Positions 1 through 64,000 of a stretch of 64,000 bases of DNA are shown here, piece by piece. The notes beneath the pieces are model-generated. The model had not been told where the DNA came from and searched no databases. It worked only from the letters and a program-made list of their open reading frames with translations. The DNA lies in assembly GCA_017936665.1 (NCBI GenBank), contig JAGBFB010000018.1, forward strand, positions 124,001-188,000. Direction: 5' to 3'. The stretch comes from Spirochaetaceae bacterium (GTDB taxonomy: Bacteria > Spirochaetota > Spirochaetia > Treponematales > Treponemataceae). The position numbers and the translations under genes were made by a program. Each line of letters begins with the position of its first letter. The stretch's first letter is position 1.

Positions 1-3000
1 TGGGGTAAATCCTATTGCTGCTTCCCAAGTTGAAGTTGACGGAGAAGGATGAACAGCTAGACAAGGACGAACATCTGTAACTTTATATGTTAACGGAGCA
101 GTCATAGTTTCCCATCCACCATTAGGGTTTCCATCAAAATCACTATCAAAAGAACTATCTTTAAAAGCAAGGTTCAATCCATCAAAAGTATTTAATTTTG
201 ATACATATGATACATACGGTACTGTATCCTTTAACCATAAATCAGTATACAAACAAGACTCAGCAATTACTTCACTTTGACCAAATTCATATTTTCTACC
301 ATCTGTAACAGCATTTGTAGATTTTATATAAATTAATTGACCTTTACTATTTTGAAAAACAATATGTAAGTAATTATCTGAATCAATTTCACAAGATATG
401 TTATCAATCATAGTATCATAATTAGGATCATTACTAGACATTACTTCTTGAACCGTCCAATATGATGTAGAACCTTTTGCGCTTTGTGTATTTGCACGAG
501 CAAGTCTCATTGTTGAATCAACATCATAATAAATAACAACAGGCATACCATTAGAATTAAGTGCCAAATCTACACTCTGTGCAGTAGCATTAGCTCTTGT
601 ACCCTTTGAAGTTTCTGCAAAATTTGTATCTGGTAAATAAACAGACACTCCTGCATTTTCACTAGTACCTTTTGTTGCCGTTGGTCGATAATTATTATCA
701 TGTGTATCATAACCACCATCAATATTTACCCAAGGTAATTCATAAGTATAATCACCATTAGCAGCGAGACTAGTTTGATTATTTCCTGCAACACAAGAAT
801 AGTGTATAGAAGACGTAATTCTATCATACCAAACTGCATGTATCAAACCACTTGGACTGTCATCATTTCTTTTCATTCTTAAATTTTTAAACTGTTGTAA
901 AGCTTTATCATGATATAACAACTCCATTCTATGAGCTCTTATGTTAGGATCTCTACCAGGATTAAAAAGATCTGCATTAGAGTCATAAATATGTAATCCT
1001 CCAGAATACAAACTTCTGTTAGACCAAGACGGAGCAGAATAGTAATTTGCGAGATAGAAAACATTTACCTTAGTTTCTCCAGAAACATAAATATCTGTTT
1101 CTTCGGCGGGGTCATAAGTATAATATATTTGAGTTTCATTCTCTTTTTGAGCACCAAAAGAATTAACTTTTACTGTTGATGCTGAAAAATCCCCATATGC
1201 AGCCCAGAGGACACCATTTGTTCCCATACTCATTGAAGGATAAATTGGGTTTGCACTTCCTGCAAAGTAATCAGTATCTTTATTTTGCCAAATTCTTACA
1301 AATCTATCATCTGTCCAATAAGTAGTTTCAGTTTGATATTCATTTCCTTCCCTGTTATATTCATTTTGATTGTTATTTACATTGTTTATAGAAAGAATAC
1401 TATTATTTGAAACAGTTAAATATCCATCTTTCGCAGTCGCTGGTACTGTAAATTTAAAACTAGTGTTAGCCACATTTACAGAACTAGGTGTTATAGTAGA
1501 AGATGGAGATGCACCTAATTTTGATTCAGAAATTAGTATTTCTGTAGTTGCTGTAGAACTTCCTAAATTAAAACCAGTAACAACATTACCTGTATCATTT
1601 CTCAATAGAGGAACAGCTCCACTTCTTGTTCTATTTGTATTATACTTTGAGTTTCTTTCAACTGATGTAATATAAGGAACAACATCCACAGTCATTGAGT
1701 TATATCCCCAATTTTCAAGACTAAACTTGTTATTATCTTTTCGTGGGATATTATCTGTAGAAGTAAAGCTTGTAGATGTACTACTATTTTTCATATCATT
1801 AACAGTTACTGAAATTTGTGTATTGTACTTAACAAAAGAATTTGTATCCCATGCATACTGCCATTCTACATAGTGTCCCGAAAGTCCTAATTGATTTTGA
1901 ACAAGAGTTGCTGCATTTTGTGAACTTAAAGTATTATATGTAGAATCCCATGTTGCAATTGAAATCTCTGTTCCATTTAAGTTAAGAACAATAGATTTTA
2001 TTCGTTGATCGTCTAATGCTTCACCACGAAGAATAATTGTTCCACTTACATCTGGATCTTTATAGGAATCATTATCAACAGGAGAATTTACTCTAGGCTC
2101 TATATGACCTTTTACAGAACCATTTGCTTTGAATAAATTTCCTCTTTCTTCATTTGAAGTAGTTGAGTCTTCAACAATTGTATTTAATTCAAAGAATTGA
2201 GCCACTGGAGCAACATCATCTTCATTGTCCATAATCATATCAATTGTTGTTTCACCACTTGAGAGAGAAAGATTTTGTTCTACAGAGTCTTCTACCCAAA
2301 CAACATAATTTACAGGAGTTGAACTATCACCTAAGAAATCAGAAATATCAAAAATACCTGTTGAATATCCAGAATTATTTTTGTCAGTAGTTATTTCTCC
2401 AGTTTTAGTTTTGTAACGCAAATAATATTTAAGATTTCCAGTTCCACCAGTAACATTTACCTTAATTTTAAGTTTGCTATTACGAACATTAAAACCTGTT
2501 GAAGTAAATTCACCTGTAACAAATTTCTGATATTCATCACCTTTGTCATCATTACCAATTGATGCTTGTCCATCGCCATCAATATCTGTAGCAAGAACAA
2601 TACTATTTATTGTTGGAGCATGATTTTGAACAAGCATTGTATCTGAGTAATAACGAGCATTTCCAGCAAAGTCTACAACAACATAGTGAATATCATAAAT
2701 ACCATCAGGTAAATTACTTGATTTGATATAAACAACCCAATCTCCATTGGCTTTTAAGTTTTCATCATATCCATCAAGGTCTCCGTTTGCACCTGAGTCT
2801 AACATACCTTCAGCTCTATCAACTACGATATAAGGATTTGAAGTTCCACTTGTTCTAACAACATCTTTCAAACTTCCCACAGGAGATAAAGGTGACACAG
2901 AATTTCCATCTTTATCCTTCACTGACAAATGATTTGATATTTCAAAAGAAGAATCCACTTCACTTGGGTTATAAAGACGATTTCCTTTTGTAAAGTAAAG

Positions 3001-6000
3001 CATTACATAGTCAATTCCACTTCCGTTTGCTTCATCAAAAACCTTTCCTGTAAGGGCTGCTTGATTACTCATTATTCTTAAGTGATTTCCACGAGCAATA
3101 GTTTCACGATGAGCCCCAGTTAAATCTCCCATTACTGATTCAGTATCAATGTAATATGATTTTGAATCAATTGTAGAAACAAGAGAAGCATCAGGAGCAG
3201 AGTTATCTATTGTGTATTTGAATGTTAGATAAGACTCTTTTGGTGATTCTGTTTGGCTTTGAGGATCTTTACTATTATCTTTTGCAGAAATTTTAAATTG
3301 AATTAAGTTTCCACATTGAGCATAAATATCCGCAGTATCAACAATAATCTTATCAGGTGTTACAGTTTTACCTAAGCCGTCTTCATAAGAACCTGAGTAT
3401 TCATCAGATGCAATAAGCATAGAACGATTATCTCCACTTGCTGTAGAAATAGCTTCTAATTTCCATTCTGTAATTGATTGGTCGTCGCTAAATTCTAAAT
3501 CAAATGTGATATTTCCACCAATGTAGCTACCTTCTGCAGGGAAATCTGCAATATTATTAATAATGATAGAAGGACTTCCTGAGTCGATTATTAATCTAAA
3601 TTCTGTTGAATCCCCTGCTTTTGCGTCTGTAGAAATTGACAATCCATCAGCGGCTTTAGTATCCAAAGCTTTTACTTTAATTAAAAGTTCTGTTTGTTTA
3701 AGTTCATCATCGTTTGGTAAACTACCAGAATTTTTCAATTCAGCAATATCAAACTCACCATTTTTGTTAAGCATCATATTCCAAGTTGTTGATGTAGAAT
3801 TTTCTGCCCCAAGATTTACTTTGTACCATTTAGTTCTATCAGCAAAATATGAAGTTGTAGATTCACTTGAGTATGTTGGTTTACCATCAACAATATTTTC
3901 TACAAGAACTTGAGGCTCAGTAATACCATAAGTTAAAGCAGTAAATCCTGATAGAATATCATTTCCATCATAATTTCCGTTTACAAGTTCAACTTGCATC
4001 CAAACACTGTGTACAGCGTTGTCATCGTTTACAGTTCCAGAAATTGTAGCAGTTCCACCTACATTTGCTACATCATTTATTGTTTTTGGAGAAAGCATTA
4101 ACAATGTAGGTTTATCTGTATCTGTATCAACTTTTAGAGGATATTTACAGTAGTTTATATTACCTGCTGTATCAACTGCAACAAAGTGAACATCAAGTGT
4201 TTGAATTGTTTCCTTATCACCATCTGCGTGATAAGTTTTTCCTGCATTAACCATATTTAATGTATTGTACTCTACATCAAAGTCTAAGTTTGCAGAAGTT
4301 AATCTATTCCAATTTCCAGCTAGTGCAATATTTACACCATCTAATTTAACATCAGTAACTGAAGTTCCATAAGTATCAGTTCCTACACCACCATTTTCTA
4401 CAGTAAGTTTTGTTATTTTGTAATTACTAGAACCTATTGAACCTGTTGCTTCAATATCTACAGTTCCACCAATTTGATAATAAATTGCAGCCATACTATA
4501 GTCATCGGCTTTAGCTTTTATGCTTGTATCACCAATTGGAGAATTTACTATTATACCTTCATTTACATTTCCAAAAGCATCCACAGAATATGAATATGGT
4601 CGAGAGAATGTAATTGTAGGTGCTGTATTGTCGCAAGAAATTTTTTGTGAAAATTCTTTTGTATTTCCAGCTTTGTCATAACTTGTAACAAAAATTTCAT
4701 ATACATCAGGATAAACAAATGGAGAATTTGCACCATTCCATGTGTATGTAAATTGATAAGACTCGCCATTCTTTGTAAGAATTACAGTTCCATTACTTCC
4801 ATCTTTTGTAAAGGTCTTTGTAAAGTTAGCTTGTTGGCTTGCGTTATAACTTGGGTGAGAAATTTTTACTACAACCTTATCAATATCTCCACCATAACTA
4901 TCTGTTGTTGTTCCTGTTACCTCAAGTGCATCATTTTGCTTTTTAAGATTTACACTAGAAGCAGGAGAAGTTACTTCCAATTCTGGTTTATGTTGGTCAA
5001 CATAGAAATATGGAGAATCATATTCTGCGCTATTTCCTGCTTCATCTGTTATTGTTACTTTTACATACCAAATACCATCTGTATCAGAATCCGTAAAGAC
5101 GAAAGGACCTTTTGAACCTGTACTTTCTGCCATCTTCATTACAACTGTTCCAGAGAAAGATTTACTTCTTGTAAATGAACCACTTGCGTTTGAATCAGAA
5201 TATTTTACAAAAGAATTATCTAGTGAGTCTGTGTAATAGAACTCATAATCAATATTTTTTACACCAGAAGTTGAATCTGCGTAAGTTACAGAAACACGAG
5301 GTTTATCAGTTGTTTTTGAAGTTTCAATTGTTGCATTGTTACCGTCATCATCAGAAATATCTGTGAATGTTACACTAGGAACCTCAGTATCAAGAGTTGC
5401 AGTAAATGTTTCTTGCACAGATTTTCCACATCCATCTTTTGCTGTTACGAGAATTGTTAATTGTCCATTTCCAACATCAGATGGAATTTCAAATAACCAA
5501 TTTGCATCCGATGAATCTGTTGTTTCTGTATAAGTTCCTTCCAAATTGTTTGATGCACCTTGAATTTTTGCAGTTACGGATTTTACTCCACTAGCATCAG
5601 TTGCTGTTCCTTCAATTACAAAATCACCATTGTAAACACCTACAAAATTATCTGCATAATTATGTGATAATTGAGGTACATCTGTATCTACATATACTGT
5701 TATATTCTGTTCATTTGATACATTTCCTGCTATATCAAAGGCTTGTATGTAAATAGAATAAGAACCAGCATCTTTATCTGTAAAGTCCACAGAAGAAGAC
5801 CAAGACATTACACCATTTTCAATTTTTCCTACGGCAAGAACACTTTCAGCATCATCTACACTTGTAATACTAGAACCAATCTTTAAGCGAACTTGATCAA
5901 TTCCACTAATACCATTATCATTTACACCCAAATCACCATCTATAGCTGTTCCTGCAATTCTTAAAGAAGGATAATCTGCATCTACGTAAGCAGAAGTACC

Positions 6001-9000
6001 ACCTTGAATAGAAAGTTCTGGGCTTGTTTTATCAACAAGATATGTTAATTGAACCTCTTTTCTATTTCCAATTGAATCATAGGCTGTAATTGTAATTATA
6101 TCTTTTACTTCTGGATCCATAATTTGAGGTACATTAAATATATATGAAAATTCTTCAGTCTGCTTTGTTCCGTCATAATCAATTTTTTCAGTGTTTTCAT
6201 TTGAGGAAATTTCAATTTTATCAATTCCATTTGCATCAGTTACAGTTCCTGAAATTGTAAAAGAATCTCCTACATACTGATTATTAGCATTTTTAACTGT
6301 TAGATTTGGTGCTTCATCATCTATTGCAAAATAATATGTTTTTTCAACAAAATTATTTGTAGTAGATAAATCTTCTTTACAATTTGAATCTTTTACCCTA
6401 AAAGTAATTGTATGACGACCATATCCAATATCTTTTACAGAATAAGTTACAATTTGTTGTGCAGAATTTACATCTGCAACTTTTACAAATTCATTGTTAT
6501 CAATTTTTACCCAATATTCTTTTACAGAGTCATCATCTGACAAGGTAAAAATCATATTTGAATTAGAAGAGTTAAATACATTGTTAGGATTTCCTTCTGT
6601 CCAACCAGCAGCGCTTTCATTTGCCAAGTCGTCAAGGTTTGAAGGAGTAAAACTTGGCTTATCAGACTCTTGATTTACAATAGGATCAATTTCCTCAATT
6701 GCTTCATTTCCAGCTTCATCTACAGCTTTAATTTTTAGAGGAAGTTTTGATTTATTCTCATATTTTGTTGTATCAACTAAAATAGTTTTACCTGTAGCAA
6801 ATTCTGTTTCATTAAATGATTCTTGACTTGCCCAATTATCAAATGTGTAATATACGCCTTTAATTTTATTTGTTTCAGCAACACGTACATTTACATTAAT
6901 AGTACCATTTACAGTAGGTTCTTCACCATTTCCGTTATTGTACAAAATTTGAGGAGAAACATTTGTTGTAATTTCAGGAGCTGTTTCATCAATAATAATA
7001 TTTCTTGTTATTACTGATGAATTTCCAGCTTTATCAGTTGCAATAATCTTGAAAACGTGAGTTCCATCTTGTAATTCAGATTTTGTAATTGACCAAGAAA
7101 CTTCATCTCCATTATATGATGTTATTTGAACTTCATCAGATTCCTTTTCTTGACCATCAAGTGAATATGTGTAAATAAGACTATTTAAATTCTTTTCTGT
7201 TACAGTTCCAGTTAAATTTAATGTTCCAGAAGCATAACTTGTACCACTAGCATCGCTACTTCCGCCTTCTGTTAAAATTGGACTTACAGAATCAGCAGTA
7301 ATATTGAATTTTTGTACTTCAGATTCGTTATCACTATTATCAAGAGCTTTTACTAAAAGAGTATATTGTCCATCTTGATATTTTGGAATATTTAACAGTA
7401 CTGTCCAATCTGTAGAGCCATTTGCATTTTGCCATCCATCTGAATTTGCTAATGTTGCATCATGCCCTGTTCCGATTGCGTATTGAACAAATTTCAATCC
7501 ACTTTGAGTTGCAGTATCCCCAACTAAATCGTTTGCAGTTCCACTCAAAGTAAGAATTGAATTTTGATTGAAATATTTATCTGTAATATTTTCTTTTTGA
7601 ACATCATTTATTATCAAGTTTGGTTTATCCAAATCAAAGATATAAGTAAATGTTTTTATTGTTGTTCGTGAAAATTTATCAGAGGCAACAAATCTTATAG
7701 TTTTCTTTTCACTTGAATTTGGCTTTTTAATTTGCAATGTCCAATTTGTTCCATTTCGAGTAATTTCGTTAGTAGTATTTAAATCTACATAATTCCAAAT
7801 TAATTGCTTAAATTCGTATGAATCAGAGGCAGTTCCTGTAATGTCAAAATCTGCATTTTTGAAACCTGCATCAATATCTGTTCCTGAATATCCGTCAATT
7901 GTAAGGTCTGGAGCTTTATCATCAATACCAAAATAAATTGCATCTGTGGAATTTATTTTGCCGTAAGAATCAGTTACAGTAACTTTTATAGTATGAGAGC
8001 CTTGTTCTAATGTTGATAGAGGCACAGTTTGAGTTTTTACTTTTGCATCTCCGCCAGCAATATTTTGTACAGTGCCATTATCAATTTGATAAGTTGCAGA
8101 TTTTATTCCATCATCATCTGTAAAAGTGATAGACAAATTATCCCCAGTTGATAAAAGATTTTTTTCTGCTGTAATTTCATTTTCTGTAGAAACTTCTTTA
8201 TCAATTCCACCAATATCGATTGTTGGATTATCTGAATCTTGATTGATTTCGTAGTTTACTAATTCAGTTTCATTTCCTGTGTATGTTGCAGTATTTCCAC
8301 TGCGGTCAGTTACTACAAGTTTAAACTCTGAAAGTTTTTTACCATCTGCAAAATCAGTTGTCTTAACCTTTACAGTTGGTTGAGCATTTGTTCCTAAATC
8401 TTGAGAATCTTTTGTTCCGTCAATTTTGTACCAGTCAATACTTTTGATATAATCATTTTCTGTTATATCAAATTTAACTGTAATATCACCATTTACATAA
8501 TACTTTGCATCCCCATTTGAAACATTTTCTCTTTCAACATAAGGACTTACTTGAGTTAATTTAATACTAGGAGGTGTAACATCAAGAGAAACTGTTAATG
8601 TATCTTCAGTTGTTTTTCCAGAATCATCTGTTACAACAAGTTTAACATCATATTTTCCTGTTCCATCAAATTGAGATTCTGTTGCATTCCAAGTCCAAGT
8701 TCCTTCAGTTTGATTCCAGTTAAATTGACCTTCTGAAGTTCCTGCAGGAATATTTCCTTTTGCAACACCATCTTTGCTATATGATAAAATGGCTGTTTTT
8801 GCTAATTTTCCAGCAGTTTTTGAATCATCGCTGGCTTTTCCTACAAATACAGGAATTTCATTTGTAAAATAAATTGAAGAACCAGTTTCTGGTTGTGGAT
8901 TATCAATTGTTGCAATAGGATTTGCTAAATCTATTGTAAAATTGCATTTGTAATCATCATCTCCACTGATATTTCCTGCCACATCAGTTGCTCTAATTTT

Positions 9001-10932
9001 TAGAGTGTAAGTTACATTTTCTTTTAAAGATGAAAGTTGTAAATTAAATGATGATTTTGCATTTGAAATTTCTTTCCACTCTGATGAACCACCATTTTCA
9101 ATTAATTGATATTCAACTTTGGAAATACCGTTTGCATCTTCAATGCTTCCTTTTACTATAAAATCTGAGTTTTCTAAAATATCATTATTTGCTAAATTAC
9201 TAAATCCTACAACTGGGTTTAATGTATCAATTACTACAACACGAGATATTACTGTTGATAAAGTTGAATTTGGAGCAGCTGTTAATGTATATGTATATTC
9301 TCCATCTGTTGTATGATTTTCCACATCTACTTCTATTGGAATTTCATAATTTCCATTTTCTGATAACTCTGCATAACCAGAATCTTTTTTATCTTTACCA
9401 TCTAATGTAAGACCAACAACGTCCCATTTCAATTCTACAGCAAGATTTCCATCACTTGAAAGTGATTTTCCTCCTAAGGCTTTCTTTGCAGTTTTACTTG
9501 TAATATATCCACGATAATATGAAGCATTCTCTTTTCCTTCTGCAAAAACGCCTTCCGTTAATTTTGGAGCACCAGAACTTACTTCAAATCTACAGCTGTC
9601 ACTTGCCATATTTCCTGAATCAGTAGAAAATGAAATTTCTATTTTATAAAATCCTGCTAACCAATTATCATGTTCATCTTCTGGTGGATGAGAATCTGTT
9701 TGAACGTTCAAACTTTCTCCAACAGCAGTAAGTTTTACTCGCTTATCTCCAACCTCACCCTCTGATATTACACATGCATCATATGCTTTTATATTTGCAA
9801 AGTCTTCAAAATTTTCTATTGTTCCATCAATGCTTTTTGAGATTTTTACTTTTACACTTGAATAATCAATTGCAGAACCATCTGTTGGTGGCATAATTGT
9901 TGCCAATACTGGTGAACCAATTGCAATCCCTGATAAACTTTCTTTACTAATATTCAACCATCTTACTTGAGCAGTATCTTTTGCAAAATAATTAAATCCT
10001 GGAAAAACTATTACTTCTTTTTTTACATCACCCACAATTTGCTCTTCTTTTTTTGGAGCATTATTGTTAATTCTTATTGCTGTTAATTTTGCTTCGTCAA
10101 TTAATTCTGTAACATTTGAGGATTGGCCTTGATCTACATATCCAATAGAATTTATAGAAGGGAATGTTATACTTTTTGTAGCACTCTCAGTTTTATCAAG
10201 AGAGTTTGTTTCACTTAATAATTTAAAAATATCTGATTTATGATAACAATATGTATTTACATTACCACCAGCATCTTTTGCAACTGCATAATAAAAACAT
10301 AATTTTTCTTCAGGGAAAGGTTCTTCAAAATTTGCTAAAAACGTATTTGTTCCATCGGCTATTACTTCTTTTAATATTGTTCCGTTTTCATCAACCAAAT
10401 ATACAGTTACAGTTTGTATTGTGGTTGCATCATAAACTTCACCTTTTATATTAAAAGTTTTATACATATTAGGCCAGTTTGATTCACTATATGAATTTGG
10501 ACTTGTTAATAAAACTGTAGGAGCTGTATTATCAATTGTATAAACTACATCTGTTGTTGAATTTCTATATGCATCAGAAACGGTTACGGTTACATTATAA
10601 TCACCATCAGGGATTTCAAAGGAACCATCAGCTTTTGGATTATTAATTGCAACGCTAAATTCATCATCAGTAACAGTTGCGTTAAAATGATATTTTATTT
10701 CAGGATTCTTAATTAGAGAAAAAGTTACCTCACAACTAGCAACATTTACTTCGTCGCTAGCAACTCCAGTCATAGTAAAACCACCCTTCAATACACTCTT
10801 TGTTGCAGGATATTTTACTTCTACTTTTGGAGCTTGAGTATCAACTGCTTTTCCAAGCCCTGGATCACATGTCATAAACAGACAAGCTATAACCAAAGCC
10901 ATAAAAATTTTTAAGATACCAACATTTTTCAT
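1..10932 (-). CDS. Giant Ig-like repeat lipoprotein, paralog A (3' end outside window)
   Basis: One open frame of 3644 codons runs from ATG at 10932 to the window edge. GAGGAG lies about 6 nt before the start. The N-terminus is a short hydrophobic signal with two possible lipidated cysteines, C17 in VIAC and C22 in FMTC-DPG, so it is probably a surface or outer-membrane lipoprotein. About 30 Ig-like domains of roughly 95-110 residues follow, each with a DTxxPxI entry and an AxDxAGN exit. The last 700 or so residues differ: a conserved VDVVPYIT segment, then a probable beta-propeller with WTDDRFVRIWQ and HxSxxTSxWE motifs. The 3019-residue neighbour aligns throughout and ends about 19 residues past the equivalent of position 1, so this gene is almost complete. 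Compared with it, paralog A carries an extra block of about 650 residues (near 6990-8930). The ligand is unknown; adhesion or cell-surface architecture is inference. Confidence 0.9.
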   Translation of the reverse strand, partial: MKNVGILKIFMALVIACLFMTCDPGLGKAVDTQAPKVEVKYPATKSVLKGGFTMTGVASDEVNVASCEVTFSLIKNPEIKYHFNATVTDDEFSVAINNPKADGSFEIPDGDYNVTVTVSDAYRNSTTDVVYTIDNTAPTVLLTSPNSYSESNWPNMYKTFNIKGEVYDATTIQTVTVYLVDENGTILKEVIADGTNTFLANFEEPFPEEKLCFYYAVAKDAGGNVNTYCYHKSDIFKLLSETNSLDKTESATKSITFPSINSIGYVDQGQSSNVTELIDEAKLTAIRINNNAPKKEEQIVGDVKKEVIVFPGFNYFAKDTAQVRWLNISKESLSGIAIGSPVLATIMPPTDGSAIDYSSVKVKISKSIDGTIENFEDFANIKAYDACVISEGEVGDKRVKLTAVGESLNVQTDSHPPEDEHDNWLAGFYKIEISFSTDSGNMASDSCRFEVSSGAPKLTEGVFAEGKENASYYRGYITSKTAKKALGGKSLSSDGNLAVELKWDVVGLTLDGKDKKDSGYAELSENGNYEIPIEVDVENHTTDGEYTYTLTAAPNSTLSTVISRVVVIDTLNPVVGFSNLANNDILENSDFIVKGSIEDANGISKVEYQLIENGGSSEWKEISNAKSSFNLQLSSLKENVTYTLKIRATDVAGNISGDDDYKCNFTIDLANPIATIDNPQPETGSSIYFTNEIPVFVGKASDDSKTAGKLAKTAILSYSKDGVAKGNIPAGTSEGQFNWNQTEGTWTWNATESQFDGTGKYDVKLVVTDDSGKTTEDTLTVSLDVTPPSIKLTQVSPYVERENVSNGDAKYYVNGDITVKFDITENDYIKSIDWYKIDGTKDSQDLGTNAQPTVKVKTTDFADGKKLSEFKLVVTDRSGNTATYTGNETELVNYEINQDSDNPTIDIGGIDKEVSTENEITAEKNLLSTGDNLSITFTDDDGIKSATYQIDNGTVQNIAGGDAKVKTQTVPLSTLEQGSHTIKVTVTDSYGKINSTDAIYFGIDDKAPDLTIDGYSGTDIDAGFKNADFDITGTASDSYEFKQLIWNYVDLNTTNEITRNGTNWTLQIKKPNSSEKKTIRFVASDKFSRTTIKTFTYIFDLDKPNLIINDVQKENITDKYFNQNSILTLSGTANDLVGDTATQSGLKFVQYAIGTGHDATLANSDGWQNANGSTDWTVLLNIPKYQDGQYTLLVKALDNSDNESEVQKFNITADSVSPILTEGGSSDASGTSYASGTLNLTGTVTEKNLNSLIYTYSLDGQEKESDEVQITSYNGDEVSWSITKSELQDGTHVFKIIATDKAGNSSVITRNIIIDETAPEITTNVSPQILYNNGNGEEPTVNGTINVNVRVAETNKIKGVYYTFDNWASQESFNETEFATGKTILVDTTKYENKSKLPLKIKAVDEAGNEAIEEIDPIVNQESDKPSFTPSNLDDLANESAAGWTEGNPNNVFNSSNSNMIFTLSDDDSVKEYWVKIDNNEFVKVADVNSAQQIVTYSVKDIGYGRHTITFRVKDSNCKEDLSTTNNFVEKTYYFAIDDEAPNLTVKNANNQYVGDSFTISGTVTDANGIDKIEISSNENTEKIDYDGTKQTEEFSYIFNVPQIMDPEVKDIITITAYDSIGNRKEVQLTYLVDKTSPELSIQGGTSAYVDADYPSLRIAGTAIDGDLGVNDNGISGIDQVRLKIGSSITSVDDAESVLAVGKIENGVMSWSSSVDFTDKDAGSYSIYIQAFDIAGNVSNEQNITVYVDTDVPQLSHNYADNFVGVYNGDFVIEGTATDASGVKSVTAKIQGASNNLEGTYTETTDSSDANWLFEIPSDVGNGQLTILVTAKDGCGKSVQETFTATLDTEVPSVTFTDISDDDGNNATIETSKTTDKPRVSVTYADSTSGVKNIDYEFYYTDSLDNSFVKYSDSNASGSFTRSKSFSGTVVMKMAESTGSKGPFVFTDSDTDGIWYVKVTITDEAGNSAEYDSPYFYVDQHKPELEVTSPASSVNLKKQNDALEVTGTTTDSYGGDIDKVVVKISHPSYNASQQANFTKTFTKDGSNGTVILTKNGESYQFTYTWNGANSPFVYPDVYEIFVTSYDKAGNTKEFSQKISCDNTAPTITFSRPYSYSVDAFGNVNEGIIVNSPIGDTSIKAKADDYSMAAIYYQIGGTVDIEATGSIGSSNYKITKLTVENGGVGTDTYGTSVTDVKLDGVNIALAGNWNRLTSANLDFDVEYNTLNMVNAGKTYHADGDKETIQTLDVHFVAVDTAGNINYCKYPLKVDTDTDKPTLLMLSPKTINDVANVGGTATISGTVNDDNAVHSVWMQVELVNGNYDGNDILSGFTALTYGITEPQVLVENIVDGKPTYSSESTTSYFADRTKWYKVNLGAENSTSTTWNMMLNKNGEFDIAELKNSGSLPNDDELKQTELLIKVKALDTKAADGLSISTDAKAGDSTEFRLIIDSGSPSIIINNIADFPAEGSYIGGNITFDLEFSDDQSITEWKLEAISTASGDNRSMLIASDEYSGSYEDGLGKTVTPDKIIVDTADIYAQCGNLIQFKISAKDNSKDPQSQTESPKESYLTFKYTIDNSAPDASLVSTIDSKSYYIDTESVMGDLTGAHRETIARGNHLRIMSNQAALTGKVFDEANGSGIDYVMLYFTKGNRLYNPSEVDSSFEISNHLSVKDKDGNSVSPLSPVGSLKDVVRTSGTSNPYIVVDRAEGMLDSGANGDLDGYDENLKANGDWVVYIKSSNLPDGIYDIHYVVVDFAGNARYYSDTMLVQNHAPTINSIVLATDIDGDGQASIGNDDKGDEYQKFVTGEFTSTGFNVRNSKLKIKVNVTGGTGNLKYYLRYKTKTGEITTDKNNSGYSTGIFDISDFLGDSSTPVNYVVWVEDSVEQNLSLSSGETTIDMIMDNEDDVAPVAQFFELNTIVEDSTTSNEERGNLFKANGSVKGHIEPRVNSPVDNDSYKDPDVSGTIILRGEALDDQRIKSIVLNLNGTEISIATWDSTYNTLSSQNAATLVQNQLGLSGHYVEWQYAWDTNSFVKYNTQISVTVNDMKNSSTSTSFTSTDNIPRKDNNKFSLENWGYNSMTVDVVPYITSVERNSKYNTNRTRSGAVPLLRNDTGNVVTGFNLGSSTATTEILISESKLGASPSSTITPSSVNVANTSFKFTVPATAKDGYLTVSNNSILSINNVNNNQNEYNREGNEYQTETTYWTDDRFVRIWQNKDTDYFAGSANPIYPSMSMGTNGVLWAAYGDFSASTVKVNSFGAQKENETQIYYTYDPAEETDIYVSGETKVNVFYLANYYSAPSWSNRSLYSGGLHIYDSNADLFNPGRDPNIRAHRMELLYHDKALQQFKNLRMKRNDDSPSGLIHAVWYDRITSSIHYSCVAGNNQTSLAANGDYTYELPWVNIDGGYDTHDNNYRPTATKGTSENAGVSVYLPDTNFAETSKGTRANATAQSVDLALNSNGMPVVIYYDVDSTMRLARANTQSAKGSTSYWTVQEVMSSNDPNYDTMIDNISCEIDSDNYLHIVFQNSKGQLIYIKSTNAVTDGRKYEFGQSEVIAESCLYTDLWLKDTVPYVSYVSKLNTFDGLNLAFKDSSFDSDFDGNPNGGWETMTAPLTYKVTDVRPCLAVHPSPSTSTWEAAIGFTP

Positions 10933-10973
10933 AATTTTTCTCCTCGCCTAAAAAATACATTTAAACGCAAAAT

Positions 10974-10999
10974 GCTGTCCTCGAAAATTCAAGAACAGC
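10974..10999 (-). terminator. Hairpin between the two giant paralogs (weak terminator or attenuator)
   Basis: On the minus strand this is a stem of about 10 bp (GCTGTTCT pairing with AGGACAGC, plus two inner pairs) with a 6-nt loop. It lies 18 nt after the stop of the 3019-residue gene and about 40 nt before the next ATG. The trailing sequence ATTTTGCGTTT is only moderately T-rich, so partial termination that sets the ratio of the two products is more likely than a full stop. No separate promoter is obvious in the 85-nt gap. Confidence 0.4.
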
Positions 11000-11017
11000 A
11001 AGATGCTATATTGTTAA

Positions 11018-14000
11018 TTAATGTCCTTTACCATTACCTATATAATACGCAGCCCTATAATAACCACCACTATAGTAAGCATGGGCTGATTCCCAAGAAC
11101 TTGTTGTTGGGCTAGGATGAGCCTCTACACTTGCCCTGTTATTTGAAACAGTATGACTTAACGGAGCAGACATAGTTTCCCAACCACCTTCAGTAATTCC
11201 GTCATTATTCAAATCCAAAGATTTATCATAGAATGCCGTATTCAATCCGTCAAAAGAACCTAAACTAGATAAATATCCAATGTAAGGAGTTGTTTCTCTA
11301 ACTGTAATATCTACATTCATTGGTGAGTTTTCTGCAATAACAACACTCTTTCCAAAAACGTATGGACTGTTACCATCATTTGGATTGTTTGTTGATTTAA
11401 CATAAATCAACTCACCTCTACCATTTACAAATACAACATGTACATATCCTTCGCTATCTATTTGCATATCTACATAGTTACCATTTGTAGTTGTATAATT
11501 AGGGTCAGTTGGATCTGTTATAACACGTTGAACAGTCCAGTTTGTTTCTGCCTTTTTAGGATTTTCAACATTTGCCCTAGCAAGTTTTACTACTTTATTT
11601 ACAGAATCATAATATGCCAACACAGGAAAATATTTATCATTAGTTAAATCTATACCAACATATTCACCTGTAGCAGACGATCTTGTTAAACCATCCTTAA
11701 ATACTTCTGATTCATATTCCATACCAAGAGTTATGTTTTTTGCTTCATCAGCTATAATATTTGTACCTTTAGTTTCATCTTTTGTTCCGTTTAAAGCAGC
11801 ATAATCGTGTTCGTCATAAGTTCCATCAATATTAACCCAAGAAGCTTCAAAATTTCCTCGTCCAACATGATACATATTCATGCTAATATTTGAATAGTGA
11901 ATTGACATTGTATCTATATCATAATATGCAGTATGAATATAACCATCCATATTTATATCTTTTCTTACAAGTCTAAAGTTTTTAAACTGCTGAAATTGCT
12001 TGTCATGATACAGCAATTCATACCTAGACATATAATAGCCTCTAAAGTCGGTAAAATGCTCTGAACCAAGAGAAGATATTTTAGGATCATATAAATGTAA
12101 TCCTCCAGCATCTGCTCTATTTGCACTCCAATTGTTATAACTTCCTCCAGATTGATAGTTTGCCATGTATGCTACATTTACAATTGGAGCATCCCCTGTT
12201 CCTGTTACAAAAATTGTTGTTTCTTCTGGAGAGTCATATCCATTGAATACTGCAGTAGAATTTCCATTAACAGTTGTGTAGTAAACATTATGCATAGAAT
12301 AGTTTGTAAAAGAAGCATACAAGTTACCAGAATCATCCATATCCATTGCAGGATATGCTGGATTTTGGGCTAAAATAACCCCAGTAGCACCTACTTCATT
12401 ATTACCAAATCTATCAGTATCTTGCCAAATTCTGATAAAACGGTCGTCTGTCCAGAATTTAGAAGCTGAATCTTTTGCTTCTAAATTTGAATCAAGATTT
12501 CGTTCATTTGTATTGTTTACAGCAGGAACTCCATTTACTGTTAAATGTAAATATCCATCTTTTGCATCATTTGAAACCGTAAATGTAATATTTGAGCCAG
12601 CCTTTACCACACTTTCCATTGTAGATAGTGTTGTTTTACCTATATTATCACTTGCAATAGTTAACTTCACGGTACCAGCTGTAAGGTTAAAGCCTTCAAT
12701 GGTGTTACCTGTTTCATTTCTTAAAAGAGGATATGCCCCACTTCTACTGCGTTTTGTCATGTAACCACTATTACGTTTTACGTCTGTAATATATGGAACA
12801 ACATCCACAGTCATTGAGTTATATCCCCAGTTTTCAGAACTAAATTTATTTGACTCTGTACGTGGTTTATTTTGAGAATCAATGTACTCTACAACATTAT
12901 TAGAATTAGCACCTGCATCATTTACATGTACTGAAATTGAAACATTAGTAGCAGCAGTTTTATTTGTATCTAATGGAATAGCCCATTCTACATAATGGCC
13001 ACTAAGACCTAATGTGCTATTAATAACGGCTCCATTATTTGATAATAATTGACTACCTTGCCAACTTGCAATTTCAATTTCTTCGTTACCTTGTAAAGTT
13101 GTATTCAAAGTAATAGAAGTTATACGTTGATCATCATAAACTTCTCCACGAAGAATAATTGTTCCACTTACATCAGGATCTTTTGTACTATTATCATTTG
13201 TAGAGTTATTTCTAGGTTCAATATGACCTTGAATAACTTCTTCTAAATCAAAGTTTGTTTCTGTATATAAACTTCCTCTTTCTTTATTTGATGATTTAGA
13301 AGATTCTACAATTGTATTAAGTTCAAAGAATTGAGTAACAGGTTTTACATCATCTTTGTTGTCAAGAATTAGACCAAGTTCTGTTGTTCCACTAGAAAGG
13401 AAAAGATCGTCTTCTACAGTGTCTTCTACCCAAACAACATATTCAGCCTCGCCATCTTCTGGGAAAGAATCAATTGTAAATACACCATCAGAAGAATAAA
13501 GAGTATCAGCTATGTTTGGACAATTTAAGTAATATTTTAAAGGTTCTTTTCCACCAGTAACATTTACTTTTATTTGTAATACATTATTCTTTACAACAAA
13601 TCCCGTATTTAATAAATCTGATGAACTATCATAACGACTATCTTCATCTCCTGAACCATCCTGTGTTATTTCACAAGAATTATCACCATCAATATCCGTT
13701 GCAAGAACTATAGAAGTAATGATAGGAGCATGATTTTGTACAAACATTGAGTCTTTATAGAAACGAGCATTACCTGCAATATCAACTACAACATAAGTAA
13801 TTTCATAAACACCATCTGGTAAATTTGTAGAATCGATTGTTACCATCCATTCTCCATTTGCCTTGAGGTTTTCATCGTAACCGTCACCATCACCATTAGA
13901 ACCGTTATCTAGCAAGCCTTCTGCCTTATCAATAATGATATATTCTGTTGGATTAGAACTATTATTATTGTTTCGTTTTATATCTTTGATACTTGCAACA

Positions 14001-17000
14001 GGGAAATAAACATCTTCTAGTTCATCTTTTTCATTTCTCAAAGAAATTTTACTTTCAAGTAAAGTACTATTACTTTCAGATTTTCCTGCATTGTAAACAT
14101 TGCCATCTTTTGTAAAGAATAGCATTACATAATCAATTCCACTACCGTTAATTTCGTCAGAAATTTTTCCTGAAAGTAATGCTGACTTAGATTTTATACG
14201 TAAATGATTTCCTCTTGCTTCACTTTCACGATGATCTCCTGTAGTATCTCCTACAACAGATTCTGTGGCAATTTTGTAAGATTTACCATCGATTGTTTCA
14301 GCAATAGAAGCAATCGGAGCAGAGTTATCAATTGTGTATTTAAATGTTTCTTCAGAAGTTTTATTGTTTTCAACCTGACCTGAAGCATCTTTAGAGTTAT
14401 CTTCTGCATAAATTTTTAATGTGATTATATTTCCACATCGGTCATTTATTTCAGTCGTATTGAGAGTAATAGTTTCATTGTGTGAATTATCCATTGGAGA
14501 ACCAGAAGCAATTTCATATTCTCCTTTATTACCTTTTGCAGTTACAGACCAATAAGTAATTTGCCCATCATCAACGAAAGTTAAATCGTAATTAATATTT
14601 CCACCAATGTAAGAACCTTCAACAGGAATCTTATCAATGTTGTTAATAATAATACTTGGACTTCCTGAGTCAATTTTAAGTGTAAACTCTTTTATGTCAC
14701 TTAATTTTGTTTTTGCTAAACTTCCTTCATCGTCAGCTTTTTCATCAAGAGCAATTACTCTAATTGTAAGAGAAGTTTCTTCCAAGTCTACATTTGTTGC
14801 AAAATACTTCTGTAAGTTTCCAGCAATATCAAACTCGCTATCTTTATTAAGCATTAAGTTCCATGTTGTAGTAGTTTTGCCATTTTCACCAAGATTTACT
14901 TTGTACCACTTATTTTTTGATTCAAAATAGTTAGCATCATCTACTGGAAGAGTAAAAGTTTTATTTTCTTCATCAACAGTAATTGACTGAGGATTTGTAA
15001 TTCCATATTCAACATTTGAATAGTCAACACTAAATGTATCAGAATCTAATCGAGATTTGAGAATGCCATCTACATAATTTCCACCATCAAGTTCAACATT
15101 TACCCAAACGCTATGAACACTATTATCATCTGAAACTGTTCCAGAAAGAGTTGTTGTTCCACCAACATTTGCTACGAGTTTAGATTCTTCTAAAACAGTT
15201 TTTGGAGAAAGAACCAATACTTCTGGTTTATCAGTATCTGTATCAACTTTTATTGGCATTGCACAATAGTTGATATTTCCTGCTGCGTCAATTGCAACAA
15301 GATGAACTTCTAGAGTCTGAATAATATTATTGTTGTTGTCAACATCGGAGTCTAATAATTCTTTTGTTTTTCCTTCTGTAAAATATTTTAAGGTGTCAAT
15401 ATCTGCTGTAAAACCATTATTTGCATCACTCAATCTTTTCCAAAATCCTATTAGTGAAGGAACAGGATTTTCAGAAACACCATCTTCATTTATATCTTGA
15501 ATACCACCGTTTTCTACAGATACAGAAGTTACTTTTCCATTTATCTTAGTTACTTTAGTTGTACCACCAATTTGATAATAAATCTGACTCATTTTAAAAT
15601 CATCAATGTTTGCAGTAACAGTTGTATTTCCTATTGGCGAATTAACTTCAGTACCTACTGTTATAATTCCATCAGAATCTACAGAATATGAGTATGGTTT
15701 AATAAAATTAATTTTTGGAGCAGTATTATCACATGAAACCTTGCTTTTTATTTCGTATTGGTTATCACCTGTATCATATGCAACTACAATAATTTGATAA
15801 TCATCAGGATATATGAAAGGAGAATTATAGTCTTCCCATGTATATTTCCAATCGTATCTTTTTTCTGAGTTATTCCATTCTAATCCATCTGATAAAGTAA
15901 ATGTCTTCTTAAATTTATCTTTTTCAGATTGTGTATACTTGTTATGTGTAACAGAAAGTTCAACTCTATCAATTGTTCCACCAAATTTATCTACTACAGT
16001 TCCAGAAACAGTTAGAGGATCCCCTTGTTTTATCAATTCTTGTAAATCATTTAAAGTTGGATCAGGAGCATTTCTATCAACTATAAATTCAGCTGATTCA
16101 CCACTAGCAGAATGTCCAGCACCGTCAGTAACTGAATATTTTATTTTCCAAATACCGTCTTTTTCTGTAGATACAGTAGACATATTTATCTTAAAGTTTC
16201 CAGAAGTTGAACCTAAAAAGTCCATTTCAGCTCCTGCATATTCTACAAATTCAGTTTCACCATTTGCTTTGTAGCAGAAATCATATTTAAAAGCATAAAC
16301 ACCAGAAGTTTCATCAAGGTATGAAACCGTTACATTTGGAGCAGAACCAGTTTGCTTTGTAGAACCATCGTCTTCAATATTCGTAAATTCAATTGTAGGA
16401 GATTTTGAATCCAGTTTTACTGATAAATTAACTGAAGATGATTTTTTACAAGTATCAGTTGCAGTAACTACAATAATTAAAGAGCCGTCAGTAGTTGTAG
16501 GAACATTAAAAGACCAATGGTTAGTTGATTCGTCATAAGAACCTTCCAATTCTGATGATGAGCCCTGTATTTTAGCAGTTACTGATGCTATTCCACTAGC
16601 ATCAGTTGCATTACCTTCAACAGTAAAACCTTCTGTTTTAGAACCAATATCATTATTTGGATAACTAGTTTCTATAAATGGAATGTCTGTATCTAATGAA
16701 ACTTTAATTATTTTTGGTTCAGATTGATTTCCTGCATTATCAAAGGCACATGCATAAACGTCATGTATACCTGCACCGTAGCCACTAAAATCTAATACAG
16801 CTGACCAAGTAAGAGTCCCTTCAGAAGAAATATTTCCTGTAGCAAGTACAGAATTTTCATCATCAATTCCTGTTACATTTGATCCTATTCTTAGTCTAAC
16901 CTGATTAATTTTACTTACGCCATTGTCTTTTTCACCTTGAACATTATCAAAAGCAGTACCATCAACTCTAGTTTGAGGAGAATCTCCATCCACAGTTAAA

Positions 17001-20000
17001 GATGTTTTGTTAAGAGTTACAGTTGGTGCAATAGTATCAACAAGATATGTAAAATCAACAGATTTGTAATTACCAATTTTGTCAAAAGCAGAAATCGTGA
17101 TTGTTTCTTTTGCTAATGGAATAGTAAAGTTATAAGAAAATGTTCCATCCTCTTCCAAGCCTGCTCCAAGTCCTAGAGTAGCAATAGGTCCACTTGCAGA
17201 TTGTAAAGCTACAGATTCAATTCCATTTGCATCAGTTACTTTTCCTGATATTGTAAATTCATTTTTTACAAATTGCCCAGTAGTATTATCAAGTGTTAAT
17301 TGTGGTTGACCATCATCTATAGCTATATAATAAGTTTCTTCAAAATAACTATATCGAGTAGAAGATGTATCTTTATAATTTACGTCAACTACCCTAAAAG
17401 TAACTTCATGACGACCATAAGACAAATCTTGTACAGAATAATTCATAATTTTTTGAGCAGAATTTACATCTATTACTTTTTTAAAATCACCACCATTTCT
17501 ACTTACATAATATTCTTTAACAGAATCATCATCTGATAGAGTAAAAATCATATTAGGGTTGGAAGTACCAAAAACATTTTTACCACCAGAAACTGTCCAA
17601 CCTGCATCTTCTTTCCTTGCTAAAACATCAAAGTTTGAAGGTACTAATCCAGGTCTGTCTAATTCCTGATTAATAATAGGCGATACACTTGTAACAGCAA
17701 AATTTTCTGCTTCATCTATTGCTTTAATTCGTAATGGTAAATTTCCTGTATACTTTGTTGTATCAACAGAAATTTCAATTCCATTTGCAATCTCTTGTGG
17801 ATTAAATGCAGTTGCCTTTTTTGATGCAGCCCAATCTACATTATCTTGCAATGATGAATCACAAGTATAATATGCAGAAACAATAGAATTAGTATCAGAA
17901 AGAGAAGCTTTTACTTTAACAATACCATTTACTGTTTCTTTTCCTTCATGTGTAATTTGATGTGCAATTGAAATTATCTTTATTACAGGTTTATCATTAT
18001 TTACAGTGAAATCAAATTTATAATCATCATCACCAGAAACATTCCCTGCTTTATCAGTTGCTCTAAGTTTTAAAGTATAGTTTTTATTTTTTTCTAAGTT
18101 AGATAATTCCAATGATAATGTTGCTTTTTGCCCAACAACTTCAATCCATCCATTTGCATCAGACCCATCTAGTAATATTTGTTTTCCATCAACAAATAAT
18201 TGATATTCTACTTTGTTTATACCATTAGTATCTTCAACATCACCGGTAATAACAAAGTTTCTAGTATCAAGAATCTTATTATTTGTTAAATTATTTAGTG
18301 TAATTACTGGATTTATTGTATCAACAACTACAACACGAGAAATTACTGTAGAAAGAGTAACAACTTCAGATTCTAGTGTATAAGTATATTCTCCATCATT
18401 CTCATGTGTTTCAGCATTTATAGGAATTTCAATTTTAAATTCATCATTTATCATTGATGATACTTCGATATATCCATCCTTGCCTTCAACATCACCAGTT
18501 TTCAAACATGTATATGATAACGGCAAATTGCTACTTTCATCACTTGTTCTTGACTGTCCAATTAAGAAGTTTTTGCCTGAAATTTTTGTTGCACCAGTCA
18601 TATATCCACGATAGTATGAAGCGTAAGGATTATCTACCTGTTCTTGATTTTGTTCTAGTTTTGGTTGAACAGCAGAAAGATTTTTTTCTGTAAGTTTTGG
18701 AGCTCCTGACGTTACAGTAAAAATACAATCAGCAAAAGAAGATAAAGTTGAAGTTGAAAAACTAACTCTTATCTTGTAGTATCCAGAATGCCAATTTTCA
18801 TTTATGTTATCCACAGGATGAGAATCAATTTGAAAGTTCAAACTTTCCCCTACTGCTGTAAGTTTAACTTGTTTTTCGCCCTCTTCTCCTGCTTTTACTG
18901 TACTTGAGTCTATAATCCACTTTGTTTTGTTATCAGCCCAAGAAGTTTCATTTTCAGAAGTTGGAAATTCTGCAAATTCTTTGGAATCTTCACTTTTTAC
19001 AAGATACACTTTCATTGAATCATATTGAATTGCACTTCCATCAGTTGGAGGCATAATAGTTCCTAAAACTGGAGAACCAATTCCTATTCCTGCATTTCCA
19101 TCTTCTGTTATATTTAACCATTTTACTTTTGCAGTATCTTTTGCAAAATAAGTAAATCCAGGGTAGTTTCCTTTTGAAAGATCACCTTTTCCGTCGTTTA
19201 CTTTTTTATTTTCAATTTTTTTGCTACTTAATTTTATTTTGTCTATATTTTCTTTTAATTTATCTTCTATACCTTGATCTACATAACCAATATCGTTTAT
19301 AGATGGGAAACTAATATTTTTTTCAGCACCTACTATATTGTTACTTAATAAATCAAAAATATCATATTTGTGGTAACAATAAGTATTTACATTACCACCA
19401 TCATCTTTTGCAACAATATAATAGTAATATTCTCCATCAGCAATTGAAGGAGATTCAAGTGTTACATTAAAGGTATTTGTTCCATCTGCGATGATAGGCT
19501 CTGTTATCATCTCTTTACCAGTTTTATCAATAACATATGCTCTTACTTCAGTAATAGTGGTAGCATCGTAAACTTCGCCTTTTATTGTTACAGTTTTATA
19601 CATTTCAGGCCAGTTTGATGTTACGTAAGCATTTGGACTTGTTATCAATACTGTAGGGGCCGTATTATCAATTGTGTAAACTATATCTTGAGTAGAATTT
19701 CGGTAGGCATCTGATACTGAAACAGTTACATTATAATCTCCGTCTGGCAACTCAAAAGATCCATCTGGTTTTGGAGTATTTATAGTAACAGAGAATTTAT
19801 CATTTGCAACGTTTGCAGGAAATTTATATATTTTACCAGTCTTTATATTTCTAAAAGTTACTTCACAACTTGCTACTTTTACTTCGTCGCTTGCAACTCC
19901 TGTCATAGTAAAACTATCCTTCAAGACTTCCTTTGGTTCAGGATAATCAATTGATACTTTTGGAGCTTGAGTATCAACAGCCTTACCAAGACCAGGATCA

Positions 20001-20077
20001 CATGTCATAAAAAGACAAGTTATAAAAAGAGAAAATAATATTCGTGATAATTTTATTAAATTTTTTCTAGTAAACAT
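11018..20077 (-). CDS. Giant Ig-like repeat lipoprotein, paralog B (3019 aa)
   Basis: Complete 3019-residue gene. The signal segment is hydrophobic and has C26 in LFMTC-DPG; T at -1 departs from the usual lipobox but spirochaete signals are permissive. After VDTQAPKV come over 20 tandem Ig-like domains to about residue 2300. The tail has the same order as paralog A: VDVVPYIT domain, WTDDRFIRIWQ, propeller-like repeats and a Gly/Tyr-rich end (YYSGGYYRAAYY). The ATG is 20 nt after the stop of the 1981-residue gene, so the two are almost certainly cotranscribed, though no strong ribosome binding site is visible. Some stretches match paralog A at DNA level, e.g. 35 identical bases at 12795-12829 and 1676-1710, which points to duplication or gene conversion. 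No catalytic motif was seen; an extended surface fibre or adhesin is the best guess. Confidence 0.92.
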   Translation of the reverse strand: MFTRKNLIKLSRILFSLFITCLFMTCDPGLGKAVDTQAPKVSIDYPEPKEVLKDSFTMTGVASDEVKVASCEVTFRNIKTGKIYKFPANVANDKFSVTINTPKPDGSFELPDGDYNVTVSVSDAYRNSTQDIVYTIDNTAPTVLITSPNAYVTSNWPEMYKTVTIKGEVYDATTITEVRAYVIDKTGKEMITEPIIADGTNTFNVTLESPSIADGEYYYYIVAKDDGGNVNTYCYHKYDIFDLLSNNIVGAEKNISFPSINDIGYVDQGIEDKLKENIDKIKLSSKKIENKKVNDGKGDLSKGNYPGFTYFAKDTAKVKWLNITEDGNAGIGIGSPVLGTIMPPTDGSAIQYDSMKVYLVKSEDSKEFAEFPTSENETSWADNKTKWIIDSSTVKAGEEGEKQVKLTAVGESLNFQIDSHPVDNINENWHSGYYKIRVSFSTSTLSSFADCIFTVTSGAPKLTEKNLSAVQPKLEQNQEQVDNPYASYYRGYMTGATKISGKNFLIGQSRTSDESSNLPLSYTCLKTGDVEGKDGYIEVSSMINDEFKIEIPINAETHENDGEYTYTLESEVVTLSTVISRVVVVDTINPVITLNNLTNNKILDTRNFVITGDVEDTNGINKVEYQLFVDGKQILLDGSDANGWIEVVGQKATLSLELSNLEKNKNYTLKLRATDKAGNVSGDDDYKFDFTVNNDKPVIKIISIAHQITHEGKETVNGIVKVKASLSDTNSIVSAYYTCDSSLQDNVDWAASKKATAFNPQEIANGIEISVDTTKYTGNLPLRIKAIDEAENFAVTSVSPIINQELDRPGLVPSNFDVLARKEDAGWTVSGGKNVFGTSNPNMIFTLSDDDSVKEYYVSRNGGDFKKVIDVNSAQKIMNYSVQDLSYGRHEVTFRVVDVNYKDTSSTRYSYFEETYYIAIDDGQPQLTLDNTTGQFVKNEFTISGKVTDANGIESVALQSASGPIATLGLGAGLEEDGTFSYNFTIPLAKETITISAFDKIGNYKSVDFTYLVDTIAPTVTLNKTSLTVDGDSPQTRVDGTAFDNVQGEKDNGVSKINQVRLRIGSNVTGIDDENSVLATGNISSEGTLTWSAVLDFSGYGAGIHDVYACAFDNAGNQSEPKIIKVSLDTDIPFIETSYPNNDIGSKTEGFTVEGNATDASGIASVTAKIQGSSSELEGSYDESTNHWSFNVPTTTDGSLIIVVTATDTCKKSSSVNLSVKLDSKSPTIEFTNIEDDGSTKQTGSAPNVTVSYLDETSGVYAFKYDFCYKANGETEFVEYAGAEMDFLGSTSGNFKINMSTVSTEKDGIWKIKYSVTDGAGHSASGESAEFIVDRNAPDPTLNDLQELIKQGDPLTVSGTVVDKFGGTIDRVELSVTHNKYTQSEKDKFKKTFTLSDGLEWNNSEKRYDWKYTWEDYNSPFIYPDDYQIIVVAYDTGDNQYEIKSKVSCDNTAPKINFIKPYSYSVDSDGIITVGTEVNSPIGNTTVTANIDDFKMSQIYYQIGGTTKVTKINGKVTSVSVENGGIQDINEDGVSENPVPSLIGFWKRLSDANNGFTADIDTLKYFTEGKTKELLDSDVDNNNNIIQTLEVHLVAIDAAGNINYCAMPIKVDTDTDKPEVLVLSPKTVLEESKLVANVGGTTTLSGTVSDDNSVHSVWVNVELDGGNYVDGILKSRLDSDTFSVDYSNVEYGITNPQSITVDEENKTFTLPVDDANYFESKNKWYKVNLGENGKTTTTWNLMLNKDSEFDIAGNLQKYFATNVDLEETSLTIRVIALDEKADDEGSLAKTKLSDIKEFTLKIDSGSPSIIINNIDKIPVEGSYIGGNINYDLTFVDDGQITYWSVTAKGNKGEYEIASGSPMDNSHNETITLNTTEINDRCGNIITLKIYAEDNSKDASGQVENNKTSEETFKYTIDNSAPIASIAETIDGKSYKIATESVVGDTTGDHRESEARGNHLRIKSKSALLSGKISDEINGSGIDYVMLFFTKDGNVYNAGKSESNSTLLESKISLRNEKDELEDVYFPVASIKDIKRNNNNSSNPTEYIIIDKAEGLLDNGSNGDGDGYDENLKANGEWMVTIDSTNLPDGVYEITYVVVDIAGNARFYKDSMFVQNHAPIITSIVLATDIDGDNSCEITQDGSGDEDSRYDSSSDLLNTGFVVKNNVLQIKVNVTGGKEPLKYYLNCPNIADTLYSSDGVFTIDSFPEDGEAEYVVWVEDTVEDDLFLSSGTTELGLILDNKDDVKPVTQFFELNTIVESSKSSNKERGSLYTETNFDLEEVIQGHIEPRNNSTNDNSTKDPDVSGTIILRGEVYDDQRITSITLNTTLQGNEEIEIASWQGSQLLSNNGAVINSTLGLSGHYVEWAIPLDTNKTAATNVSISVHVNDAGANSNNVVEYIDSQNKPRTESNKFSSENWGYNSMTVDVVPYITDVKRNSGYMTKRSRSGAYPLLRNETGNTIEGFNLTAGTVKLTIASDNIGKTTLSTMESVVKAGSNITFTVSNDAKDGYLHLTVNGVPAVNNTNERNLDSNLEAKDSASKFWTDDRFIRIWQDTDRFGNNEVGATGVILAQNPAYPAMDMDDSGNLYASFTNYSMHNVYYTTVNGNSTAVFNGYDSPEETTIFVTGTGDAPIVNVAYMANYQSGGSYNNWSANRADAGGLHLYDPKISSLGSEHFTDFRGYYMSRYELLYHDKQFQQFKNFRLVRKDINMDGYIHTAYYDIDTMSIHYSNISMNMYHVGRGNFEASWVNIDGTYDEHDYAALNGTKDETKGTNIIADEAKNITLGMEYESEVFKDGLTRSSATGEYVGIDLTNDKYFPVLAYYDSVNKVVKLARANVENPKKAETNWTVQRVITDPTDPNYTTTNGNYVDMQIDSEGYVHVVFVNGRGELIYVKSTNNPNDGNSPYVFGKSVVIAENSPMNVDITVRETTPYIGYLSSLGSFDGLNTAFYDKSLDLNNDGITEGGWETMSAPLSHTVSNNRASVEAHPSPTTSSWESAHAYYSGGYYRAAYYIGNGKGH

Positions 20078-20097
20078 GTCCTACCCCACTACACTCA

Positions 20098-23000
20098 TTA
20101 AAATACATTTACACGTAAACCAGCACTAACCTGTGGTACAACAGATGGAATTTTTTCTGTTGCATTTTCAGGTATTTCAACGTCTGTTGGAATAAACCAC
20201 AACTGGAACTCTGTGTACACAGAGAATGTTCTAAACATCTTCTGTTTTGGAATTGTAATTCTTGGGAATTCTAATTGTCCTAAAACAGCAGACAAGAACT
20301 GAGCCTTTCCACTTTGAGTTTCTGAGAATCTTGAGAAGTTTGCACCAAGAGTAACATTGGCACTTAACCATTCCCAGTCAGGTCCTAAGAAATATCTAAA
20401 TGGAATATAAGCAACGTTTGCCAAAAGTTTTGCACCAACAACATTTCCTCCGTAGCGGAATTTTGTTACTTCTGCACCACTCCAATTACAAAGCATTTCA
20501 TATTGACTTTGTGTCATTTGTCCAAACTGTGCCTGTAATTTTACGTTGTCATCAAAGAATGTTAATCCTAGACCAACATCAAACATAGTTGCACCTAAGA
20601 AGTGCCAGTCAAAATACAATCCTTGAATAAAACTTGGAACTTCATAAGAAGATTTATCTCCACTTCGCAAGGTAACCTTAACATTCTTAAGATTAATATT
20701 ATCAGAAGTAAGACCTGCAAATTCCAAAGTTTCATTGAATGCACCACCTGGAACAGGAGCAATAAGTTTAATATCTGGAGAATCTTTATCAATTTGAACA
20801 ATACATCTTGTTACTGCGGATTCACCGTTTTTCATAACTGCTCTAACAATTAAGAAGTGATAACCAGCAGGCATATCTTCATTTTCAACACGATAACGCC
20901 ATTTTTTTGTATTTCCTAATGGAATGAAAGTTTTACCGTTATCAAAACTGAGTTCTACATAACTTACTTCTTTTCTTTCAAGGCGTTCTTTTTCTTCTTT
21001 TGGAGTTTTCTTATCTCTTAAAGCAAGAATTTCAGATTCGGTGAAAGCATATCCACAACTTCCTTCGATGTATGGTCGTTCAAATGCAAAATCACCGTAT
21101 GTAAAATTGTCTATTGTTATCCATGGACCTTGAGGTTGATAAATGATATATGCTTCATTTGAAGAAATAATTTTATCTCCTAAAAGACCTCTAACTTGCA
21201 ATGTATGAGAACCAGAGGATAAATTTGTTGGAGAAAGCGTATATTTGAAATATCCTGTAGGAGACACTTCTGTAACAGCTATTTCTTGTCCATCTACGTA
21301 AAGAACGATTGTTTCAAAAGGTTGTTCTGTAACAACTGTTCCATACAAGTTGAACATACCTTGCAAATATTCACCATTCAATGGAGTAAGAATGTCAATT
21401 TTTGCTCCATCACTTTCTTTACTTAACTCAACATTTCTAGAAACACGAGTTACATTTCCACCAGCATCTTCACCGATAAGCTCGATGTTATAGAAACCAT
21501 CTGCCAAACCTGACAAATCAATTGTTTTGGTAATAATTTCTTCTGGAACAAATTCCATTTCTGCCAGTTCTGGAGGTACAGCCTTTTGTCTAAGTTCAAG
21601 ATTACTAATTTTAGCTTTTAAACTCTTTAAACCGATGTTGTCAGTAGTCTGTCCTGAGAAAAAGAGCATTTTTGTAGTTTTTGAACCGTCTATTGGTAAT
21701 TCAAGGTTAATTTCTGGAGCAGTATTATCTACGTTTATCAAACTTGAATAGATACCTTGAATATTGTATCCGTCCCAAACTTTAATAAAGATAGCATGAG
21801 TTCCGTCTTCAAGAACACGAGTATCAAATTCATAAGACCATTTTTCTGTTCCAGCAACTTCATTGAAAGTTACACCGTTATCTACAGAAACTTGAACTTT
21901 AGAAATACCGTTTTTATCACTTGCCCAACCAGAAACTAAAACCATTCCGTTTACAGTTTCATTGATATCTGGAAGTTCAACAGCACCTTTTGGTTCTTCA
22001 AGAGAAATTCTAAATGGTCTAACTACAGTTTTACTTCTGATTCCGTAAATATCCTCTGCATAAACTGTAACTGTGTGTTCATTATCTGTCATAGATTTTA
22101 ATGGAATTGGAATAGAGAAACTTGAACCATATCCTTCCACTTCAATAAAATCAGAATCATCTATTTTGTAATAGATTTTTGATTCACCGTCATCATCAAT
22201 TACAACACCTGAAATCAAAAAGTCATTTTGAATAATTTCGTTATCAGAAGGAACATGAATTTCTGGAACAGGTAAATCTGATTCTAAGTCAACAACAAAT
22301 TCCCATTCTTTAAATTCTAGTTTATTTCCAGCTTTATCTGTAAAAGTAAATTGCATATCTTGTGCTAATGGACAATTTTTATTTCCAACAAAAGTTGAAA
22401 TATAATGTTGCATTGGTAATTCCACATCACCTTCTTGTCCATTATAGAAAATTTGAGATGCCTTACCATTATCGGTTACTTCTAAAACCATTAAAGTTTC
22501 ACCGTTAATTCTATCTTCTGGGCATGGCACTAATACATTTACAGTTGGAGTACTTATATCTTTGAAAACAACAATTCTTTCTGTGTGAGTTTTTCCTGTT
22601 CTATCAGAAACTCTTACATCAATTGGAATTGGACCTTCTGAAACTTCTGCAAAATCAAGAGGAATATCAAAATCTACAGAACCAACATCTGAAACATCAA
22701 ATTTTGTCCAAGTTGCCCCATTATCCACAGAATATTCGCTTTGTAAAATTCCAACAGAATCTTTTACACTTCCCTTTAATTGAACTAAATTTTGAACATA
22801 AGAATAATTTGCAGGAGAAGCAATTTGCACAACAGGAGTATCAGAATCTACTATTACAGAAATTGGTTCTGATGTATAAGAAATTCCTTCTTTATCGTGT
22901 GCAACAACAACTACATTTTCGTAAATACCAGGTGTTTTTCCTGTGATAACAAGATTTTTATCTTGCACACTTAGTTCAAGCCCCGGAATATCCTCTAAGA

Positions 23001-26000
23001 AAAGTGCTTTTATAGGAGTTTTTAAGTTTGCGTATCCTGACAAATTTTCATTTACTCCTATGCAAACATAACCTTGTTGATTTTTTGCGTAATTATTCCA
23101 ATATATTTTTTCTTTATCTTCGATGAGAGAAGCATCTCTTTTACGAATTACAGTTACTGTACCAGCAGTTCCTGTAAAGTTACCATCATTTGTTTCTACT
23201 TTGATAGTAACTCTTGTCTGTTCGGCAGGGAATCCTGATAATGAAAGAGAAACTTGATAAGTGTCAGCACCTACAGTTCGTACTTCAGGAACTTTTCGTT
23301 CTTCACTTCCTGCAAAAGAATAATAAACATTTGTAACAGGCAAATCAGACTTAATTGAAACTGCCAAACTAGGAGCAACTTCAGTTGAACCAGGCCCTGG
23401 AACTATTACTTCCATACCTGACGTATATGGAACATCGTTCACAGATTGAAGATAAATATCCAATTTTCCAGACTTACTAAATGTATGAGAAGCTTTATGA
23501 TCTTTACCATTAATATCTTTTACAGAAATTTCAAGAGAGTTTTTACCAGGAGCCATCTTTTCTGGAGGAATCATTCCAACCATAACATTATCACATTCAG
23601 ATAAAACAGAAGTTCCAAGTTTAACATAATTTAAAGTTGCTGTTTCACTATAAGAAACTGTGTAATAGCAATACTTTCCATCAAGCCAACCAATTGAAGG
23701 AGGTGGAAGAGATACTTTCTTTCCATCTTCACCAGGAACTGGTACAGGTGGAACTTTATCAATGTAAATAGATTTAAAATTATCTTGGTTTTGAGAGTCA
23801 ACAGCTCTAAATTCAACTACAGAAACTCCATCAGCAAAAGTACTTGATGGAAGAGAAGCAGTAAATTCATTAGTACGAACATCGTAACGAATACGTTTCC
23901 AACTTCCGTTTCCGTCTTTATGTAAAACACGATATGAAACTGATTTAACTGCTAAATCCGCAGCAGGAGTAATTTTCCCTTTAATAGTAATTGTTTCACG
24001 ACCGTTTAAAATTCCTTCTTTATCCAAATCTATTATTGGAACAGGAATTTTTGTTTTTAAGTGAAGGTTTCTTGACTCATACTCAATACCTTTATCAGTT
24101 GTAACAATAACACGCACAGAATCAGAAACACCAACTGCATCTTTATTTGGAACAATTCTGATTACGTTACCTTCAAGTTTTACATCAGCAAATGTTGTAG
24201 GAGGAGTAAATCTTACTTGGGCAGCCTTTCCTCCCATAAAGAAACCAGTAACAATTTGAGGAGCAGCCATATCAATAAAACCGTCTTGAGCAACAGTATT
24301 ATCAGAGAAAACAACTTCTGGCTCACCACGAGTAATAGTAAGGTTTGTTATATAAACATAAGCAGACTTTTCTACTTTTCTATCGTGAATATCTGTAGCA
24401 ACTAATTTTAATTCAGAAAATCCCCACTTACAGTTATTTACAGGAACACTAATTGTGCTTACCCCTGTTTTAGAAAGAGTATCTATAGAAACTTCGCCCA
24501 TTCCTGAAAACTGATAAGTTACATTTTTCAAACCACTTTCAGAATTAATGTCAAAGTGAAGTTCAGCCCCAGATTCAGGATTTAATTCAATTCCAGGAAC
24601 ATAATCTACAGTAGTATCTTCTTTTGCACCTTTGTACACAGAAATTTTATCAAATGAAGGAACCTTTCCAGGAACATTAAAATTAATTACTGTTGGAGTT
24701 CCGTTTAATCCGTGAATATCTTTAGCATAAATTGTTACAGTGTGATTTCCTAAAGACAACGATGGAATATTTTTAGAAATATTCTCGTAGAAAGCACCAT
24801 CTGTTGTAATTTTATATTCTTGACCACCGTCTACATTCCAATAAACACTATCAACACCATCATCATCTGTTGCATAACCACGAATATAAACATCATCAAA
24901 GAAAGATTGAGATTGAACAGGAGTTTCCAAACTGATTGTTGCTAAATCTGTAAGAGGATCAACTAAAATTTTTTGTTTTTTAGTTGTGATATTTCCCATA
25001 ACATCAACAGCAGTAATAATCAACTCTTGAGATTTTCCTAAAACAGAAGTTGCGTCAAGTTCCAAAGACCAATAAGGATTTCCTCTTAACAGTTCAAAAT
25101 TCCCTGTTTCTTGACCAAATTGCCATGAAAGAGATTCAAGACCAATTACATCCTTTGCATAACCTGCAACAGTGAATTTTCCATTAACAACATCTTTTGG
25201 AGCTGGAGAAATAATTTTTACATCAGGAGAAGTATTATCTACGAAGAATAAGAATGAAAATAATCCTCTTGTACCTTGTTTATCGTAGGCTCTAAACCAT
25301 AAAACAACCCCACCGTCAGGTAGATCTTTTGTATTTATAGGAACAGTAAAAGTACAACTTGTTCCAGTTTTGTCTGCTTTGATTTTTGCTTTTTTATAAG
25401 TTTCCCTTCCATCAAGAGAATATTCGAGACTAGCAATTCCGTTTCCATCAGAAACAGTACCAGTAATTTTTATTTTTTTTGCAACTAAATCACCCATTTG
25501 ATGACTTTCAATTACAGTTTGAGGTTGTCGTCTATCAAGGTGCCAAGTAGCAGATGTTTCATGACCAACTTTTCCATTTATATCTACACCATATACACTA
25601 ATTGTATGAGCACCTTCTTCCATCTGTGTTGTATCTAAATAAAAAGACCAGAAATCTTTACCTGTTGCAGTTAAAGGATTTTCTTTATCACCATCAAGAA
25701 TGATTTCAACTCTTTCTACAGCGTCATCATCAATACAAGTTCCTACAATATTGAGGTTTCCTGGAACACGCATATTGTTACGAGGGTTTGTAATTCCACT
25801 AATAGGAAGATCTGATTCTGGGTCAATATATATATTGTGAGGACCTTCTATTGTAGTATTTCCACCTTGATCCTCTGCGGTAATCATAACATTATACTTA
25901 CCAGGTTTTTTCGTTGAGATATCAAAATTTTCTTTCCAACTCTCTTTATTTTCTACATCTTTTTCTTCTATCTCTTTTTTTGCAAATGCAGATGTAAAAG

Positions 26001-26043
26001 ATAAAACCAAAACCAATAAGAAACAAAGTACTTTTTTCGCCAT
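20098..26043 (-). CDS. Exported Ig-like repeat protein with C-terminal outer-membrane barrel-like segment (1981 aa)
   Basis: ATG at 26043 is chosen over the in-frame GTG at 26052 because GGTGGAG sits 5 nt before the ATG and overlaps the GTG. The protein starts with a classical signal peptide (MAKKVLCFLLVLVL, cleavage likely after SAFA). Residues about 30-1780 are roughly 16-17 Ig-like domains of the same family as the two downstream giants (IDPESDLP, VDNTSPDVKI, DKAGN motifs). The last 190 residues or so have no Ig signature; they alternate hydrophobic and polar residues, contain many aromatics (GLYFDWHFLGATMFDVGLGL) and end in GLRVNVF. A terminal phenylalanine is typical of outer-membrane barrels inserted by the BAM machinery. 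It is the first gene of the three-gene operon and may be its outer-membrane anchor. That role is inference. Confidence 0.9.
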   Translation of the reverse strand: MAKKVLCFLLVLVLSFTSAFAKKEIEEKDVENKESWKENFDISTKKPGKYNVMITAEDQGGNTTIEGPHNIYIDPESDLPISGITNPRNNMRVPGNLNIVGTCIDDDAVERVEIILDGDKENPLTATGKDFWSFYLDTTQMEEGAHTISVYGVDINGKVGHETSATWHLDRRQPQTVIESHQMGDLVAKKIKITGTVSDGNGIASLEYSLDGRETYKKAKIKADKTGTSCTFTVPINTKDLPDGGVVLWFRAYDKQGTRGLFSFLFFVDNTSPDVKIISPAPKDVVNGKFTVAGYAKDVIGLESLSWQFGQETGNFELLRGNPYWSLELDATSVLGKSQELIITAVDVMGNITTKKQKILVDPLTDLATISLETPVQSQSFFDDVYIRGYATDDDGVDSVYWNVDGGQEYKITTDGAFYENISKNIPSLSLGNHTVTIYAKDIHGLNGTPTVINFNVPGKVPSFDKISVYKGAKEDTTVDYVPGIELNPESGAELHFDINSESGLKNVTYQFSGMGEVSIDTLSKTGVSTISVPVNNCKWGFSELKLVATDIHDRKVEKSAYVYITNLTITRGEPEVVFSDNTVAQDGFIDMAAPQIVTGFFMGGKAAQVRFTPPTTFADVKLEGNVIRIVPNKDAVGVSDSVRVIVTTDKGIEYESRNLHLKTKIPVPIIDLDKEGILNGRETITIKGKITPAADLAVKSVSYRVLHKDGNGSWKRIRYDVRTNEFTASLPSSTFADGVSVVEFRAVDSQNQDNFKSIYIDKVPPVPVPGEDGKKVSLPPPSIGWLDGKYCYYTVSYSETATLNYVKLGTSVLSECDNVMVGMIPPEKMAPGKNSLEISVKDINGKDHKASHTFSKSGKLDIYLQSVNDVPYTSGMEVIVPGPGSTEVAPSLAVSIKSDLPVTNVYYSFAGSEERKVPEVRTVGADTYQVSLSLSGFPAEQTRVTIKVETNDGNFTGTAGTVTVIRKRDASLIEDKEKIYWNNYAKNQQGYVCIGVNENLSGYANLKTPIKALFLEDIPGLELSVQDKNLVITGKTPGIYENVVVVAHDKEGISYTSEPISVIVDSDTPVVQIASPANYSYVQNLVQLKGSVKDSVGILQSEYSVDNGATWTKFDVSDVGSVDFDIPLDFAEVSEGPIPIDVRVSDRTGKTHTERIVVFKDISTPTVNVLVPCPEDRINGETLMVLEVTDNGKASQIFYNGQEGDVELPMQHYISTFVGNKNCPLAQDMQFTFTDKAGNKLEFKEWEFVVDLESDLPVPEIHVPSDNEIIQNDFLISGVVIDDDGESKIYYKIDDSDFIEVEGYGSSFSIPIPLKSMTDNEHTVTVYAEDIYGIRSKTVVRPFRISLEEPKGAVELPDINETVNGMVLVSGWASDKNGISKVQVSVDNGVTFNEVAGTEKWSYEFDTRVLEDGTHAIFIKVWDGYNIQGIYSSLINVDNTAPEINLELPIDGSKTTKMLFFSGQTTDNIGLKSLKAKISNLELRQKAVPPELAEMEFVPEEIITKTIDLSGLADGFYNIELIGEDAGGNVTRVSRNVELSKESDGAKIDILTPLNGEYLQGMFNLYGTVVTEQPFETIVLYVDGQEIAVTEVSPTGYFKYTLSPTNLSSGSHTLQVRGLLGDKIISSNEAYIIYQPQGPWITIDNFTYGDFAFERPYIEGSCGYAFTESEILALRDKKTPKEEKERLERKEVSYVELSFDNGKTFIPLGNTKKWRYRVENEDMPAGYHFLIVRAVMKNGESAVTRCIVQIDKDSPDIKLIAPVPGGAFNETLEFAGLTSDNINLKNVKVTLRSGDKSSYEVPSFIQGLYFDWHFLGATMFDVGLGLTFFDDNVKLQAQFGQMTQSQYEMLCNWSGAEVTKFRYGGNVVGAKLLANVAYIPFRYFLGPDWEWLSANVTLGANFSRFSETQSGKAQFLSAVLGQLEFPRITIPKQKMFRTFSVYTEFQLWFIPTDVEIPENATEKIPSVVPQVSAGLRVNVF

Positions 26044-26078
26044 TTTCTCCACCTTAGACCTCTCCCCCGATTATATCT

Positions 26079-26107
26079 ATTATCGGACTAAATTTAATAT
26101 TTGTAAA
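26079..26107 (-). promoter_or_regulatory. Candidate sigma-70 promoter of the giant Ig operon
   Basis: On the minus strand TTTACA (26107-26102) and GATAAT (26084-26079) are separated by exactly 17 nt. The start would fall near 26072, giving a leader of about 30 nt to the ATG at 26043. A second TATAAT lies at 26075-26070 without a good -35 partner. Confidence 0.45.
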
Positions 26108-26245
26108 GACTTAATTTACATTTACGTTTAAAATGTTAAAAATCTCCAAAAATCTAAAATTATTATGGTAAAACCTATTGCCTTGACGCAATAAGAGAAA
26201 GATATTTGTTTTTTTTTCTATTTCTAGTATACTTAATAAGAAAAG

Positions 26246-26376
26246 GATTCTGAAACAAGTTCGGAATGACAATCATTTTAATACACAAAATTGATTCATT
26301 CTGATCAAAGAATGTCATTCTGAACACAGTATGTCATCCTGAACACAGTATGTCATCCTGAACTCGTTTCAGGATC
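26246..26376. repeat. Intergenic palindromic repeat with three tandem 19-bp units
   Basis: Left arm 26246-26270 and right arm 26352-26376 are inverted copies matching at 21 of 25 positions, and all four differences are transitions. Each arm is also a small hairpin (CCTGAA...TTCAGG in the right arm). Three head-to-tail 19-bp units, GTCATYCTGAACACAGTAT with a divergent third copy, occupy 26314-26332, 26333-26351 and 26352-26370. The core (GTCATCCTGAAC...GTTTCAGGATC) resembles a dispersed intergenic repeat seen in many bacteria. No open reading frame or transposase accompanies it. Confidence 0.7.
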
Positions 26377-26413
26377 TCAAATTCAATTTATAAGAAACTA
26401 AGGAAGCAAAAAC

Positions 26414-27796
26414 ATGACTGCACAAGAAATCGCTTTAATTTTAGATGAACAAAGAAAATTTTTTCTATCTGGAGAAACTTTACCAATAAAATTCCGAATA
26501 CAAATGCTTAAAAAACTTTATGCAAGTGTAATTTCTCACAAAGAAGAAATTTTATCTGCATTAACTTCAGATTTAGGTAAAAGCGATTTTGAAGGATTTA
26601 TGTGCGAAGTTGGACTTTCTCTTACAGAAATTTCTTACATGATAAAAAATGTAAAAAAATTTGCAAAAGAAAAAACAGTTGTAACTCCCCTTGCCCAATT
26701 TGCTTCTCGTTCCTACAAAAAACCATGTCCTTATGGAAATACTCTAATTATGAGCCCTTGGAATTATCCATTTTTACTTTCCATTGAACCTTTAGCAAAC
26801 GCAATCGCAGCAGGAAACACAGTCATAATAAAACCAAGTGCATACTCACCAGCAACCAGCGAAATTATAGAAAAGATTTTATCAGAATGTTTTGAAAAAA
26901 AATTCGTTGCAGTTGTAACAGGTGGCAGAAGCGAAAATTCTGCCCTTCTTGAACAAAAATTCGACTTTGTATTTTTTACAGGAAGTCAAGCCGTTGGAAA
27001 AGAAGTTTTACGCCACACAGCAGAAAACTTAACTCCTGCAATTTTGGAACTTGGAGGAAAAAGTCCTTGTATCGTGGATGAAAGTGCAAAAATTCCTCTT
27101 GCTGCAAAACGAATTGTATTTGGAAAATATTTAAACTGCGGACAAACTTGTGTTGCACCAGATTATATTCTTTGCCACAAAAATGTAAAAGAAGAATTTG
27201 TAAATGAAGTAAAAAAACAAATTGAAAAACAATACGGAAAAAATCCACTAGAAAATTCTGATTACGGAAAAATTATAAATCAAAAACACTTTGAAAGAAT
27301 TTTATCTCTCATCAATCCTAAAAAAATTGTTTACGGTGGAAAGTCAAATTCTCAAAGTCAGCAAATTGAACCAACAGTTTTAGACAATGTAACTTGGGAC
27401 GATGAAGTAATGCAAGAAGAAATTTTTGGTCCAATTATGCCAATCATCACTTTTGAAAATCTTGATGAAGTGATTTCAACTTTACAGAAAAAACAAAAAC
27501 CACTTGCCCTTTACATTTTTAGCCAAAACAAAAATAACATCAAAGCAATTACAGAAAAAGTTTCTTACGGCGGAGGCTGTATCAACGACACAATCATTCA
27601 TCTTGCCACAAGCGAAATGGGATTTGGTGGAGTTGGCGAAAGCGGAATGGGAAGTTACCACGGTAAAACTGGATTTGATGCCTTTAGCCACACAAAAAGC
27701 ATCGTAGACAAAAAAACTTGGATAGATTTACCAATGCGCTACCAGCCCTACGACAGAAAAATCAACGGTAAATTACTCAAGATGTTTTTGAGGTAG
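26414..27796 (+). CDS. Aldehyde dehydrogenase, ALDH3-like (NAD(P)+)
   Basis: 460 residues, the usual length for the class 3 branch of the superfamily. Visible motifs in order: SPWNYPF near residue 115 (oxyanion Asn), a cofactor-binding GNTVIIKPS, FTGSQAVGK, the general-base Glu in LELGGKSP (E212), and the catalytic Cys in CGQTCVAP (C246). The C-terminal DLPMRYQPY is also typical of ALDH3. It oxidises an aldehyde to the acid in the cytoplasm; medium- or long-chain fatty or aromatic aldehydes are the usual substrates, but the sequence does not fix the substrate. AAGGA lies before the ATG. It is monocistronic and converges on the membrane-protein gene with 5 nt between the stops. Confidence 0.95.
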   Translation: MTAQEIALILDEQRKFFLSGETLPIKFRIQMLKKLYASVISHKEEILSALTSDLGKSDFEGFMCEVGLSLTEISYMIKNVKKFAKEKTVVTPLAQFASRSYKKPCPYGNTLIMSPWNYPFLLSIEPLANAIAAGNTVIIKPSAYSPATSEIIEKILSECFEKKFVAVVTGGRSENSALLEQKFDFVFFTGSQAVGKEVLRHTAENLTPAILELGGKSPCIVDESAKIPLAAKRIVFGKYLNCGQTCVAPDYILCHKNVKEEFVNEVKKQIEKQYGKNPLENSDYGKIINQKHFERILSLINPKKIVYGGKSNSQSQQIEPTVLDNVTWDDEVMQEEIFGPIMPIITFENLDEVISTLQKKQKPLALYIFSQNKNNIKAITEKVSYGGGCINDTIIHLATSEMGFGGVGESGMGSYHGKTGFDAFSHTKSIVDKKTWIDLPMRYQPYDRKINGKLLKMFLR

Positions 27797-27801
27797 AGGA
27801 A

Positions 27802-28482
27802 TTATAAATTTACAAACATTGAAATCAACCAAATATATGAAATTGATTTTAATATTATAAAAATTGTAATAGATTTATTTTTTCTTCTAAAAATAAATAC
27901 AGAATAAACTATTAAACTTATAAAAATTGCAAACCAACCATAAGTTAAAGAAATATTTTTGTTCCTATAAACAAAAAATAAAATTCCAACAACTAAAACC
28001 AAAAACAAAAATGGAATATTTCTGTAAATAAACCATAATTTATTTTCATTTTGAGGAACAAGACATAAAATAATTCTGATTAAAGCTAAAAGATAAATTA
28101 AAAATGAAAATCCAAAAGAAATTTTTGTGTTAAAAATTATGTTTCCTAGATGCCATAAAATTACATAAAAAAATGTAATGGTAATTGAAGCAAGTTGTTT
28201 TCCAATACCTATGGTATCAATAATTGATAAATTTTCTCTCTTAAAAAAACTTAATATTCTAGGAAATAAATGAAAACTATCCCCAAAAAAAAGAATCAAA
28301 CTCATAAATCCTGCAAGATGATAAATTCTCGAAGAAGAAGCTCCAAAACCATCTTTTAAAAGCAAATTTATTGATAAAGAAAAAATTACACTTAAATAAA
28401 AAATATCAAAAAAAATTTCAAAAACTGATACATGGTTTTTTCTCACAATACAAAATTTAATGTATGAAAAACCTGTTGTCAA
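27802..28482 (-). CDS. Seven-helix membrane protein of unknown function
   Basis: 226 residues, very Ile/Phe/Leu-rich, with about seven predicted membrane helices and short charged loops (RKNHVS, FKREN, PQNENK, RRKNKS). One loop has GDSFHLFPRI, the most distinctive segment. I do not recognise the family. The start is uncertain: the frame opens at TTG 28482, there is a GTG 36 nt later, and neither has a clear ribosome binding site. It lies about 100 nt downstream of argC on the same strand but is not an obvious partner. Confidence 0.7.
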   Translation of the reverse strand: MTTGFSYIKFCIVRKNHVSVFEIFFDIFYLSVIFSLSINLLLKDGFGASSSRIYHLAGFMSLILFFGDSFHLFPRILSFFKRENLSIIDTIGIGKQLASITITFFYVILWHLGNIIFNTKISFGFSFLIYLLALIRIILCLVPQNENKLWFIYRNIPFLFLVLVVGILFFVYRNKNISLTYGWFAIFISLIVYSVFIFRRKNKSITIFIILKSISYIWLISMFVNL

Positions 28483-28585
28483 AAAATATTATTTTCATAT
28501 TCCAATATTTCTTGATTTTGTATTTTTTTGAGCTTTAGAAAATTCTTTCATTAGCAAGAATTGTTTTTAAGTTTAATTTCAATTT

Positions 28586-29548
28586 TTACAAACCTAAAGT
28601 TTCATCTACTCCCATTGAAATATTCATACATTGAACAGCTGCACCACTTGCGCCTTTACCTAAATTATCAAAGCGAGAAGTAATTGTAACTCGTTCGTCA
28701 TTACCACAAATGAATATTTGCATATTGTTTGTTCCAGAAAGAGTATTTGCAGGAATAAAAGGCTCAGATAAAATATCTTGTCCCATAAAATCTGCAACTT
28801 GTACAAAGATGCTGTTTGCATAATGTTTTTTAAACATATCGCAAATTTCTTGACAATCAGCTCTTCCGATTTTTCCTTTTGAAGAATTTAACATTCTTAT
28901 ATGAAGAGGAATTGAAACCGACATTCCAGAAAAATAATCGCAAATATAAGGACTAAATGCTGGTTTAAAACTTAATCCACTTACTTTTTGCATTTCAGGA
29001 AGATGTTTGTGTTCTTGTGTTAATCCATAAAGACGAGGACTTTCTAATTGAAAATCTCGTTCTTCGTCTTCGTATTGGGCGATTGCTTTTTTTCCTGCTC
29101 CACTATAACCAGAAACTGCATGACAAACCACAGGATAATCACTAGGCAAAATTCCAGATTTTACTAAAGGATAAACGATTGCATTAAACCCACTTGCATA
29201 ACATCCAGGAACTGCAATTCTATGGGAAGTTTCTACTTTTTTTCTATGTTCACTAGAAAGTTCTGGAAAACCATAAGCCCAATCAGGATTAGTTCGATGA
29301 GCAGTAGATGCGTCAATAATAATTGTATTTGGATTTTCGCATAAACTAACAGCTTCAATAGCAGCACTATCTGGCAAACACAAAAAAGTATAATCAGATT
29401 CATTTATAAGTCGTTTTCGTTCGTTAACGTCTTTTCGTTTATCTTCATCAATTAAAAGAATTTCTAAATCATCTCGACCTTCAAATCTTTCAAAAATTTT
29501 AAGACCTGTTGTTCCTTCTTTTCCATCAATAAAAATTTTGTATTTCAT
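28586..29548 (-). CDS. argC: N-acetyl-gamma-glutamyl-phosphate reductase, short type 2 form
   Basis: Reduces N-acetylglutamyl-5-phosphate with NADPH to the semialdehyde, the third step of arginine synthesis, in the cytoplasm. ATG 29548 (320 residues) is chosen over the upstream in-frame ATG at 29569 because GGAG lies 6 nt before it and the protein then starts MKYKIFIDG like relatives. Key segments: a nucleotide-binding turn GKEGTTG (9-15), DASTAHR (79-85), and catalytic Cys116 in VPGCYASG. The length of about 320 and the missing insertions identify the type 2 branch rather than the E. coli-like form. No other arg genes are in the window. Confidence 0.95.
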   Translation of the reverse strand: MKYKIFIDGKEGTTGLKIFERFEGRDDLEILLIDEDKRKDVNERKRLINESDYTFLCLPDSAAIEAVSLCENPNTIIIDASTAHRTNPDWAYGFPELSSEHRKKVETSHRIAVPGCYASGFNAIVYPLVKSGILPSDYPVVCHAVSGYSGAGKKAIAQYEDEERDFQLESPRLYGLTQEHKHLPEMQKVSGLSFKPAFSPYICDYFSGMSVSIPLHIRMLNSSKGKIGRADCQEICDMFKKHYANSIFVQVADFMGQDILSEPFIPANTLSGTNNMQIFICGNDERVTITSRFDNLGKGASGAAVQCMNISMGVDETLGL

Positions 29549-29593
29549 AAAAATCTCCAATATTTGCAAAGTTAATTTTTTTTCATTAATAAT

Positions 29594-30919
29594 TTATTCT
29601 ACCACATTGTGTAACCATTTTCCAGATTTCAATCTATAAAATCCTACAGCTGCTTTAAAAATCTGTTCAGATAATAAACAAATGTAAATCATATATGGTT
29701 GCAAATTTGTAAAGTATGCAACGCACGAAGCCAATGGAATTGCAATTAACCACATAAATCCAACATCTGCAAAGGCTGCAAAAATTGTATCGCCACCTGC
29801 TCTACAAATTCCAACTACCCAACACATATTAAAAGCATTCAATGGATAAGAACACATTAAAACCATTAACATCATTTTTGCTTGATAAAGAATTTCGCCT
29901 TCTACATTAAACATAAAAGGTAAAAGGCGTGAAATTGGAAGCAATAACAATCCGATAAAAATCGCCATCACTGGCATAAACCAAGCAAGAGTATTTGCAG
30001 TATGACGGGCTTCTTTTTCATTACCTTCGCCAATCTTTTTTCCAATGAGGATTGCAGCAGCTCCACCAACTCCGATGAAGAAAACCCAAGTTATCTGACT
30101 TATAGTATTAGTAATATTGAAAGCTGAAATTGCCAATGTACTAGAACGTCCCATTATTAAAGATTGCATTGTTGTTCCAAGTCCCCATATTGTTTCGTTT
30201 ATAATTACAGGGAAGGCAATTTTAATAAATTTTCTAATCTCAAAAAAGGTGAATTTAAGAAAAGATTTTATAGAAGCGGCAACTTCAAATTTTTTAACAT
30301 AGGCAACAATAAATAAAACAAAACATTCTATCGCTCTTGAAATACAAGTTGCAACCCCTGCGCCTACAACACCTAAGGCAGGAAAAAATCCTATTCCAAA
30401 AATCAATAAATAATTTAAAATTCCGTTCATCACCAATGATATTAGTGTTGCAATCATCGGAAGTTTTACATGTTCAGTACTTTTAAGTGCCATTGAAAAA
30501 GCAAAACTTAATCCAAAAAAAGGAAAACTAAAGGCTGCAACTCGTAAATACTGAGATCCAATTTCAATAACTTGAATATCTTTTGAATAAAGTCCAATTA
30601 AGAATTTTGGAACAAAAACACTTGCTATCGTAAATAATAAAGAAATTATTATGGAAAAAGAAAACATTATTCCTTCAGTTTTCCAAATTCCAACCTTATC
30701 TTTTTTGCCCCAATATTGCGCGATGAAAATTCCTCCACCAGAAGAAATTCCAAAAAGAATCATATTTAAGAGAATATAAATTTGATTTCCTAAACCGACA
30801 GCCGCAATTTCTACAGAACCTAATTGTCCAACCATCAAAGTATCTAACATATTGACAGTAGACTGAATTAGATTTTGCAAAATTATTGGAAGAGCAATTA
30901 CAAATAAAGATTTAAACAT
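29594..30919 (-). CDS. MATE-family multidrug/toxin exporter
   Basis: 441 residues and about 12 membrane helices arranged as two similar halves, as in NorM/DinF proteins. The family hallmark near the N-terminus is visible: PIILQNLIQSTVNMLDTLMV. These carriers use a Na+ or H+ gradient to expel cationic compounds across the inner membrane. The ATG follows the stop of the UPF0210 gene by only 6 nt with no clear ribosome binding site, suggesting translational coupling. A second, divergent MATE gene lies at 48339. The substrate cannot be told from the sequence. Confidence 0.93.
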   Translation of the reverse strand: MFKSLFVIALPIILQNLIQSTVNMLDTLMVGQLGSVEIAAVGLGNQIYILLNMILFGISSGGGIFIAQYWGKKDKVGIWKTEGIMFSFSIIISLLFTIASVFVPKFLIGLYSKDIQVIEIGSQYLRVAAFSFPFFGLSFAFSMALKSTEHVKLPMIATLISLVMNGILNYLLIFGIGFFPALGVVGAGVATCISRAIECFVLFIVAYVKKFEVAASIKSFLKFTFFEIRKFIKIAFPVIINETIWGLGTTMQSLIMGRSSTLAISAFNITNTISQITWVFFIGVGGAAAILIGKKIGEGNEKEARHTANTLAWFMPVMAIFIGLLLLPISRLLPFMFNVEGEILYQAKMMLMVLMCSYPLNAFNMCWVVGICRAGGDTIFAAFADVGFMWLIAIPLASCVAYFTNLQPYMIYICLLSEQIFKAAVGFYRLKSGKWLHNVVE

Positions 30920-30925
30920 AAAAAT

Positions 30926-32287
30926 TTAGTTTCTAAAACTATGGATAGGTGCAGGAATTCTACCACCACGATTGATAAAATTTGCACAGCTAAATTTATT
31001 TACAGCCATAATTGGAGCACCTCCTAAAAGGCCTCCAAATTCAACCCATTCACCTACAGTTTTCCCTGGAACAGGAATTACACGAACAGCTGTAGTTTTG
31101 TTGTTTACCATACCGATTGCCATTTCATCAGCGATAATTCCACTGATAGTTGTTTCTGAAGTATCTCCCGGAATTGCAATCATATCAAGTCCAACGGAAC
31201 AAACACATGTCATTGCTTCTAATTTTTCTAAAGTGATAGAACCTTTTCTTACGGCTTCAATCATTCCTTCATCTTCTGAAACTGGAATAAAAGCTCCTGA
31301 AAGTCCACCAACGTTTGTACTTGCCATTACACCACCTTTTTTTACCATATCAGTTAGCATAGCAAGAGCAGCAGTTGTTCCAGGTGCCCCAGCAGATTCA
31401 AGCCCCATTTCTTCAAGAATACGAGCAACCGAATCTCCTACAGCAGGTGTTGGAGCAAGAGATAAATCCAAAATACCAAAATTTACTCCAAGTCTTTTTG
31501 CAGCTTCTGTTCCAACAAGTTGTCCCATACGAGTAATTTTGAAAGCTGTTTTTTTAATTCCGTCGGCAACCACATCTAAAGGTTCGCCCTTATATTCTTT
31601 ACAAGCAGCAGCAACAACTCCAGGACCAGAAACACCAACGGATAAAACGGCATCTCCTTCACCTGGACCATGGAAAGCACCAGCCATAAATGGATTATCT
31701 TCGGGAGCATTACAGAACACAACTAATTTTGCACAACCTAATCCGTCAGAATCTTTTGTTCTTTGCGCAGTTGCTTGAATAATTCGACCCATATCTTTTA
31801 CGGCATCCATATTGATACCACTTTTTGTTGTTCCTAAATTAATTGAAGAACAAACTCTATCTGTTACAGCCAATGCTTCTGGAATTGATTCTATTAAAGT
31901 TCTATCCCCAGGAGTAATTCCTTTTTGAACTAGAGCCGAAAATCCACCAATAAAATCGATATTTAGTTCTTTTGCAATTTTATCTAAAGTGATAGCCCAC
32001 TCAACATAGTCTTTTTCACCTGAAGGTTCTGCTACTAAAGAAATTGGAGTTACAGCAACACGCTTATTAATGATAGGAACACCAAATTCACTTTCAATTT
32101 GCTTTCCTACTGTAACAAGATTTCCAGCATATTTCATAATTTTGTCGTACATTCTTCGACGACTTTCTTTTCCACTTGAACAAGCACAATCTCTTAAAGA
32201 AATTCCCAAAGTAATAGCTCTAACATCAAGCTTATTACGCATAAACATATCAACTGTTTCTTGAACTTCAACTGGTGAAAAAATCAT
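30926..32287 (-). CDS. UPF0210/PFL family protein (DUF711)
   Basis: 453 residues, full length for the UPF0210 family, which is structurally related to glycyl-radical enzymes of the pyruvate-formate-lyase type but has no proven activity. Family segments: RAITLGISL near the N-terminus, a conserved Cys pair in [35 protein letters not shown], and [11 protein letters not shown]. In many bacteria an ACT-domain protein (UPF0237) precedes it; none is present here. AAGGA precedes the ATG. It heads a two-gene unit with the MATE exporter. Confidence 0.92.
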
Positions 32288-32404
32288 AAAAATATTCCTT
32301 TAGAAAAATAAATTTTACTTATTTTAGCAGAAAAAGAAAAGTTTTACTACTGATATTTTCAAGTGATATATACAAGAAATGAAAAGATAAAGAGTAAAAA
32401 ATAA

Positions 32405-32440
32405 AACCGCCAACGTCCTCTAAACAATTGGCGGCTTTTA
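32405..32440 (-). terminator. Rho-independent terminator after the HTH gene
   Basis: The minus strand reads GCCGCCAA, a 14-nt loop, then TTGGCGG followed by TTTTATTTTTT. The 7-bp GC-rich stem is at 32407-32413 and 32428-32434. It lies about 130 nt beyond the stop of the HTH gene, so the structured element at 32441-32526 would be part of that transcript. Confidence 0.65.
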
Positions 32441-32526
32441 ACCCAAATGTGGAGATGACCAAGTTGAGATTGGGCATTTCTCCGCAAGTCTAACAACTTG
32501 CTACCGAGTTTTGCAAGCAAAACTCG
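32441..32526 (-). ncRNA. Structured 3' region or small RNA candidate between HTH gene and terminator
   Basis: Three possible stems lie in 86 bp: a perfect 10-bp palindrome with a 2-nt centre (CGAGTTTTGC at 32505-32514 and its complement at 32517-32526), GCAAGT/ACTTGC (32484-32489 with 32496-32501), and CCCAA/TTGGG (32442-32446 with 32470-32474). No open frame with a start was seen. It matches no RNA family I recognise; an intergenic repeat element is equally possible. The 285-nt gap 32288-32572 contains this, the terminator and otherwise AT-rich sequence. Confidence 0.4.
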
Positions 32527-32572
32527 CTCAACTAAATATATACCTTGTTATGTTTTTTTGCAAGTAGAAATA

Positions 32573-32842
32573 TTATCTAAGACTTTCAATAGCCTGTTCT
32601 AATAAAGCAATTGTTTTTGCATTATCATTTTTAAATTTAAAATCTTTTTTTGTTACAAGATATTCTACAGACGTTTTTAAAACTCGAGCTATATTTACAG
32701 CCTGTTCAGCATTTGGAAGTCTATCTTTTGTTATCCATGACTGTAATGTATTGTAACTTTCATTTATAGCAGCAGCCAATTCTTTTTGAGAAATATTACA
32801 ATCATCTAATCTTTCACGAACATTTATCCAAAATGGTAACAT
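32573..32842 (-). CDS. Small XRE/CI-type HTH regulator, likely controller of the type III R-M operon
   Basis: 89 residues, almost entirely one Cro/CI-like helix-turn-helix domain (ISQKELAAAINESYNTLQSW at about 17-36, then LPNAEQAVNIARVL and TSVEYLV). There is no ligand-binding domain, much like restriction-modification controller proteins. It is divergent from the mod gene and shares a 140-bp intergenic region carrying four regularly spaced repeats. The start ATG has no clear Shine-Dalgarno sequence. That it represses or times mod/res expression is inference from size, orientation and the operator array. Confidence 0.82.
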   Translation of the reverse strand: MLPFWINVRERLDDCNISQKELAAAINESYNTLQSWITKDRLPNAEQAVNIARVLKTSVEYLVTKKDFKFKNDNAKTIALLEQAIESLR

Positions 32843-32857
32843 ATAAACAAAGGATAA

Positions 32858-32959
32858 TACATTTGGATTATATATTTACAACTATTGATACATATGGATT
32901 AAAGATTTATAATAATGATACAATTGGATTATTTTTTTAAAATTATATTCCAATTGGAA
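32858..32959. promoter_or_regulatory. Four-copy operator-like array with 30-31 bp period
   Basis: Cores CATTTGGA (32860), CATATGGA (32891), CAATTGGA (32921) and CAATTGGA (32951) are spaced 31, 30 and 30 bp, about three helical turns. The first three share TACAWWTGGATTA; the fourth is the full palindrome TTCCAATTGGAA. Copies 3 and 4 bracket a -10-like TATATT (32944-32949) in front of mod. Binding by the adjacent 89-residue regulator is inferred. Confidence 0.65.
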
Positions 32960-32982
32960 AAATAATTTAAGGAATACTTTCC

Positions 32983-34704
32983 ATGACACCCGAAACAGAA
33001 CAACAATACAAAAATCAAATTGCGACATTACAGTCAGAAATTGAAAAGCTAAAAAATCAGCAAACAAAAGCAATTCAGCGTGAAAAATACGGATTAAATT
33101 GGATAGATGTTCCAGAAGAATTTGATGAAAAAAGTAAAAACTCAATCCCAGTTTTAATTGAAGATAAAAACAAGGCGATTAAAAACGCAGACGGAAAGCC
33201 GACTCATATTTTAATAGAAGGCGACAATTACCACGCATTAACTTGTTTGAATTATACCCACGCAGGAAAAATTGATGTTATCTATATTGATCCGCCTTAT
33301 AACACAGGAAGCGACGGTTTTACATACAAAGACGCTAGATTTATGACAGAATTCCCAAACGGAAAAACCGTTCCAAAAGATGACCCACTTCGCCATAGTA
33401 CATGGCTTAGTTTTATGGAAAAACGATTGCGTCTTGCAAAAAATCTTTTAAGCGACAAAGGCGTGATTTTTATCAGTATTGATGATAACGAACAAGCGAA
33501 TTTGAAACTTTTGTGCGACAAGATTTTTGGGGAAAAGAATTTTGTAGGAACAATAACTTGGGAATCAACTACACAGCCGATAAATGCTGGTACTGCAAAA
33601 TTCCAACTTCAACAAAAAGTTGAATACATATTTTGTTATGCAAAAAATAAAAAAAAGAAACAGCAATTTATTTTGAATGAAATAGTAAAAGAAAATAAAT
33701 ATCCCCATGTAGGGAAATTTGGAAAATGTCGTTTTGAAATTATCGAAAAATCTGATGCAGGAAGTTACAAACGAGAAACAATGAAATTTCAAATTCTTGG
33801 ACAGTATCCTCGTGATGGAAAACGTTGGCAAATTGGAGAAATAACAGCTAGAGATTTGGAAAGAAGAGGAAGATTAGAGATTGTAGATGGCATTGTAAAA
33901 AAGGCTATTTACCCAGAAGACGAACTTGTTGAATCAAGCTTCGTACCTTTTTGGTCACATTATTCTTCTGATGAAGTTGGAACAGCTCAAAATGGCAAAG
34001 ACGAACTTAACGAAATTATAGGGTATGCAAGTGGGTTTGACACTGTAAAAACAGTACCATTGTTATCAGAACTTTTTTCACACTTTCCAAGTAAAATAAT
34101 TATCCTCGATTTTTTTGCTGGTTCGGGGACAACACTTCACGCAACAATGAAGCTCAATGCAGAAGACGGTGGAAATCGGCAATGTATTTTAGTTCAGCAA
34201 AAAGAAAATGATGCAAATATTTGTGAAACAATCACTTACGAACGAAATCGCAGAGTTATGCAAGGTTACACCAACGCAAAGGGCGAAGAAATTTCAGGTC
34301 TTGGAAACTCTTTAAAATATTACAAAACAGATTTTATTGGGAAAAATAAACCTGAAAAAGCAACTGATGAAGACAGAATTTCGCTTGCACAAAAGGCCGG
34401 ATATTTAATTTCTCTTGTAGAAAATACGCTAGAAGAAATTGAAACAAACGATTTTTATCAGATTTTCAGCGATGCAGAAGAAAATCAATTTACCGCAATC
34501 TACTTTAACGGCGACACAGAAAAATTTCCAGATTTTGTTCAATCAATTCAAGAAAAAAACAAAAAAACTATTGTTTACATTTTTACTTGGGGAAGCCCAG
34601 ACATTTTTGAAAACGAATTTGATGATTTATCAAACATTACAATCAAATCAATTCCCCAACCAATATTGGAAATCTACAAATCACTTATGAAAAACGAGGA
34701 ATAG
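32983..34704 (+). CDS. mod: Type III restriction-modification methyltransferase (Mod)
   Basis: 573 residues. It transfers a methyl group from S-adenosylmethionine to adenine-N6 at an asymmetric site and is the specificity subunit of the Mod-Res complex. The catalytic motif DPPYNTG (D103) comes before the SAM-binding motif DFFAGSGTT (from D376), the beta-class order typical of type III Mod and related N6-adenine enzymes. Residues about 190-340 between them should be the target recognition domain. The N-terminus begins with a short coiled coil (about 5-30). AAGGA lies upstream of the ATG. No simple-sequence repeat that could switch the gene was seen. The stop is 3 nt before res. Confidence 0.95.
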   Translation: MTPETEQQYKNQIATLQSEIEKLKNQQTKAIQREKYGLNWIDVPEEFDEKSKNSIPVLIEDKNKAIKNADGKPTHILIEGDNYHALTCLNYTHAGKIDVIYIDPPYNTGSDGFTYKDARFMTEFPNGKTVPKDDPLRHSTWLSFMEKRLRLAKNLLSDKGVIFISIDDNEQANLKLLCDKIFGEKNFVGTITWESTTQPINAGTAKFQLQQKVEYIFCYAKNKKKKQQFILNEIVKENKYPHVGKFGKCRFEIIEKSDAGSYKRETMKFQILGQYPRDGKRWQIGEITARDLERRGRLEIVDGIVKKAIYPEDELVESSFVPFWSHYSSDEVGTAQNGKDELNEIIGYASGFDTVKTVPLLSELFSHFPSKIIILDFFAGSGTTLHATMKLNAEDGGNRQCILVQQKENDANICETITYERNRRVMQGYTNAKGEEISGLGNSLKYYKTDFIGKNKPEKATDEDRISLAQKAGYLISLVENTLEEIETNDFYQIFSDAEENQFTAIYFNGDTEKFPDFVQSIQEKNKKTIVYIFTWGSPDIFENEFDDLSNITIKSIPQPILEIYKSLMKNEE

Positions 34705-34707
34705 AAG

Positions 34708-37464
34708 ATGAAGCCTTTGGAATTTCAACAAAAAGCAATAGAAGAACTCACAGCAAAATTTAAAACTTTATGGAATACAAATGAATCTAGCCAACTTATC
34801 TTAAAATCTCCTACAGGAAGTGGAAAAACTTTTATGACCACAAGTTTTATCAATCAACTTGATAATGAACCAGATTGGCAAAATGATGTGGCTTTTGTTT
34901 GGATTACTTTTTCTGAAGAATTGGCTTTGCAAAGTCGTGATAAATACAGACAATATTTTTTTGGCAATTTAAATAATCAACTTTTGACCACAGAAGACAT
35001 AAAACAAGGAGAACTTTTTTCAAACGATATTTTGTTCATCAACTGGCAAAAACTTGTTTCAAAAAAAGCAGAAAACAGAGTTTTACGTCGCCCAGAAGAT
35101 GAAAGAAATTTCAAAGAAAACGGCTATTATTTTGAAGATGTAATTGAAAACACACAAAAAGCCAATCGCAATCTTGTTTTGATAATTGATGAAAGCCACA
35201 AGAACGTAACAGATTCAGCAAATAGAGATGTTATTTCAAAAATAAATCCAAAAATCATTTTAAAAGTTTCTGCCACTCCCTTTAATGATGAAAAAGAAGA
35301 AGATGATTTTTATGCTCTAAAAGGTCGTGAAAAAGCTGACATTGTGGAAGTAAAGCGTGAAGATGTTGTTGCAGAAGGTTTAATCAAACAAAAAATTGTT
35401 TGTCAAACAGAAGAAGAACTTTCTACTCACAAAGGACAAGACTTAGACGAATTAATGTTACAACTTGCTATTGAACGCAGAAATCAAGTTGCAGCAGAAT
35501 GGCAAAAACTTGGAAAAAATATAAATCCTCTTGTTTTGATTCAACTTCCAAATGATGATTCAGAACTTGAAAAACAAGGTGTTGCCACAAAAGAAACTGT
35601 TGTCCGCAATTATTTGAAAAATCAAGGAATCTCGGACAATAAAATTGCTTCTTGGTTTGACGCAAAAAAAGAAAACTTAGATTTTATTACCCAAGATGAT
35701 TGTCCAGTTGATTTTTTACTTTTTAAACTTGCCGCAGGAACTGGTTGGGATTGTCCTAGAGCTCATATTCTTGTGATGTATCGTGAAATTAAAAAATCAG
35801 TTTTTCATACTCAAACTTTAGGGCGAATCTTGCGTATGCCAGTTGTGGACACATCTTTGAATAATGAACTTTTGACAACTGGATATTTGTACACAAATCA
35901 CAAACGAAATGAAGTTGGAATTCCAGAACAGGACGGAAAAAACAGACTGAAAGTTTTTACAAACGAAGTTTCTACAACTGTAAAAAAAGAATTGCTTGTT
36001 ATTCAAACACAAAATGAATTAAAAGACAGTTTTGATACTGTATTTGAAACATCTGGAGAAACTGTATCGGAAGAAATTAAGACACAACTTATGGAAGAAA
36101 TTCATCAGTCCGTTAAAAAATTAATTTCAACTGTAGAATTTCAAACTGATGAAGGAAAGAAAGATTTAGAAAATCATAAAAATATTTCAGAAGAAATTAC
36201 TCAAAAGACAGCTGAAACAAAACAAGAAATTGAGCAAATAATAAAAACACAGTTGCAAGGAAAAATTTCCAATTCTATTTTTGAACAAATTCAGAAAACA
36301 ACAAACGAAATTGTAGAAAAAGTTGAATCTGTTTCAAAAAATGAAACAGAGACAGAGTTTATTCTTGATCCATGTTTAAAATCAGATTTTCTTTCTCGAG
36401 CAGATTATGGAGATATCGGAAAAGTCAGCGTGTTCCAAAAATATTTTATTGAATCAATGAATGAATATTTTGGAATTGATAATAACGCGATTATGCAGGA
36501 CAGCTCCAAACTTCTTGAAGCCAAAGGAATTTCTCTTTCTAAAGAATTAACTCAAGAAGTTATGGCAAATGCAATTTATCACAGCGAAAATACAACAACA
36601 GATGATGAACTTGGTAAAAATATTAAAATCGATATTTCTGCAAATGATGTTGATAAAAATTTCACTTGGAATTGTTATGAAATTCTTGGGGAACAGACAG
36701 AAGAAGATGCAAAAATTGCAAACAGAGCTCGTTCTTGGGGACCTTTTAAAGAAGCTTTGCGTCAATGGTTCAAAAAATATGCTTTTCCTTACAATACGCT
36801 AGACGAAGCATACAGAATCTTTTTGAATGATACATTTAAAATTCAAAGCGTTTTTAAACAAGCAATTACTTATAGCTTAAAAAAATATCGCCCAGTTCTT
36901 AATTCATTTATAAATGAAAGAATTGAAAAAGATGTAGTTTCTGTGCCTTTCTCTATAAAATCTCATTATCCGTTTACAGATGAATACGAAATTTACGAAT
37001 GTAAAAAAAGTATTACACAGCCATTTTATTTACGAAAAGAATATAAAGGACGTGAAAATGAAACATCGTTCATAAAATATTTGGAAGAATCGCCCGAATT
37101 AGATTGGTGGTTTAAAAATGGTGACAGCGGAAAAGAATTCTTTGGAATAAAATATTTTGACACAACAGAGCAAACGAACAGATTATTTTATCCTGATTGG
37201 ATTATTAAACTTGATGACGGAAGAATTTGTATTTTAGACACAAAGGGTGGAAATACGGCAAGTTCTCAAGAAACAAAAGATAAAGCCGAAGAATTACAAC
37301 GCCGAATTAATTTGCTAAATCAGACAAGTAAAATAAAATACTGTGGCGGAATTGTAATCTTTGCAAATGGACAATGGTATATAAATGATTGCGAAGAATA
37401 CAACTATTCTGGAAGTGATTTAGCAAGTTTAGGTTGGAAAACTTTAGCGTGGAAGAGTTTGTAG
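34708..37464 (+). CDS. res: Type III restriction endonuclease subunit (Res), SF2 helicase plus nuclease
   Basis: 918 residues. Forms the ATP-dependent nuclease with Mod and cuts unmodified DNA. Helicase motifs: Walker A SPTGSGKT (K40), Walker B DESH (161-164), motif III SATPF, and motifs V/VI in AAGTGWDCPR and QTLGRILRMP. Residues about 440-560 form a long charged coiled-coil-like stretch. The C-terminal nuclease fits the PD-(D/E)XK pattern: YPDWIIKL (D830) followed by LDTKGG (D844, K846). All motifs look intact, so the system is probably active. GAGGA precedes the ATG; the gene is coupled to mod. Confidence 0.95.
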   Translation: MKPLEFQQKAIEELTAKFKTLWNTNESSQLILKSPTGSGKTFMTTSFINQLDNEPDWQNDVAFVWITFSEELALQSRDKYRQYFFGNLNNQLLTTEDIKQGELFSNDILFINWQKLVSKKAENRVLRRPEDERNFKENGYYFEDVIENTQKANRNLVLIIDESHKNVTDSANRDVISKINPKIILKVSATPFNDEKEEDDFYALKGREKADIVEVKREDVVAEGLIKQKIVCQTEEELSTHKGQDLDELMLQLAIERRNQVAAEWQKLGKNINPLVLIQLPNDDSELEKQGVATKETVVRNYLKNQGISDNKIASWFDAKKENLDFITQDDCPVDFLLFKLAAGTGWDCPRAHILVMYREIKKSVFHTQTLGRILRMPVVDTSLNNELLTTGYLYTNHKRNEVGIPEQDGKNRLKVFTNEVSTTVKKELLVIQTQNELKDSFDTVFETSGETVSEEIKTQLMEEIHQSVKKLISTVEFQTDEGKKDLENHKNISEEITQKTAETKQEIEQIIKTQLQGKISNSIFEQIQKTTNEIVEKVESVSKNETETEFILDPCLKSDFLSRADYGDIGKVSVFQKYFIESMNEYFGIDNNAIMQDSSKLLEAKGISLSKELTQEVMANAIYHSENTTTDDELGKNIKIDISANDVDKNFTWNCYEILGEQTEEDAKIANRARSWGPFKEALRQWFKKYAFPYNTLDEAYRIFLNDTFKIQSVFKQAITYSLKKYRPVLNSFINERIEKDVVSVPFSIKSHYPFTDEYEIYECKKSITQPFYLRKEYKGRENETSFIKYLEESPELDWWFKNGDSGKEFFGIKYFDTTEQTNRLFYPDWIIKLDDGRICILDTKGGNTASSQETKDKAEELQRRINLLNQTSKIKYCGGIVIFANGQWYINDCEEYNYSGSDLASLGWKTLAWKSL

Positions 37465-37495
37465 TTTTGATTATTTAAGTTACAAATCATAACAA

Positions 37496-37547
37496 TTTTT
37501 GAATATAATCAATAAATATTATAATATTTATTGATTATATTCAAAAA
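37496..37547. repeat. Perfect 52-bp AT-rich palindrome upstream of the AAA_14 ATPase
   Basis: Two 26-bp arms are exact reverse complements with no spacer, centre between 37521 and 37522. The central AATATTATAATATT recurs at 37547-37560, immediately before the ATPase start at 37566. It may be a cruciform, an operator, or an AT-rich terminator for the res transcript (the right arm ends in A, the left begins with T). Confidence 0.85.
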
Positions 37548-37565
37548 ATATTATAATATTTTATT

Positions 37566-38711
37566 ATGAGTGAAATACAAAGAGATTTAAAAGCAGTTTT
37601 AGACTCAAAAATTGGTAAGGGAAAAGTCCTTTTATTAATTGGACCTCGTCAAGTTGGAAAAACAACACTTTTAAAAAATATGCTTGAATCTGTTTCTACA
37701 GAAAAAAAAGTGCAATTTTGGAATTGCGACGAAAGTGATGTAAGACAGTTTCTTTCAGAAGCTAATTCAGCAAAATTAAAATCCTTTGTAGGAAATTCTG
37801 ATTTTATAGTTATTGATGAAGCTCAGCGTGTAAAAGATATTGGCCTTACAATAAAACTTCTTCATGATTCTTTTCCAAATGTTCAGCTTGCGGTAACAGG
37901 TTCGTCATCGTTAGACTTATCAAATTCAATAAATGAACCATTGACTGGAAGAAAATTTGAATATAATCTTTTTCCATTTTCAACAAATGAACTTGTAAAT
38001 CATACTTCAATGCTAGAAGAAATGAGACTGTTAAAAAATAGGCTTGTTTATGGATTTTATCCTGACGTTGTAAATAATCCCAGCGAAGAAAAGGAAATCC
38101 TAACAAACATTGTAAACAGTTATCTTTATAAAGACGTTTTTGAATTTCAAGATATTAGAAAATCTTCTGTAATAGAAAAATTGGTTCAAGCTTTGGCTTT
38201 GCAGGTTGGAATTGAAGTTTCGTTTAATGAACTTGGAAATCTTTTGGGAATTGATACTGTAACTGTTCAGCGTTATGTTGATTTACTTGAAAAGGCTTAT
38301 GTAGTTTTTCATATTCGGTCCTATAGTCGTAATGTTCGTAATGAATTGAAGAAAAGTATAAAAATCTATTTTTATGATAACGGAGTTCGTAATTCTGTAA
38401 TTTCTAATTTTTCACCTGTTGAGATAAGAAGTGATATAGGCGCTCTTTGGGAAAACTTTTTAATTAGTGAAAGAATAAAGAATAATGCATATCATAACAA
38501 AAATGCAAAATATTATTTTTGGAGAACAACTCAGAAACAAGAAATTGATTTTATAGAAGAAGTTGAACAAAATCTTTTTGCTTATGAGTTTAAATACAAT
38601 CCAAAAAAAGCAAATTCAAAATGCCCACTTACTTTTTCAAATAATTATCCAAATGTTCCGTTTGATGTAATTACTTATGAAAATTACATGGATTTTGTAC
38701 GAAAGAAATAA
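37566..38711 (+). CDS. AAA_14/DUF4143 ATPase
   Basis: 381 residues. N-terminal P-loop ATPase with Walker A GPRQVGKTT (K32), Walker B FIVIDEAQ, and a sensor-like VTGSSSLDLS, followed by the family signature LTGRKFEYNLFPFS. The C-terminal DUF4143 part includes an EIDFIEE...YEFKY arrangement recalling PD-(D/E)XK nuclease folds. Such ATPases are common, often multicopy and frequently found near mobile or defence genes, but their function is not established. It follows the type III system by about 100 nt on the same strand behind its own palindromic upstream region, so it is probably a separate transcription unit in the same island. Confidence 0.92.
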   Translation: MSEIQRDLKAVLDSKIGKGKVLLLIGPRQVGKTTLLKNMLESVSTEKKVQFWNCDESDVRQFLSEANSAKLKSFVGNSDFIVIDEAQRVKDIGLTIKLLHDSFPNVQLAVTGSSSLDLSNSINEPLTGRKFEYNLFPFSTNELVNHTSMLEEMRLLKNRLVYGFYPDVVNNPSEEKEILTNIVNSYLYKDVFEFQDIRKSSVIEKLVQALALQVGIEVSFNELGNLLGIDTVTVQRYVDLLEKAYVVFHIRSYSRNVRNELKKSIKIYFYDNGVRNSVISNFSPVEIRSDIGALWENFLISERIKNNAYHNKNAKYYFWRTTQKQEIDFIEEVEQNLFAYEFKYNPKKANSKCPLTFSNNYPNVPFDVITYENYMDFVRKK

Positions 38712-38734
38712 AAAACTATTATTTCCCTACCTTC

Positions 38735-39391
38735 TCACTTCCCCACTCTCGAATACCGATTCGGTAACCCTGCTTCTTCTCGTTGACGATGGCTTTCAAG
38801 TTGATATTCTACCATTTTTGAAAAAACATCTAGTAAAACTTCTGGTGCGTCTTCTGGGGTGATTTTTACAACTTCGTTGGTTTGCAATTCTTTTATCAAA
38901 TAATAGCAAGATTCAATAGAAGACAAACATTCTTCGGCAGGTTGTTTTTTGAATTTAAATTGAGAACGATATCCTGCCCTAAAAGAAATTTTAGGAATTT
39001 CATGTAAGTTTGGAGAAAGATTAAGCATTTTTTTGGCTAAAGGCCAAGTTGCGTCTAACACAATTACTAAAAGTTTTTTATTTGTTCCAAGTTCAATTTT
39101 TAACGCTGGATTACTAGCAGTCCAAGCATTTTCATCTGGATAAAGCAATACGGGATAGTATTGTTCATCTGAAAGCAATTCTAAAAGTCGCTTGTTTTCA
39201 GTAAAATCTATCCCAATAATAATTTCTGAATCAATCAAAGCGATATTTGTAAGTCGCCCCGTACCTGTTTTTTGCTTAAAAGCTTCTTTGGGATGCATTA
39301 AAATCACAAATTTAATTCCACAGTCAAAGGGATTTATATATTTACAATAACAAGATTTTTCTGGTCTAAAACATCTATAGCATTTACTCAT
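38735..39391 (-). CDS. DTW-domain protein, probable tRNA aminocarboxypropyltransferase
   Basis: 218 residues. Starts with a cysteine cluster (CYRCFRPEKSCYC, about 4-16) of the kind that binds zinc, followed by the TGTGRL segment and the DTW-like motif DATWPLAKKM near residue 112. DTW enzymes such as TapT add the acp group from S-adenosylmethionine to a uridine in tRNA. No ribosome binding site is visible; TATAAT lies only 6 nt before the ATG, suggesting a leaderless transcript. The gene converges on the AAA_14 gene with 23 nt between them and is divergent from the DUF308 gene. Confidence 0.9.
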   Translation of the reverse strand: MSKCYRCFRPEKSCYCKYINPFDCGIKFVILMHPKEAFKQKTGTGRLTNIALIDSEIIIGIDFTENKRLLELLSDEQYYPVLLYPDENAWTASNPALKIELGTNKKLLVIVLDATWPLAKKMLNLSPNLHEIPKISFRAGYRSQFKFKKQPAEECLSSIESCYYLIKELQTNEVVKITPEDAPEVLLDVFSKMVEYQLESHRQREEAGLPNRYSRVGK

Positions 39392-39397
39392 GGCAAA

Positions 39398-39426
39398 ATT
39401 ATAGCGTAAAAATAAAAATTATGTTA
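39398..39426 (-). promoter_or_regulatory. Candidate leaderless promoter of the DTW gene
   Basis: On the minus strand TATAAT (39403-39398) has 17 nt to a poor -35 (TAACAT, 39426-39421). Initiation about 7 nt downstream of the -10 would fall on the ATG at 39391. Confidence 0.4.
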
Positions 39427-39484
39427 TATTTAAAGTATCTTAGAATCAATTTTAAACAAAATATTCTATATTTTTGGAGGAAAT

Positions 39485-40069
39485 ATGACCCCTGCAATGC
39501 GTAAAACATATATCGGAATTGGAGTTTTAGCCATAATAATTGGATTGATGATGTTGATAGTTCCTCATCAATGTATAAAAGCAATCGTTATTATTCTTGG
39601 AGTTTTCTCTGTTGCAAACGGAGTTTACAATTTATTTGCAATTCGTAGATTAATTGCTGATTCAGACTTTGCAATTACAATCACCATAAGAGGAATAATA
39701 AGCATCATAGTTGGACTATTAGCAATTTTACTTCCCTTAATTTTTGCTGGCGTAATATGGACAATCATGGTTTACATTTTAGCTTTTTATTTGTTAATTT
39801 CTAGTGGAATGGAAATTTACGGAGCAACCAAAATGAAGAAGGTTGGAATAAATACAAAACCATACATTGCCGAAATTATTGGTTCTATTATTATTGCATT
39901 AATCCTTTTAATAATACCAGCTGAAATTGGAACATTAATTGTTCGTTTACTAGGAATTGCAATTATGATTGTAGGAATTGGATTACTTTTTTTTGAAACA
40001 AGAAACAAAACTCTCATTGTTTATGCTGAAGAAGTTCCAAACGACCCTAACGAATCAAATAACTCATAA
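39485..40069 (+). CDS. HdeD/DUF308-family inner-membrane protein
   Basis: 194 residues with about six membrane helices in pairs, separated by very short loops (NLFAIRRLIADSD, MKKVGINTKP), which is the DUF308 pattern. HdeD in E. coli is linked to acid resistance; the role here is unknown. The hydrophilic tail is acidic and Asn-rich. GGAGG lies 6 nt before the ATG, and the stop is 2 nt before the SpoU methyltransferase start, so the two are cotranscribed. Confidence 0.88.
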   Translation: MTPAMRKTYIGIGVLAIIIGLMMLIVPHQCIKAIVIILGVFSVANGVYNLFAIRRLIADSDFAITITIRGIISIIVGLLAILLPLIFAGVIWTIMVYILAFYLLISSGMEIYGATKMKKVGINTKPYIAEIIGSIIIALILLIIPAEIGTLIVRLLGIAIMIVGIGLLFFETRNKTLIVYAEEVPNDPNESNNS

Positions 40070-40071
40070 AT

Positions 40072-40818
40072 ATGAAAAATAAACAAAAACATGAATTAGC
40101 GGTTTGTGGATTAGAAGCCGTAAAATCCCTTGAAAAAAACAATCCACAAAAAATTAAACGATTATATTTCTCTTCTGAAAAAGCACCTTTATTTGGTGGA
40201 TTGTGTAAAAAACTTGCATCACAAAAAATTCCATACAATCAAGTGGAAGAAAAAGAATTAGAAAAAATCTGTGGAAGCGTTCATCATCAAGGCATTGTTG
40301 CTATGATTGATTTTCCAAAAATTAATTCAGTTTCAAAAAATGAAATTTCTGAATGGAAAAAAAATTCTGAACACGCAATTTTACTTGATAGAATTGGTAA
40401 TGCAAACAATTTTGGTGCAATTATCCGAAGTGCTTCTTTTTTTGGTATAAAAAATATTATTATTCCACAAGATGAAAAACAAACTTCTGTTACAACAAGT
40501 TCATACAGAATTGCACAAGGTGGCATGGAATTTGTAAATATTTATACTTGTAAATCCTCTTCTGAATTTTTAAGAACCGAAAAAGAAAATTTTGTAATAA
40601 TTGGAACAGATTTACAGGCAAAAAAATCAGTTAGTGAACTGCAATCCATCTGTAAAAACAAAAATGCCCTCATCGTTTTAGGAAACGAAGAAAAGGGCAT
40701 TTCTGAATCTGTAAGAAAACTTTGTGATGAACTTATTATAATTCCTGCAAAAACCTCTATGGATAGCCTAAATGTAGCACAAGCCTCTTCTATTATTTTT
40801 TACGAACTTACGAAATAG
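40072..40818 (+). CDS. TrmH/SpoU-family RNA 2'-O-methyltransferase
   Basis: 248 residues. Has an N-terminal substrate-binding domain (HHQGIVAMIDF near 65) and the SPOUT knot motifs: LLDRIGNANNFGAIIRSA (motif 1), VLGNEEKGIS (motif 2) and IPAKTSMDSLNVAQASSI (motif 3). These bind S-adenosylmethionine and methylate ribose in rRNA or tRNA. The motif set is closest to the TrmH/RlmB group, but the target nucleotide cannot be assigned. It is coupled to the DUF308 gene and converges on ftsK with 3 nt between them. Confidence 0.92.
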   Translation: MKNKQKHELAVCGLEAVKSLEKNNPQKIKRLYFSSEKAPLFGGLCKKLASQKIPYNQVEEKELEKICGSVHHQGIVAMIDFPKINSVSKNEISEWKKNSEHAILLDRIGNANNFGAIIRSASFFGIKNIIIPQDEKQTSVTTSSYRIAQGGMEFVNIYTCKSSSEFLRTEKENFVIIGTDLQAKKSVSELQSICKNKNALIVLGNEEKGISESVRKLCDELIIIPAKTSMDSLNVAQASSIIFYELTK

Positions 40819-40821
40819 TTT

Positions 40822-43698
40822 TTACGGAATGTGAATAATTTCTCTTGGTTTAGAACCATTTGCAGGACCAACAATTCCTCTTGCTTCCATGTCTTCCACA
40901 AGACGTGCTGCACGATTGTATCCTATTTTTAGTCGTCGTTGAATATAAGAAGCAGAAGCTTTTCCTGCTTGAATTACGATTTCTAAGGCTTTGTTGTAAA
41001 GTGGATCTTCTCCATCGCCAAAAAGATTTGGGCCAACATCCACATCGTCATCATCTTCAACAAAGATTTCATCATCAATATATTCTGGCTCACCATATTG
41101 TTTTACATAATCAACAACATTTTCAACTTCGCTATCGGAAACAAAAGTTCCTTGAATACGCACTGGGAACGGAACAGTTGCAGAGGCATAAAGCATATCT
41201 CCACGACCAAGCAATTTTTCAGCTCCAACTTGGTCAATAATAATTCGGCTATCCATTTTTGAAGCAACCATAAAGGCAATTCTTGTAGGAATATTTGCTT
41301 TAATCAATCCTGTAATAACATCAATTGAAGGCCGCTGAGTTGCAAGTACAAGGTGAATTCCAACTGCACGGCTCATGGCTGCTAAACGGGCAACAACTGA
41401 TTCAAGTTCTTTTCCTGTGGTTGCCATCAAATCAGCAAATTCATCAATTACAACAACGATGTATGGAAGTTTTTCTGTAGCAATATTTCTTTCCACAATT
41501 CTATGATTATAACTTGTTATATCACGAACTCCCATTCCATCTAAAAGAGCATATCGTCTTTCCATTTCACACAAACAGTATTGAAGTGCTTGGAATGCTT
41601 TTTTAGGTTCTGTAATAACAGGTGTTAAAAGATGTGGAATATCATTGTAAAGTTTTAATTCTACAACTTTTGGGTCAATAAGAATGAGTTTTACTTCATT
41701 TGGTGACCTCTTATACAAAATTGAAAGAATCATTGAGTTTACACACACAGATTTTCCTGAACCTGTAGAACCTGCAATCAAAAGGTGAGGAGTTTTTGCT
41801 AAATCTAATAATTGTGCTTCGCCAGTAATATCTTTTCCTAAAACAACTGGAATTGCCATTTTTTTGTATGCAGCAGTTTCAGTTTCGATAAGTTCCTTAA
41901 AACTTACGATTGCTCGTTCCTTATTTGGAACTTCAATACCAACAGCACTTTTTCCTGGAATTGGGGCAACAATACGAACACTAGAAGCAGCAAGTCGTAA
42001 AGCAATATTGTCTTGTAACGCAACAATTTTATTAAGTTTTACACCTGGTGCAGGTAAAATTTCAAACATTGTAATAACAGGACCTTTTCTAATTCCTGTA
42101 ACTTCTGCTTCAATTTTAAATTCACTTAAAGTTTCTTTTAAAACAGCAGCCGCTTTTTGAGTATCAGAATCAATAATCCAATATTCGCCATCTGGATAAG
42201 AAGTTAATAATCCTTCTGAAGGAACTCTGTAAGGTGTATTTCTCTGTCTTTTTGGAACAGATTGAACAACAGGAGCTTGAACTTTAGTTTCAATATCTTG
42301 TTGTACTATATCGTCATCTTCTTCATCTTGTTCTTCATCATATTCATCGCCTTCAACTTCTTCAAAATCAACTTCGTCAAAATCATTTTCTTCTGATTCA
42401 TTTTCTTCAAATTGATTTTCTTGAACAGATTCTTCTTCAATTAAGAAATCAGAATGAGCACTTTGAAATAAAGGATCTTTTGGAAGTAATGAATTTTCTT
42501 CTGAAGTTTCAAAAAAGTTATCTTCAATATTTTCATCAAAGTTAAAATTTTCTTCTTCAATAACTTCATCATCTTCATCAGAGTTTTCTGGTTCTTCATC
42601 TGATTCTAATTCTTCACCAAGTTGAATATTCATCAGAGGAACTGTCGCATTCATTCTTTCTTCTTCTGACATAAATTCACTAGAAACTTCAGGTTCTAAA
42701 TTATAATCATACTTGATAATATCTTCATCTTCTTGAGATTCATCATTTATTTCTGGCTCATCAATTTTTTCATCAAAATCTACTTCACTTTCTGTATCAT
42801 TTTCGCCAAAAGGGTCAGATAAAAAGTTTTCTTCATCTTCGTTAGGTTGATATAAATCTTCCATAAGGTTTGAAGAACTTTCTTCTTGGACAACTTCTTC
42901 TGGTTCAGATTCTAAATTTTCTTCCGAGTTTTTAAAAGTAATTACTATTGGTTCTTCTTCAATCTCTTCTTTTTCATCAGTAGTAACTTCTTTTTGAACA
43001 ACTTCAGAAACTTCTTCAATAGTAACTTCTTCTTTTTCTACAGTAATTTCTGGCTCTATTTCTTGTAAAGTTTCTTCTTCAGTAATAACTTGTGAACTTT
43101 CTACTATTTCCTCTTCAACTGTTTTTTCTTGAGTTTCATTGCAGGATTCTTCATCTGTAAAAACTTCTTTTTTAGGTTCTACTTCATTTACATAGGTTTT
43201 TTCTAAATCAGAAGGAGAAGTACTTATTGTAGAAATTTTTTCTTTTTTCTTTCCTGATTTTTTGATAGAAAGAATTGCATCATATGCAATATTTATAGCC
43301 AAATATTCAATGGCAATTAACAAACCACAAATACAAATTGCAGCAGAAATTTTTAAAATAAACACAGGTTCTGTTGAACCAGGTAAAATTTTGTTACAAA
43401 TTCTTTCTGTTGCAACAACAGTGTAAAAAGGTAACAGTGAAGCTGCAAGAATTACGGCTTTCTTTTTAGAAAAATTAACCGAAAGCAAAAATATTGCAGA
43501 TACAAACAAAAATATCGGAACAAGAATTGCAGAATACCCGTAGGCAGAAAGAAGAACGTTTCCAATTTCAAAAAAGCCTAACAAGTTACTTGTAATTCCG
43601 TAATTTAAAAATTGAACCATTATTGATATAGTAAAAAAGGCAGCTAAAAATAAAAGCACAATGCCGCCAAAAATTATAGATTTTTCAGATTGTTTCAT
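40822..43698 (-). CDS. ftsK: FtsK/SpoIIIE DNA translocase
   Basis: 958 residues. Pumps chromosome DNA through the closing septum and activates dimer resolution. N-terminal residues 1-145 hold about four membrane helices. Residues about 150-485 form an extremely Glu/Asp/Ser-rich linker. The motor domain follows, with Walker A AGSTGSGKS near 645, Walker B IVVVIDEFADLM, and LVLATQRPSIDVITGLIKANIPTR split over two conserved segments. The last 70 residues are the gamma winged helix (SASYIQRRLKIGYNRAARL) that reads polar KOPS-type sequences. It lies 24 nt downstream of the barrel gene and lacks a good ribosome binding site. Confidence 0.95.
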   Translation of the reverse strand: MKQSEKSIIFGGIVLLFLAAFFTISIMVQFLNYGITSNLLGFFEIGNVLLSAYGYSAILVPIFLFVSAIFLLSVNFSKKKAVILAASLLPFYTVVATERICNKILPGSTEPVFILKISAAICICGLLIAIEYLAINIAYDAILSIKKSGKKKEKISTISTSPSDLEKTYVNEVEPKKEVFTDEESCNETQEKTVEEEIVESSQVITEEETLQEIEPEITVEKEEVTIEEVSEVVQKEVTTDEKEEIEEEPIVITFKNSEENLESEPEEVVQEESSSNLMEDLYQPNEDEENFLSDPFGENDTESEVDFDEKIDEPEINDESQEDEDIIKYDYNLEPEVSSEFMSEEERMNATVPLMNIQLGEELESDEEPENSDEDDEVIEEENFNFDENIEDNFFETSEENSLLPKDPLFQSAHSDFLIEEESVQENQFEENESEENDFDEVDFEEVEGDEYDEEQDEEDDDIVQQDIETKVQAPVVQSVPKRQRNTPYRVPSEGLLTSYPDGEYWIIDSDTQKAAAVLKETLSEFKIEAEVTGIRKGPVITMFEILPAPGVKLNKIVALQDNIALRLAASSVRIVAPIPGKSAVGIEVPNKERAIVSFKELIETETAAYKKMAIPVVLGKDITGEAQLLDLAKTPHLLIAGSTGSGKSVCVNSMILSILYKRSPNEVKLILIDPKVVELKLYNDIPHLLTPVITEPKKAFQALQYCLCEMERRYALLDGMGVRDITSYNHRIVERNIATEKLPYIVVVIDEFADLMATTGKELESVVARLAAMSRAVGIHLVLATQRPSIDVITGLIKANIPTRIAFMVASKMDSRIIIDQVGAEKLLGRGDMLYASATVPFPVRIQGTFVSDSEVENVVDYVKQYGEPEYIDDEIFVEDDDDVDVGPNLFGDGEDPLYNKALEIVIQAGKASASYIQRRLKIGYNRAARLVEDMEARGIVGPANGSKPREIIHIP

Positions 43699-43722
43699 AA
43701 TTTAAATATCGGAATATTTTTT

Positions 43723-44418
43723 TTATTTTTTTAGCATAAAAGATACAAAAGGTGTTATCGAAAAAACTCCATAATCAGAATAATCTTGAGGATAATAAGC
43801 TTGTGCAATTGAATAAAAGTCGTAACTTACTTTTGAACCAAAGCCAAAGCCCATATTATGTCGGTTTATTTTTGAATTTTTAAAATAAACTCTTCCACCA
43901 AGTTCCATTGCAACACCCAATGTAAGATTTGTTAATTTATCATAATCTATATAGAAAAAACCAATTTTTGGACCTACAGAAATATCTGCTGCAAAGTTTT
44001 TAGAAAAATTAAACTGACACGTTGCACCACAAATATTATCCATAATTAAAGCCCAAAATAGATTATCTTTGCGGTTAAGTTCTAACAATGTTCCATTCAT
44101 ATTAATTTTTGTAGAAAGCGGAAAATTCAAATTCAAACTATACCAAAAACCAAGTTGAAAATTAGTTTCATTTGTATACACTATAGAACCATCATCAGCA
44201 TTTATTACAAAATCTGTTGAATCTTCACTTGATAAAGAAAAATGTCTATATGAAAAATCAAAACCAAAACCATTCATGTGAGAATCTGTTTTTGTATTTT
44301 TGTAAGTAGAATATTCATTAAAAATTATATAATTTGTTCCAATAGAATAAACACTTTCTGCAGTTAAAGAGAAAAAAAGTGAAAGTAAAATTATTTGAAA
44401 CAAGACAAATTTTTTCAT
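43723..44418 (-). CDS. Small outer-membrane beta-barrel candidate
   Basis: 231 residues. Signal peptide MKKFVLFQIILLSLFFSL, cleavage likely after LTA. The mature part has about eight amphipathic aromatic-rich strands (FGFDFSYRHFSL, FQLGFWYSLNLNF, VGPKIGFFYIDYD, ITPFVSFML). The end is MLKK rather than a terminal aromatic. I do not recognise a named family. GAGGA precedes the ATG. It is upstream of ftsK in the same orientation with only a short gap. Confidence 0.75.
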   Translation of the reverse strand: MKKFVLFQIILLSLFFSLTAESVYSIGTNYIIFNEYSTYKNTKTDSHMNGFGFDFSYRHFSLSSEDSTDFVINADDGSIVYTNETNFQLGFWYSLNLNFPLSTKINMNGTLLELNRKDNLFWALIMDNICGATCQFNFSKNFAADISVGPKIGFFYIDYDKLTNLTLGVAMELGGRVYFKNSKINRHNMGFGFGSKVSYDFYSIAQAYYPQDYSDYGVFSITPFVSFMLKK

Positions 44419-44479
44419 ATTATCCTCACAAAAAACAATTTCAATCTAATTATATCACACTTTTTTAATACTGTGCATG

Positions 44480-44509
44480 TTGACAATGACAAAATCACTA
44501 TTTTATAAT
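44480..44509 (+). promoter_or_regulatory. Consensus sigma-70 promoter giving a probably leaderless pyrE mRNA
   Basis: Perfect TTGACA (44480-44485), an 18-nt spacer and perfect TATAAT (44504-44509). Seven bases separate the -10 from the ATG at 44517, so transcription should begin at or next to the start codon. No Shine-Dalgarno sequence is present. Confidence 0.75.
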
Positions 44510-44516
44510 CAATTTT

Positions 44517-45212
44517 ATGCAAGATTATAAGAAAGAATTTATCGATTTTATGGTAGAAAGCCAAGTGCTAAAATTTGGAAGTTTTACACTTAAAAGTGGA
44601 AGACAATCACCTTTTTTTATGAATGCAGGTGCGTATATTACTGGTAGCCAATTACAAAAATTAGGACAATACTACGCAAAAGCAATCTACGAAAACTATG
44701 GCGCAGATTTTGATGTGCTTTTTGGACCAGCTTACAAAGGAATTCCTTTAAGTGTAGCAACCGTTATTGCATTTAGCCAACTTTACGGCAAAGAAATTCG
44801 TTATTGTTCAAACAGAAAAGAAGCAAAAGACCACGGTGGAGATACAGGCCTTTTACTAGGAAGTACTATCAAAGAAGGTGACAAAATCGTTATTATTGAA
44901 GATGTTACAACTTCTGGAAAATCCATTGAAGAAACCTTCCCAATTATCAAAGCTCAATGCCCAAATCCAGACAAAATTGAAATCAAAGGATTGATGGTTT
45001 CTCTAAATCGCCAAGAACGAGGGAAAGGCGAAAAATCTGCCCTTGAAGAAATTACAGATTTATACGGATTCCCTGCTAATGCCATCGTTACAATGAGCGA
45101 AGTTGTAGAATATCTTTACAACAAACCTACAGGAAAAGATGGAAAAATCATCATTGACGATAAAATAAAACAAGATATTGATAATTACTATAAAGAATAC
45201 GGTGTAAAATAA
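44517..45212 (+). CDS. pyrE: Orotate phosphoribosyltransferase
   Basis: 231 residues. Joins orotate and PRPP to make orotidine monophosphate in de novo pyrimidine synthesis. The PRPP-binding motif VIIEDVTTSGKS is at about 125-136. FKLKSGR-like substrate residues appear as FGSFTLKSGRQSPFF (about 21-35), and the flexible catalytic loop includes RKEAKDHGGD. The length and C-terminal extension fit the longer PyrE branch. No other pyr gene is adjacent. The start is fixed by the strong promoter directly upstream. Confidence 0.95.
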   Translation: MQDYKKEFIDFMVESQVLKFGSFTLKSGRQSPFFMNAGAYITGSQLQKLGQYYAKAIYENYGADFDVLFGPAYKGIPLSVATVIAFSQLYGKEIRYCSNRKEAKDHGGDTGLLLGSTIKEGDKIVIIEDVTTSGKSIEETFPIIKAQCPNPDKIEIKGLMVSLNRQERGKGEKSALEEITDLYGFPANAIVTMSEVVEYLYNKPTGKDGKIIIDDKIKQDIDNYYKEYGVK

Positions 45213-45583
45213 AAGTCAGCAAAAAAATGCTAAATTATCCACAAGTTATCCACACTTTATTTTTTTAGATTGTAGATAACTTGTGAAGATATTATTCCTT
45301 GTAATTTAAGGAATTATATCTTCATAAAAAAAATACTGAAATTTCAAGAATAATAACAGTTTTCTTATATATCTAATTCCTTATAATATAAGCAATTATA
45401 AATCTTTAAAAATATTCTTTTTGTAGCAAAAAAAAGTAAATTATTTTTGTAAAAAATTAAAAAAAATTAAATTTTTTTAAACTGTGAAAAACCTTATAAA
45501 TACTAGGTTTTTTGGACTTTTCCACAAGTTATTAACATAAAATAACTACTTGACATAATTTTTTTTAATTTTATCATCAACTT
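45213..45583. other. 371-bp AT-rich intergenic region with DnaA-box-like sites and long hairpins
   Basis: Two perfect TTATCCACA 9-mers in the same orientation start 11 bp apart (45235, 45246). Relaxed sites are TTTTCCACA at 45518-45526 and, on the minus strand, TTTTTCACA at 45491-45483. An 11-bp inverted repeat pairs 45240-45250 with 45275-45285. A/T runs at about 45440-45480 could unwind easily. This fits an origin or a DnaA-binding site, but dnaA/dnaN are not here and neighbouring gene strands show no clear switch. Confidence 0.45.
45285..45323. repeat. Long inverted repeat (16-bp stem, one mismatch)
   Basis: Arms 45285-45300 and 45308-45323 pair over 16 positions with one T-T mismatch around a 7-nt loop. 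It is followed by an A run on the plus strand, so it does not look like a simple pyrE terminator. It lies next to the paired DnaA-box-like sites. Confidence 0.75.
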
Positions 45584-46426
45584 ATGAAAAGAATTATTTT
45601 AGCGTTATTATTAGTAATTTTATCTAGTTTTAACTATGCACAATCAGCAGAAATTGAAGAAAAAGCAATAAATCATTTTAATGATTTTAGAATGGAATTA
45701 GAACAATTTTCAGAACCAAAACTTATTTTGGAAAAAATATCAAATTATGAACAAAATTTGTATTCACAAAAAGAATTTCAGGATTTTTCTTCTGAAACAA
45801 AACTAATTTTGGAAAATATGATTTTTTTAGAAAAAGTTAAAAATCAAGTAAAACTAATAGAAGATGATAAAACTGCAAAAAAATCATTAAAAGAAAAATT
45901 TTCTTTACAAATCGATAAAACAGCAAAAACGATATTAGATTTGCAAAATTCCAATAAAATTCCTAGCAAGTGGCTTTTTACAAATCAAGGAGATTTGATT
46001 TCTTTTTCATTACAGTTTGCAACATTAACACAAGCAATAAAAAGTGGCTTAGAAGTAAAAACCTACTACGAACAAGCAATAAATCAAGATGCAACTATGT
46101 CTTTTGCTTTAGTAAATCTTGGAATGTGGTATTATTATGTTCCTTCTATTGCAGGTGGTGACAAAGAAAAAACTTATCAATACTTAAAAAAAGCAGTAGA
46201 TTCAGCAAAAACTTTAAGCGAAGAATATTTTTCAAAAATAATTTACTCTCAAATTCTATTTGAAAGAGAAAATTTTCAAGAAGCAAAGAAAGTTCTACAA
46301 GAAGCAAAAAAAATTTGTCCTAACAGTATTGCCATACAAACTATGGAAAAGTTGAATAATGCAGAAATCTCTTGGATAGAATATTCAACTAATCCAAAAA
46401 AATATGAAAAATTACTAAAAGACTAA
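45584..46426 (+). CDS. Exported TPR-like protein of unknown function
   Basis: 280 residues with a signal peptide (MKRIILALLLVILSSF, cleavage near NYAQSA). The rest is helical. The clearest tetratricopeptide-like helices are in the last 110 residues (MSFALVNLGMWYYYVPSIAG, KTYQYLKKAVDSAKTL, FQEAKKVLQEAKKICPNS). Earlier residues form charged helices. It is probably a periplasmic scaffold, but no partner is indicated. The stop overlaps the convergent pyk stop by 4 bp. A clear ribosome binding site is not visible. Confidence 0.8.
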   Translation: MKRIILALLLVILSSFNYAQSAEIEEKAINHFNDFRMELEQFSEPKLILEKISNYEQNLYSQKEFQDFSSETKLILENMIFLEKVKNQVKLIEDDKTAKKSLKEKFSLQIDKTAKTILDLQNSNKIPSKWLFTNQGDLISFSLQFATLTQAIKSGLEVKTYYEQAINQDATMSFALVNLGMWYYYVPSIAGGDKEKTYQYLKKAVDSAKTLSEEYFSKIIYSQILFERENFQEAKKVLQEAKKICPNSIAIQTMEKLNNAEISWIEYSTNPKKYEKLLKD

Positions 46427-48279
46427 ACTGTTCCTTCATAAACAATTTTTTCGCTACTATCGATGGTAACAGTTGAACCTGGTTCAAGTTTTTTCATTGC
46501 GTCTGTAACTTGAGAAATCCAAATTAAGTTTGGATTGATAAGAGAAAGAATTTCTTCATCCATTTCAGTTGGATTTTCAATAACCAAACCGTCAACAACA
46601 CGCAAAATTGGAACAAATGCCATATCAAGATTTCTTGTAACCAAAATTTCGGCACTTTCTTTTTTAAGAGCTTTTACTGCATCTTGTGCATCTTCAGCCC
46701 TAATTACACGACCAGTAACTTTTGTAGAAGTTTCTCCCTCTTTTGAAGTGATTACACCTCCACTTCGTTGACCACGAGCCAAAACAGTTCCAACTAACAA
46801 AACTCTTATTGTGTTTATCATCATTGGACTAAAAATTGGCATACCACAAACCATAACAATTCTGTCAGATTTAGAAACAACCTTTGCCTCTAACCCAATT
46901 TTCAAGGCGTTTTGAATCATTTCTTCTGAATCTTCAGCAATTTTCACAAGCAAAGGATAAACGCCCCAATTCAATAAAAGTTGACGATATACTGTTTCAT
47001 TTGGAGTAGCAGCGATTACCATTTGTTCAGGTCTAAAACGGCTTATTAAACGAGGTGTATTTCCACTAATCGTTGGAACAAGTAAAGATGTTGCTTGAAT
47101 ATCTGTTGCAGTTGCATAAGCAGCATGAGCCATAACACTTCCAATATCAGAAGGATTAGAACCTGTCCAGTTTGCAGAATTTTGGTTAAAGTTTCTCATT
47201 TTTTCTTTATAAGTTTCAGAACCTTCAACTGTTCGGGCAATTTTATCCATTGTTTTTACAGATTCCACAGGATAAGCTCCGTTTGCAGTTTCACCAGAAA
47301 GCATAACTGCGTCAGTTCCGTCAAAAATTGCGTTGGCAACATCAGTAAGTTCTGCACGAGTAGGACGAGGATTTGTAATCATTGAATCTAACATTTGAGT
47401 TGCAGTAATTACAGGTTTTCCAGCCCGATTACAAGCTTGAATTATTTTTTTCTGTGCAAGAGGAATTCTTTCTGTTGCAAGCTGAACACCTAAATCACCT
47501 CTAGCAACCATAACGCCAGAAGCAACTTCGATAATATCTTCTATATCATCAAGCCCTTCTTCATTTTCAATTTTTGCAATAACTCTAACCTTTGAATTAA
47601 AGGGTTCAATAAATCGTAAAATTGAAACCACATCAGAAGCAGAACTAATAAAACTTGCTGCAATAAAATCCACACCGATTTTTATACCAAACTCAATATC
47701 TTTTTTATCTTGCTCACTTAAAACTGGAATATCTGGATGTATTCCGATAACATTTACATTTTTTTTACTTCCGATAGAACCACTGTTCAATGCTTTACAA
47801 GTTATAGTTGAGGTTTTATCTGTTTCTAAAACTAACATTTCAATTAAGCCATCGGCAATTAGAATTTTACAATCTTTTTCAATTTCTTCAGGAAGTTTTT
47901 TCCAACTCAAAGATATTTTTCCAGGAGTTACTAAAGTTTCACCATCATAGACAGGTTCAACGCATGAACAATCATCATTTGTCATTAAAAAAATATCACC
48001 TGAATTGATTTTTATTTTTCCACCATTTTTTCCGTCATCAACAACTGTTCCTGTTCTAATTTCAGGTCCTTTTGTATCAAGCAAAATTGCACAAGGAATT
48101 TTTGTAATTCTACTAGCTTCTCGAACTGTTTCTATATTTTTTTTATGATATTCATGTGTTCCATGAGAAAAATTAAATCTTGCAACATTCATTCCAGAAC
48201 GAAGCAAATCACAAACAACTTCTAAATTTTCTGTTGTCGGTCCCATAGAACAGACAATCTTTGTTTTTCTTCCCTTCAT
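46423..48279 (-). CDS. pyk: Pyruvate kinase with degenerate C-terminal extension
   Basis: 618 residues against about 470-590 for relatives. Converts PEP and ADP to pyruvate and ATP. The barrel is intact: MNVARFNFSHG near the N-terminus, LLDTKGPEIRTG, IAKIENEEG, GVMVARGDLGVQ and ITATQMLDSM. A regulatory C-domain follows to about 470. The last 110 residues resemble the PEP-utiliser mobile domain attached to Bacillus-type pyruvate kinases (GRVIRAEDAQDAV..., TVTIDSSEKIVYEG), but its usual T-S-H-A phosphohistidine segment is missing; ENPTEMDEEIL occupies that place. The extension is therefore probably structural or regulatory. The gene is monocistronic and convergent with the TPR gene. Confidence 0.95.
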   Translation of the reverse strand: MKGRKTKIVCSMGPTTENLEVVCDLLRSGMNVARFNFSHGTHEYHKKNIETVREASRITKIPCAILLDTKGPEIRTGTVVDDGKNGGKIKINSGDIFLMTNDDCSCVEPVYDGETLVTPGKISLSWKKLPEEIEKDCKILIADGLIEMLVLETDKTSTITCKALNSGSIGSKKNVNVIGIHPDIPVLSEQDKKDIEFGIKIGVDFIAASFISSASDVVSILRFIEPFNSKVRVIAKIENEEGLDDIEDIIEVASGVMVARGDLGVQLATERIPLAQKKIIQACNRAGKPVITATQMLDSMITNPRPTRAELTDVANAIFDGTDAVMLSGETANGAYPVESVKTMDKIARTVEGSETYKEKMRNFNQNSANWTGSNPSDIGSVMAHAAYATATDIQATSLLVPTISGNTPRLISRFRPEQMVIAATPNETVYRQLLLNWGVYPLLVKIAEDSEEMIQNALKIGLEAKVVSKSDRIVMVCGMPIFSPMMINTIRVLLVGTVLARGQRSGGVITSKEGETSTKVTGRVIRAEDAQDAVKALKKESAEILVTRNLDMAFVPILRVVDGLVIENPTEMDEEILSLINPNLIWISQVTDAMKKLEPGSTVTIDSSEKIVYEGTV

Positions 48280-48338
48280 ATTTTTATTATATACTATTTA
48301 TTCTTTACTAACAATAAGAAAAAGGATATAACGTAATT

Positions 48339-49709
48339 ATGGAAAACAATTCAATCAGAAATTATGAAGCAAGAAAAATATCTCTTTTTAAATTAGCTTG
48401 GCCAATTTTTATTCAAATGATTTTATCAATGACTTTAGGTTATATCGATACAATCATGATAAGTCATTATTCGGAAACAGCCGTAGGTGCAATCGGAAAT
48501 GCAAATCAAATTATGGGATTTTTACGACTTGCTTTTTCTATAATTACAAGTGCAACAGGAGTAATTGTTGCTCAATATATCGGTGCAAAACAAACTGAAA
48601 AAATGAATCAAATTTACACGGTTTCTGTTTTGTTTAACTTAGTTTTAAGTGTAGCAGTTTGTTTTATAATTACAACTTTTAGTAGACCACTTTTAACAGC
48701 AATTCAAATTCCTTCAATAATGATGGAAGATGCAAATGCTTACATGAAAATTGTAGGATTTTTCCTTTTTACAGATGCAATCGTAATGATTTTTTCACAA
48801 GTATTTAATTGTCACGGAAAAACAAGTGTAGGAATGTTCATCTTTTTTGGAATGAATGTTATGAATATCATCGGAAATTACACTTTCCTTTATGGACCAC
48901 TTTCTCATCTTAATCTTGGAGTAAAAGGAGTTGCAATTTCTACATCTGTAAGTAGTTCTTTAGGAATGATTATTTCATATATTCTATTTAGAAAAATTAT
49001 TAAAGGAAAACTATCTTTTAAACTTTTAAAACCTTTCCCAAAAGATTTACTATTAAAATTGATAAAACTTGGAATTCCAACTGCTGGCGAAAATATTTCA
49101 TATAACATAGCTCAAATTATTATTACCGCTTTTGTAAACACAATGGGACCAGAAGCAATTAACGCAAAAATCTTTTGTAATATGCTAACTTTATTTTCAT
49201 TGATTTATTCAAATGCAATGGCAGGTGCAACATCAATTATAGTGGGACAAAGTGTTGGTGCAAACGATTACGATTATGCATATAAACGAGTTTTAAAAAG
49301 TTTAAATAGTGCAATGGCAATTTCTATCATTGTTTCAATTGCAAACTTCTTACTTTCAAGATGGACTCTAGGACTTTTTACAGAAAACTCTACGATTATC
49401 GAAATTGGTAGAAAAGTAATGTTTGTTGCAATTTTCTTAGAAATAGGAAGATGTATAAACTTAATTGTTATCCGAAGTATGCGTTCTGCAGGGGACGTAG
49501 TTTTTCCAACAGTTTTAGGAATTGGTTCTATGTGGGGAATTTCTGTAGTTTTCACTTGGATTTTAGGAATTTTCTTTCACCTTGGAATTGTGGGAGCTTG
49601 GATTGCAATGGCAGCTGATGAAATTTTTAGAGGCATTGTAGTTTTTATCCGTTGGATTGTGGGCTCATGGCGAGGAAAATCCGTAGTAGAAAAGAATACA
49701 GAAAATTAA
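48339..49709 (+). CDS. MATE-family exporter (second copy)
   Basis: 456 residues, about 12 membrane helices in two halves. The N-terminal hallmark is present: LAWPIFIQMILSMTLGYIDT, followed by GAIGNANQI. Only distantly similar to the MATE protein at 29594, so not a recent duplicate. AAGGAT lies about 10 nt before the ATG. The lipoprotein gene at 49765 follows on the same strand after about 55 nt. The exported substrate is unknown. Confidence 0.92.
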   Translation: MENNSIRNYEARKISLFKLAWPIFIQMILSMTLGYIDTIMISHYSETAVGAIGNANQIMGFLRLAFSIITSATGVIVAQYIGAKQTEKMNQIYTVSVLFNLVLSVAVCFIITTFSRPLLTAIQIPSIMMEDANAYMKIVGFFLFTDAIVMIFSQVFNCHGKTSVGMFIFFGMNVMNIIGNYTFLYGPLSHLNLGVKGVAISTSVSSSLGMIISYILFRKIIKGKLSFKLLKPFPKDLLLKLIKLGIPTAGENISYNIAQIIITAFVNTMGPEAINAKIFCNMLTLFSLIYSNAMAGATSIIVGQSVGANDYDYAYKRVLKSLNSAMAISIIVSIANFLLSRWTLGLFTENSTIIEIGRKVMFVAIFLEIGRCINLIVIRSMRSAGDVVFPTVLGIGSMWGISVVFTWILGIFFHLGIVGAWIAMAADEIFRGIVVFIRWIVGSWRGKSVVEKNTEN

Positions 49710-49764
49710 AAAATTTACCGATAATAAAACATAGATGTTTAAATTTTCCTTTGGAGGATTTTTT

Positions 49765-51195
49765 GTGAAAAAGATTATTTTATCAGTTTTACTTTTTGGT
49801 TTTTCTTTGTTGATATTATCTTGTCTAAATGGATTTACTTCTGGAGAGGATGAACCTGTTACATCAGTAACAATAGAAGCACCAGATTTCTATATTTCTA
49901 GTTATAGTGGAACAAGTATGAATGCAGAAACAATGAAACTTTATTATTCGTATGCAGTTCCTCCTGAAGGCAAAGACCCAACAACCCTTCTTGATATTCG
50001 ACCTATGATTTACGGAGTACCTAATACAGAAGAAACTTTTTCCAATATAGTTGTTTCTACAACAAAAGAATATACAGAAATAGAAAAAACTGGAATAGAC
50101 ACTTCCATTTGGGATTTTTGGGTGGATTCAAAAGATAATTGGAAATTTGAAGCTAACGCAAATTACAATGTAAGTTTTGAAGCAAAATCTTCTGTGGCAG
50201 ATTCTATCGTACTTGTAGAATTAAAAGATAGTACCAAAACATTACGAGGTGCAAATATCTGTCCAAAACTTACAGAAGAATATCAAACATTTTCTTTTGA
50301 AACAGGATCCTATGATAGAGAATGGAATGGACATTTACAAATAGCCCTAGGATTTTTTGAAGGAATAATATCTATAAAAAATCTTAAAATTGAAAAAATC
50401 GAAGGAACATCTTTGCCTTACGGAATTCATTTAGGAAGTAAAGATGATAAAATCTCAACTGAAAAAATTGAAAATGGAGTAACTTTTTCTTTTGAAACAT
50501 TAAATCCAGATACTATTCCAAATTCTAGTTGGCCTATTATCAATACTGGATTTGCAATAGAAGATAACAAACTTTATGAAGTAACTTTCAATGCAAGTGC
50601 AAATGAAAAAGATGTTACTTTGAATATTGGCGCATATTCTATCGACAGCAAATATTCTCATTCTTGGAAAGTTGTAAATATCGGAACAAAGCCAATTCCT
50701 GTAAAAATGTATGTTCCAGGTGCTGTAAAAAATGATGAAAAATACAGATTTTTAGATATCGATTTTAATACAGCTAAAAATAATTCAATAACAATTACTG
50801 ATGTTAAAGTTGCTGAAGTTACTGAAATGCCTCAAGATATAGACTTGTTTGTAAAAATAAATGATAAATTCGGGGAAATTACAAAAGAAACACCTTACAC
50901 CATCGCACAAATTCCATCTGGTGGAAGTTTTACTTTTGACATGGCTTTTTCAAAAATAAACTCCACAGAAATTAATTGGGAAAATTTTAGTAGGATTAGT
51001 GAATTTTCTAATAATTGTAAATTTCCAGAATCTTTAGATATTTTAAATGAAATTGAATCTTCTGCTGAAGTTAAAAGAACTTTTACAAACAACACAACAG
51101 AAGAAAAATATTACAAAATTTCACTTGATTCAAATTGGAAGATTATTTTAGAAGAAACAGAATTTTCTGTAATTGACGGAAGTACAACTCCATAA
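49765..51195 (+). CDS. Lipoprotein with carbohydrate-binding-like modules
   Basis: GTG at 49765 is preferred to the upstream in-frame ATG at 49735 because GGAGGA lies 6 nt before it and the protein then begins directly with a lipoprotein signal (KKIILSVLLFGFSLLILSC, C20). About 476 residues. Two beta-sandwich modules at about 75-215 and 225-360 resemble CBM4/9-type carbohydrate-binding domains (NYNVSFEAKSS...IISIKNLKIE; LYEVTFNASANEKDVTLNIG). A third domain follows at about 365-470. The same three-part order occurs in the G-tract lipoprotein at 52497, so they are paralogous over about 370 residues. No catalytic residues were seen. A glycan-binding surface role is inferred. Confidence 0.85.
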   Translation: MKKIILSVLLFGFSLLILSCLNGFTSGEDEPVTSVTIEAPDFYISSYSGTSMNAETMKLYYSYAVPPEGKDPTTLLDIRPMIYGVPNTEETFSNIVVSTTKEYTEIEKTGIDTSIWDFWVDSKDNWKFEANANYNVSFEAKSSVADSIVLVELKDSTKTLRGANICPKLTEEYQTFSFETGSYDREWNGHLQIALGFFEGIISIKNLKIEKIEGTSLPYGIHLGSKDDKISTEKIENGVTFSFETLNPDTIPNSSWPIINTGFAIEDNKLYEVTFNASANEKDVTLNIGAYSIDSKYSHSWKVVNIGTKPIPVKMYVPGAVKNDEKYRFLDIDFNTAKNNSITITDVKVAEVTEMPQDIDLFVKINDKFGEITKETPYTIAQIPSGGSFTFDMAFSKINSTEINWENFSRISEFSNNCKFPESLDILNEIESSAEVKRTFTNNTTEEKYYKISLDSNWKIILEETEFSVIDGSTTP

Positions 51196-51202
51196 AAATT
51201 TC

Positions 51203-52366
51203 TTAAAAAAATCTTCGTAGTTTGATTGCATCTGCTGGGCAAATTTCGTGACAGCAAAAACAATGCAAACATTTAGTTGCATCGCTTAACTGTGCTGTTC
51301 CATTTTTGCCCGTCATTTTTATTATCTGTGCAGGACAAATCTGTTTACATCGTTGGCACTTTAAACATTTACTTTGCTTAAAATGAACATTACGAGTTAA
51401 AATTTTTGTGGCAAGAAAATCTAACCAACCTGGAAGCATTTTTCCTAAAGTTTGGGAAGGCTCTTTTACAATTTTGAAATTACGAGTTTGTTCTCTGATT
51501 TCCTCTATAGATTCTCCTAAAACTTTAATTTGCTCAGGATTATCAAGCCAAATTTTTCTTTCTAAAGCATCCTTTAAATTTACTACTTCATAAGGATTAT
51601 AACCAACGATTTCTGCACAAAACCAATCTAATGCAAGAATATTATCAGAACTTGCTAAAAATCCTAACTTTACAGGATCGCCACTTCCAGGCCCACCAGG
51701 ACCTTCCATTCCAACAATTGCATCCATAACAGCATAACAAGGTTTTGCACAAATATTCAAATCAGTTAAGAAGGCACCAAAATCTTCTTTTTTTGGAAAG
51801 CGATAATGACTTTGTGCTTTATCAAGACCAACCATCAAACCAAAAAGATTTTTCATCGCTCCTGTATAAGACATAAACTGATGTGTTTTCAATTTTGAAA
51901 GAGAAACAACAATATCTGCTTTTTCAAAAGCAGTTGCAAAACTAAATTGCTTTACAATTTTTCCTTCTGGACAAGGAACTATCAAACTTCCATTAAAATC
52001 TGCCCATATTCCTCCGTTTTGTTCTACAATATCATAAAGACCAATTGATTTTGCTGCATTTGTGGAATTTGCAATTGCAGGAGATTCCCCAACTAAAACT
52101 TCTTTTGCACCAAGTTCAACAAAGGCTTTTACACAAGCGCCCACAACAACAGGATGAGTACAAACTGCATCTTCAACTTTTTTTGGATAAAGAATATTTG
52201 GTTTTAAAAGAACAGTTTTTCCTTTTACATCTGGTGGAGGAACTAATTCTAAAAGTTTTTTTACACTCTGATAAACTGATGAAAATTCATATTCATCACA
52301 TTTTTGAACAGCCACAGAAGTGGACATAGTTTTATTGAAAGTTTGCATATTTTTAGGATATATCAC
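51203..52366 (-). CDS. DUF362 protein with C-terminal 2x[4Fe-4S] ferredoxin domain
   Basis: Up to 387 residues. The DUF362 domain covers about 15-310 (KTVLLKPNILYPK, CTHPVVVGACVKAF, LVGESPA, SLSKLKTHQFMSYTGAMKN, then DAIVGMEGPGGPGSGD). The C-terminus has two CxxCxxCxxxCP clusters (CLKCQRCKQICP and CLHCFCCHEICP) for two [4Fe-4S] centres. Such proteins are predicted cytoplasmic electron carriers or redox enzymes without a firm reaction. The start is unsettled: GTG 52366, ATG 52348 and ATG 52327 (MSTSVAVQKC, most like relatives) all lack a clear ribosome binding site. It is convergent with the 49765 lipoprotein gene (7 nt). Confidence 0.9.
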   Translation of the reverse strand: MIYPKNMQTFNKTMSTSVAVQKCDEYEFSSVYQSVKKLLELVPPPDVKGKTVLLKPNILYPKKVEDAVCTHPVVVGACVKAFVELGAKEVLVGESPAIANSTNAAKSIGLYDIVEQNGGIWADFNGSLIVPCPEGKIVKQFSFATAFEKADIVVSLSKLKTHQFMSYTGAMKNLFGLMVGLDKAQSHYRFPKKEDFGAFLTDLNICAKPCYAVMDAIVGMEGPGGPGSGDPVKLGFLASSDNILALDWFCAEIVGYNPYEVVNLKDALERKIWLDNPEQIKVLGESIEEIREQTRNFKIVKEPSQTLGKMLPGWLDFLATKILTRNVHFKQSKCLKCQRCKQICPAQIIKMTGKNGTAQLSDATKCLHCFCCHEICPADAIKLRRFF

Positions 52367-52411
52367 AAAATAAAAAAAGACAAGGAGTAATAATTTGTTT
52401 TTTTTGTATAT

Positions 52412-52460
52412 AAAAAACTCCCAAGGTTCGATAAAAATTTCAAACCTCGAGAGTTATCTT
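52412..52460 (-). terminator. Terminator after the G-tract lipoprotein gene
   Basis: AACTC and AGGTT (52416-52427) pair with AACCT and GAGTT (52443-52455) around a 3x3 internal loop. T runs follow on both strands (TTTTTTAT on minus, CTTTTTTTA on plus). Its place, about 40 nt past the stop at 52497, fits the minus-strand lipoprotein gene. Confidence 0.7.
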
Positions 52461-52496
52461 TTTTTATACTAATTATTTATTCTAAAATTAGTTTTT

Positions 52497-55400
52497 TTAT
52501 ACTTCTTCTACTTTTAAAGTAACTGTTCCTTCTTGTGAACAAGTAACTGTAATTTTATATGTTGTATCAACAACAAAACCTGTCACTTTAATATCATTTC
52601 CTTGCACAGCATCAATTAAAACCGCATCACCTCCAATTATAGGCTGATTAGCTGGATCTGCGATACCATAAGAAGTACCATCCCATGAACCAGCAGAAGT
52701 TCTCAATTTGAAAGCACATGTTCCAGATTGACTTCCCCAACCATTCATATAATCTTGATAAGTAAAAGTTGTAGTATAAACACCATTATCTTCATAGATT
52801 AAATTAAGTGTAACAGTTTCATCATAAACATAAGTTCCTGCATCAGTTTCACTTGCTGTAACAGAAAAATCACCAATTATATCGCCATTTGCAAAAAGTA
52901 AAAGATTATCTTGCCATTTAGCATATACTGTACACTCTGAATCTACTGAAGATATAAAATCATCTCCATTTTCTGTAAGAGTCCAACCAACAAAAGTGTA
53001 ACCTTCTTTTTCTGGTTTTACTGCCAATAAATTACTAACATCTAATGTTACATTTGAAGAACTTCCGTTAAAAGTACCATCATTTAAATCAAATGTTACA
53101 GAATAAGTAGGCAATTCTTCTACAATAATTCGATAATCATGATAAATCCACAACTTAAATTCTCGATCAATAACAGTATTATTTGTTATTACAGATCTAC
53201 CATCTTTATTTGTTGAAATATCTAAAATTTCAGAACCTGTAACATAACGTAATTCTACAACATTTGACCAATCGTGATCAAAATTTTCTGCACCAATTTG
53301 AGCAAAAATTTCATAAGATTCACCAGCAGGAATAGTTATATCCTGTCCAGAACCTAGATAACCCATAAATTGATTCCAATAATCGTTTTCACCTTGTAAT
53401 GCAAATAACACATCGGGTTTTTCTTCTGATCCTACAATTTCAACTGTAAAGTTTGAAATTGTAATTGTTGATATAGCTGAACTACTAAAACCGATGTCCA
53501 TAAAATCATATTCAGTAGAATTATCAGTTCCTACATGGGGAACATATAAACTAAAATTTGTTGGTGTTGAAGAGATTTCCTGATGGTTCCAAGATTTTGA
53601 AAATTTTTCTTGAGATGCCCTTGCAACAAAATTTAAATTTGTAGTTTCTGTAGCACTTGCATCAAAAGTAATTTTATATAAATTACCTAATTCTGCCTTT
53701 TGCCCAGAAATTTTTATCCATTCAGATGTATCTCTAATTTCTACAGTAAATCCATTTTCTGTCCTATTTGAAATAACAGAATTGTTATATTCTGTAACAG
53801 GAAGAAGATTTGTATTAACTCCTTCAACTTTTAAATTACGAAGATAAACAACATCTGTAGTTCCAACATAAACTATAAATTGAGCAAGCCAATCGCCTTG
53901 CCAAGATCCTGCTTCAAATTCAATTGTTTGCCATTCTGTATTGATGGTCTTTTTTACTTGAACATGAGATTCAGTTCTAAGATAATCTGCTAATCTAAAA
54001 ATAACATCTTTTTCAGAATCAGATTTTACTTCAACAGAAACTTTGTAGTTTTGATTTGCAGACATTTCAAATTCTTCTGTTGCTGTAACATAATAATCCC
54101 ATTCAGAATTTGCTGTTTCAGCATTTGGATTTTCAATCATAACTTCTGTATCAAACTTTGTAACTGTAACTGATGAATCAGAAGAAATAAAATTTGTTTC
54201 GTCGATTACAGTAGTTGGCCAAAATTCATCTATTTTTGAAAAATCTACATCGTAGGCTCTATAGAAATAACAATTATTCAATCTAAACGAATTATCTAAA
54301 ATTTCAAATGACTCTGAATCGTCCAATGTAACGATATTTCCCGAAACAGTATAGGTTAAATCAGAAGTTTCAATTTCTCCATCTGCAACTTGAAACGCAG
54401 TTCCATTACTAGCCTGTACGAATAAAAGAGTCTCTGAATAAGTAACCCAAACACCTGCTAAAGAATCATTTTCTACATTTTCATCTACACGAGAAAAATT
54501 TGTATCTTCGTAGTTTATAGTTCCATCTTCATTTATTTCTAAATCATAAGTTACAGAACCGTCAGTAATAGTTGCTACATCACCTGAATATGAATATGGC
54601 ATAATACCATCAAGTTCACCAGCATAGAAAGTCATTGTATCATCTGAAAAAATCAGATACCAAATAGAAGAATCTTCAAAAGATGCATACCAAGTTCCTT
54701 TAAATTGATTTACATTAGAAACGTTTGGAATCCATTTTGCATATACAGTTAAATTATTTTCTGTAACTGTGTATGGGAAAGTCATTAGATTATTAAATTC
54801 AGAATCAGTGTACCAACCAGCAAAAGTATAATCTGTTCCTTCGTAAATTAGTGTAGGGAAAGTTTCGATTTGTGATCCAATATCTACATACATATACATT
54901 GAATCCCAATTTTCTAGTTTTCCACGTTCTGATTCAAAGTAAATCAAACTTTGCTTTTGGCCAAGATTTTTTCCAGAATAGGTTTTATTTGAATCAAATT
55001 CTTCAAGTTTTACATTAGAAAGCTGAATGTATTCAATCCCATCAGTTAATTCCATATCTTTTGTCCAGAAACAAAGACCAAACATATTATTTACTTCTGT
55101 TTCTGGTACATCAAAAATTATATAATAATCTCCACTTCCTGTTAAATCTGAATATGAGCCAATATCTTTTTCCGTAGTTCCGTTGCGTAAATTTATACAA
55201 CCAGTTAAATTTTTATCATCTGTAAAAGAGAATACATATTTTCCTGCTTGTTTAATTTCTTTTTCATATCCAAATTGAAGTTTCCAGTTATTAAAGGATT
55301 CTTCTCTTCTTTCGATAGATCGTTGAACTTTTATAGAATCTTCAGACATATCTTGTAATACAATCCAGTTAGCAGGATAGGTTCTACAGGAGGAATCACT

Positions 55401-56685
55401 CCAAATGCTCCATTGTGGGAAATCTGCTTTCTTTTCCCAAACACCATTTTTTTCAATCCACATAGGAGTGATATAACAATCTTTAATGTAGGTATCACCT
55501 TGATTTAATCTAAATTGAAATTCAATCTCTTCATTTAAATCTTCTGAAGTTAAATAAAATTGATATGTGTATTTTTTATATTCTGTAGTAAGATCAATTG
55601 TAGGAGATAATAACTCTAACTCATCATCATAATTTCTAATACAAAGTGTTTGAGTTCTTTCTGTATCAGCTTTTGCCCAGAAAGAAATAATGTATGCTGT
55701 AGAACTATTAAATCTACGAGAAAACATCATAGAATGTTTCCAGTTTGCATCTAGAGTAGAACCTACAGTTCCAACAGCCTCCGAACCTGAATTTTCAAGT
55801 TCTACATTTTCTGTTCCTGTTTGTTCTTTTTGGTAATCATAAACTTTCCAGTTTAGTGCAACAGTTGTAGGTTTTGTAACACCTTCAGATACTGTAATTT
55901 TTTCTTCTTCAACAACAGTTCCTTTTTCAGTAGCAACAACTTCTAGTTTTACATCGCTAGATTCAACATGAATTGTTGCAGTTTCGTTAGTTGTTTCATT
56001 TTTTACTTCTGCAATAATTTGATCTACAGAAGTATTTCCTTTTAAAGTGATTTTTTCTACGGATTTATCAATAAGAATTTCGCCAAAGTCGGCTGTAGAA
56101 TCTTCTGTGTTTTCAATTTCTGAATCAAGAGTACAGTTTGTAGAAATAACTGCACTTTCAACTTTTGCAGCTTTTCCATCATCTGCTTTTAAAACAATAC
56201 GAACATTTTCTTTTGCAACTTGAAGATTTTTTATAGTGGTTGCAGCAATATGAATTGAATTTGCACCACCGCCTCTAACATAAAGACTTTGAACTTCATA
56301 ACAATTTGAAATTTCAAAATCTCCATCTCTAATTTCTTCATCAGCTAAAACGCTTTCAACATTTCTTAAATTTTCAAAAACAACCCTGTCACTTTTTACA
56401 ACAAAGGTTGCATTTTTTAAATTACCATCACAAATTGTTATAGGTTTATCAATTGTGTAAGAATCAGAATCTTTAATTTCAAGATCTTCTTTTCCAAGAT
56501 TAATAACATCACCACTAGGAGCAGAATTAATTCTTTCTTTTAGTGTTTTAGATTGTCCCCCCCCCCGTGATAGGATTTTCATTGTTTGGAGGAGTTACAG
56601 GATTATCACCTGGTTTTTCTCCACAAGCTGCTAGTATAAATAACATACTCAACACAGCAATCACAGATAACAAGATTTTTTTCAT
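52497..56685 (-). CDS. Phase-variable large lipoprotein, out of frame at a G10 tract
   Basis: The true start is ATG 56685 with AGGGAGA upstream. It encodes a textbook lipoprotein signal (LFILAAC, C21) and a Pro/Asn linker, then runs into ten G residues (plus-strand C at 56557-56566). With 10 G the frame stops after 45 codons (TGGGTI-stop). With 9 or 12 G it continues into the 1361-codon frame to 52497, giving about 1395 residues. The internal ATG at 56582 has no ribosome binding site or signal peptide. Approximate domains of the full form: beta-helix-like 45-270, two sandwich modules 275-585, an InlB-type repeat 585-660, a lipocalin-like part 670-800, a block shared with the 49765 lipoprotein 830-1195, a second InlB-type repeat, and a C-terminal starch-binding-like domain. 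Likely a switchable surface glycan-binding protein; an assembly error in the tract is possible. Confidence 0.88.
56557..56566 (-). repeat. Homopolymeric G10 tract (phase-variation switch)
   Basis: Ten consecutive C on the plus strand, ten G on the coding strand, 40 codons after the start of the lipoprotein gene. I noticed no other G/C run of comparable length in this AT-rich window. Slipped-strand changes of one base would move the gene between on (9 or 12) and off (10, 11). Confidence 0.9.
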
Positions 56686-56792
56686 CTTTATCTTCTCCCT
56701 TTAGTAGTTTATATTTTCCTATTTGAAAAACATTAATTAATTTTATCATACAAAGTAATAAAAATCTATATTAACTCAGTTATCCACATAAT

Positions 56793-56853
56793 AAAAAAAG
56801 ACAAGGAGTTCTAATTTCAAAGTGTTTGAAAAAAGATTTCCTTGCCTTTTTAT
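56793..56853 (-). terminator. Terminator of the 119-residue membrane protein gene
   Basis: On the minus strand GGCAAGGA (56846-56839) pairs with TCCTTGTC (56807-56800) including one G-U pair, flanked by A and T runs that lengthen the stem. TTTTTTTATTAT follows. It separates the 56873 gene from the G-tract lipoprotein gene. Confidence 0.7.
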
Positions 56854-56872
56854 GAAATGAAAAAATTTTATC

Positions 56873-57232
56873 TTAGCGTTTCTTTTTTAGAATAAAAAAT
56901 GCAATCACACTAAGAACAGTTAAGACGCTACCACATATTATCATTAGAGTAGAACTTGCGTATAACTTTAATCCTACTTTTAATTTTGTAACATCTGCAT
57001 CATCTGACATATCAAGAATGTCATCAAGTGTTATTGTTTCACCAAAAATTTTCATTTCACCATTCATTACTTTAGAAACTAATGATGGAGAAAGTTTTTC
57101 TCCGAGGAAAAAATTTAATGATTCATTAACTTCTTTAACATCCTTGTTCAAATCAACTGCCAAACGACATCCAACACCACCTAACAAAAGTACGATTCCA
57201 ATAATCATACAAATGATAGCAATTTTTTTCAT
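56873..57232 (-). CDS. Small two-helix membrane protein of unknown function
   Basis: 119 residues. An N-terminal hydrophobic segment (IAIICMIIGIVLLLGGVGC) and a C-terminal one (LMIICGSVLTVLSVIAFFIL) end in KKKR. The middle 55 residues are charged and rich in Asp/Lys/Leu (TLDDILDMSDDADVTKLK) and would sit on one side of the membrane. GVGC could be read as a lipobox, but the second helix makes a membrane protein more likely. AGGAGG-like sequence precedes the ATG. It is 35 nt downstream of the esterase gene and probably cotranscribed with it. Family not recognised. Confidence 0.75.
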   Translation of the reverse strand: MKKIAIICMIIGIVLLLGGVGCRLAVDLNKDVKEVNESLNFFLGEKLSPSLVSKVMNGEMKIFGETITLDDILDMSDDADVTKLKVGLKLYASSTLMIICGSVLTVLSVIAFFILKKKR

Positions 57233-57267
57233 ATTCCTTTCCTCCTTTTATATGAAACCACTGCTTA

Positions 57268-58569
57268 TTAATACATAAATTCTAAGAAATCAGGAATTCT
57301 TTTTGACCAAGCTTGTTCATTATGAGAATGACCTACACTTTCTTGATAGAATAAATCGCCCTCATCTGATGGTTTTTCAGCTTGTTTATATCCTTTACTT
57401 AAAATGTATTCTTTCAAATATTGTGTTCCAGGAAGCAAAATCATTTCTAATGCGTCCCCTGTTCCACAGTCAATGTAGAATTTAACTTTTTTATCGCTGG
57501 AAAAATTAAATCCGTCTTCTTTAATAATTTGTTCAAATCCAGTACTTCCGCCAGAAAATAAACCTGCACCACTAAATACATCTGGATTTTGGCTAGCAAT
57601 ATAAGCAGAACAGAAAGCTCCATAACTACTTCCTGCTATTACACGACCACTTCTGTCTGAAATTGTATTATAATTTTTTTCGATTAAAGGAATAATTTCT
57701 TCTACAATCATCAAACGATGTTCATTTGCATATCGTTTAAATTCAGCTGAATCTGTAACTGGCTCATCAGGAAGTTCATCGCACCAACCAGCATATTCTT
57801 TTGTTCGATTACGATTATTTGAAATTCCAACAATGATTGCACTTTGAATTTTACCTTCTTGAACAAGGCGTTCCATTGAAGTTTCAACTTTCCAACCTCT
57901 CCATGGCAAACTTTTTTCGTCCCAAACATTTTGACCATCTAACATATACAAAACTGGAAATTTCTTTTCATTATCGATATTGTTCAAATATTCAGCTGGA
58001 AGATAAACATAAATATCTCTTGCTCCCATCCATTCATATTTGCTTTCAAATCTAAAAATTTCTAAGCCTCCAACTTTATCAGAAAGACGAGCTAAACTTG
58101 ATTTTTTTCTATCACAATGTTTTAAAGGATTTGCAGGATCGTTTTCTTGGTATCCATCGTTTTCTTTTATCATATAAGTTAAAAATGCCTTGTCTGTTTT
58201 TAGTTTTACAGTTTTATAAAAAATAGGAGTTTTCTTAATATTCTTTAATTCTGTTCCAGAAAGTTCAGGATGATTATCACAAGAAATTGTAATTACAGAA
58301 GGATTTTTTGCATCAAAGTCTTTATCAAAATACAAAAAAGTTATTTCATAATTTCCTTCCCCTTTATCAACAATGACAGGACTTCCGTTTTCTTTAACAA
58401 ATTTATCAAATATAGATTTTTGTACATTTAATAAATCTTCACCTTGATTTTCTTTACCAGCTGCTTTTAATTCTGCCGTAAAATTTTTTAGTAATTTTCC
58501 TTGTGCAAAAACATTTGTTACCAAACACAATGCTAATAACAAAAAAAAGATTTTTCTAAAATTCTTCAT
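57268..58569 (-). CDS. Secreted alpha/beta-hydrolase esterase (Esterase D/Fes-like)
   Basis: 433 residues with a signal peptide (FFLLLALCLVTNVFA, cleavage before QGK). Residues about 25-170 form a beta-rich N-terminal domain of the kind that precedes enterochelin or carbohydrate esterases. The catalytic domain follows: YVYLPAEYL, FPVLYMLDGQNVWD, the nucleophile elbow GSSYG (S315), a candidate acid in FYIDCGTGDALE, and a candidate His in VGHSHNEQAW. Relatives cleave feruloyl or acetyl groups from plant polysaccharide, or siderophore esters; the substrate is not decided by sequence. GGAGG sits 5 nt before the ATG. It probably acts outside the inner membrane, in keeping with the neighbouring surface glycan-binding lipoproteins. 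Confidence 0.9.
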   Translation of the reverse strand: MKNFRKIFFLLLALCLVTNVFAQGKLLKNFTAELKAAGKENQGEDLLNVQKSIFDKFVKENGSPVIVDKGEGNYEITFLYFDKDFDAKNPSVITISCDNHPELSGTELKNIKKTPIFYKTVKLKTDKAFLTYMIKENDGYQENDPANPLKHCDRKKSSLARLSDKVGGLEIFRFESKYEWMGARDIYVYLPAEYLNNIDNEKKFPVLYMLDGQNVWDEKSLPWRGWKVETSMERLVQEGKIQSAIIVGISNNRNRTKEYAGWCDELPDEPVTDSAEFKRYANEHRLMIVEEIIPLIEKNYNTISDRSGRVIAGSSYGAFCSAYIASQNPDVFSGAGLFSGGSTGFEQIIKEDGFNFSSDKKVKFYIDCGTGDALEMILLPGTQYLKEYILSKGYKQAEKPSDEGDLFYQESVGHSHNEQAWSKRIPDFLEFMY

Positions 58570-58714
58570 GTTTCCTCCAAAAATTTATTTATTCACTTTC
58601 TATTGTAACACGATATTTAAATTTCATGTTGTAATATTTTTATTAAAAATACTTAAATTAAACTTGTTCTTTAATATACTTTTTATTTTTTACAAAATTT
58701 ACTAATATCTAAAA

Positions 58715-59929
58715 ATGCAAATAGAATTTAAAACACGATATAAAATAAATAATTTTTTTCTTTACGTTTTTGGCTTTTTTAAAAGTCTTCAATTTTTTGG
58801 TTCTCTTTGTGTTCCGTTTTATTTAATCCGATTGGAACTTTCTTATACTTGGATGTTTGCCATTGAAACTATTTTTTCTGTTTGTGTTTTTATTTTTGAA
58901 ATTCCAACAGGAATTATTGCTGACAAATTTGGCAGAAAAATTTCTCTCATTTTAGGTTCTTTACTTTTTGGTTTTTCTTTTTTAATTCTTGGATTTTTCA
59001 AAACAATTCCACTTTTAATTTTTTCACAAATTATTGGTGCTGTGGGAATAAGTTTGATTAGTGGAGCAGATTCAAGTTTAATTTACGAAAATGCAAATTC
59101 CGTAGGAAAAACTCAAGAAGAAATTTCAGAAATTGCAAGTCGTTATTCTGGATTCAAAACTCTTGCTTTACTTATTGCTTTTCCTGTAGGTAGTCTTTTT
59201 GTTTCTAGTGGAATTATGGAATACAAAGCGGCTTTAGGATTTGTGTTTGCGTTAACAGGCATTGGTCTTTTTGTTGCTGCATTTTTTATTTCTTTCGTAA
59301 AAGAACCTACTTGCATAGAAAAATCTTTTCATAAAACAAAATCTTCACTTTTAGAAAATGCAAAAGGATGTTTACAAGCTTTTATAAATCCTAGTTTACA
59401 AAAAATCAGTTTAAACTATTCGATAATTTCTGCTTTTACATTTTTGATGTTTTGGTTTTACCAATCTTTATTATTTGAAAACAAAGTAGATATCGGCTGG
59501 AATGGTTTTGTTGCAGCAGGATTTAATCTTGGTGCAAGTCTTTTACTTTTTGCAAGTGGATTTATTCAAAAGAAAATCGGTACAAAACGAACAATATTTT
59601 TATCAGCTTTAATTCCAGGTCTTTTGTATATTTTGATTTTTGCTTTCTATAATAATCTAGTTGTAATTTTAATTGGAATTTTTGGAATAACCATGTCAAA
59701 ACTTTTTAGAGAACCAATCATGATTACCCAGATGAATACCCAAATTGAAGATAAAAATAGAGCTACAGTTTTATCTGGAGTTTCTATGTTTAGTAGAATT
59801 ATAACCGCAATTTTTTATCCATTGTCTGGCTTACTAATGGATACAAATCCAAAAATCACATATTTAGTAGTTGGAATTGCCACAGTAATTGTTAGCATTT
59901 TATTAAAAGAAAAAAATTCTTCTACCTAA
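58715..59929 (+). CDS. Major facilitator superfamily transporter
   Basis: 404 residues and about 12 membrane helices. The MFS signature after helix 2 is clear: GIIADKFGRKISLILGS. The second half repeats it weakly (GFIQKKIGTKRTIFLSA). Single-substrate uptake or efflux by secondary transport is expected; the closest pattern is the drug-efflux-like group, but the substrate is unknown. There is no Shine-Dalgarno sequence; TAATAT ends 6 nt before the ATG, so this may be another leaderless mRNA, though without a good -35. A strong terminator follows directly. Confidence 0.9.
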   Translation: MQIEFKTRYKINNFFLYVFGFFKSLQFFGSLCVPFYLIRLELSYTWMFAIETIFSVCVFIFEIPTGIIADKFGRKISLILGSLLFGFSFLILGFFKTIPLLIFSQIIGAVGISLISGADSSLIYENANSVGKTQEEISEIASRYSGFKTLALLIAFPVGSLFVSSGIMEYKAALGFVFALTGIGLFVAAFFISFVKEPTCIEKSFHKTKSSLLENAKGCLQAFINPSLQKISLNYSIISAFTFLMFWFYQSLLFENKVDIGWNGFVAAGFNLGASLLLFASGFIQKKIGTKRTIFLSALIPGLLYILIFAFYNNLVVILIGIFGITMSKLFREPIMITQMNTQIEDKNRATVLSGVSMFSRIITAIFYPLSGLLMDTNPKITYLVVGIATVIVSILLKEKNSST

Positions 59930-59979
59930 AAAACAAGCCCCACCAGAATAATTCTAGCGGGGCTAAATTTTTAAGCAAG
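59928..59979. terminator. Bidirectional terminator, copy 1 of a 52-bp repeat
   Basis: AGCCCC (59936-59941) pairs with GGGGCT (59959-59964) and the inner AGAAT with ATTCT. T runs follow on both strands. It serves the MFS gene (plus) and the lipoprotein gene (minus). The whole 52 bp recurs almost unchanged at 62916-62969. Confidence 0.85.
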
Positions 59980-59989
59980 TATATCAGTT

Positions 59990-62449
59990 TTATTTTAACA
60001 TAAGAAGTTGTTTAAGTTCTGCATTTGTGTCAGAAAATTTTTCATAAAATCTTGTTGATAAATCAATTCTACCAATGATAATATTTGTTCCTCTAACCAT
60101 ACAAGGATACAAATCATTACCTACAATTGAGTACGAAGTAATTTCATAATTTTCAGAATTTGGAACATCCCACATCATATCTTCAATTTCAGATAATTCT
60201 GGATCAAACTTTAAGATTGTATGACAACCTGTTTCTTCCCCTATTGAGTTAATAATTGAGTTTCTAAAATAAAAAACATTATCATAAACCGTAATTGAAG
60301 ATATTTTTAATGTTTCATCGTAGTCTAGAATAACATATTCACAAACACCTACACCGTCGCTATCTGTAAGTTGAACAATTTTATTGCTTGATTCGTCAAC
60401 AGCGTACAATGCATTATTTGCAAAATTTAACTTTCGTAGATAGTCCCAATTAATACCTGTATTATTGTCACCAACTACAATAGCTGATTTGTCTGTTTCA
60501 GGAATAAAACAAGTTTTTGATAAGAATTCAGAATAGTAGTAACCATCATCAATTGCTTCACGTAATCTACTCATTCTTTTTGGATCAGCATCTAAAAATT
60601 TAATAGCTTCTTCATTTCTCAAATCAGTATATAAAACTGAATAATTATTATCATCTTTAAAACATTCTAATGAAAAATCAATTGTGTTTCTTCCACAGGC
60701 TTCTGCAAATTTTGCTAAAACCTTTGTTGCATCAACATTTCCTGTATCATCAAAAAATTCATCCTTCCAGATATAATCATAATTACTACTTGATTGAAGA
60801 AATTCTACAGAAAAGTAATAAACATAGGAGTCAAAACCACCAGCCATTTCCCAATTAAACAAATTTGGATCAATTTTTATATCAGAATCTTTACGATAAA
60901 AAATATCTGCAAAAAAGTTATTATCGTATGCATTGTAGATATTTTGTTTTTGATATCTATCAGAATTTATTGCATTAGCTAAAAGTTGTAATAAATCTTT
61001 TTCGATAATAACTTCAAATAATTCTTCATCTGCTAGTTGATTACCATATTTATCCCTTGTTTCTGTTGCAAGTTTTTCAAAACCCTCTATGTTTGCAAAT
61101 TCATCAAAACGAATTTCATATTCATCTCGATAATTAAAAAATTTAAAATTTCCGTTTGTATAATCTCCTTTAGTTTTCAAATAGTCTAATAATTCTGCAA
61201 ACAGATAATTTACAATAGCTTCATAATCAATTTTTGAAGTTACAGAATCTATAAAATAATAATATTTAGAAGACCAGTCAGTTGCATCAAAATCATAAGC
61301 AGATCCTCTTCCTGCTAAAGAATATTTATAATACCAACTACCAGAATTATTATCGTAAGAATATCGCAAAATATCCTCTGCTTCAAAATAATCAGTTGAA
61401 GAAGAATCATTACTAGTGTTACCTCCAACTAACTCTCTATTTTCGCTATTATATCCACCTTTTCTGTATGGAATTCTATAGAGTTTACTATCTAAAATGA
61501 AATAAACTTCTCTTGTTTCTTCATTGTAAATCCATTGAGATACAGAAACTCCTCCATTTGATTGATACCATAAATTTGAAGGATTATCTGGATCAGAAAC
61601 AGGAATTGCTCTTAAAAAGTTTGCAGAAACATCTCCAGATCTATACCCCTTTACAAAAAGCCAATCTCCACTATTACTAACATAAAATTCTTCATAAGTT
61701 GTATCAGAAACTGCTGCTACCAATTTTTCTGATGTTTTAGTTCTTGGATTAAATTTATAAATTACATCAGTCCATGAACTACCTGTATTTTCATTGGCGA
61801 TATAATAAACATTCCCCCTATTATCAAAATTCATTTGATAAATATATTCATTATTTTCCCATTTTGCTTTTATGGAAGAATCTTTATCTGTTGTTAAAAT
61901 ATCGTGATAAGTTCCATCTTCAAAAACACAGAGAAATTTACCTAGTCTATATTCTTTAGAACTTTGCCAATAACCATCTTTATCATAACTTTCCTCATAC
62001 CAATACGAATTATTACTAAAAATTATATAAATTTCATTTGAGCCTTCAACAGGAGATTTAGTTACATAAGAAACATCAGACAAATTACAATTTGCTGGAA
62101 CATTCATAAATTTTTCTATAGAACCATCTTCCTTAATTTTTAATAATTTTTCATCGCCACCAGAACGTGGATAAATTCCATTACGAGATTCGTAAGCATT
62201 TTCTGAAACAGCAAGTCCTGCTATTGAACTCATATTAAAAGAAAATCCAGATACTTTACTAGGATTAGTATCCTGATTTTCGTCCTTATCAGGTTCTTTG
62301 TTAGAATCCTGATTATCGCCTTGGTTAATACCTGGTTCATTTTCAATAGGTGTAGAACTTCCATCATCACAAGATGTTAAACACATTCCTAGTACAAAAA
62401 CAACCAAGAACGAAAACATCACTGTTTTCAAAAAAGTTTTAATCTTCAT
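59990..62449 (-). CDS. Large lipoprotein, probable beta-propeller, unknown function
   Basis: ATG 62449 is chosen because GGAGG lies 5 nt before it; the longer frame to TTG 62479 would run into an operator repeat. 819 residues. Signal with lipobox LTSC (C27) followed by a long acidic Asn/Asp/Glu linker (about 28-60). Residues 65-330 and 650-819 have repeated Gly/Asp-rich strands with YYIANE, YFILDSKLYRIPY and LYAVDESSNKIVQL, suggesting propeller blades that flank a helical Tyr/Asp-rich insertion (about 370-640). No enzyme motif was seen. It is divergent from an HTH regulator across two identical operator dyads, so it is probably that regulator's target. Confidence 0.85.
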   Translation of the reverse strand: MKIKTFLKTVMFSFLVVFVLGMCLTSCDDGSSTPIENEPGINQGDNQDSNKEPDKDENQDTNPSKVSGFSFNMSSIAGLAVSENAYESRNGIYPRSGGDEKLLKIKEDGSIEKFMNVPANCNLSDVSYVTKSPVEGSNEIYIIFSNNSYWYEESYDKDGYWQSSKEYRLGKFLCVFEDGTYHDILTTDKDSSIKAKWENNEYIYQMNFDNRGNVYYIANENTGSSWTDVIYKFNPRTKTSEKLVAAVSDTTYEEFYVSNSGDWLFVKGYRSGDVSANFLRAIPVSDPDNPSNLWYQSNGGVSVSQWIYNEETREVYFILDSKLYRIPYRKGGYNSENRELVGGNTSNDSSSTDYFEAEDILRYSYDNNSGSWYYKYSLAGRGSAYDFDATDWSSKYYYFIDSVTSKIDYEAIVNYLFAELLDYLKTKGDYTNGNFKFFNYRDEYEIRFDEFANIEGFEKLATETRDKYGNQLADEELFEVIIEKDLLQLLANAINSDRYQKQNIYNAYDNNFFADIFYRKDSDIKIDPNLFNWEMAGGFDSYVYYFSVEFLQSSSNYDYIWKDEFFDDTGNVDATKVLAKFAEACGRNTIDFSLECFKDDNNYSVLYTDLRNEEAIKFLDADPKRMSRLREAIDDGYYYSEFLSKTCFIPETDKSAIVVGDNNTGINWDYLRKLNFANNALYAVDESSNKIVQLTDSDGVGVCEYVILDYDETLKISSITVYDNVFYFRNSIINSIGEETGCHTILKFDPELSEIEDMMWDVPNSENYEITSYSIVGNDLYPCMVRGTNIIIGRIDLSTRFYEKFSDTNAELKQLLMLK

Positions 62450-62474
62450 AAAAACCTCCATTAATACATAAAAT

Positions 62475-62503
62475 TGCAAGTAATTATTTATATTATACTT
62501 GCA
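62475..62503. promoter_or_regulatory. Operator dyad 1 (TGCAAGT-N15-ACTTGCA)
   Basis: TGCAAGT at 62475-62481 and its complement ACTTGCA at 62497-62503, 15 nt apart. It lies 26 nt upstream of the lipoprotein start, where it could cover the minus-strand promoter. Confidence 0.65.
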
Positions 62504-62538
62504 GATACATTACATTTTATCATCATTTGTCTTATTTA

Positions 62539-62567
62539 TGCAAGTAAAATTTTATTAATAACTTGCA
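62539..62567. promoter_or_regulatory. Operator dyad 2 (TGCAAGT-N15-ACTTGCA)
   Basis: An identical arrangement, 62539-62545 and 62561-62567, again with 15 nt between half-sites and 64 bp from dyad 1. It ends 13 nt before the HTH start codon, which suggests autoregulation. Confidence 0.65.
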
Positions 62568-62580
62568 TAAACTTATATTT

Positions 62581-62898
62581 ATGACAGAAGAAGAATTACA
62601 AAGTCGTGTTATTACTAACATAAAAAGCCTTCGTAAAGAAAGAGGTCTTTCTCAAGAAAAACTTGCGGACAAAGCAGATATTTCTCGTCAAATGATGAAT
62701 GATATTGAAGGTAAGAGAAGATGGTTAACAAAATCTACATTAGTTAAGATATGTAATGCATTGGAAGTTGATGCATATCAATTATTTATTCCCGTTGTAA
62801 GCGAAAGCTCAAACGTAGAAAGTATTTATGAACTTATTTCAAAAGAAGTTGTTTCAAAAGTAAAAACAGCAATTGATGAAGCATTAAAAACTTTTTGA
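62581..62898 (+). CDS. XRE-family HTH regulator
   Basis: 105 residues from ATG 62581; the in-frame TTG at 62563 lies inside operator dyad 2 and is unlikely. N-terminal helix-turn-helix (VITNIKSLRKERGLSQEKLA, DISRQMMNDIEGKRRW, LVKICNALEVDAYQLF, about 9-70), then a short helical tail (ESIYELISKEVVSKVKTAID) that may dimerise. It probably binds the two TGCAAGT dyads and controls itself and the divergent lipoprotein gene. No ribosome binding site is visible. A terminator repeat follows 18 nt after the stop. Confidence 0.88.
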   Translation: MTEEELQSRVITNIKSLRKERGLSQEKLADKADISRQMMNDIEGKRRWLTKSTLVKICNALEVDAYQLFIPVVSESSNVESIYELISKEVVSKVKTAIDEALKTF

Positions 62899-62915
62899 TT
62901 TTTATCTTCTAACTG

Positions 62916-62969
62916 AAAAAAACAAGCCCCACCAGAATAATTCTAGCGGGGCTAAATTTTTTAAGCAAG
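62916..62969. terminator. Bidirectional terminator, copy 2 of the 52-bp repeat
   Basis: Stem AGCCCC (62925-62930) with GGGGCT (62948-62953) and the inner AGAAT/ATTCT. Apart from small length differences in the A and T runs it is identical to copy 1. It terminates the HTH gene (plus) and nifJ (minus). Confidence 0.85.
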
Positions 62970-63000
62970 ATTACTTAAAACAAGTTTTCTTGTATCAAGC

Positions 63001-64000
63001 TTATTTGTACAATTCCACAAGTTTTTGTAAGTGTTCAAATCTTGCTTTTGCAGCATCCTCGTTTTTCTTGAACAAAAGCTCAGCTCTTTCTGGGAATTTT
63101 CTAGTAAGAGATGAATATCGTGTTTCATTTGCAAGGAATTGTTGATATGTTCCATCACCTGCTTTTGATGTCAATGTGAATGGATTTTTTCCTTCTGCTT
63201 TTAGAGCTGGGTTGAAACTGAACAAGTTCCAGTAACCTGCTTTTACAGCAGCTTTCATTTCGTCTTGACAGTGGTTCATTCCACCTTTAACACCGTGTAA
63301 TTCACATGGTGCGTATCCAATAATCAATGAAGGTCCGTTGTATGCTTCTGCTTCTTGGATTGCTTTTAATGCTTGTGCAGGGTTTGCACCAAGTGCGATT
63401 TGTGCTACATAAACATATCCGTAACTCATTGCAATTTCTGCAAGTGATTTTTTACCGATATCTTTACCAGCAGCAGCAAATTGACAAACTTCACCAATGT
63501 TAGATGCTTTTGATGCTTGTCCACCAGTATTTGAGTACATTTCTGTATCGAATACCATAACATTTACATTTTCGCCACTTGCAAGAACGTGGTCTAATCC
63601 ACCAAAACCGATGTCATAAGCCCATCCGTCACCACCCATAATCCATACAGATTTTTTGTTAAGGTAAGCTTTCTTTTCTAGGATTTCGTCTTTGCAAGAA
63701 CAATCTAATTTTTCTAATTCAGCAATAAGAACTTTTGTAGGTTCTGCATTGTCGATTGTAGAATCTTTTGTTTCAATAAATTTAGCGATAGCATCTTTTA
63801 GAGAAGCTGAAGCTTTATCGCTTGTTGCAATTTCTTCAAGTTTTGCAATTAAGCTATCACGGATAAATTTCTGTCCGATGTACATACCAAGACCGTGTTC
63901 AGCATTGTCTTCAAACAATGAGTTTGCCCATGCTGGACCTTTCTTAGAATCTTTGTTAATTGTGTATGGACATGTTGCAGCTGGTCCACCCCAGATTGAT
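63001..64000 (-). CDS. nifJ: Pyruvate:ferredoxin (flavodoxin) oxidoreductase, C-terminal part
   Basis: The frame is open to the right edge (IWGGPAATCPYTINKD begins it), so the N-terminal two thirds of this roughly 1190-residue enzyme lie outside. It oxidises pyruvate with CoA to acetyl-CoA and CO2 and reduces ferredoxin, the central step of fermentative metabolism. The thiamine-diphosphate domain is clear: WIMGGDGWAYDIGFGGLDHV, then VFDTEMYSNTGGQASKAS. CxxxxGxxGGMNHC-like cysteines (APCELHGVKGGMNHC) near the end are also typical. The apparent internal start at 63918 is not real. A terminator lies about 48 nt downstream. Confidence 0.96.
   Translation of the reverse strand, partial: SIWGGPAATCPYTINKDSKKGPAWANSLFEDNAEHGLGMYIGQKFIRDSLIAKLEEIATSDKASASLKDAIAKFIETKDSTIDNAEPTKVLIAELEKLDCSCKDEILEKKAYLNKKSVWIMGGDGWAYDIGFGGLDHVLASGENVNVMVFDTEMYSNTGGQASKASNIGEVCQFAAAGKDIGKKSLAEIAMSYGYVYVAQIALGANPAQALKAIQEAEAYNGPSLIIGYAPCELHGVKGGMNHCQDEMKAAVKAGYWNLFSFNPALKAEGKNPFTLTSKAGDGTYQQFLANETRYSSLTRKFPERAELLFKKNEDAAKARFEHLQKLVELYK

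Follow-up and report, generated by a model that had tools for sequence, protein, structure and literature searches.

Does a lipoprotein signal peptide separated from its protein body by a run of ten G mark a broken gene, a sequencing slip, or a surface gene caught in its OFF state? We consider it likely, with a probability of roughly 0.75, that the G10 tract acts as a phase switch at the coding level and forms one element of a genome-wide set of coding and promoter G tracts. Because the genome holds 35 other long G-runs, 20 of them in near-identical promoters of other lipoprotein genes, the cell is probably able to turn much of its coat of lipoproteins on and off stochastically.

Reading frames and modules of the focal gene

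The G10 homopolymer lies on the minus strand at positions 56557-56566 of the window, the 64-kb stretch of DNA analyzed here (C7:124001-188000), with its length taken from one assembly. A sequence scan of the window found no other G/C run of 8 or more, the second longest being 5. The first-pass annotation, which placed this tract between signal and body, is confirmed. By chance, runs of exactly 10 are expected only ~0.003 times in the window, and GGGGGGGG gave three overlapping matches, against 0.02 expected in shuffles. As assembled, the minus-strand frame opened by the ATG at 56685 reads MKKILLSVIAVLSMLFILAACGEKPGDNPVTPPNNENPITGGGTI and then stops, giving 45 residues (56548-56685, including the stop codon TAA) that run from a lipoprotein signal through a Pro/Asn-rich tether and the G tract to the stop. 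By translation, the signal peptide extends from this ATG to the codon of lipobox Cys21 (LAAC; 56623-56685, minus strand); the basic n-region, hydrophobic stretch and lipobox Cys21 of a signal peptidase II substrate are all present in MKKILLSVIAVLSMLFILAAC, and an RBS-like AGGGAGAAG lies ~8 bp upstream of the ATG.

The body, on the same strand, has its first ATG at 56582 and its stop at 52497, and comprises 1361 codons from that ATG and 1365 from stop to stop. The earlier frame arithmetic, by which 9 or 12 G would give one continuous lipoprotein and 10 G the short peptide, is right, because the body is one frame off the signal and both frames cross the same tract. The tract sits in the Gly/Pro-rich tether directly behind the lipid anchor, a pure repeat beyond chance within a coding sequence, and changes in its length predict ON and OFF by frame. 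We propose that replication slippage adds Gs to the tract or removes them, so that at some lengths signal peptide and body would share one frame and yield a large, lipid-anchored, glycan-binding-type lipoprotein, and at the assembled length of 10 G only the 45-residue anchor peptide would be produced (OFF). A search of the sequence upstream of the ATG at 56685 revealed no convincing promoter and none with a G tract; a possible TTAATA-18-TATGAT (56745-56774, minus strand), also free of a G tract, belongs to a class of matches no more numerous than chance. The focal switch would be translational, and a promoter tract of the tp0126/porA type is absent from the focal gene. On the 3' side, an intrinsic terminator-like hairpin follows at 52416-52455 (minus strand; one found, 0.0 expected).

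Family and fold matches support the glycan-binding-like and InlB-type modules that had been assigned to the body from the sequence. Its N-terminal module (residues 10-198; 55989-56555, minus strand, as are all modules here) is predicted to be all-beta and solenoid-like (single-sequence AF2, mean pLDDT 65), and a fold search with it gave no significant match, only weak pectate-lyase-type hits. Two Listeria-Bacteroides repeats follow, the first, of InlB B-type, at residues 583-620 (54723-54836; TIGR02543, 9.6e-13 for the whole protein) and the second at residues 1160-1222 (52917-53105; PF09479, 3.5e-17 for the whole protein). Between them, residues 780-1062 (53397-54245) are modeled as a tandem beta-sandwich region resembling CBM4/CBM22 and surface glycan-binding proteins, matched by Foldseek to surface glycan-binding protein B of B. 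thetaiotaomicron (1.8e-8) and to a CBM22 tandem (6.8e-8); because the pLDDT of this model is 61, only the fold class is safe. The fold resembles the tandem CBM/SGBP beta-sandwiches of SGBP-B and SusG CBM58 in Bacteroidetes, although the comparison, from a low-confidence model at ~10% identity, is by fold and not by SusC/D context. The family match to SusG_CBM58 (PF20756) is marginal (1.8e-5, 25.3 bits against a 24-bit cutoff), and a sequence search of the PDB with the body returned no match. The same region recurs (BLASTP 4e-29) in a 486-aa lipoprotein at 49735-51195 on the plus strand, which has no G tract and is paralogous to the focal body across 356 residues at 28% identity. With its tandem CBM4/22-like domains, the body looks glycan-binding.

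The first-pass annotation also called the product a surface lipoprotein. Signal and lipobox bear out the lipoprotein part; many spirochete lipoproteins are periplasmic, and we infer the outer-surface location by analogy, from glycan-binding and starch-active relatives only. Elsewhere in the window (1-20077, minus strand), two adjoining giant lipoprotein genes share a leader (TCDPGLGKAVDTQAPKV) and encode 3019 aa and >3644 aa, the latter continuing beyond the window; a 1984-aa protein of outer-membrane type (20098-26052) adjoins them.

Long G tracts across the genome

The assembly from which the window derives (2.58 Mb in 43 contigs, 31% GC, with three FlaA genes that mark a spirochete) contains 36 G/C runs of at least 7; outside the window, the analysis drew on pattern searches and on the stretches that bear tracts. 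One has length 7, 12 have length 8, 20 have length 9 and three have length 10, with none longer, against first-order expectations of 18, 3.2, 0.6 and 0.1, respectively. The peak at 8-9 together with the depletion of 7 suggests that these tracts are kept at a switchable length and are not random runs; the maximum of 10 could be partly an assembly effect. Lipoprotein genes account for 28 of the 36 tracts. Of all 36, 20 lie in one type of promoter (class A), seven lie inside six lipoprotein genes (class B), and nine are others (class C). General poly-G richness was rejected as an explanation, as the overall G9 count is unremarkable within the family; the shared promoter is therefore the unusual feature. 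Slipped-strand on/off control, first suggested from the focal tract, has good indirect support in this genome-wide pattern, and slippage probably occurs in living populations.

Further coding tracts would gate starch-active and modular lipoproteins. In four of the six class B genes the tract comes soon behind the anchor: the focal gene, out of frame as assembled, and a type-I pullulanase (L014), an alpha-amylase with CBM26 (L016) and an InlB-repeat protein (L021), all three in frame (ON) at G9. In the remaining two, L073 (with two tracts) and L076, the tracts come further on, at junctions between modules, and the genes are out of frame. L073:1697-7815 (C1) is a modular lipoprotein of beta-rich, solenoid-like and FGE-sulfatase parts with G9 at two domain junctions, all out of frame, such that tract length could set the number of C-terminal modules displayed; at one module junction of this gene, the frame is lost where there is no pure tract. 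Among relatives of the pullulanase, a G/C run of at least 7 occurred in only two of 20 loci, neither demonstrably a homologous signal-proximal tract.

These sister genes bear on two other accounts of the frame break. In the first, an assembly or sequencing error conceals a true tract length that differs from 10 in nearly all cells, and the gene is intact, coding for a lipoprotein whose Gly linker is stable. There is one draft assembly, in 43 contigs, and since the three other lipoproteins with signal-proximal tracts are in frame at G9, a single miscalled base would suffice. Yet the A/T runs of 8-9 in the long genes of the window leave the long ORFs intact and without obvious frame breaks, the tracts of L073 and L076 are out of frame too, and a pure tract of such length is expected to be unstable even if one base was called wrongly. 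We regard an error as unlikely. In the second account, the gene was inactivated by slippage and is now being lost as a decaying pseudogene, which would agree with the frame broken as assembled, with the tract-free break in L073, and with a search for orthologues of the body that yielded none, either in the genus (three genomes, two of them incomplete) or in GTDB r220 (84,980 species). Against such decay, the body is open for 1365 codons at 31% GC despite the frame break, its domains are still recognizable, and sister genes of the same layout are in frame; we judge it highly improbable. The open body supports the phase switch, and frame-broken lipoproteins in genomes of this kind should not be annotated as pseudogenes.

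The company of the focal gene also bears on its role. An antigen or adhesin, as proposed earlier, is one option among others: given a pullulanase and an alpha-amylase with a switch of this type, a role in capturing glycans is as likely as one in adhesion or antigenicity, and the switching is at least as likely to serve bet-hedging on glycans as to vary antigens. Its role may be to diversify glycan foraging and surface exposure at random.

Five of the class C tracts are coding or probably coding (two in a zinc-ribbon/SHOCT protein, one in an HDOD protein, and those of L078 and L079), and four are intergenic, one of these directly upstream of another lipoprotein gene. In the small zinc-ribbon/SHOCT-like gene, the frame is apparently broken by both tracts, of 8 and 9 G (L019:6912 and L019:7093; C22:24912 and 25093). 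A G8 (L079:7924; C22:83923) precedes a gene for a DNA cytosine methyltransferase by ~110 bp, making phase-variable methylation possible. A G9 at L019:2083 (C22:20083) falls in the likely 5'UTR of another lipoprotein and, being closely 5' of CCCC, could form a hairpin.

A promoter shared by 20 lipoprotein genes

The 20 class A tracts share the motif CCTA[C/G]-TTGAC-[N]-G7-10-8/9 bases-TANNNT, in which TG often precedes the -10, and come from the loci L010-L026 and L066-L077, plus the sites C11:35714 and C18:127453. Each tract begins at the last base of the -35 and occupies half of the spacer, and therefore sets the distance between -35 and -10, which is 16 in 14 promoters, 15 in four and 17 in two. 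These are homopolymers between -35 and -10 at near-optimal spacing, the arrangement of tp0126 and porA. The number of Gs and the length of the trailing sequence are negatively correlated (r -0.61, permutation p 0.008), compensating as if the constraint were on the length of the spacer. About 20 further genes for lipoproteins would be switched at transcription, through a G tract that fills the spacer of their shared promoter, with slippage altering the -35/-10 distance as in tp0126 and porA. The sequence CCTA[C/G]TTGAC occurs 14 times in the genome, 13 times with a tract. A TTGACGGGGG site with five Gs (C18:76785) was excluded from the set, since it lies inside an ORF. Elsewhere, a G9 that lies 77 bp ahead of a GH3-like 568-aa protein (L015:8389; C8:52388) is preceded by CCTAGT, which it shares with the lipoprotein promoters, and lacks TGAC.

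All 20 genes, which begin 35-120 bp downstream of the promoters, encode exported proteins with a lipobox-like Cys, the L075 case (OmpA-domain) being atypical. A strict automatic lipoprotein test accepted 18 of the 20, against three of 19 window genes (Fisher 3e-6), the genome-wide lipoprotein fraction being estimated from the 64-kb window only. Other TTGAC/-10 pairs in the tract-bearing loci served as a control and gave 5 of 11, in a sample that is small and skewed to lipoprotein neighborhoods. In their mature parts, most of the encoded proteins are unrelated to one another (lipocalin-like, CotH, TRL, FGE-sulfatase with InlB repeats, DUF6567, OmpA), apart from one small paralogous family of five.

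Two tandem lipoprotein genes in the set (L017:7892 and L017:8419; C18:102892 and 103419) have promoter, 5'UTR and signal-peptide DNA in common. They are identical for ~185 bp except for a single substitution, in coding sequence, and a single G, with 8G in one and 9G in the other; their mature parts diverge (61% identical overall), and the pair looks as if a promoter-plus-leader cassette had been copied. As we read the two copies, the 8G/9G difference is a natural length change inside the genome, at a promoter tract rather than at the focal tract. The pair also bears on a third account, in which the DNA stays unchanged and the 10G allele yields full-length protein at a low, constant level, either because RNA polymerase slips at the G tract or because ribosomes shift frame there. 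Long homopolymers can indeed cause transcriptional slippage, as is generally known, but this would leave unexplained both the 8G/9G difference and the 20 tracts in promoter spacers, which lie outside the transcript, and we give it the least credence of the accounts considered.

For a broader picture we see about even odds: one amplified promoter cassette (CCTA[C/G]TTGAC-Gn with an extended -10) may have spread within a single spirochete species to ~20 lipoprotein genes that are dispersed and mostly unrelated, and at least once the 5'UTR and signal peptide were apparently copied along with it. Together with the coding tracts of the pullulanase, the alpha-amylase and the focal gene, it would make the lipoprotein coat and starch/glycan foraging a combinatorial set, switched stochastically.

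Comparable systems and relatives

Phase variation by poly-G is a known mechanism, and the scale and the shared promoter appear new. Mycoplasma hyorhinis Vlp comprises a lipoprotein family in which each gene has a homopolymer between the -35 and -10 of a conserved promoter and is the closest functional analogue of the promoter set. Vlp involves poly-A and a few clustered genes of one protein family, in contrast to the poly-G, ~20 dispersed genes and unrelated mature proteins here. To our knowledge, poly-G phase variation in treponemes has been treated almost exclusively as a way for the syphilis agent, an organism that is hard to manipulate, to evade immunity. In the openly accessible literature, we found neither a shared G-tract lipoprotein promoter set nor phase-variable starch-active lipoproteins in spirochetes. 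The present genome offers a countable set, 20 shared G-tract promoters plus coding switches on starch enzymes in a spirochete, and opens to G counting in metagenomic reads the questions of how spacer length relates to spirochete promoter strength and whether phase variation serves as nutrient bet-hedging outside pathogenesis.

In T. pallidum, where poly-G tracts vary between 7 and 11 G within isolates, tp0126 and tprE/G/J/L are likewise spirochete surface-protein genes with promoter tracts of 7-11 G, and the tp0126 tract, like those of the 20 promoters here, is located between -35 and -10 (PMC7864442). Their products are outer-membrane proteins whereas ours are lipoproteins, the ~20 promoters here have one common upstream motif and a tract starting at the last -35 base, and the focal gene carries a coding rather than a promoter tract. 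The poly-G spacer promoter of N. meningitidis porA is described in the same source (PMC7864442). In Neisseria meningitidis porA and NalP/MspA-type systems, a G/C tract in spacer or coding sequence likewise switches a surface protein (PMC3639595, PMC3723659); the proteins are unrelated to those found here, and no motif-sharing promoter family is known there. Slippage at an intragenic G tract also controls a surface structure in a gut commensal, the sortase pilus of Bifidobacterium breve, which differs in being Gram-positive and in having pili and a coding tract only (PMC9187656).

Among relatives, TTGACGGGGGGG (TTGAC-G7) has 18 sites in this genome versus 0-3 in each of 244 other family genomes, and the full motif with 7G has two unrelated matches among 84,980 species, a set outside which near-identical genomes may fall. 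The esterase gene that neighbors the focal gene is absent from the two congeners (incomplete genomes), which therefore provide no syntenic allele for comparison. One lipoprotein promoter of congener G002 (L128) has a G9 adjoining its -10. In the present genome, a G10 at L018:540-549 (C22, contig end) likewise adjoins the -10, lying between TTGACA and CATAAT in a spacer of 19, upstream of a Cys/Gly/Asn-rich peptide with a leader of double-glycine type (LMQVNGG). These two tracts suggest that G tracts in promoter spacers may predate the CCTA[C/G]TTGAC-Gn cassette.

Follow-up and report, generated by a model that had tools for sequence, protein, structure and literature searches.

The window analysed here, a 64,000-nucleotide stretch of a Spirochaetaceae genome, raises the question of what is controlled, and by which protein, from a short intergenic region in which one inverted repeat stands twice between a small XRE-family regulator gene and a divergent gene for a predicted lipoprotein. 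The original prediction was that TGCAAGT-N15-ACTTGCA occurs twice with equal spacing, flanked by divergent genes for a 105-residue XRE regulator and an 819-residue lipoprotein. An exact search and the open reading frames agree with this description of both the repeats and the genes, and the features of the region are as follows.

59990-62449, minus strand: predicted lipoprotein gene, 819 aa from ATG (open reading frame, GGAGG ribosome-binding site, MKIKTF...LTSC signal).
62475-62503, no strand: distal (lipoprotein-side) candidate operator dyad, TGCAAGT-N15-ACTTGCA (exact search).
62510-62521, no strand: conserved block between the dyads, TTACATTTTATC here and GTTTACATATTAT in relatives (alignment of 19 promoters).
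62539-62567, no strand: proximal (XRE-side) candidate operator dyad, TGCAAGT-N15-ACTTGCA (exact search).
62581-62898, plus strand: XRE (HTH_3) regulator gene, 105 aa (open reading frame and Pfam HTH_3).
62925-62953, minus strand: terminator-like hairpin (one found versus 0.2 expected from shuffles).

The starts of the two dyads lie 64 bp apart; the distal dyad begins 25 bp from the lipoprotein ATG, and the right arm of the proximal dyad, which extends to 11-base arms, stops 13 bp short of the XRE ATG. The dyads had been called identical, which is true of their seven-base arms but not of the two 15-base A/T-rich spacers, which differ. The 64-kb window holds no further exact copy beyond these two, and two matches were found in none of 100 dinucleotide shuffles of the window (shuffle mean 0.00). 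The genome search that had been proposed as a check revealed exact matches at these two places only, with none scattered elsewhere in the 2,584,639 bases and 43 contigs of the genome. Allowing up to two mismatches added 19 places. Of these, 13 are probably coding, as they fall within frames that stay open beyond 200 codons; the frames around the other six are shorter, at 52-147 codons, and one of the six is close to a further XRE paralogue. A regulon elsewhere in the genome defined by exact dyads is thereby ruled out. A relaxed pattern, TGCNAGT-N15-MCTTGCR, run on 269 genomes of the family with a reversed-pattern control, matched in 39; because, beyond the subfamily genomes, many matches have a higher G/C content and look coding by eye, and because the reversed control also matched, this pattern is too noisy for defining a regulon. 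As a separate observation, the same genome carries a perfect dyad, TGCTAGTAC-N11-GTACTAGCA, upstream of a 194-aa XRE gene (L037:2579-2607; G000:C18:120078-120106), with an XRE paralogue of the regulator studied here also nearby.

The facing gene encodes a predicted lipoprotein, with an N-terminal signal and lipobox cysteine, MKIKTFLKTVMFSFLVVFVLGMCLTSC, recognised by a rule-based check; its product had no match in Pfam (E up to 10), NCBIfam, PADLOC or PHROGs. Six proteins encoded between 52497 and 63999 were tested and contained no restriction-modification domain, and phage genes were likewise not recognised among six neighbouring proteins tested. Farther along on the lipoprotein side, positions 52497-56582 encode a 1361-aa protein with Listeria-Bacteroides repeats and a CBM58-like stretch, adjoined by a putative esterase gene (57268-58569).

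The regulator itself matches Pfam PF01381 (HTH_3) above the curated cut-off (47.4 bits, cut-off 23). No Shine-Dalgarno sequence is evident before its gene, and the terminator-like hairpin, between the XRE gene and a convergent gene at 63001, closes the XRE side of the unit. An AlphaFold2 model built from 27 sequences (mean pLDDT 89.5, pTM 0.66) predicts an HTH domain of five short helices at residues 3-69, a flexible, low-confidence linker at residues 70-76 and a single 28-residue C-terminal helix at residues 77-104. Solved structures related to it over the HTH part are C.BclI, NHTF, SinR and C.Esp1396I, with C.BclI ranked first by Foldseek (E 1.4e-4 over 71 columns, the C-terminal helix lying outside the match). 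PHROGs repressor models also match the regulator; readings of the unit as a phage-conversion or defence element were rejected, as only generic HTH and control-protein models match. When a five-sequence alignment was used as query against 274 genomes of the family, the XRE subfamily was found at no fewer than 22 places, at 143-183 bits, in at least 21 of the genomes, the next match scoring 109 bits. Its distribution is patchy, for the subfamily spans five genera and yet neither of the two other searched genomes of the window's own genus has a member among the matches listed; among named assemblies, those closest by regulator belong to Treponema and Spirochaetaceae of the rumen and gut.

The conservation of the dyads across this subfamily is revealing of their function. 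The proximal dyad is present in all 22 members found, at -41 or -42 from the XRE ATG, with a spacer of 15 bases in 21 loci and 14 in one, and its invariant positions are CTTGC in the right arm and C3, A5 and T7 in the left. A consensus-free scan of 2,695 position-spacer combinations over 19 loci, from which the near-identical copies L048, L051 and L058 were omitted, ranked position -42 with spacer 15 first and four combinations on the same axis next; total arm complementarity was 97 of 133, a value reached by none of 5,000 shuffles (largest 61). The second dyad is more variable. Its best candidate lies at a step of 64-65 bp in 15 of the 22 loci. Weak or one-sided distal arms are found in five of these 15 (L052, L056, L057, and L055 with its near copy L058), and a 14-base distal spacer in three (L044, L047, L048). 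Over 13 loci with a facing gene, step 64 has a mean consensus score of 9.69, against 2.2-7.2 for the other 50 steps from 40 to 90. The best candidate falls off this step in the remaining seven members, including the lipoprotein-facing L004; distal arms are weak or shifted in L046, L055 and L057, and in L005 two complete dyads stand 32 bp apart. Half or all of the distal dyad is missing from L052, L053, L061 and L062, four loci where no facing gene is convincing, although each of them retains the proximal dyad; open reading frames in L061 and L062 had been called divergent by script and were judged poor by eye. Thus, the notion of twinned operators in a shared promoter is strengthened by the fixed distance of the proximal dyad in every member and by the prominence of step 64. 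The dyads are very probably operators, and most likely operators of the XRE protein itself.

The conserved block at 62510-62521 may serve as a -35-like element for the XRE gene on the plus strand and, overlapping it, as a -10-like element for the lipoprotein gene on the minus strand; a consensus promoter scan of the intergenic region returned no strong promoter and left these elements unconfirmed. The proximal dyad would then lie between the XRE promoter and the XRE start codon, and the distal dyad between the promoter and the start codon of the facing gene. With this placement, both transcripts would be stopped by bound protein, at initiation or early in elongation. We infer that the regulator binds both dyads and represses rather than activates: it is probably a local autorepressor that also represses the facing gene. 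The protein would most likely act as a dimer joined through the long C-terminal helix of the model, its two HTH heads resting on half-sites 22 bp apart from centre to centre, about two helical turns. For a protein of this fold such a separation is large, a point against the explanation that we favor. The fixed step of 64 bp, about six turns, would place both dimers on one face of the DNA and so allow them to cooperate. The expected outcome is low, self-limited expression of regulator and facing lipoprotein, with release when the regulator is absent, for instance upon arrival in a new cell, or is inactivated. Control had been described as mutually coupled, a wording that goes too far, as there is no sign of feedback from the lipoprotein to the regulator.

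Alternatively, the XRE protein could be an activator, or could resemble the controller (C) proteins in activating and repressing at different sites, so that the lipoprotein comes on after a delay. The best fold and sequence matches do include the controller proteins C.BclI and C.Esp1396I, and, according to PMC6237814, C proteins are capable of activation from one dimer site and of action at divergent promoters; the absence of a strong sigma-70 promoter would also be expected if help were needed. However, the position of the dyads, downstream of the inferred promoter elements and near the start codons, makes repression or a roadblock easier to understand, and the two are alike rather than one strong and one weak, so that we regard activation as unlikely.

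It is also conceivable, and rather improbable, that the promoter is conserved by recent common descent only and that the distal dyad has no operator function. Some promoter pairs are indeed very similar, and the distal arms are weak in several members: the 144 bp upstream of the XRE ATG are identical at all 144 positions between L050 and L051, which come from two species, and L055 and L058 are 97.8% identical over 272 bp. The 19-locus counts, however, exclude the near-identical copies, and promoters only about 76-77% alike, XRE start included (L003 with L060 and with L004), keep the proximal arms while the rest changes; L003 and L060 retain both dyads and the step between them, which stands out among the 51 steps scored.

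The arms also vary in a manner that bears on whether DNA or RNA is recognised. At arm position 4 the left arm has A in 13 loci, T in eight and G in one, while its right-arm partner is T in all 22, so that pairing is possible in 14 of 22 loci, as it likewise is at position 7. Because these changes go unpaired, the arms are better read as a tolerant DNA half-site, GCWAGT, than as a selected RNA stem. That the dyads serve another regulator, or form RNA hairpins in two leaders with the XRE gene merely adjacent, is very improbable: although the XRE-side dyad could form an 11-bp RNA stem, the dyads accompany the XRE gene in 22 loci despite changes of the facing gene, exact copies occur nowhere else in the genome, and the arm changes break base pairs with no compensation, which disfavors the hairpin.

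Related XRE groups with other recognition helices have different repeats in their own promoters when these are inspected by eye, including a CAACA-N15-TGTTG repeat beside the helix EETVKNIE and GTAAGT-type sites beside QAINFFEG. The operator geometry of these groups was read by eye because the top scores of the consensus-free scan are weak there (z 3.1-4.4). A sister XRE group (QNINDIEGKRRW; loci L032, L064, L069-L071, L174, L176, L177, L184, L187, L189, L191 and L192) shows strong conservation of the promoter before the XRE start; this promoter contains several GCWAGT sites, and its last bases, immediately adjoining the start codon, read ACTTGCAAAATGCAAGT or a similar sequence.

The divergent arrangement with a lipoprotein is a separate matter from the dyads. 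An opposite-strand gene was called within 400 bp in 19 of the 21 subfamily loci that have upstream flank, and in 11 of those 19 a lipobox protein faces the XRE gene. By a crude rule-based caller, 26 of 350 open reading frames in 464 kb of the window's genome encode lipobox proteins, and eight of 34 divergent pairs there include one; the subfamily proportion greatly exceeds the per-gene rate (binomial p 1.6e-8, loci treated as independent). Among HTH_3 control genes from the same genomes, for which 24 of 30 loci were evaluable, six unplaceable ones being dropped and two of the 24 (L231, L239) belonging to the wider clade, five of 14 divergent neighbours are lipoproteins. The wider XRE clade, with 48 of 49 loci placed, faces lipoproteins in 15 of 43 cases (two of which, L182 and L204, resemble ordinary signal peptides) and signal-peptide proteins in eight more. 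A special link of the XRE subfamily to lipoproteins is not established by 11 of 19 against five of 14 in the control. Because other XRE genes also face lipoproteins, the pairing alone is not evidence for an operator. The divergent pairing of XRE and lipoprotein genes is more widespread in these bacteria, and what is specific to this unit is the matched twin-operator architecture.

The facing genes themselves are diverse. Besides the 11 lipobox proteins they comprise a small protein with CEYCGQ motifs in three of the 19 loci, a protein whose N-terminus resembles a cytosine methyltransferase by eye in one (L059), and a membrane or secreted protein and a 100-aa protein in one each; two of the 19 calls are doubtful. 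Blastp among the eleven lipoproteins linked only L047 with L048, L050 with L058 and L050 with L051, and so few links leave at least eight lipoprotein clusters with no detected similarity, several of the proteins being cut off by locus ends. The original reading as a new switch for this lipoprotein is therefore too narrow: the conserved unit is the regulator with its two sites, and the facing gene varies. The control unit would thus consist of the regulator and both operators, with a replaceable gene on the other side.

Traces of exchange are found where conservation of the promoters ends. Behind the identical promoters of L050 and L051 the lipoproteins differ, matching weakly in LRR-type repeats only, and the similarity of L055 and L058 reaches the first codons of the lipoprotein and is lost afterwards. 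The promoters of L004 and L049, and those of L044, L046 and L047, remain 80-90% alike to a little beyond the distal dyad, at about -121 to -126; past that point the facing genes differ, with the exception of L044 and L046, where both are of the CEYCGQ type. In L072 (CADCLG010000002.1) the XRE-adjacent lipoprotein is backed by a second lipoprotein, the one that faces the XRE gene in L073 (JAILQA010000261.1). This second gene has its own promoter copy, in which both dyads are present and the distal spacer measures 16 bases, and behind the gene lies a broken XRE remnant; the simplest reading of the sequence is insertion of a new XRE-lipoprotein unit together with decay of the older regulator, whose operators persisted.

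Lipoproteins may also change regulators. In another genus (G015, L034:938-3684), a homologue of the window lipoprotein is 755 aa long and 27% identical to it over 791 columns. The gene opposite this homologue is another HTH gene (110 aa; Phage_CI_repr, HTH_3), and the promoter between the two carries another dyad, ATCTTGATG-N16-CATCAAGAT; the same lipoprotein family thus appears to stand under a different regulator there. For a second homologue (G035), the stretch read holds no HTH gene. In the window's genome, three other XRE paralogues were found at E up to 1e-10; the genes opposite them encode a lipoprotein in two cases and a membrane protein in the third. Over about 2.1 kb, one of these units matches a unit of another genus at about 95.5-95.8% identity, which suggests recent transfer. 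A paralogous XRE-lipoprotein unit of the window's genome (L042:5190-5590, G000:C27) has a one-base length difference near the lipoprotein start that puts the start codon out of frame, and an intact copy in another genus (L175) is 95.5% identical to it; the frame difference reflects phase variation or an assembly error.

We tentatively propose that the conserved control unit acts as a mobile socket, beside which lipoprotein genes, and sometimes others, are exchanged by recombination near the distal operator, a possibility that we hold with some doubt.

Among known systems, the closest in several respects are the C proteins of restriction-modification systems (C.BclI, C.AhdI, C.Esp1396I, C.Kpn2I), which like the XRE protein are small HTH_3 proteins, are among its best matches and exert local control from a divergent promoter. 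A roadblock by C.Kpn2I and a C-box with two dimer sites in one element are described in PMC6237814. The XRE unit differs in having, instead of one such C-box, two dyads 64 bp apart with half-sites about 22 bp apart, in the long C-terminal helix that falls outside the structure matches, and in facing a predicted lipoprotein where C-protein genes are linked to restriction-modification systems. In the wider clade, XRE genes L191, L195, L199 and L205 face DNA-methyltransferase-like N-termini by eye, a hint at a link to restriction-modification control. The CylR2-type and NHTF-type proteins are small HTH repressors, and they share the fold and size of the HTH domain with the XRE regulator, although CylR2 (66 aa) matches it over the HTH part only. 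Phage CI/Cro switches share the XRE fold and a divergent multi-operator region; their facing gene, however, encodes a second repressor and not a lipoprotein.

One XRE gene appears in T. pallidum expression data in PMC8525777. No description of the present unit of XRE gene and twin operators was found in open PubMed Central text, a scope that subscription papers and preprints mostly lie outside. To our knowledge, the control of the many lipoproteins of treponemes is largely open. If the repression mechanism is right, an XRE gene divergent from a lipoprotein gene and flanked by matching dyads would predict regulator, operator and target from sequence.

The most interesting aspect of the unit is a conserved control element with a replaceable partner. 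If the socket is real, a new facing gene would be tightly repressed immediately, and a replaced gene could persist with its own operators, reachable by the regulator in trans. Exchange of lipoproteins beside a fixed regulator would then explain how envelope genes are taken up without uncontrolled expression, and would offer gut treponemes a general route for acquiring and silencing new envelope proteins.
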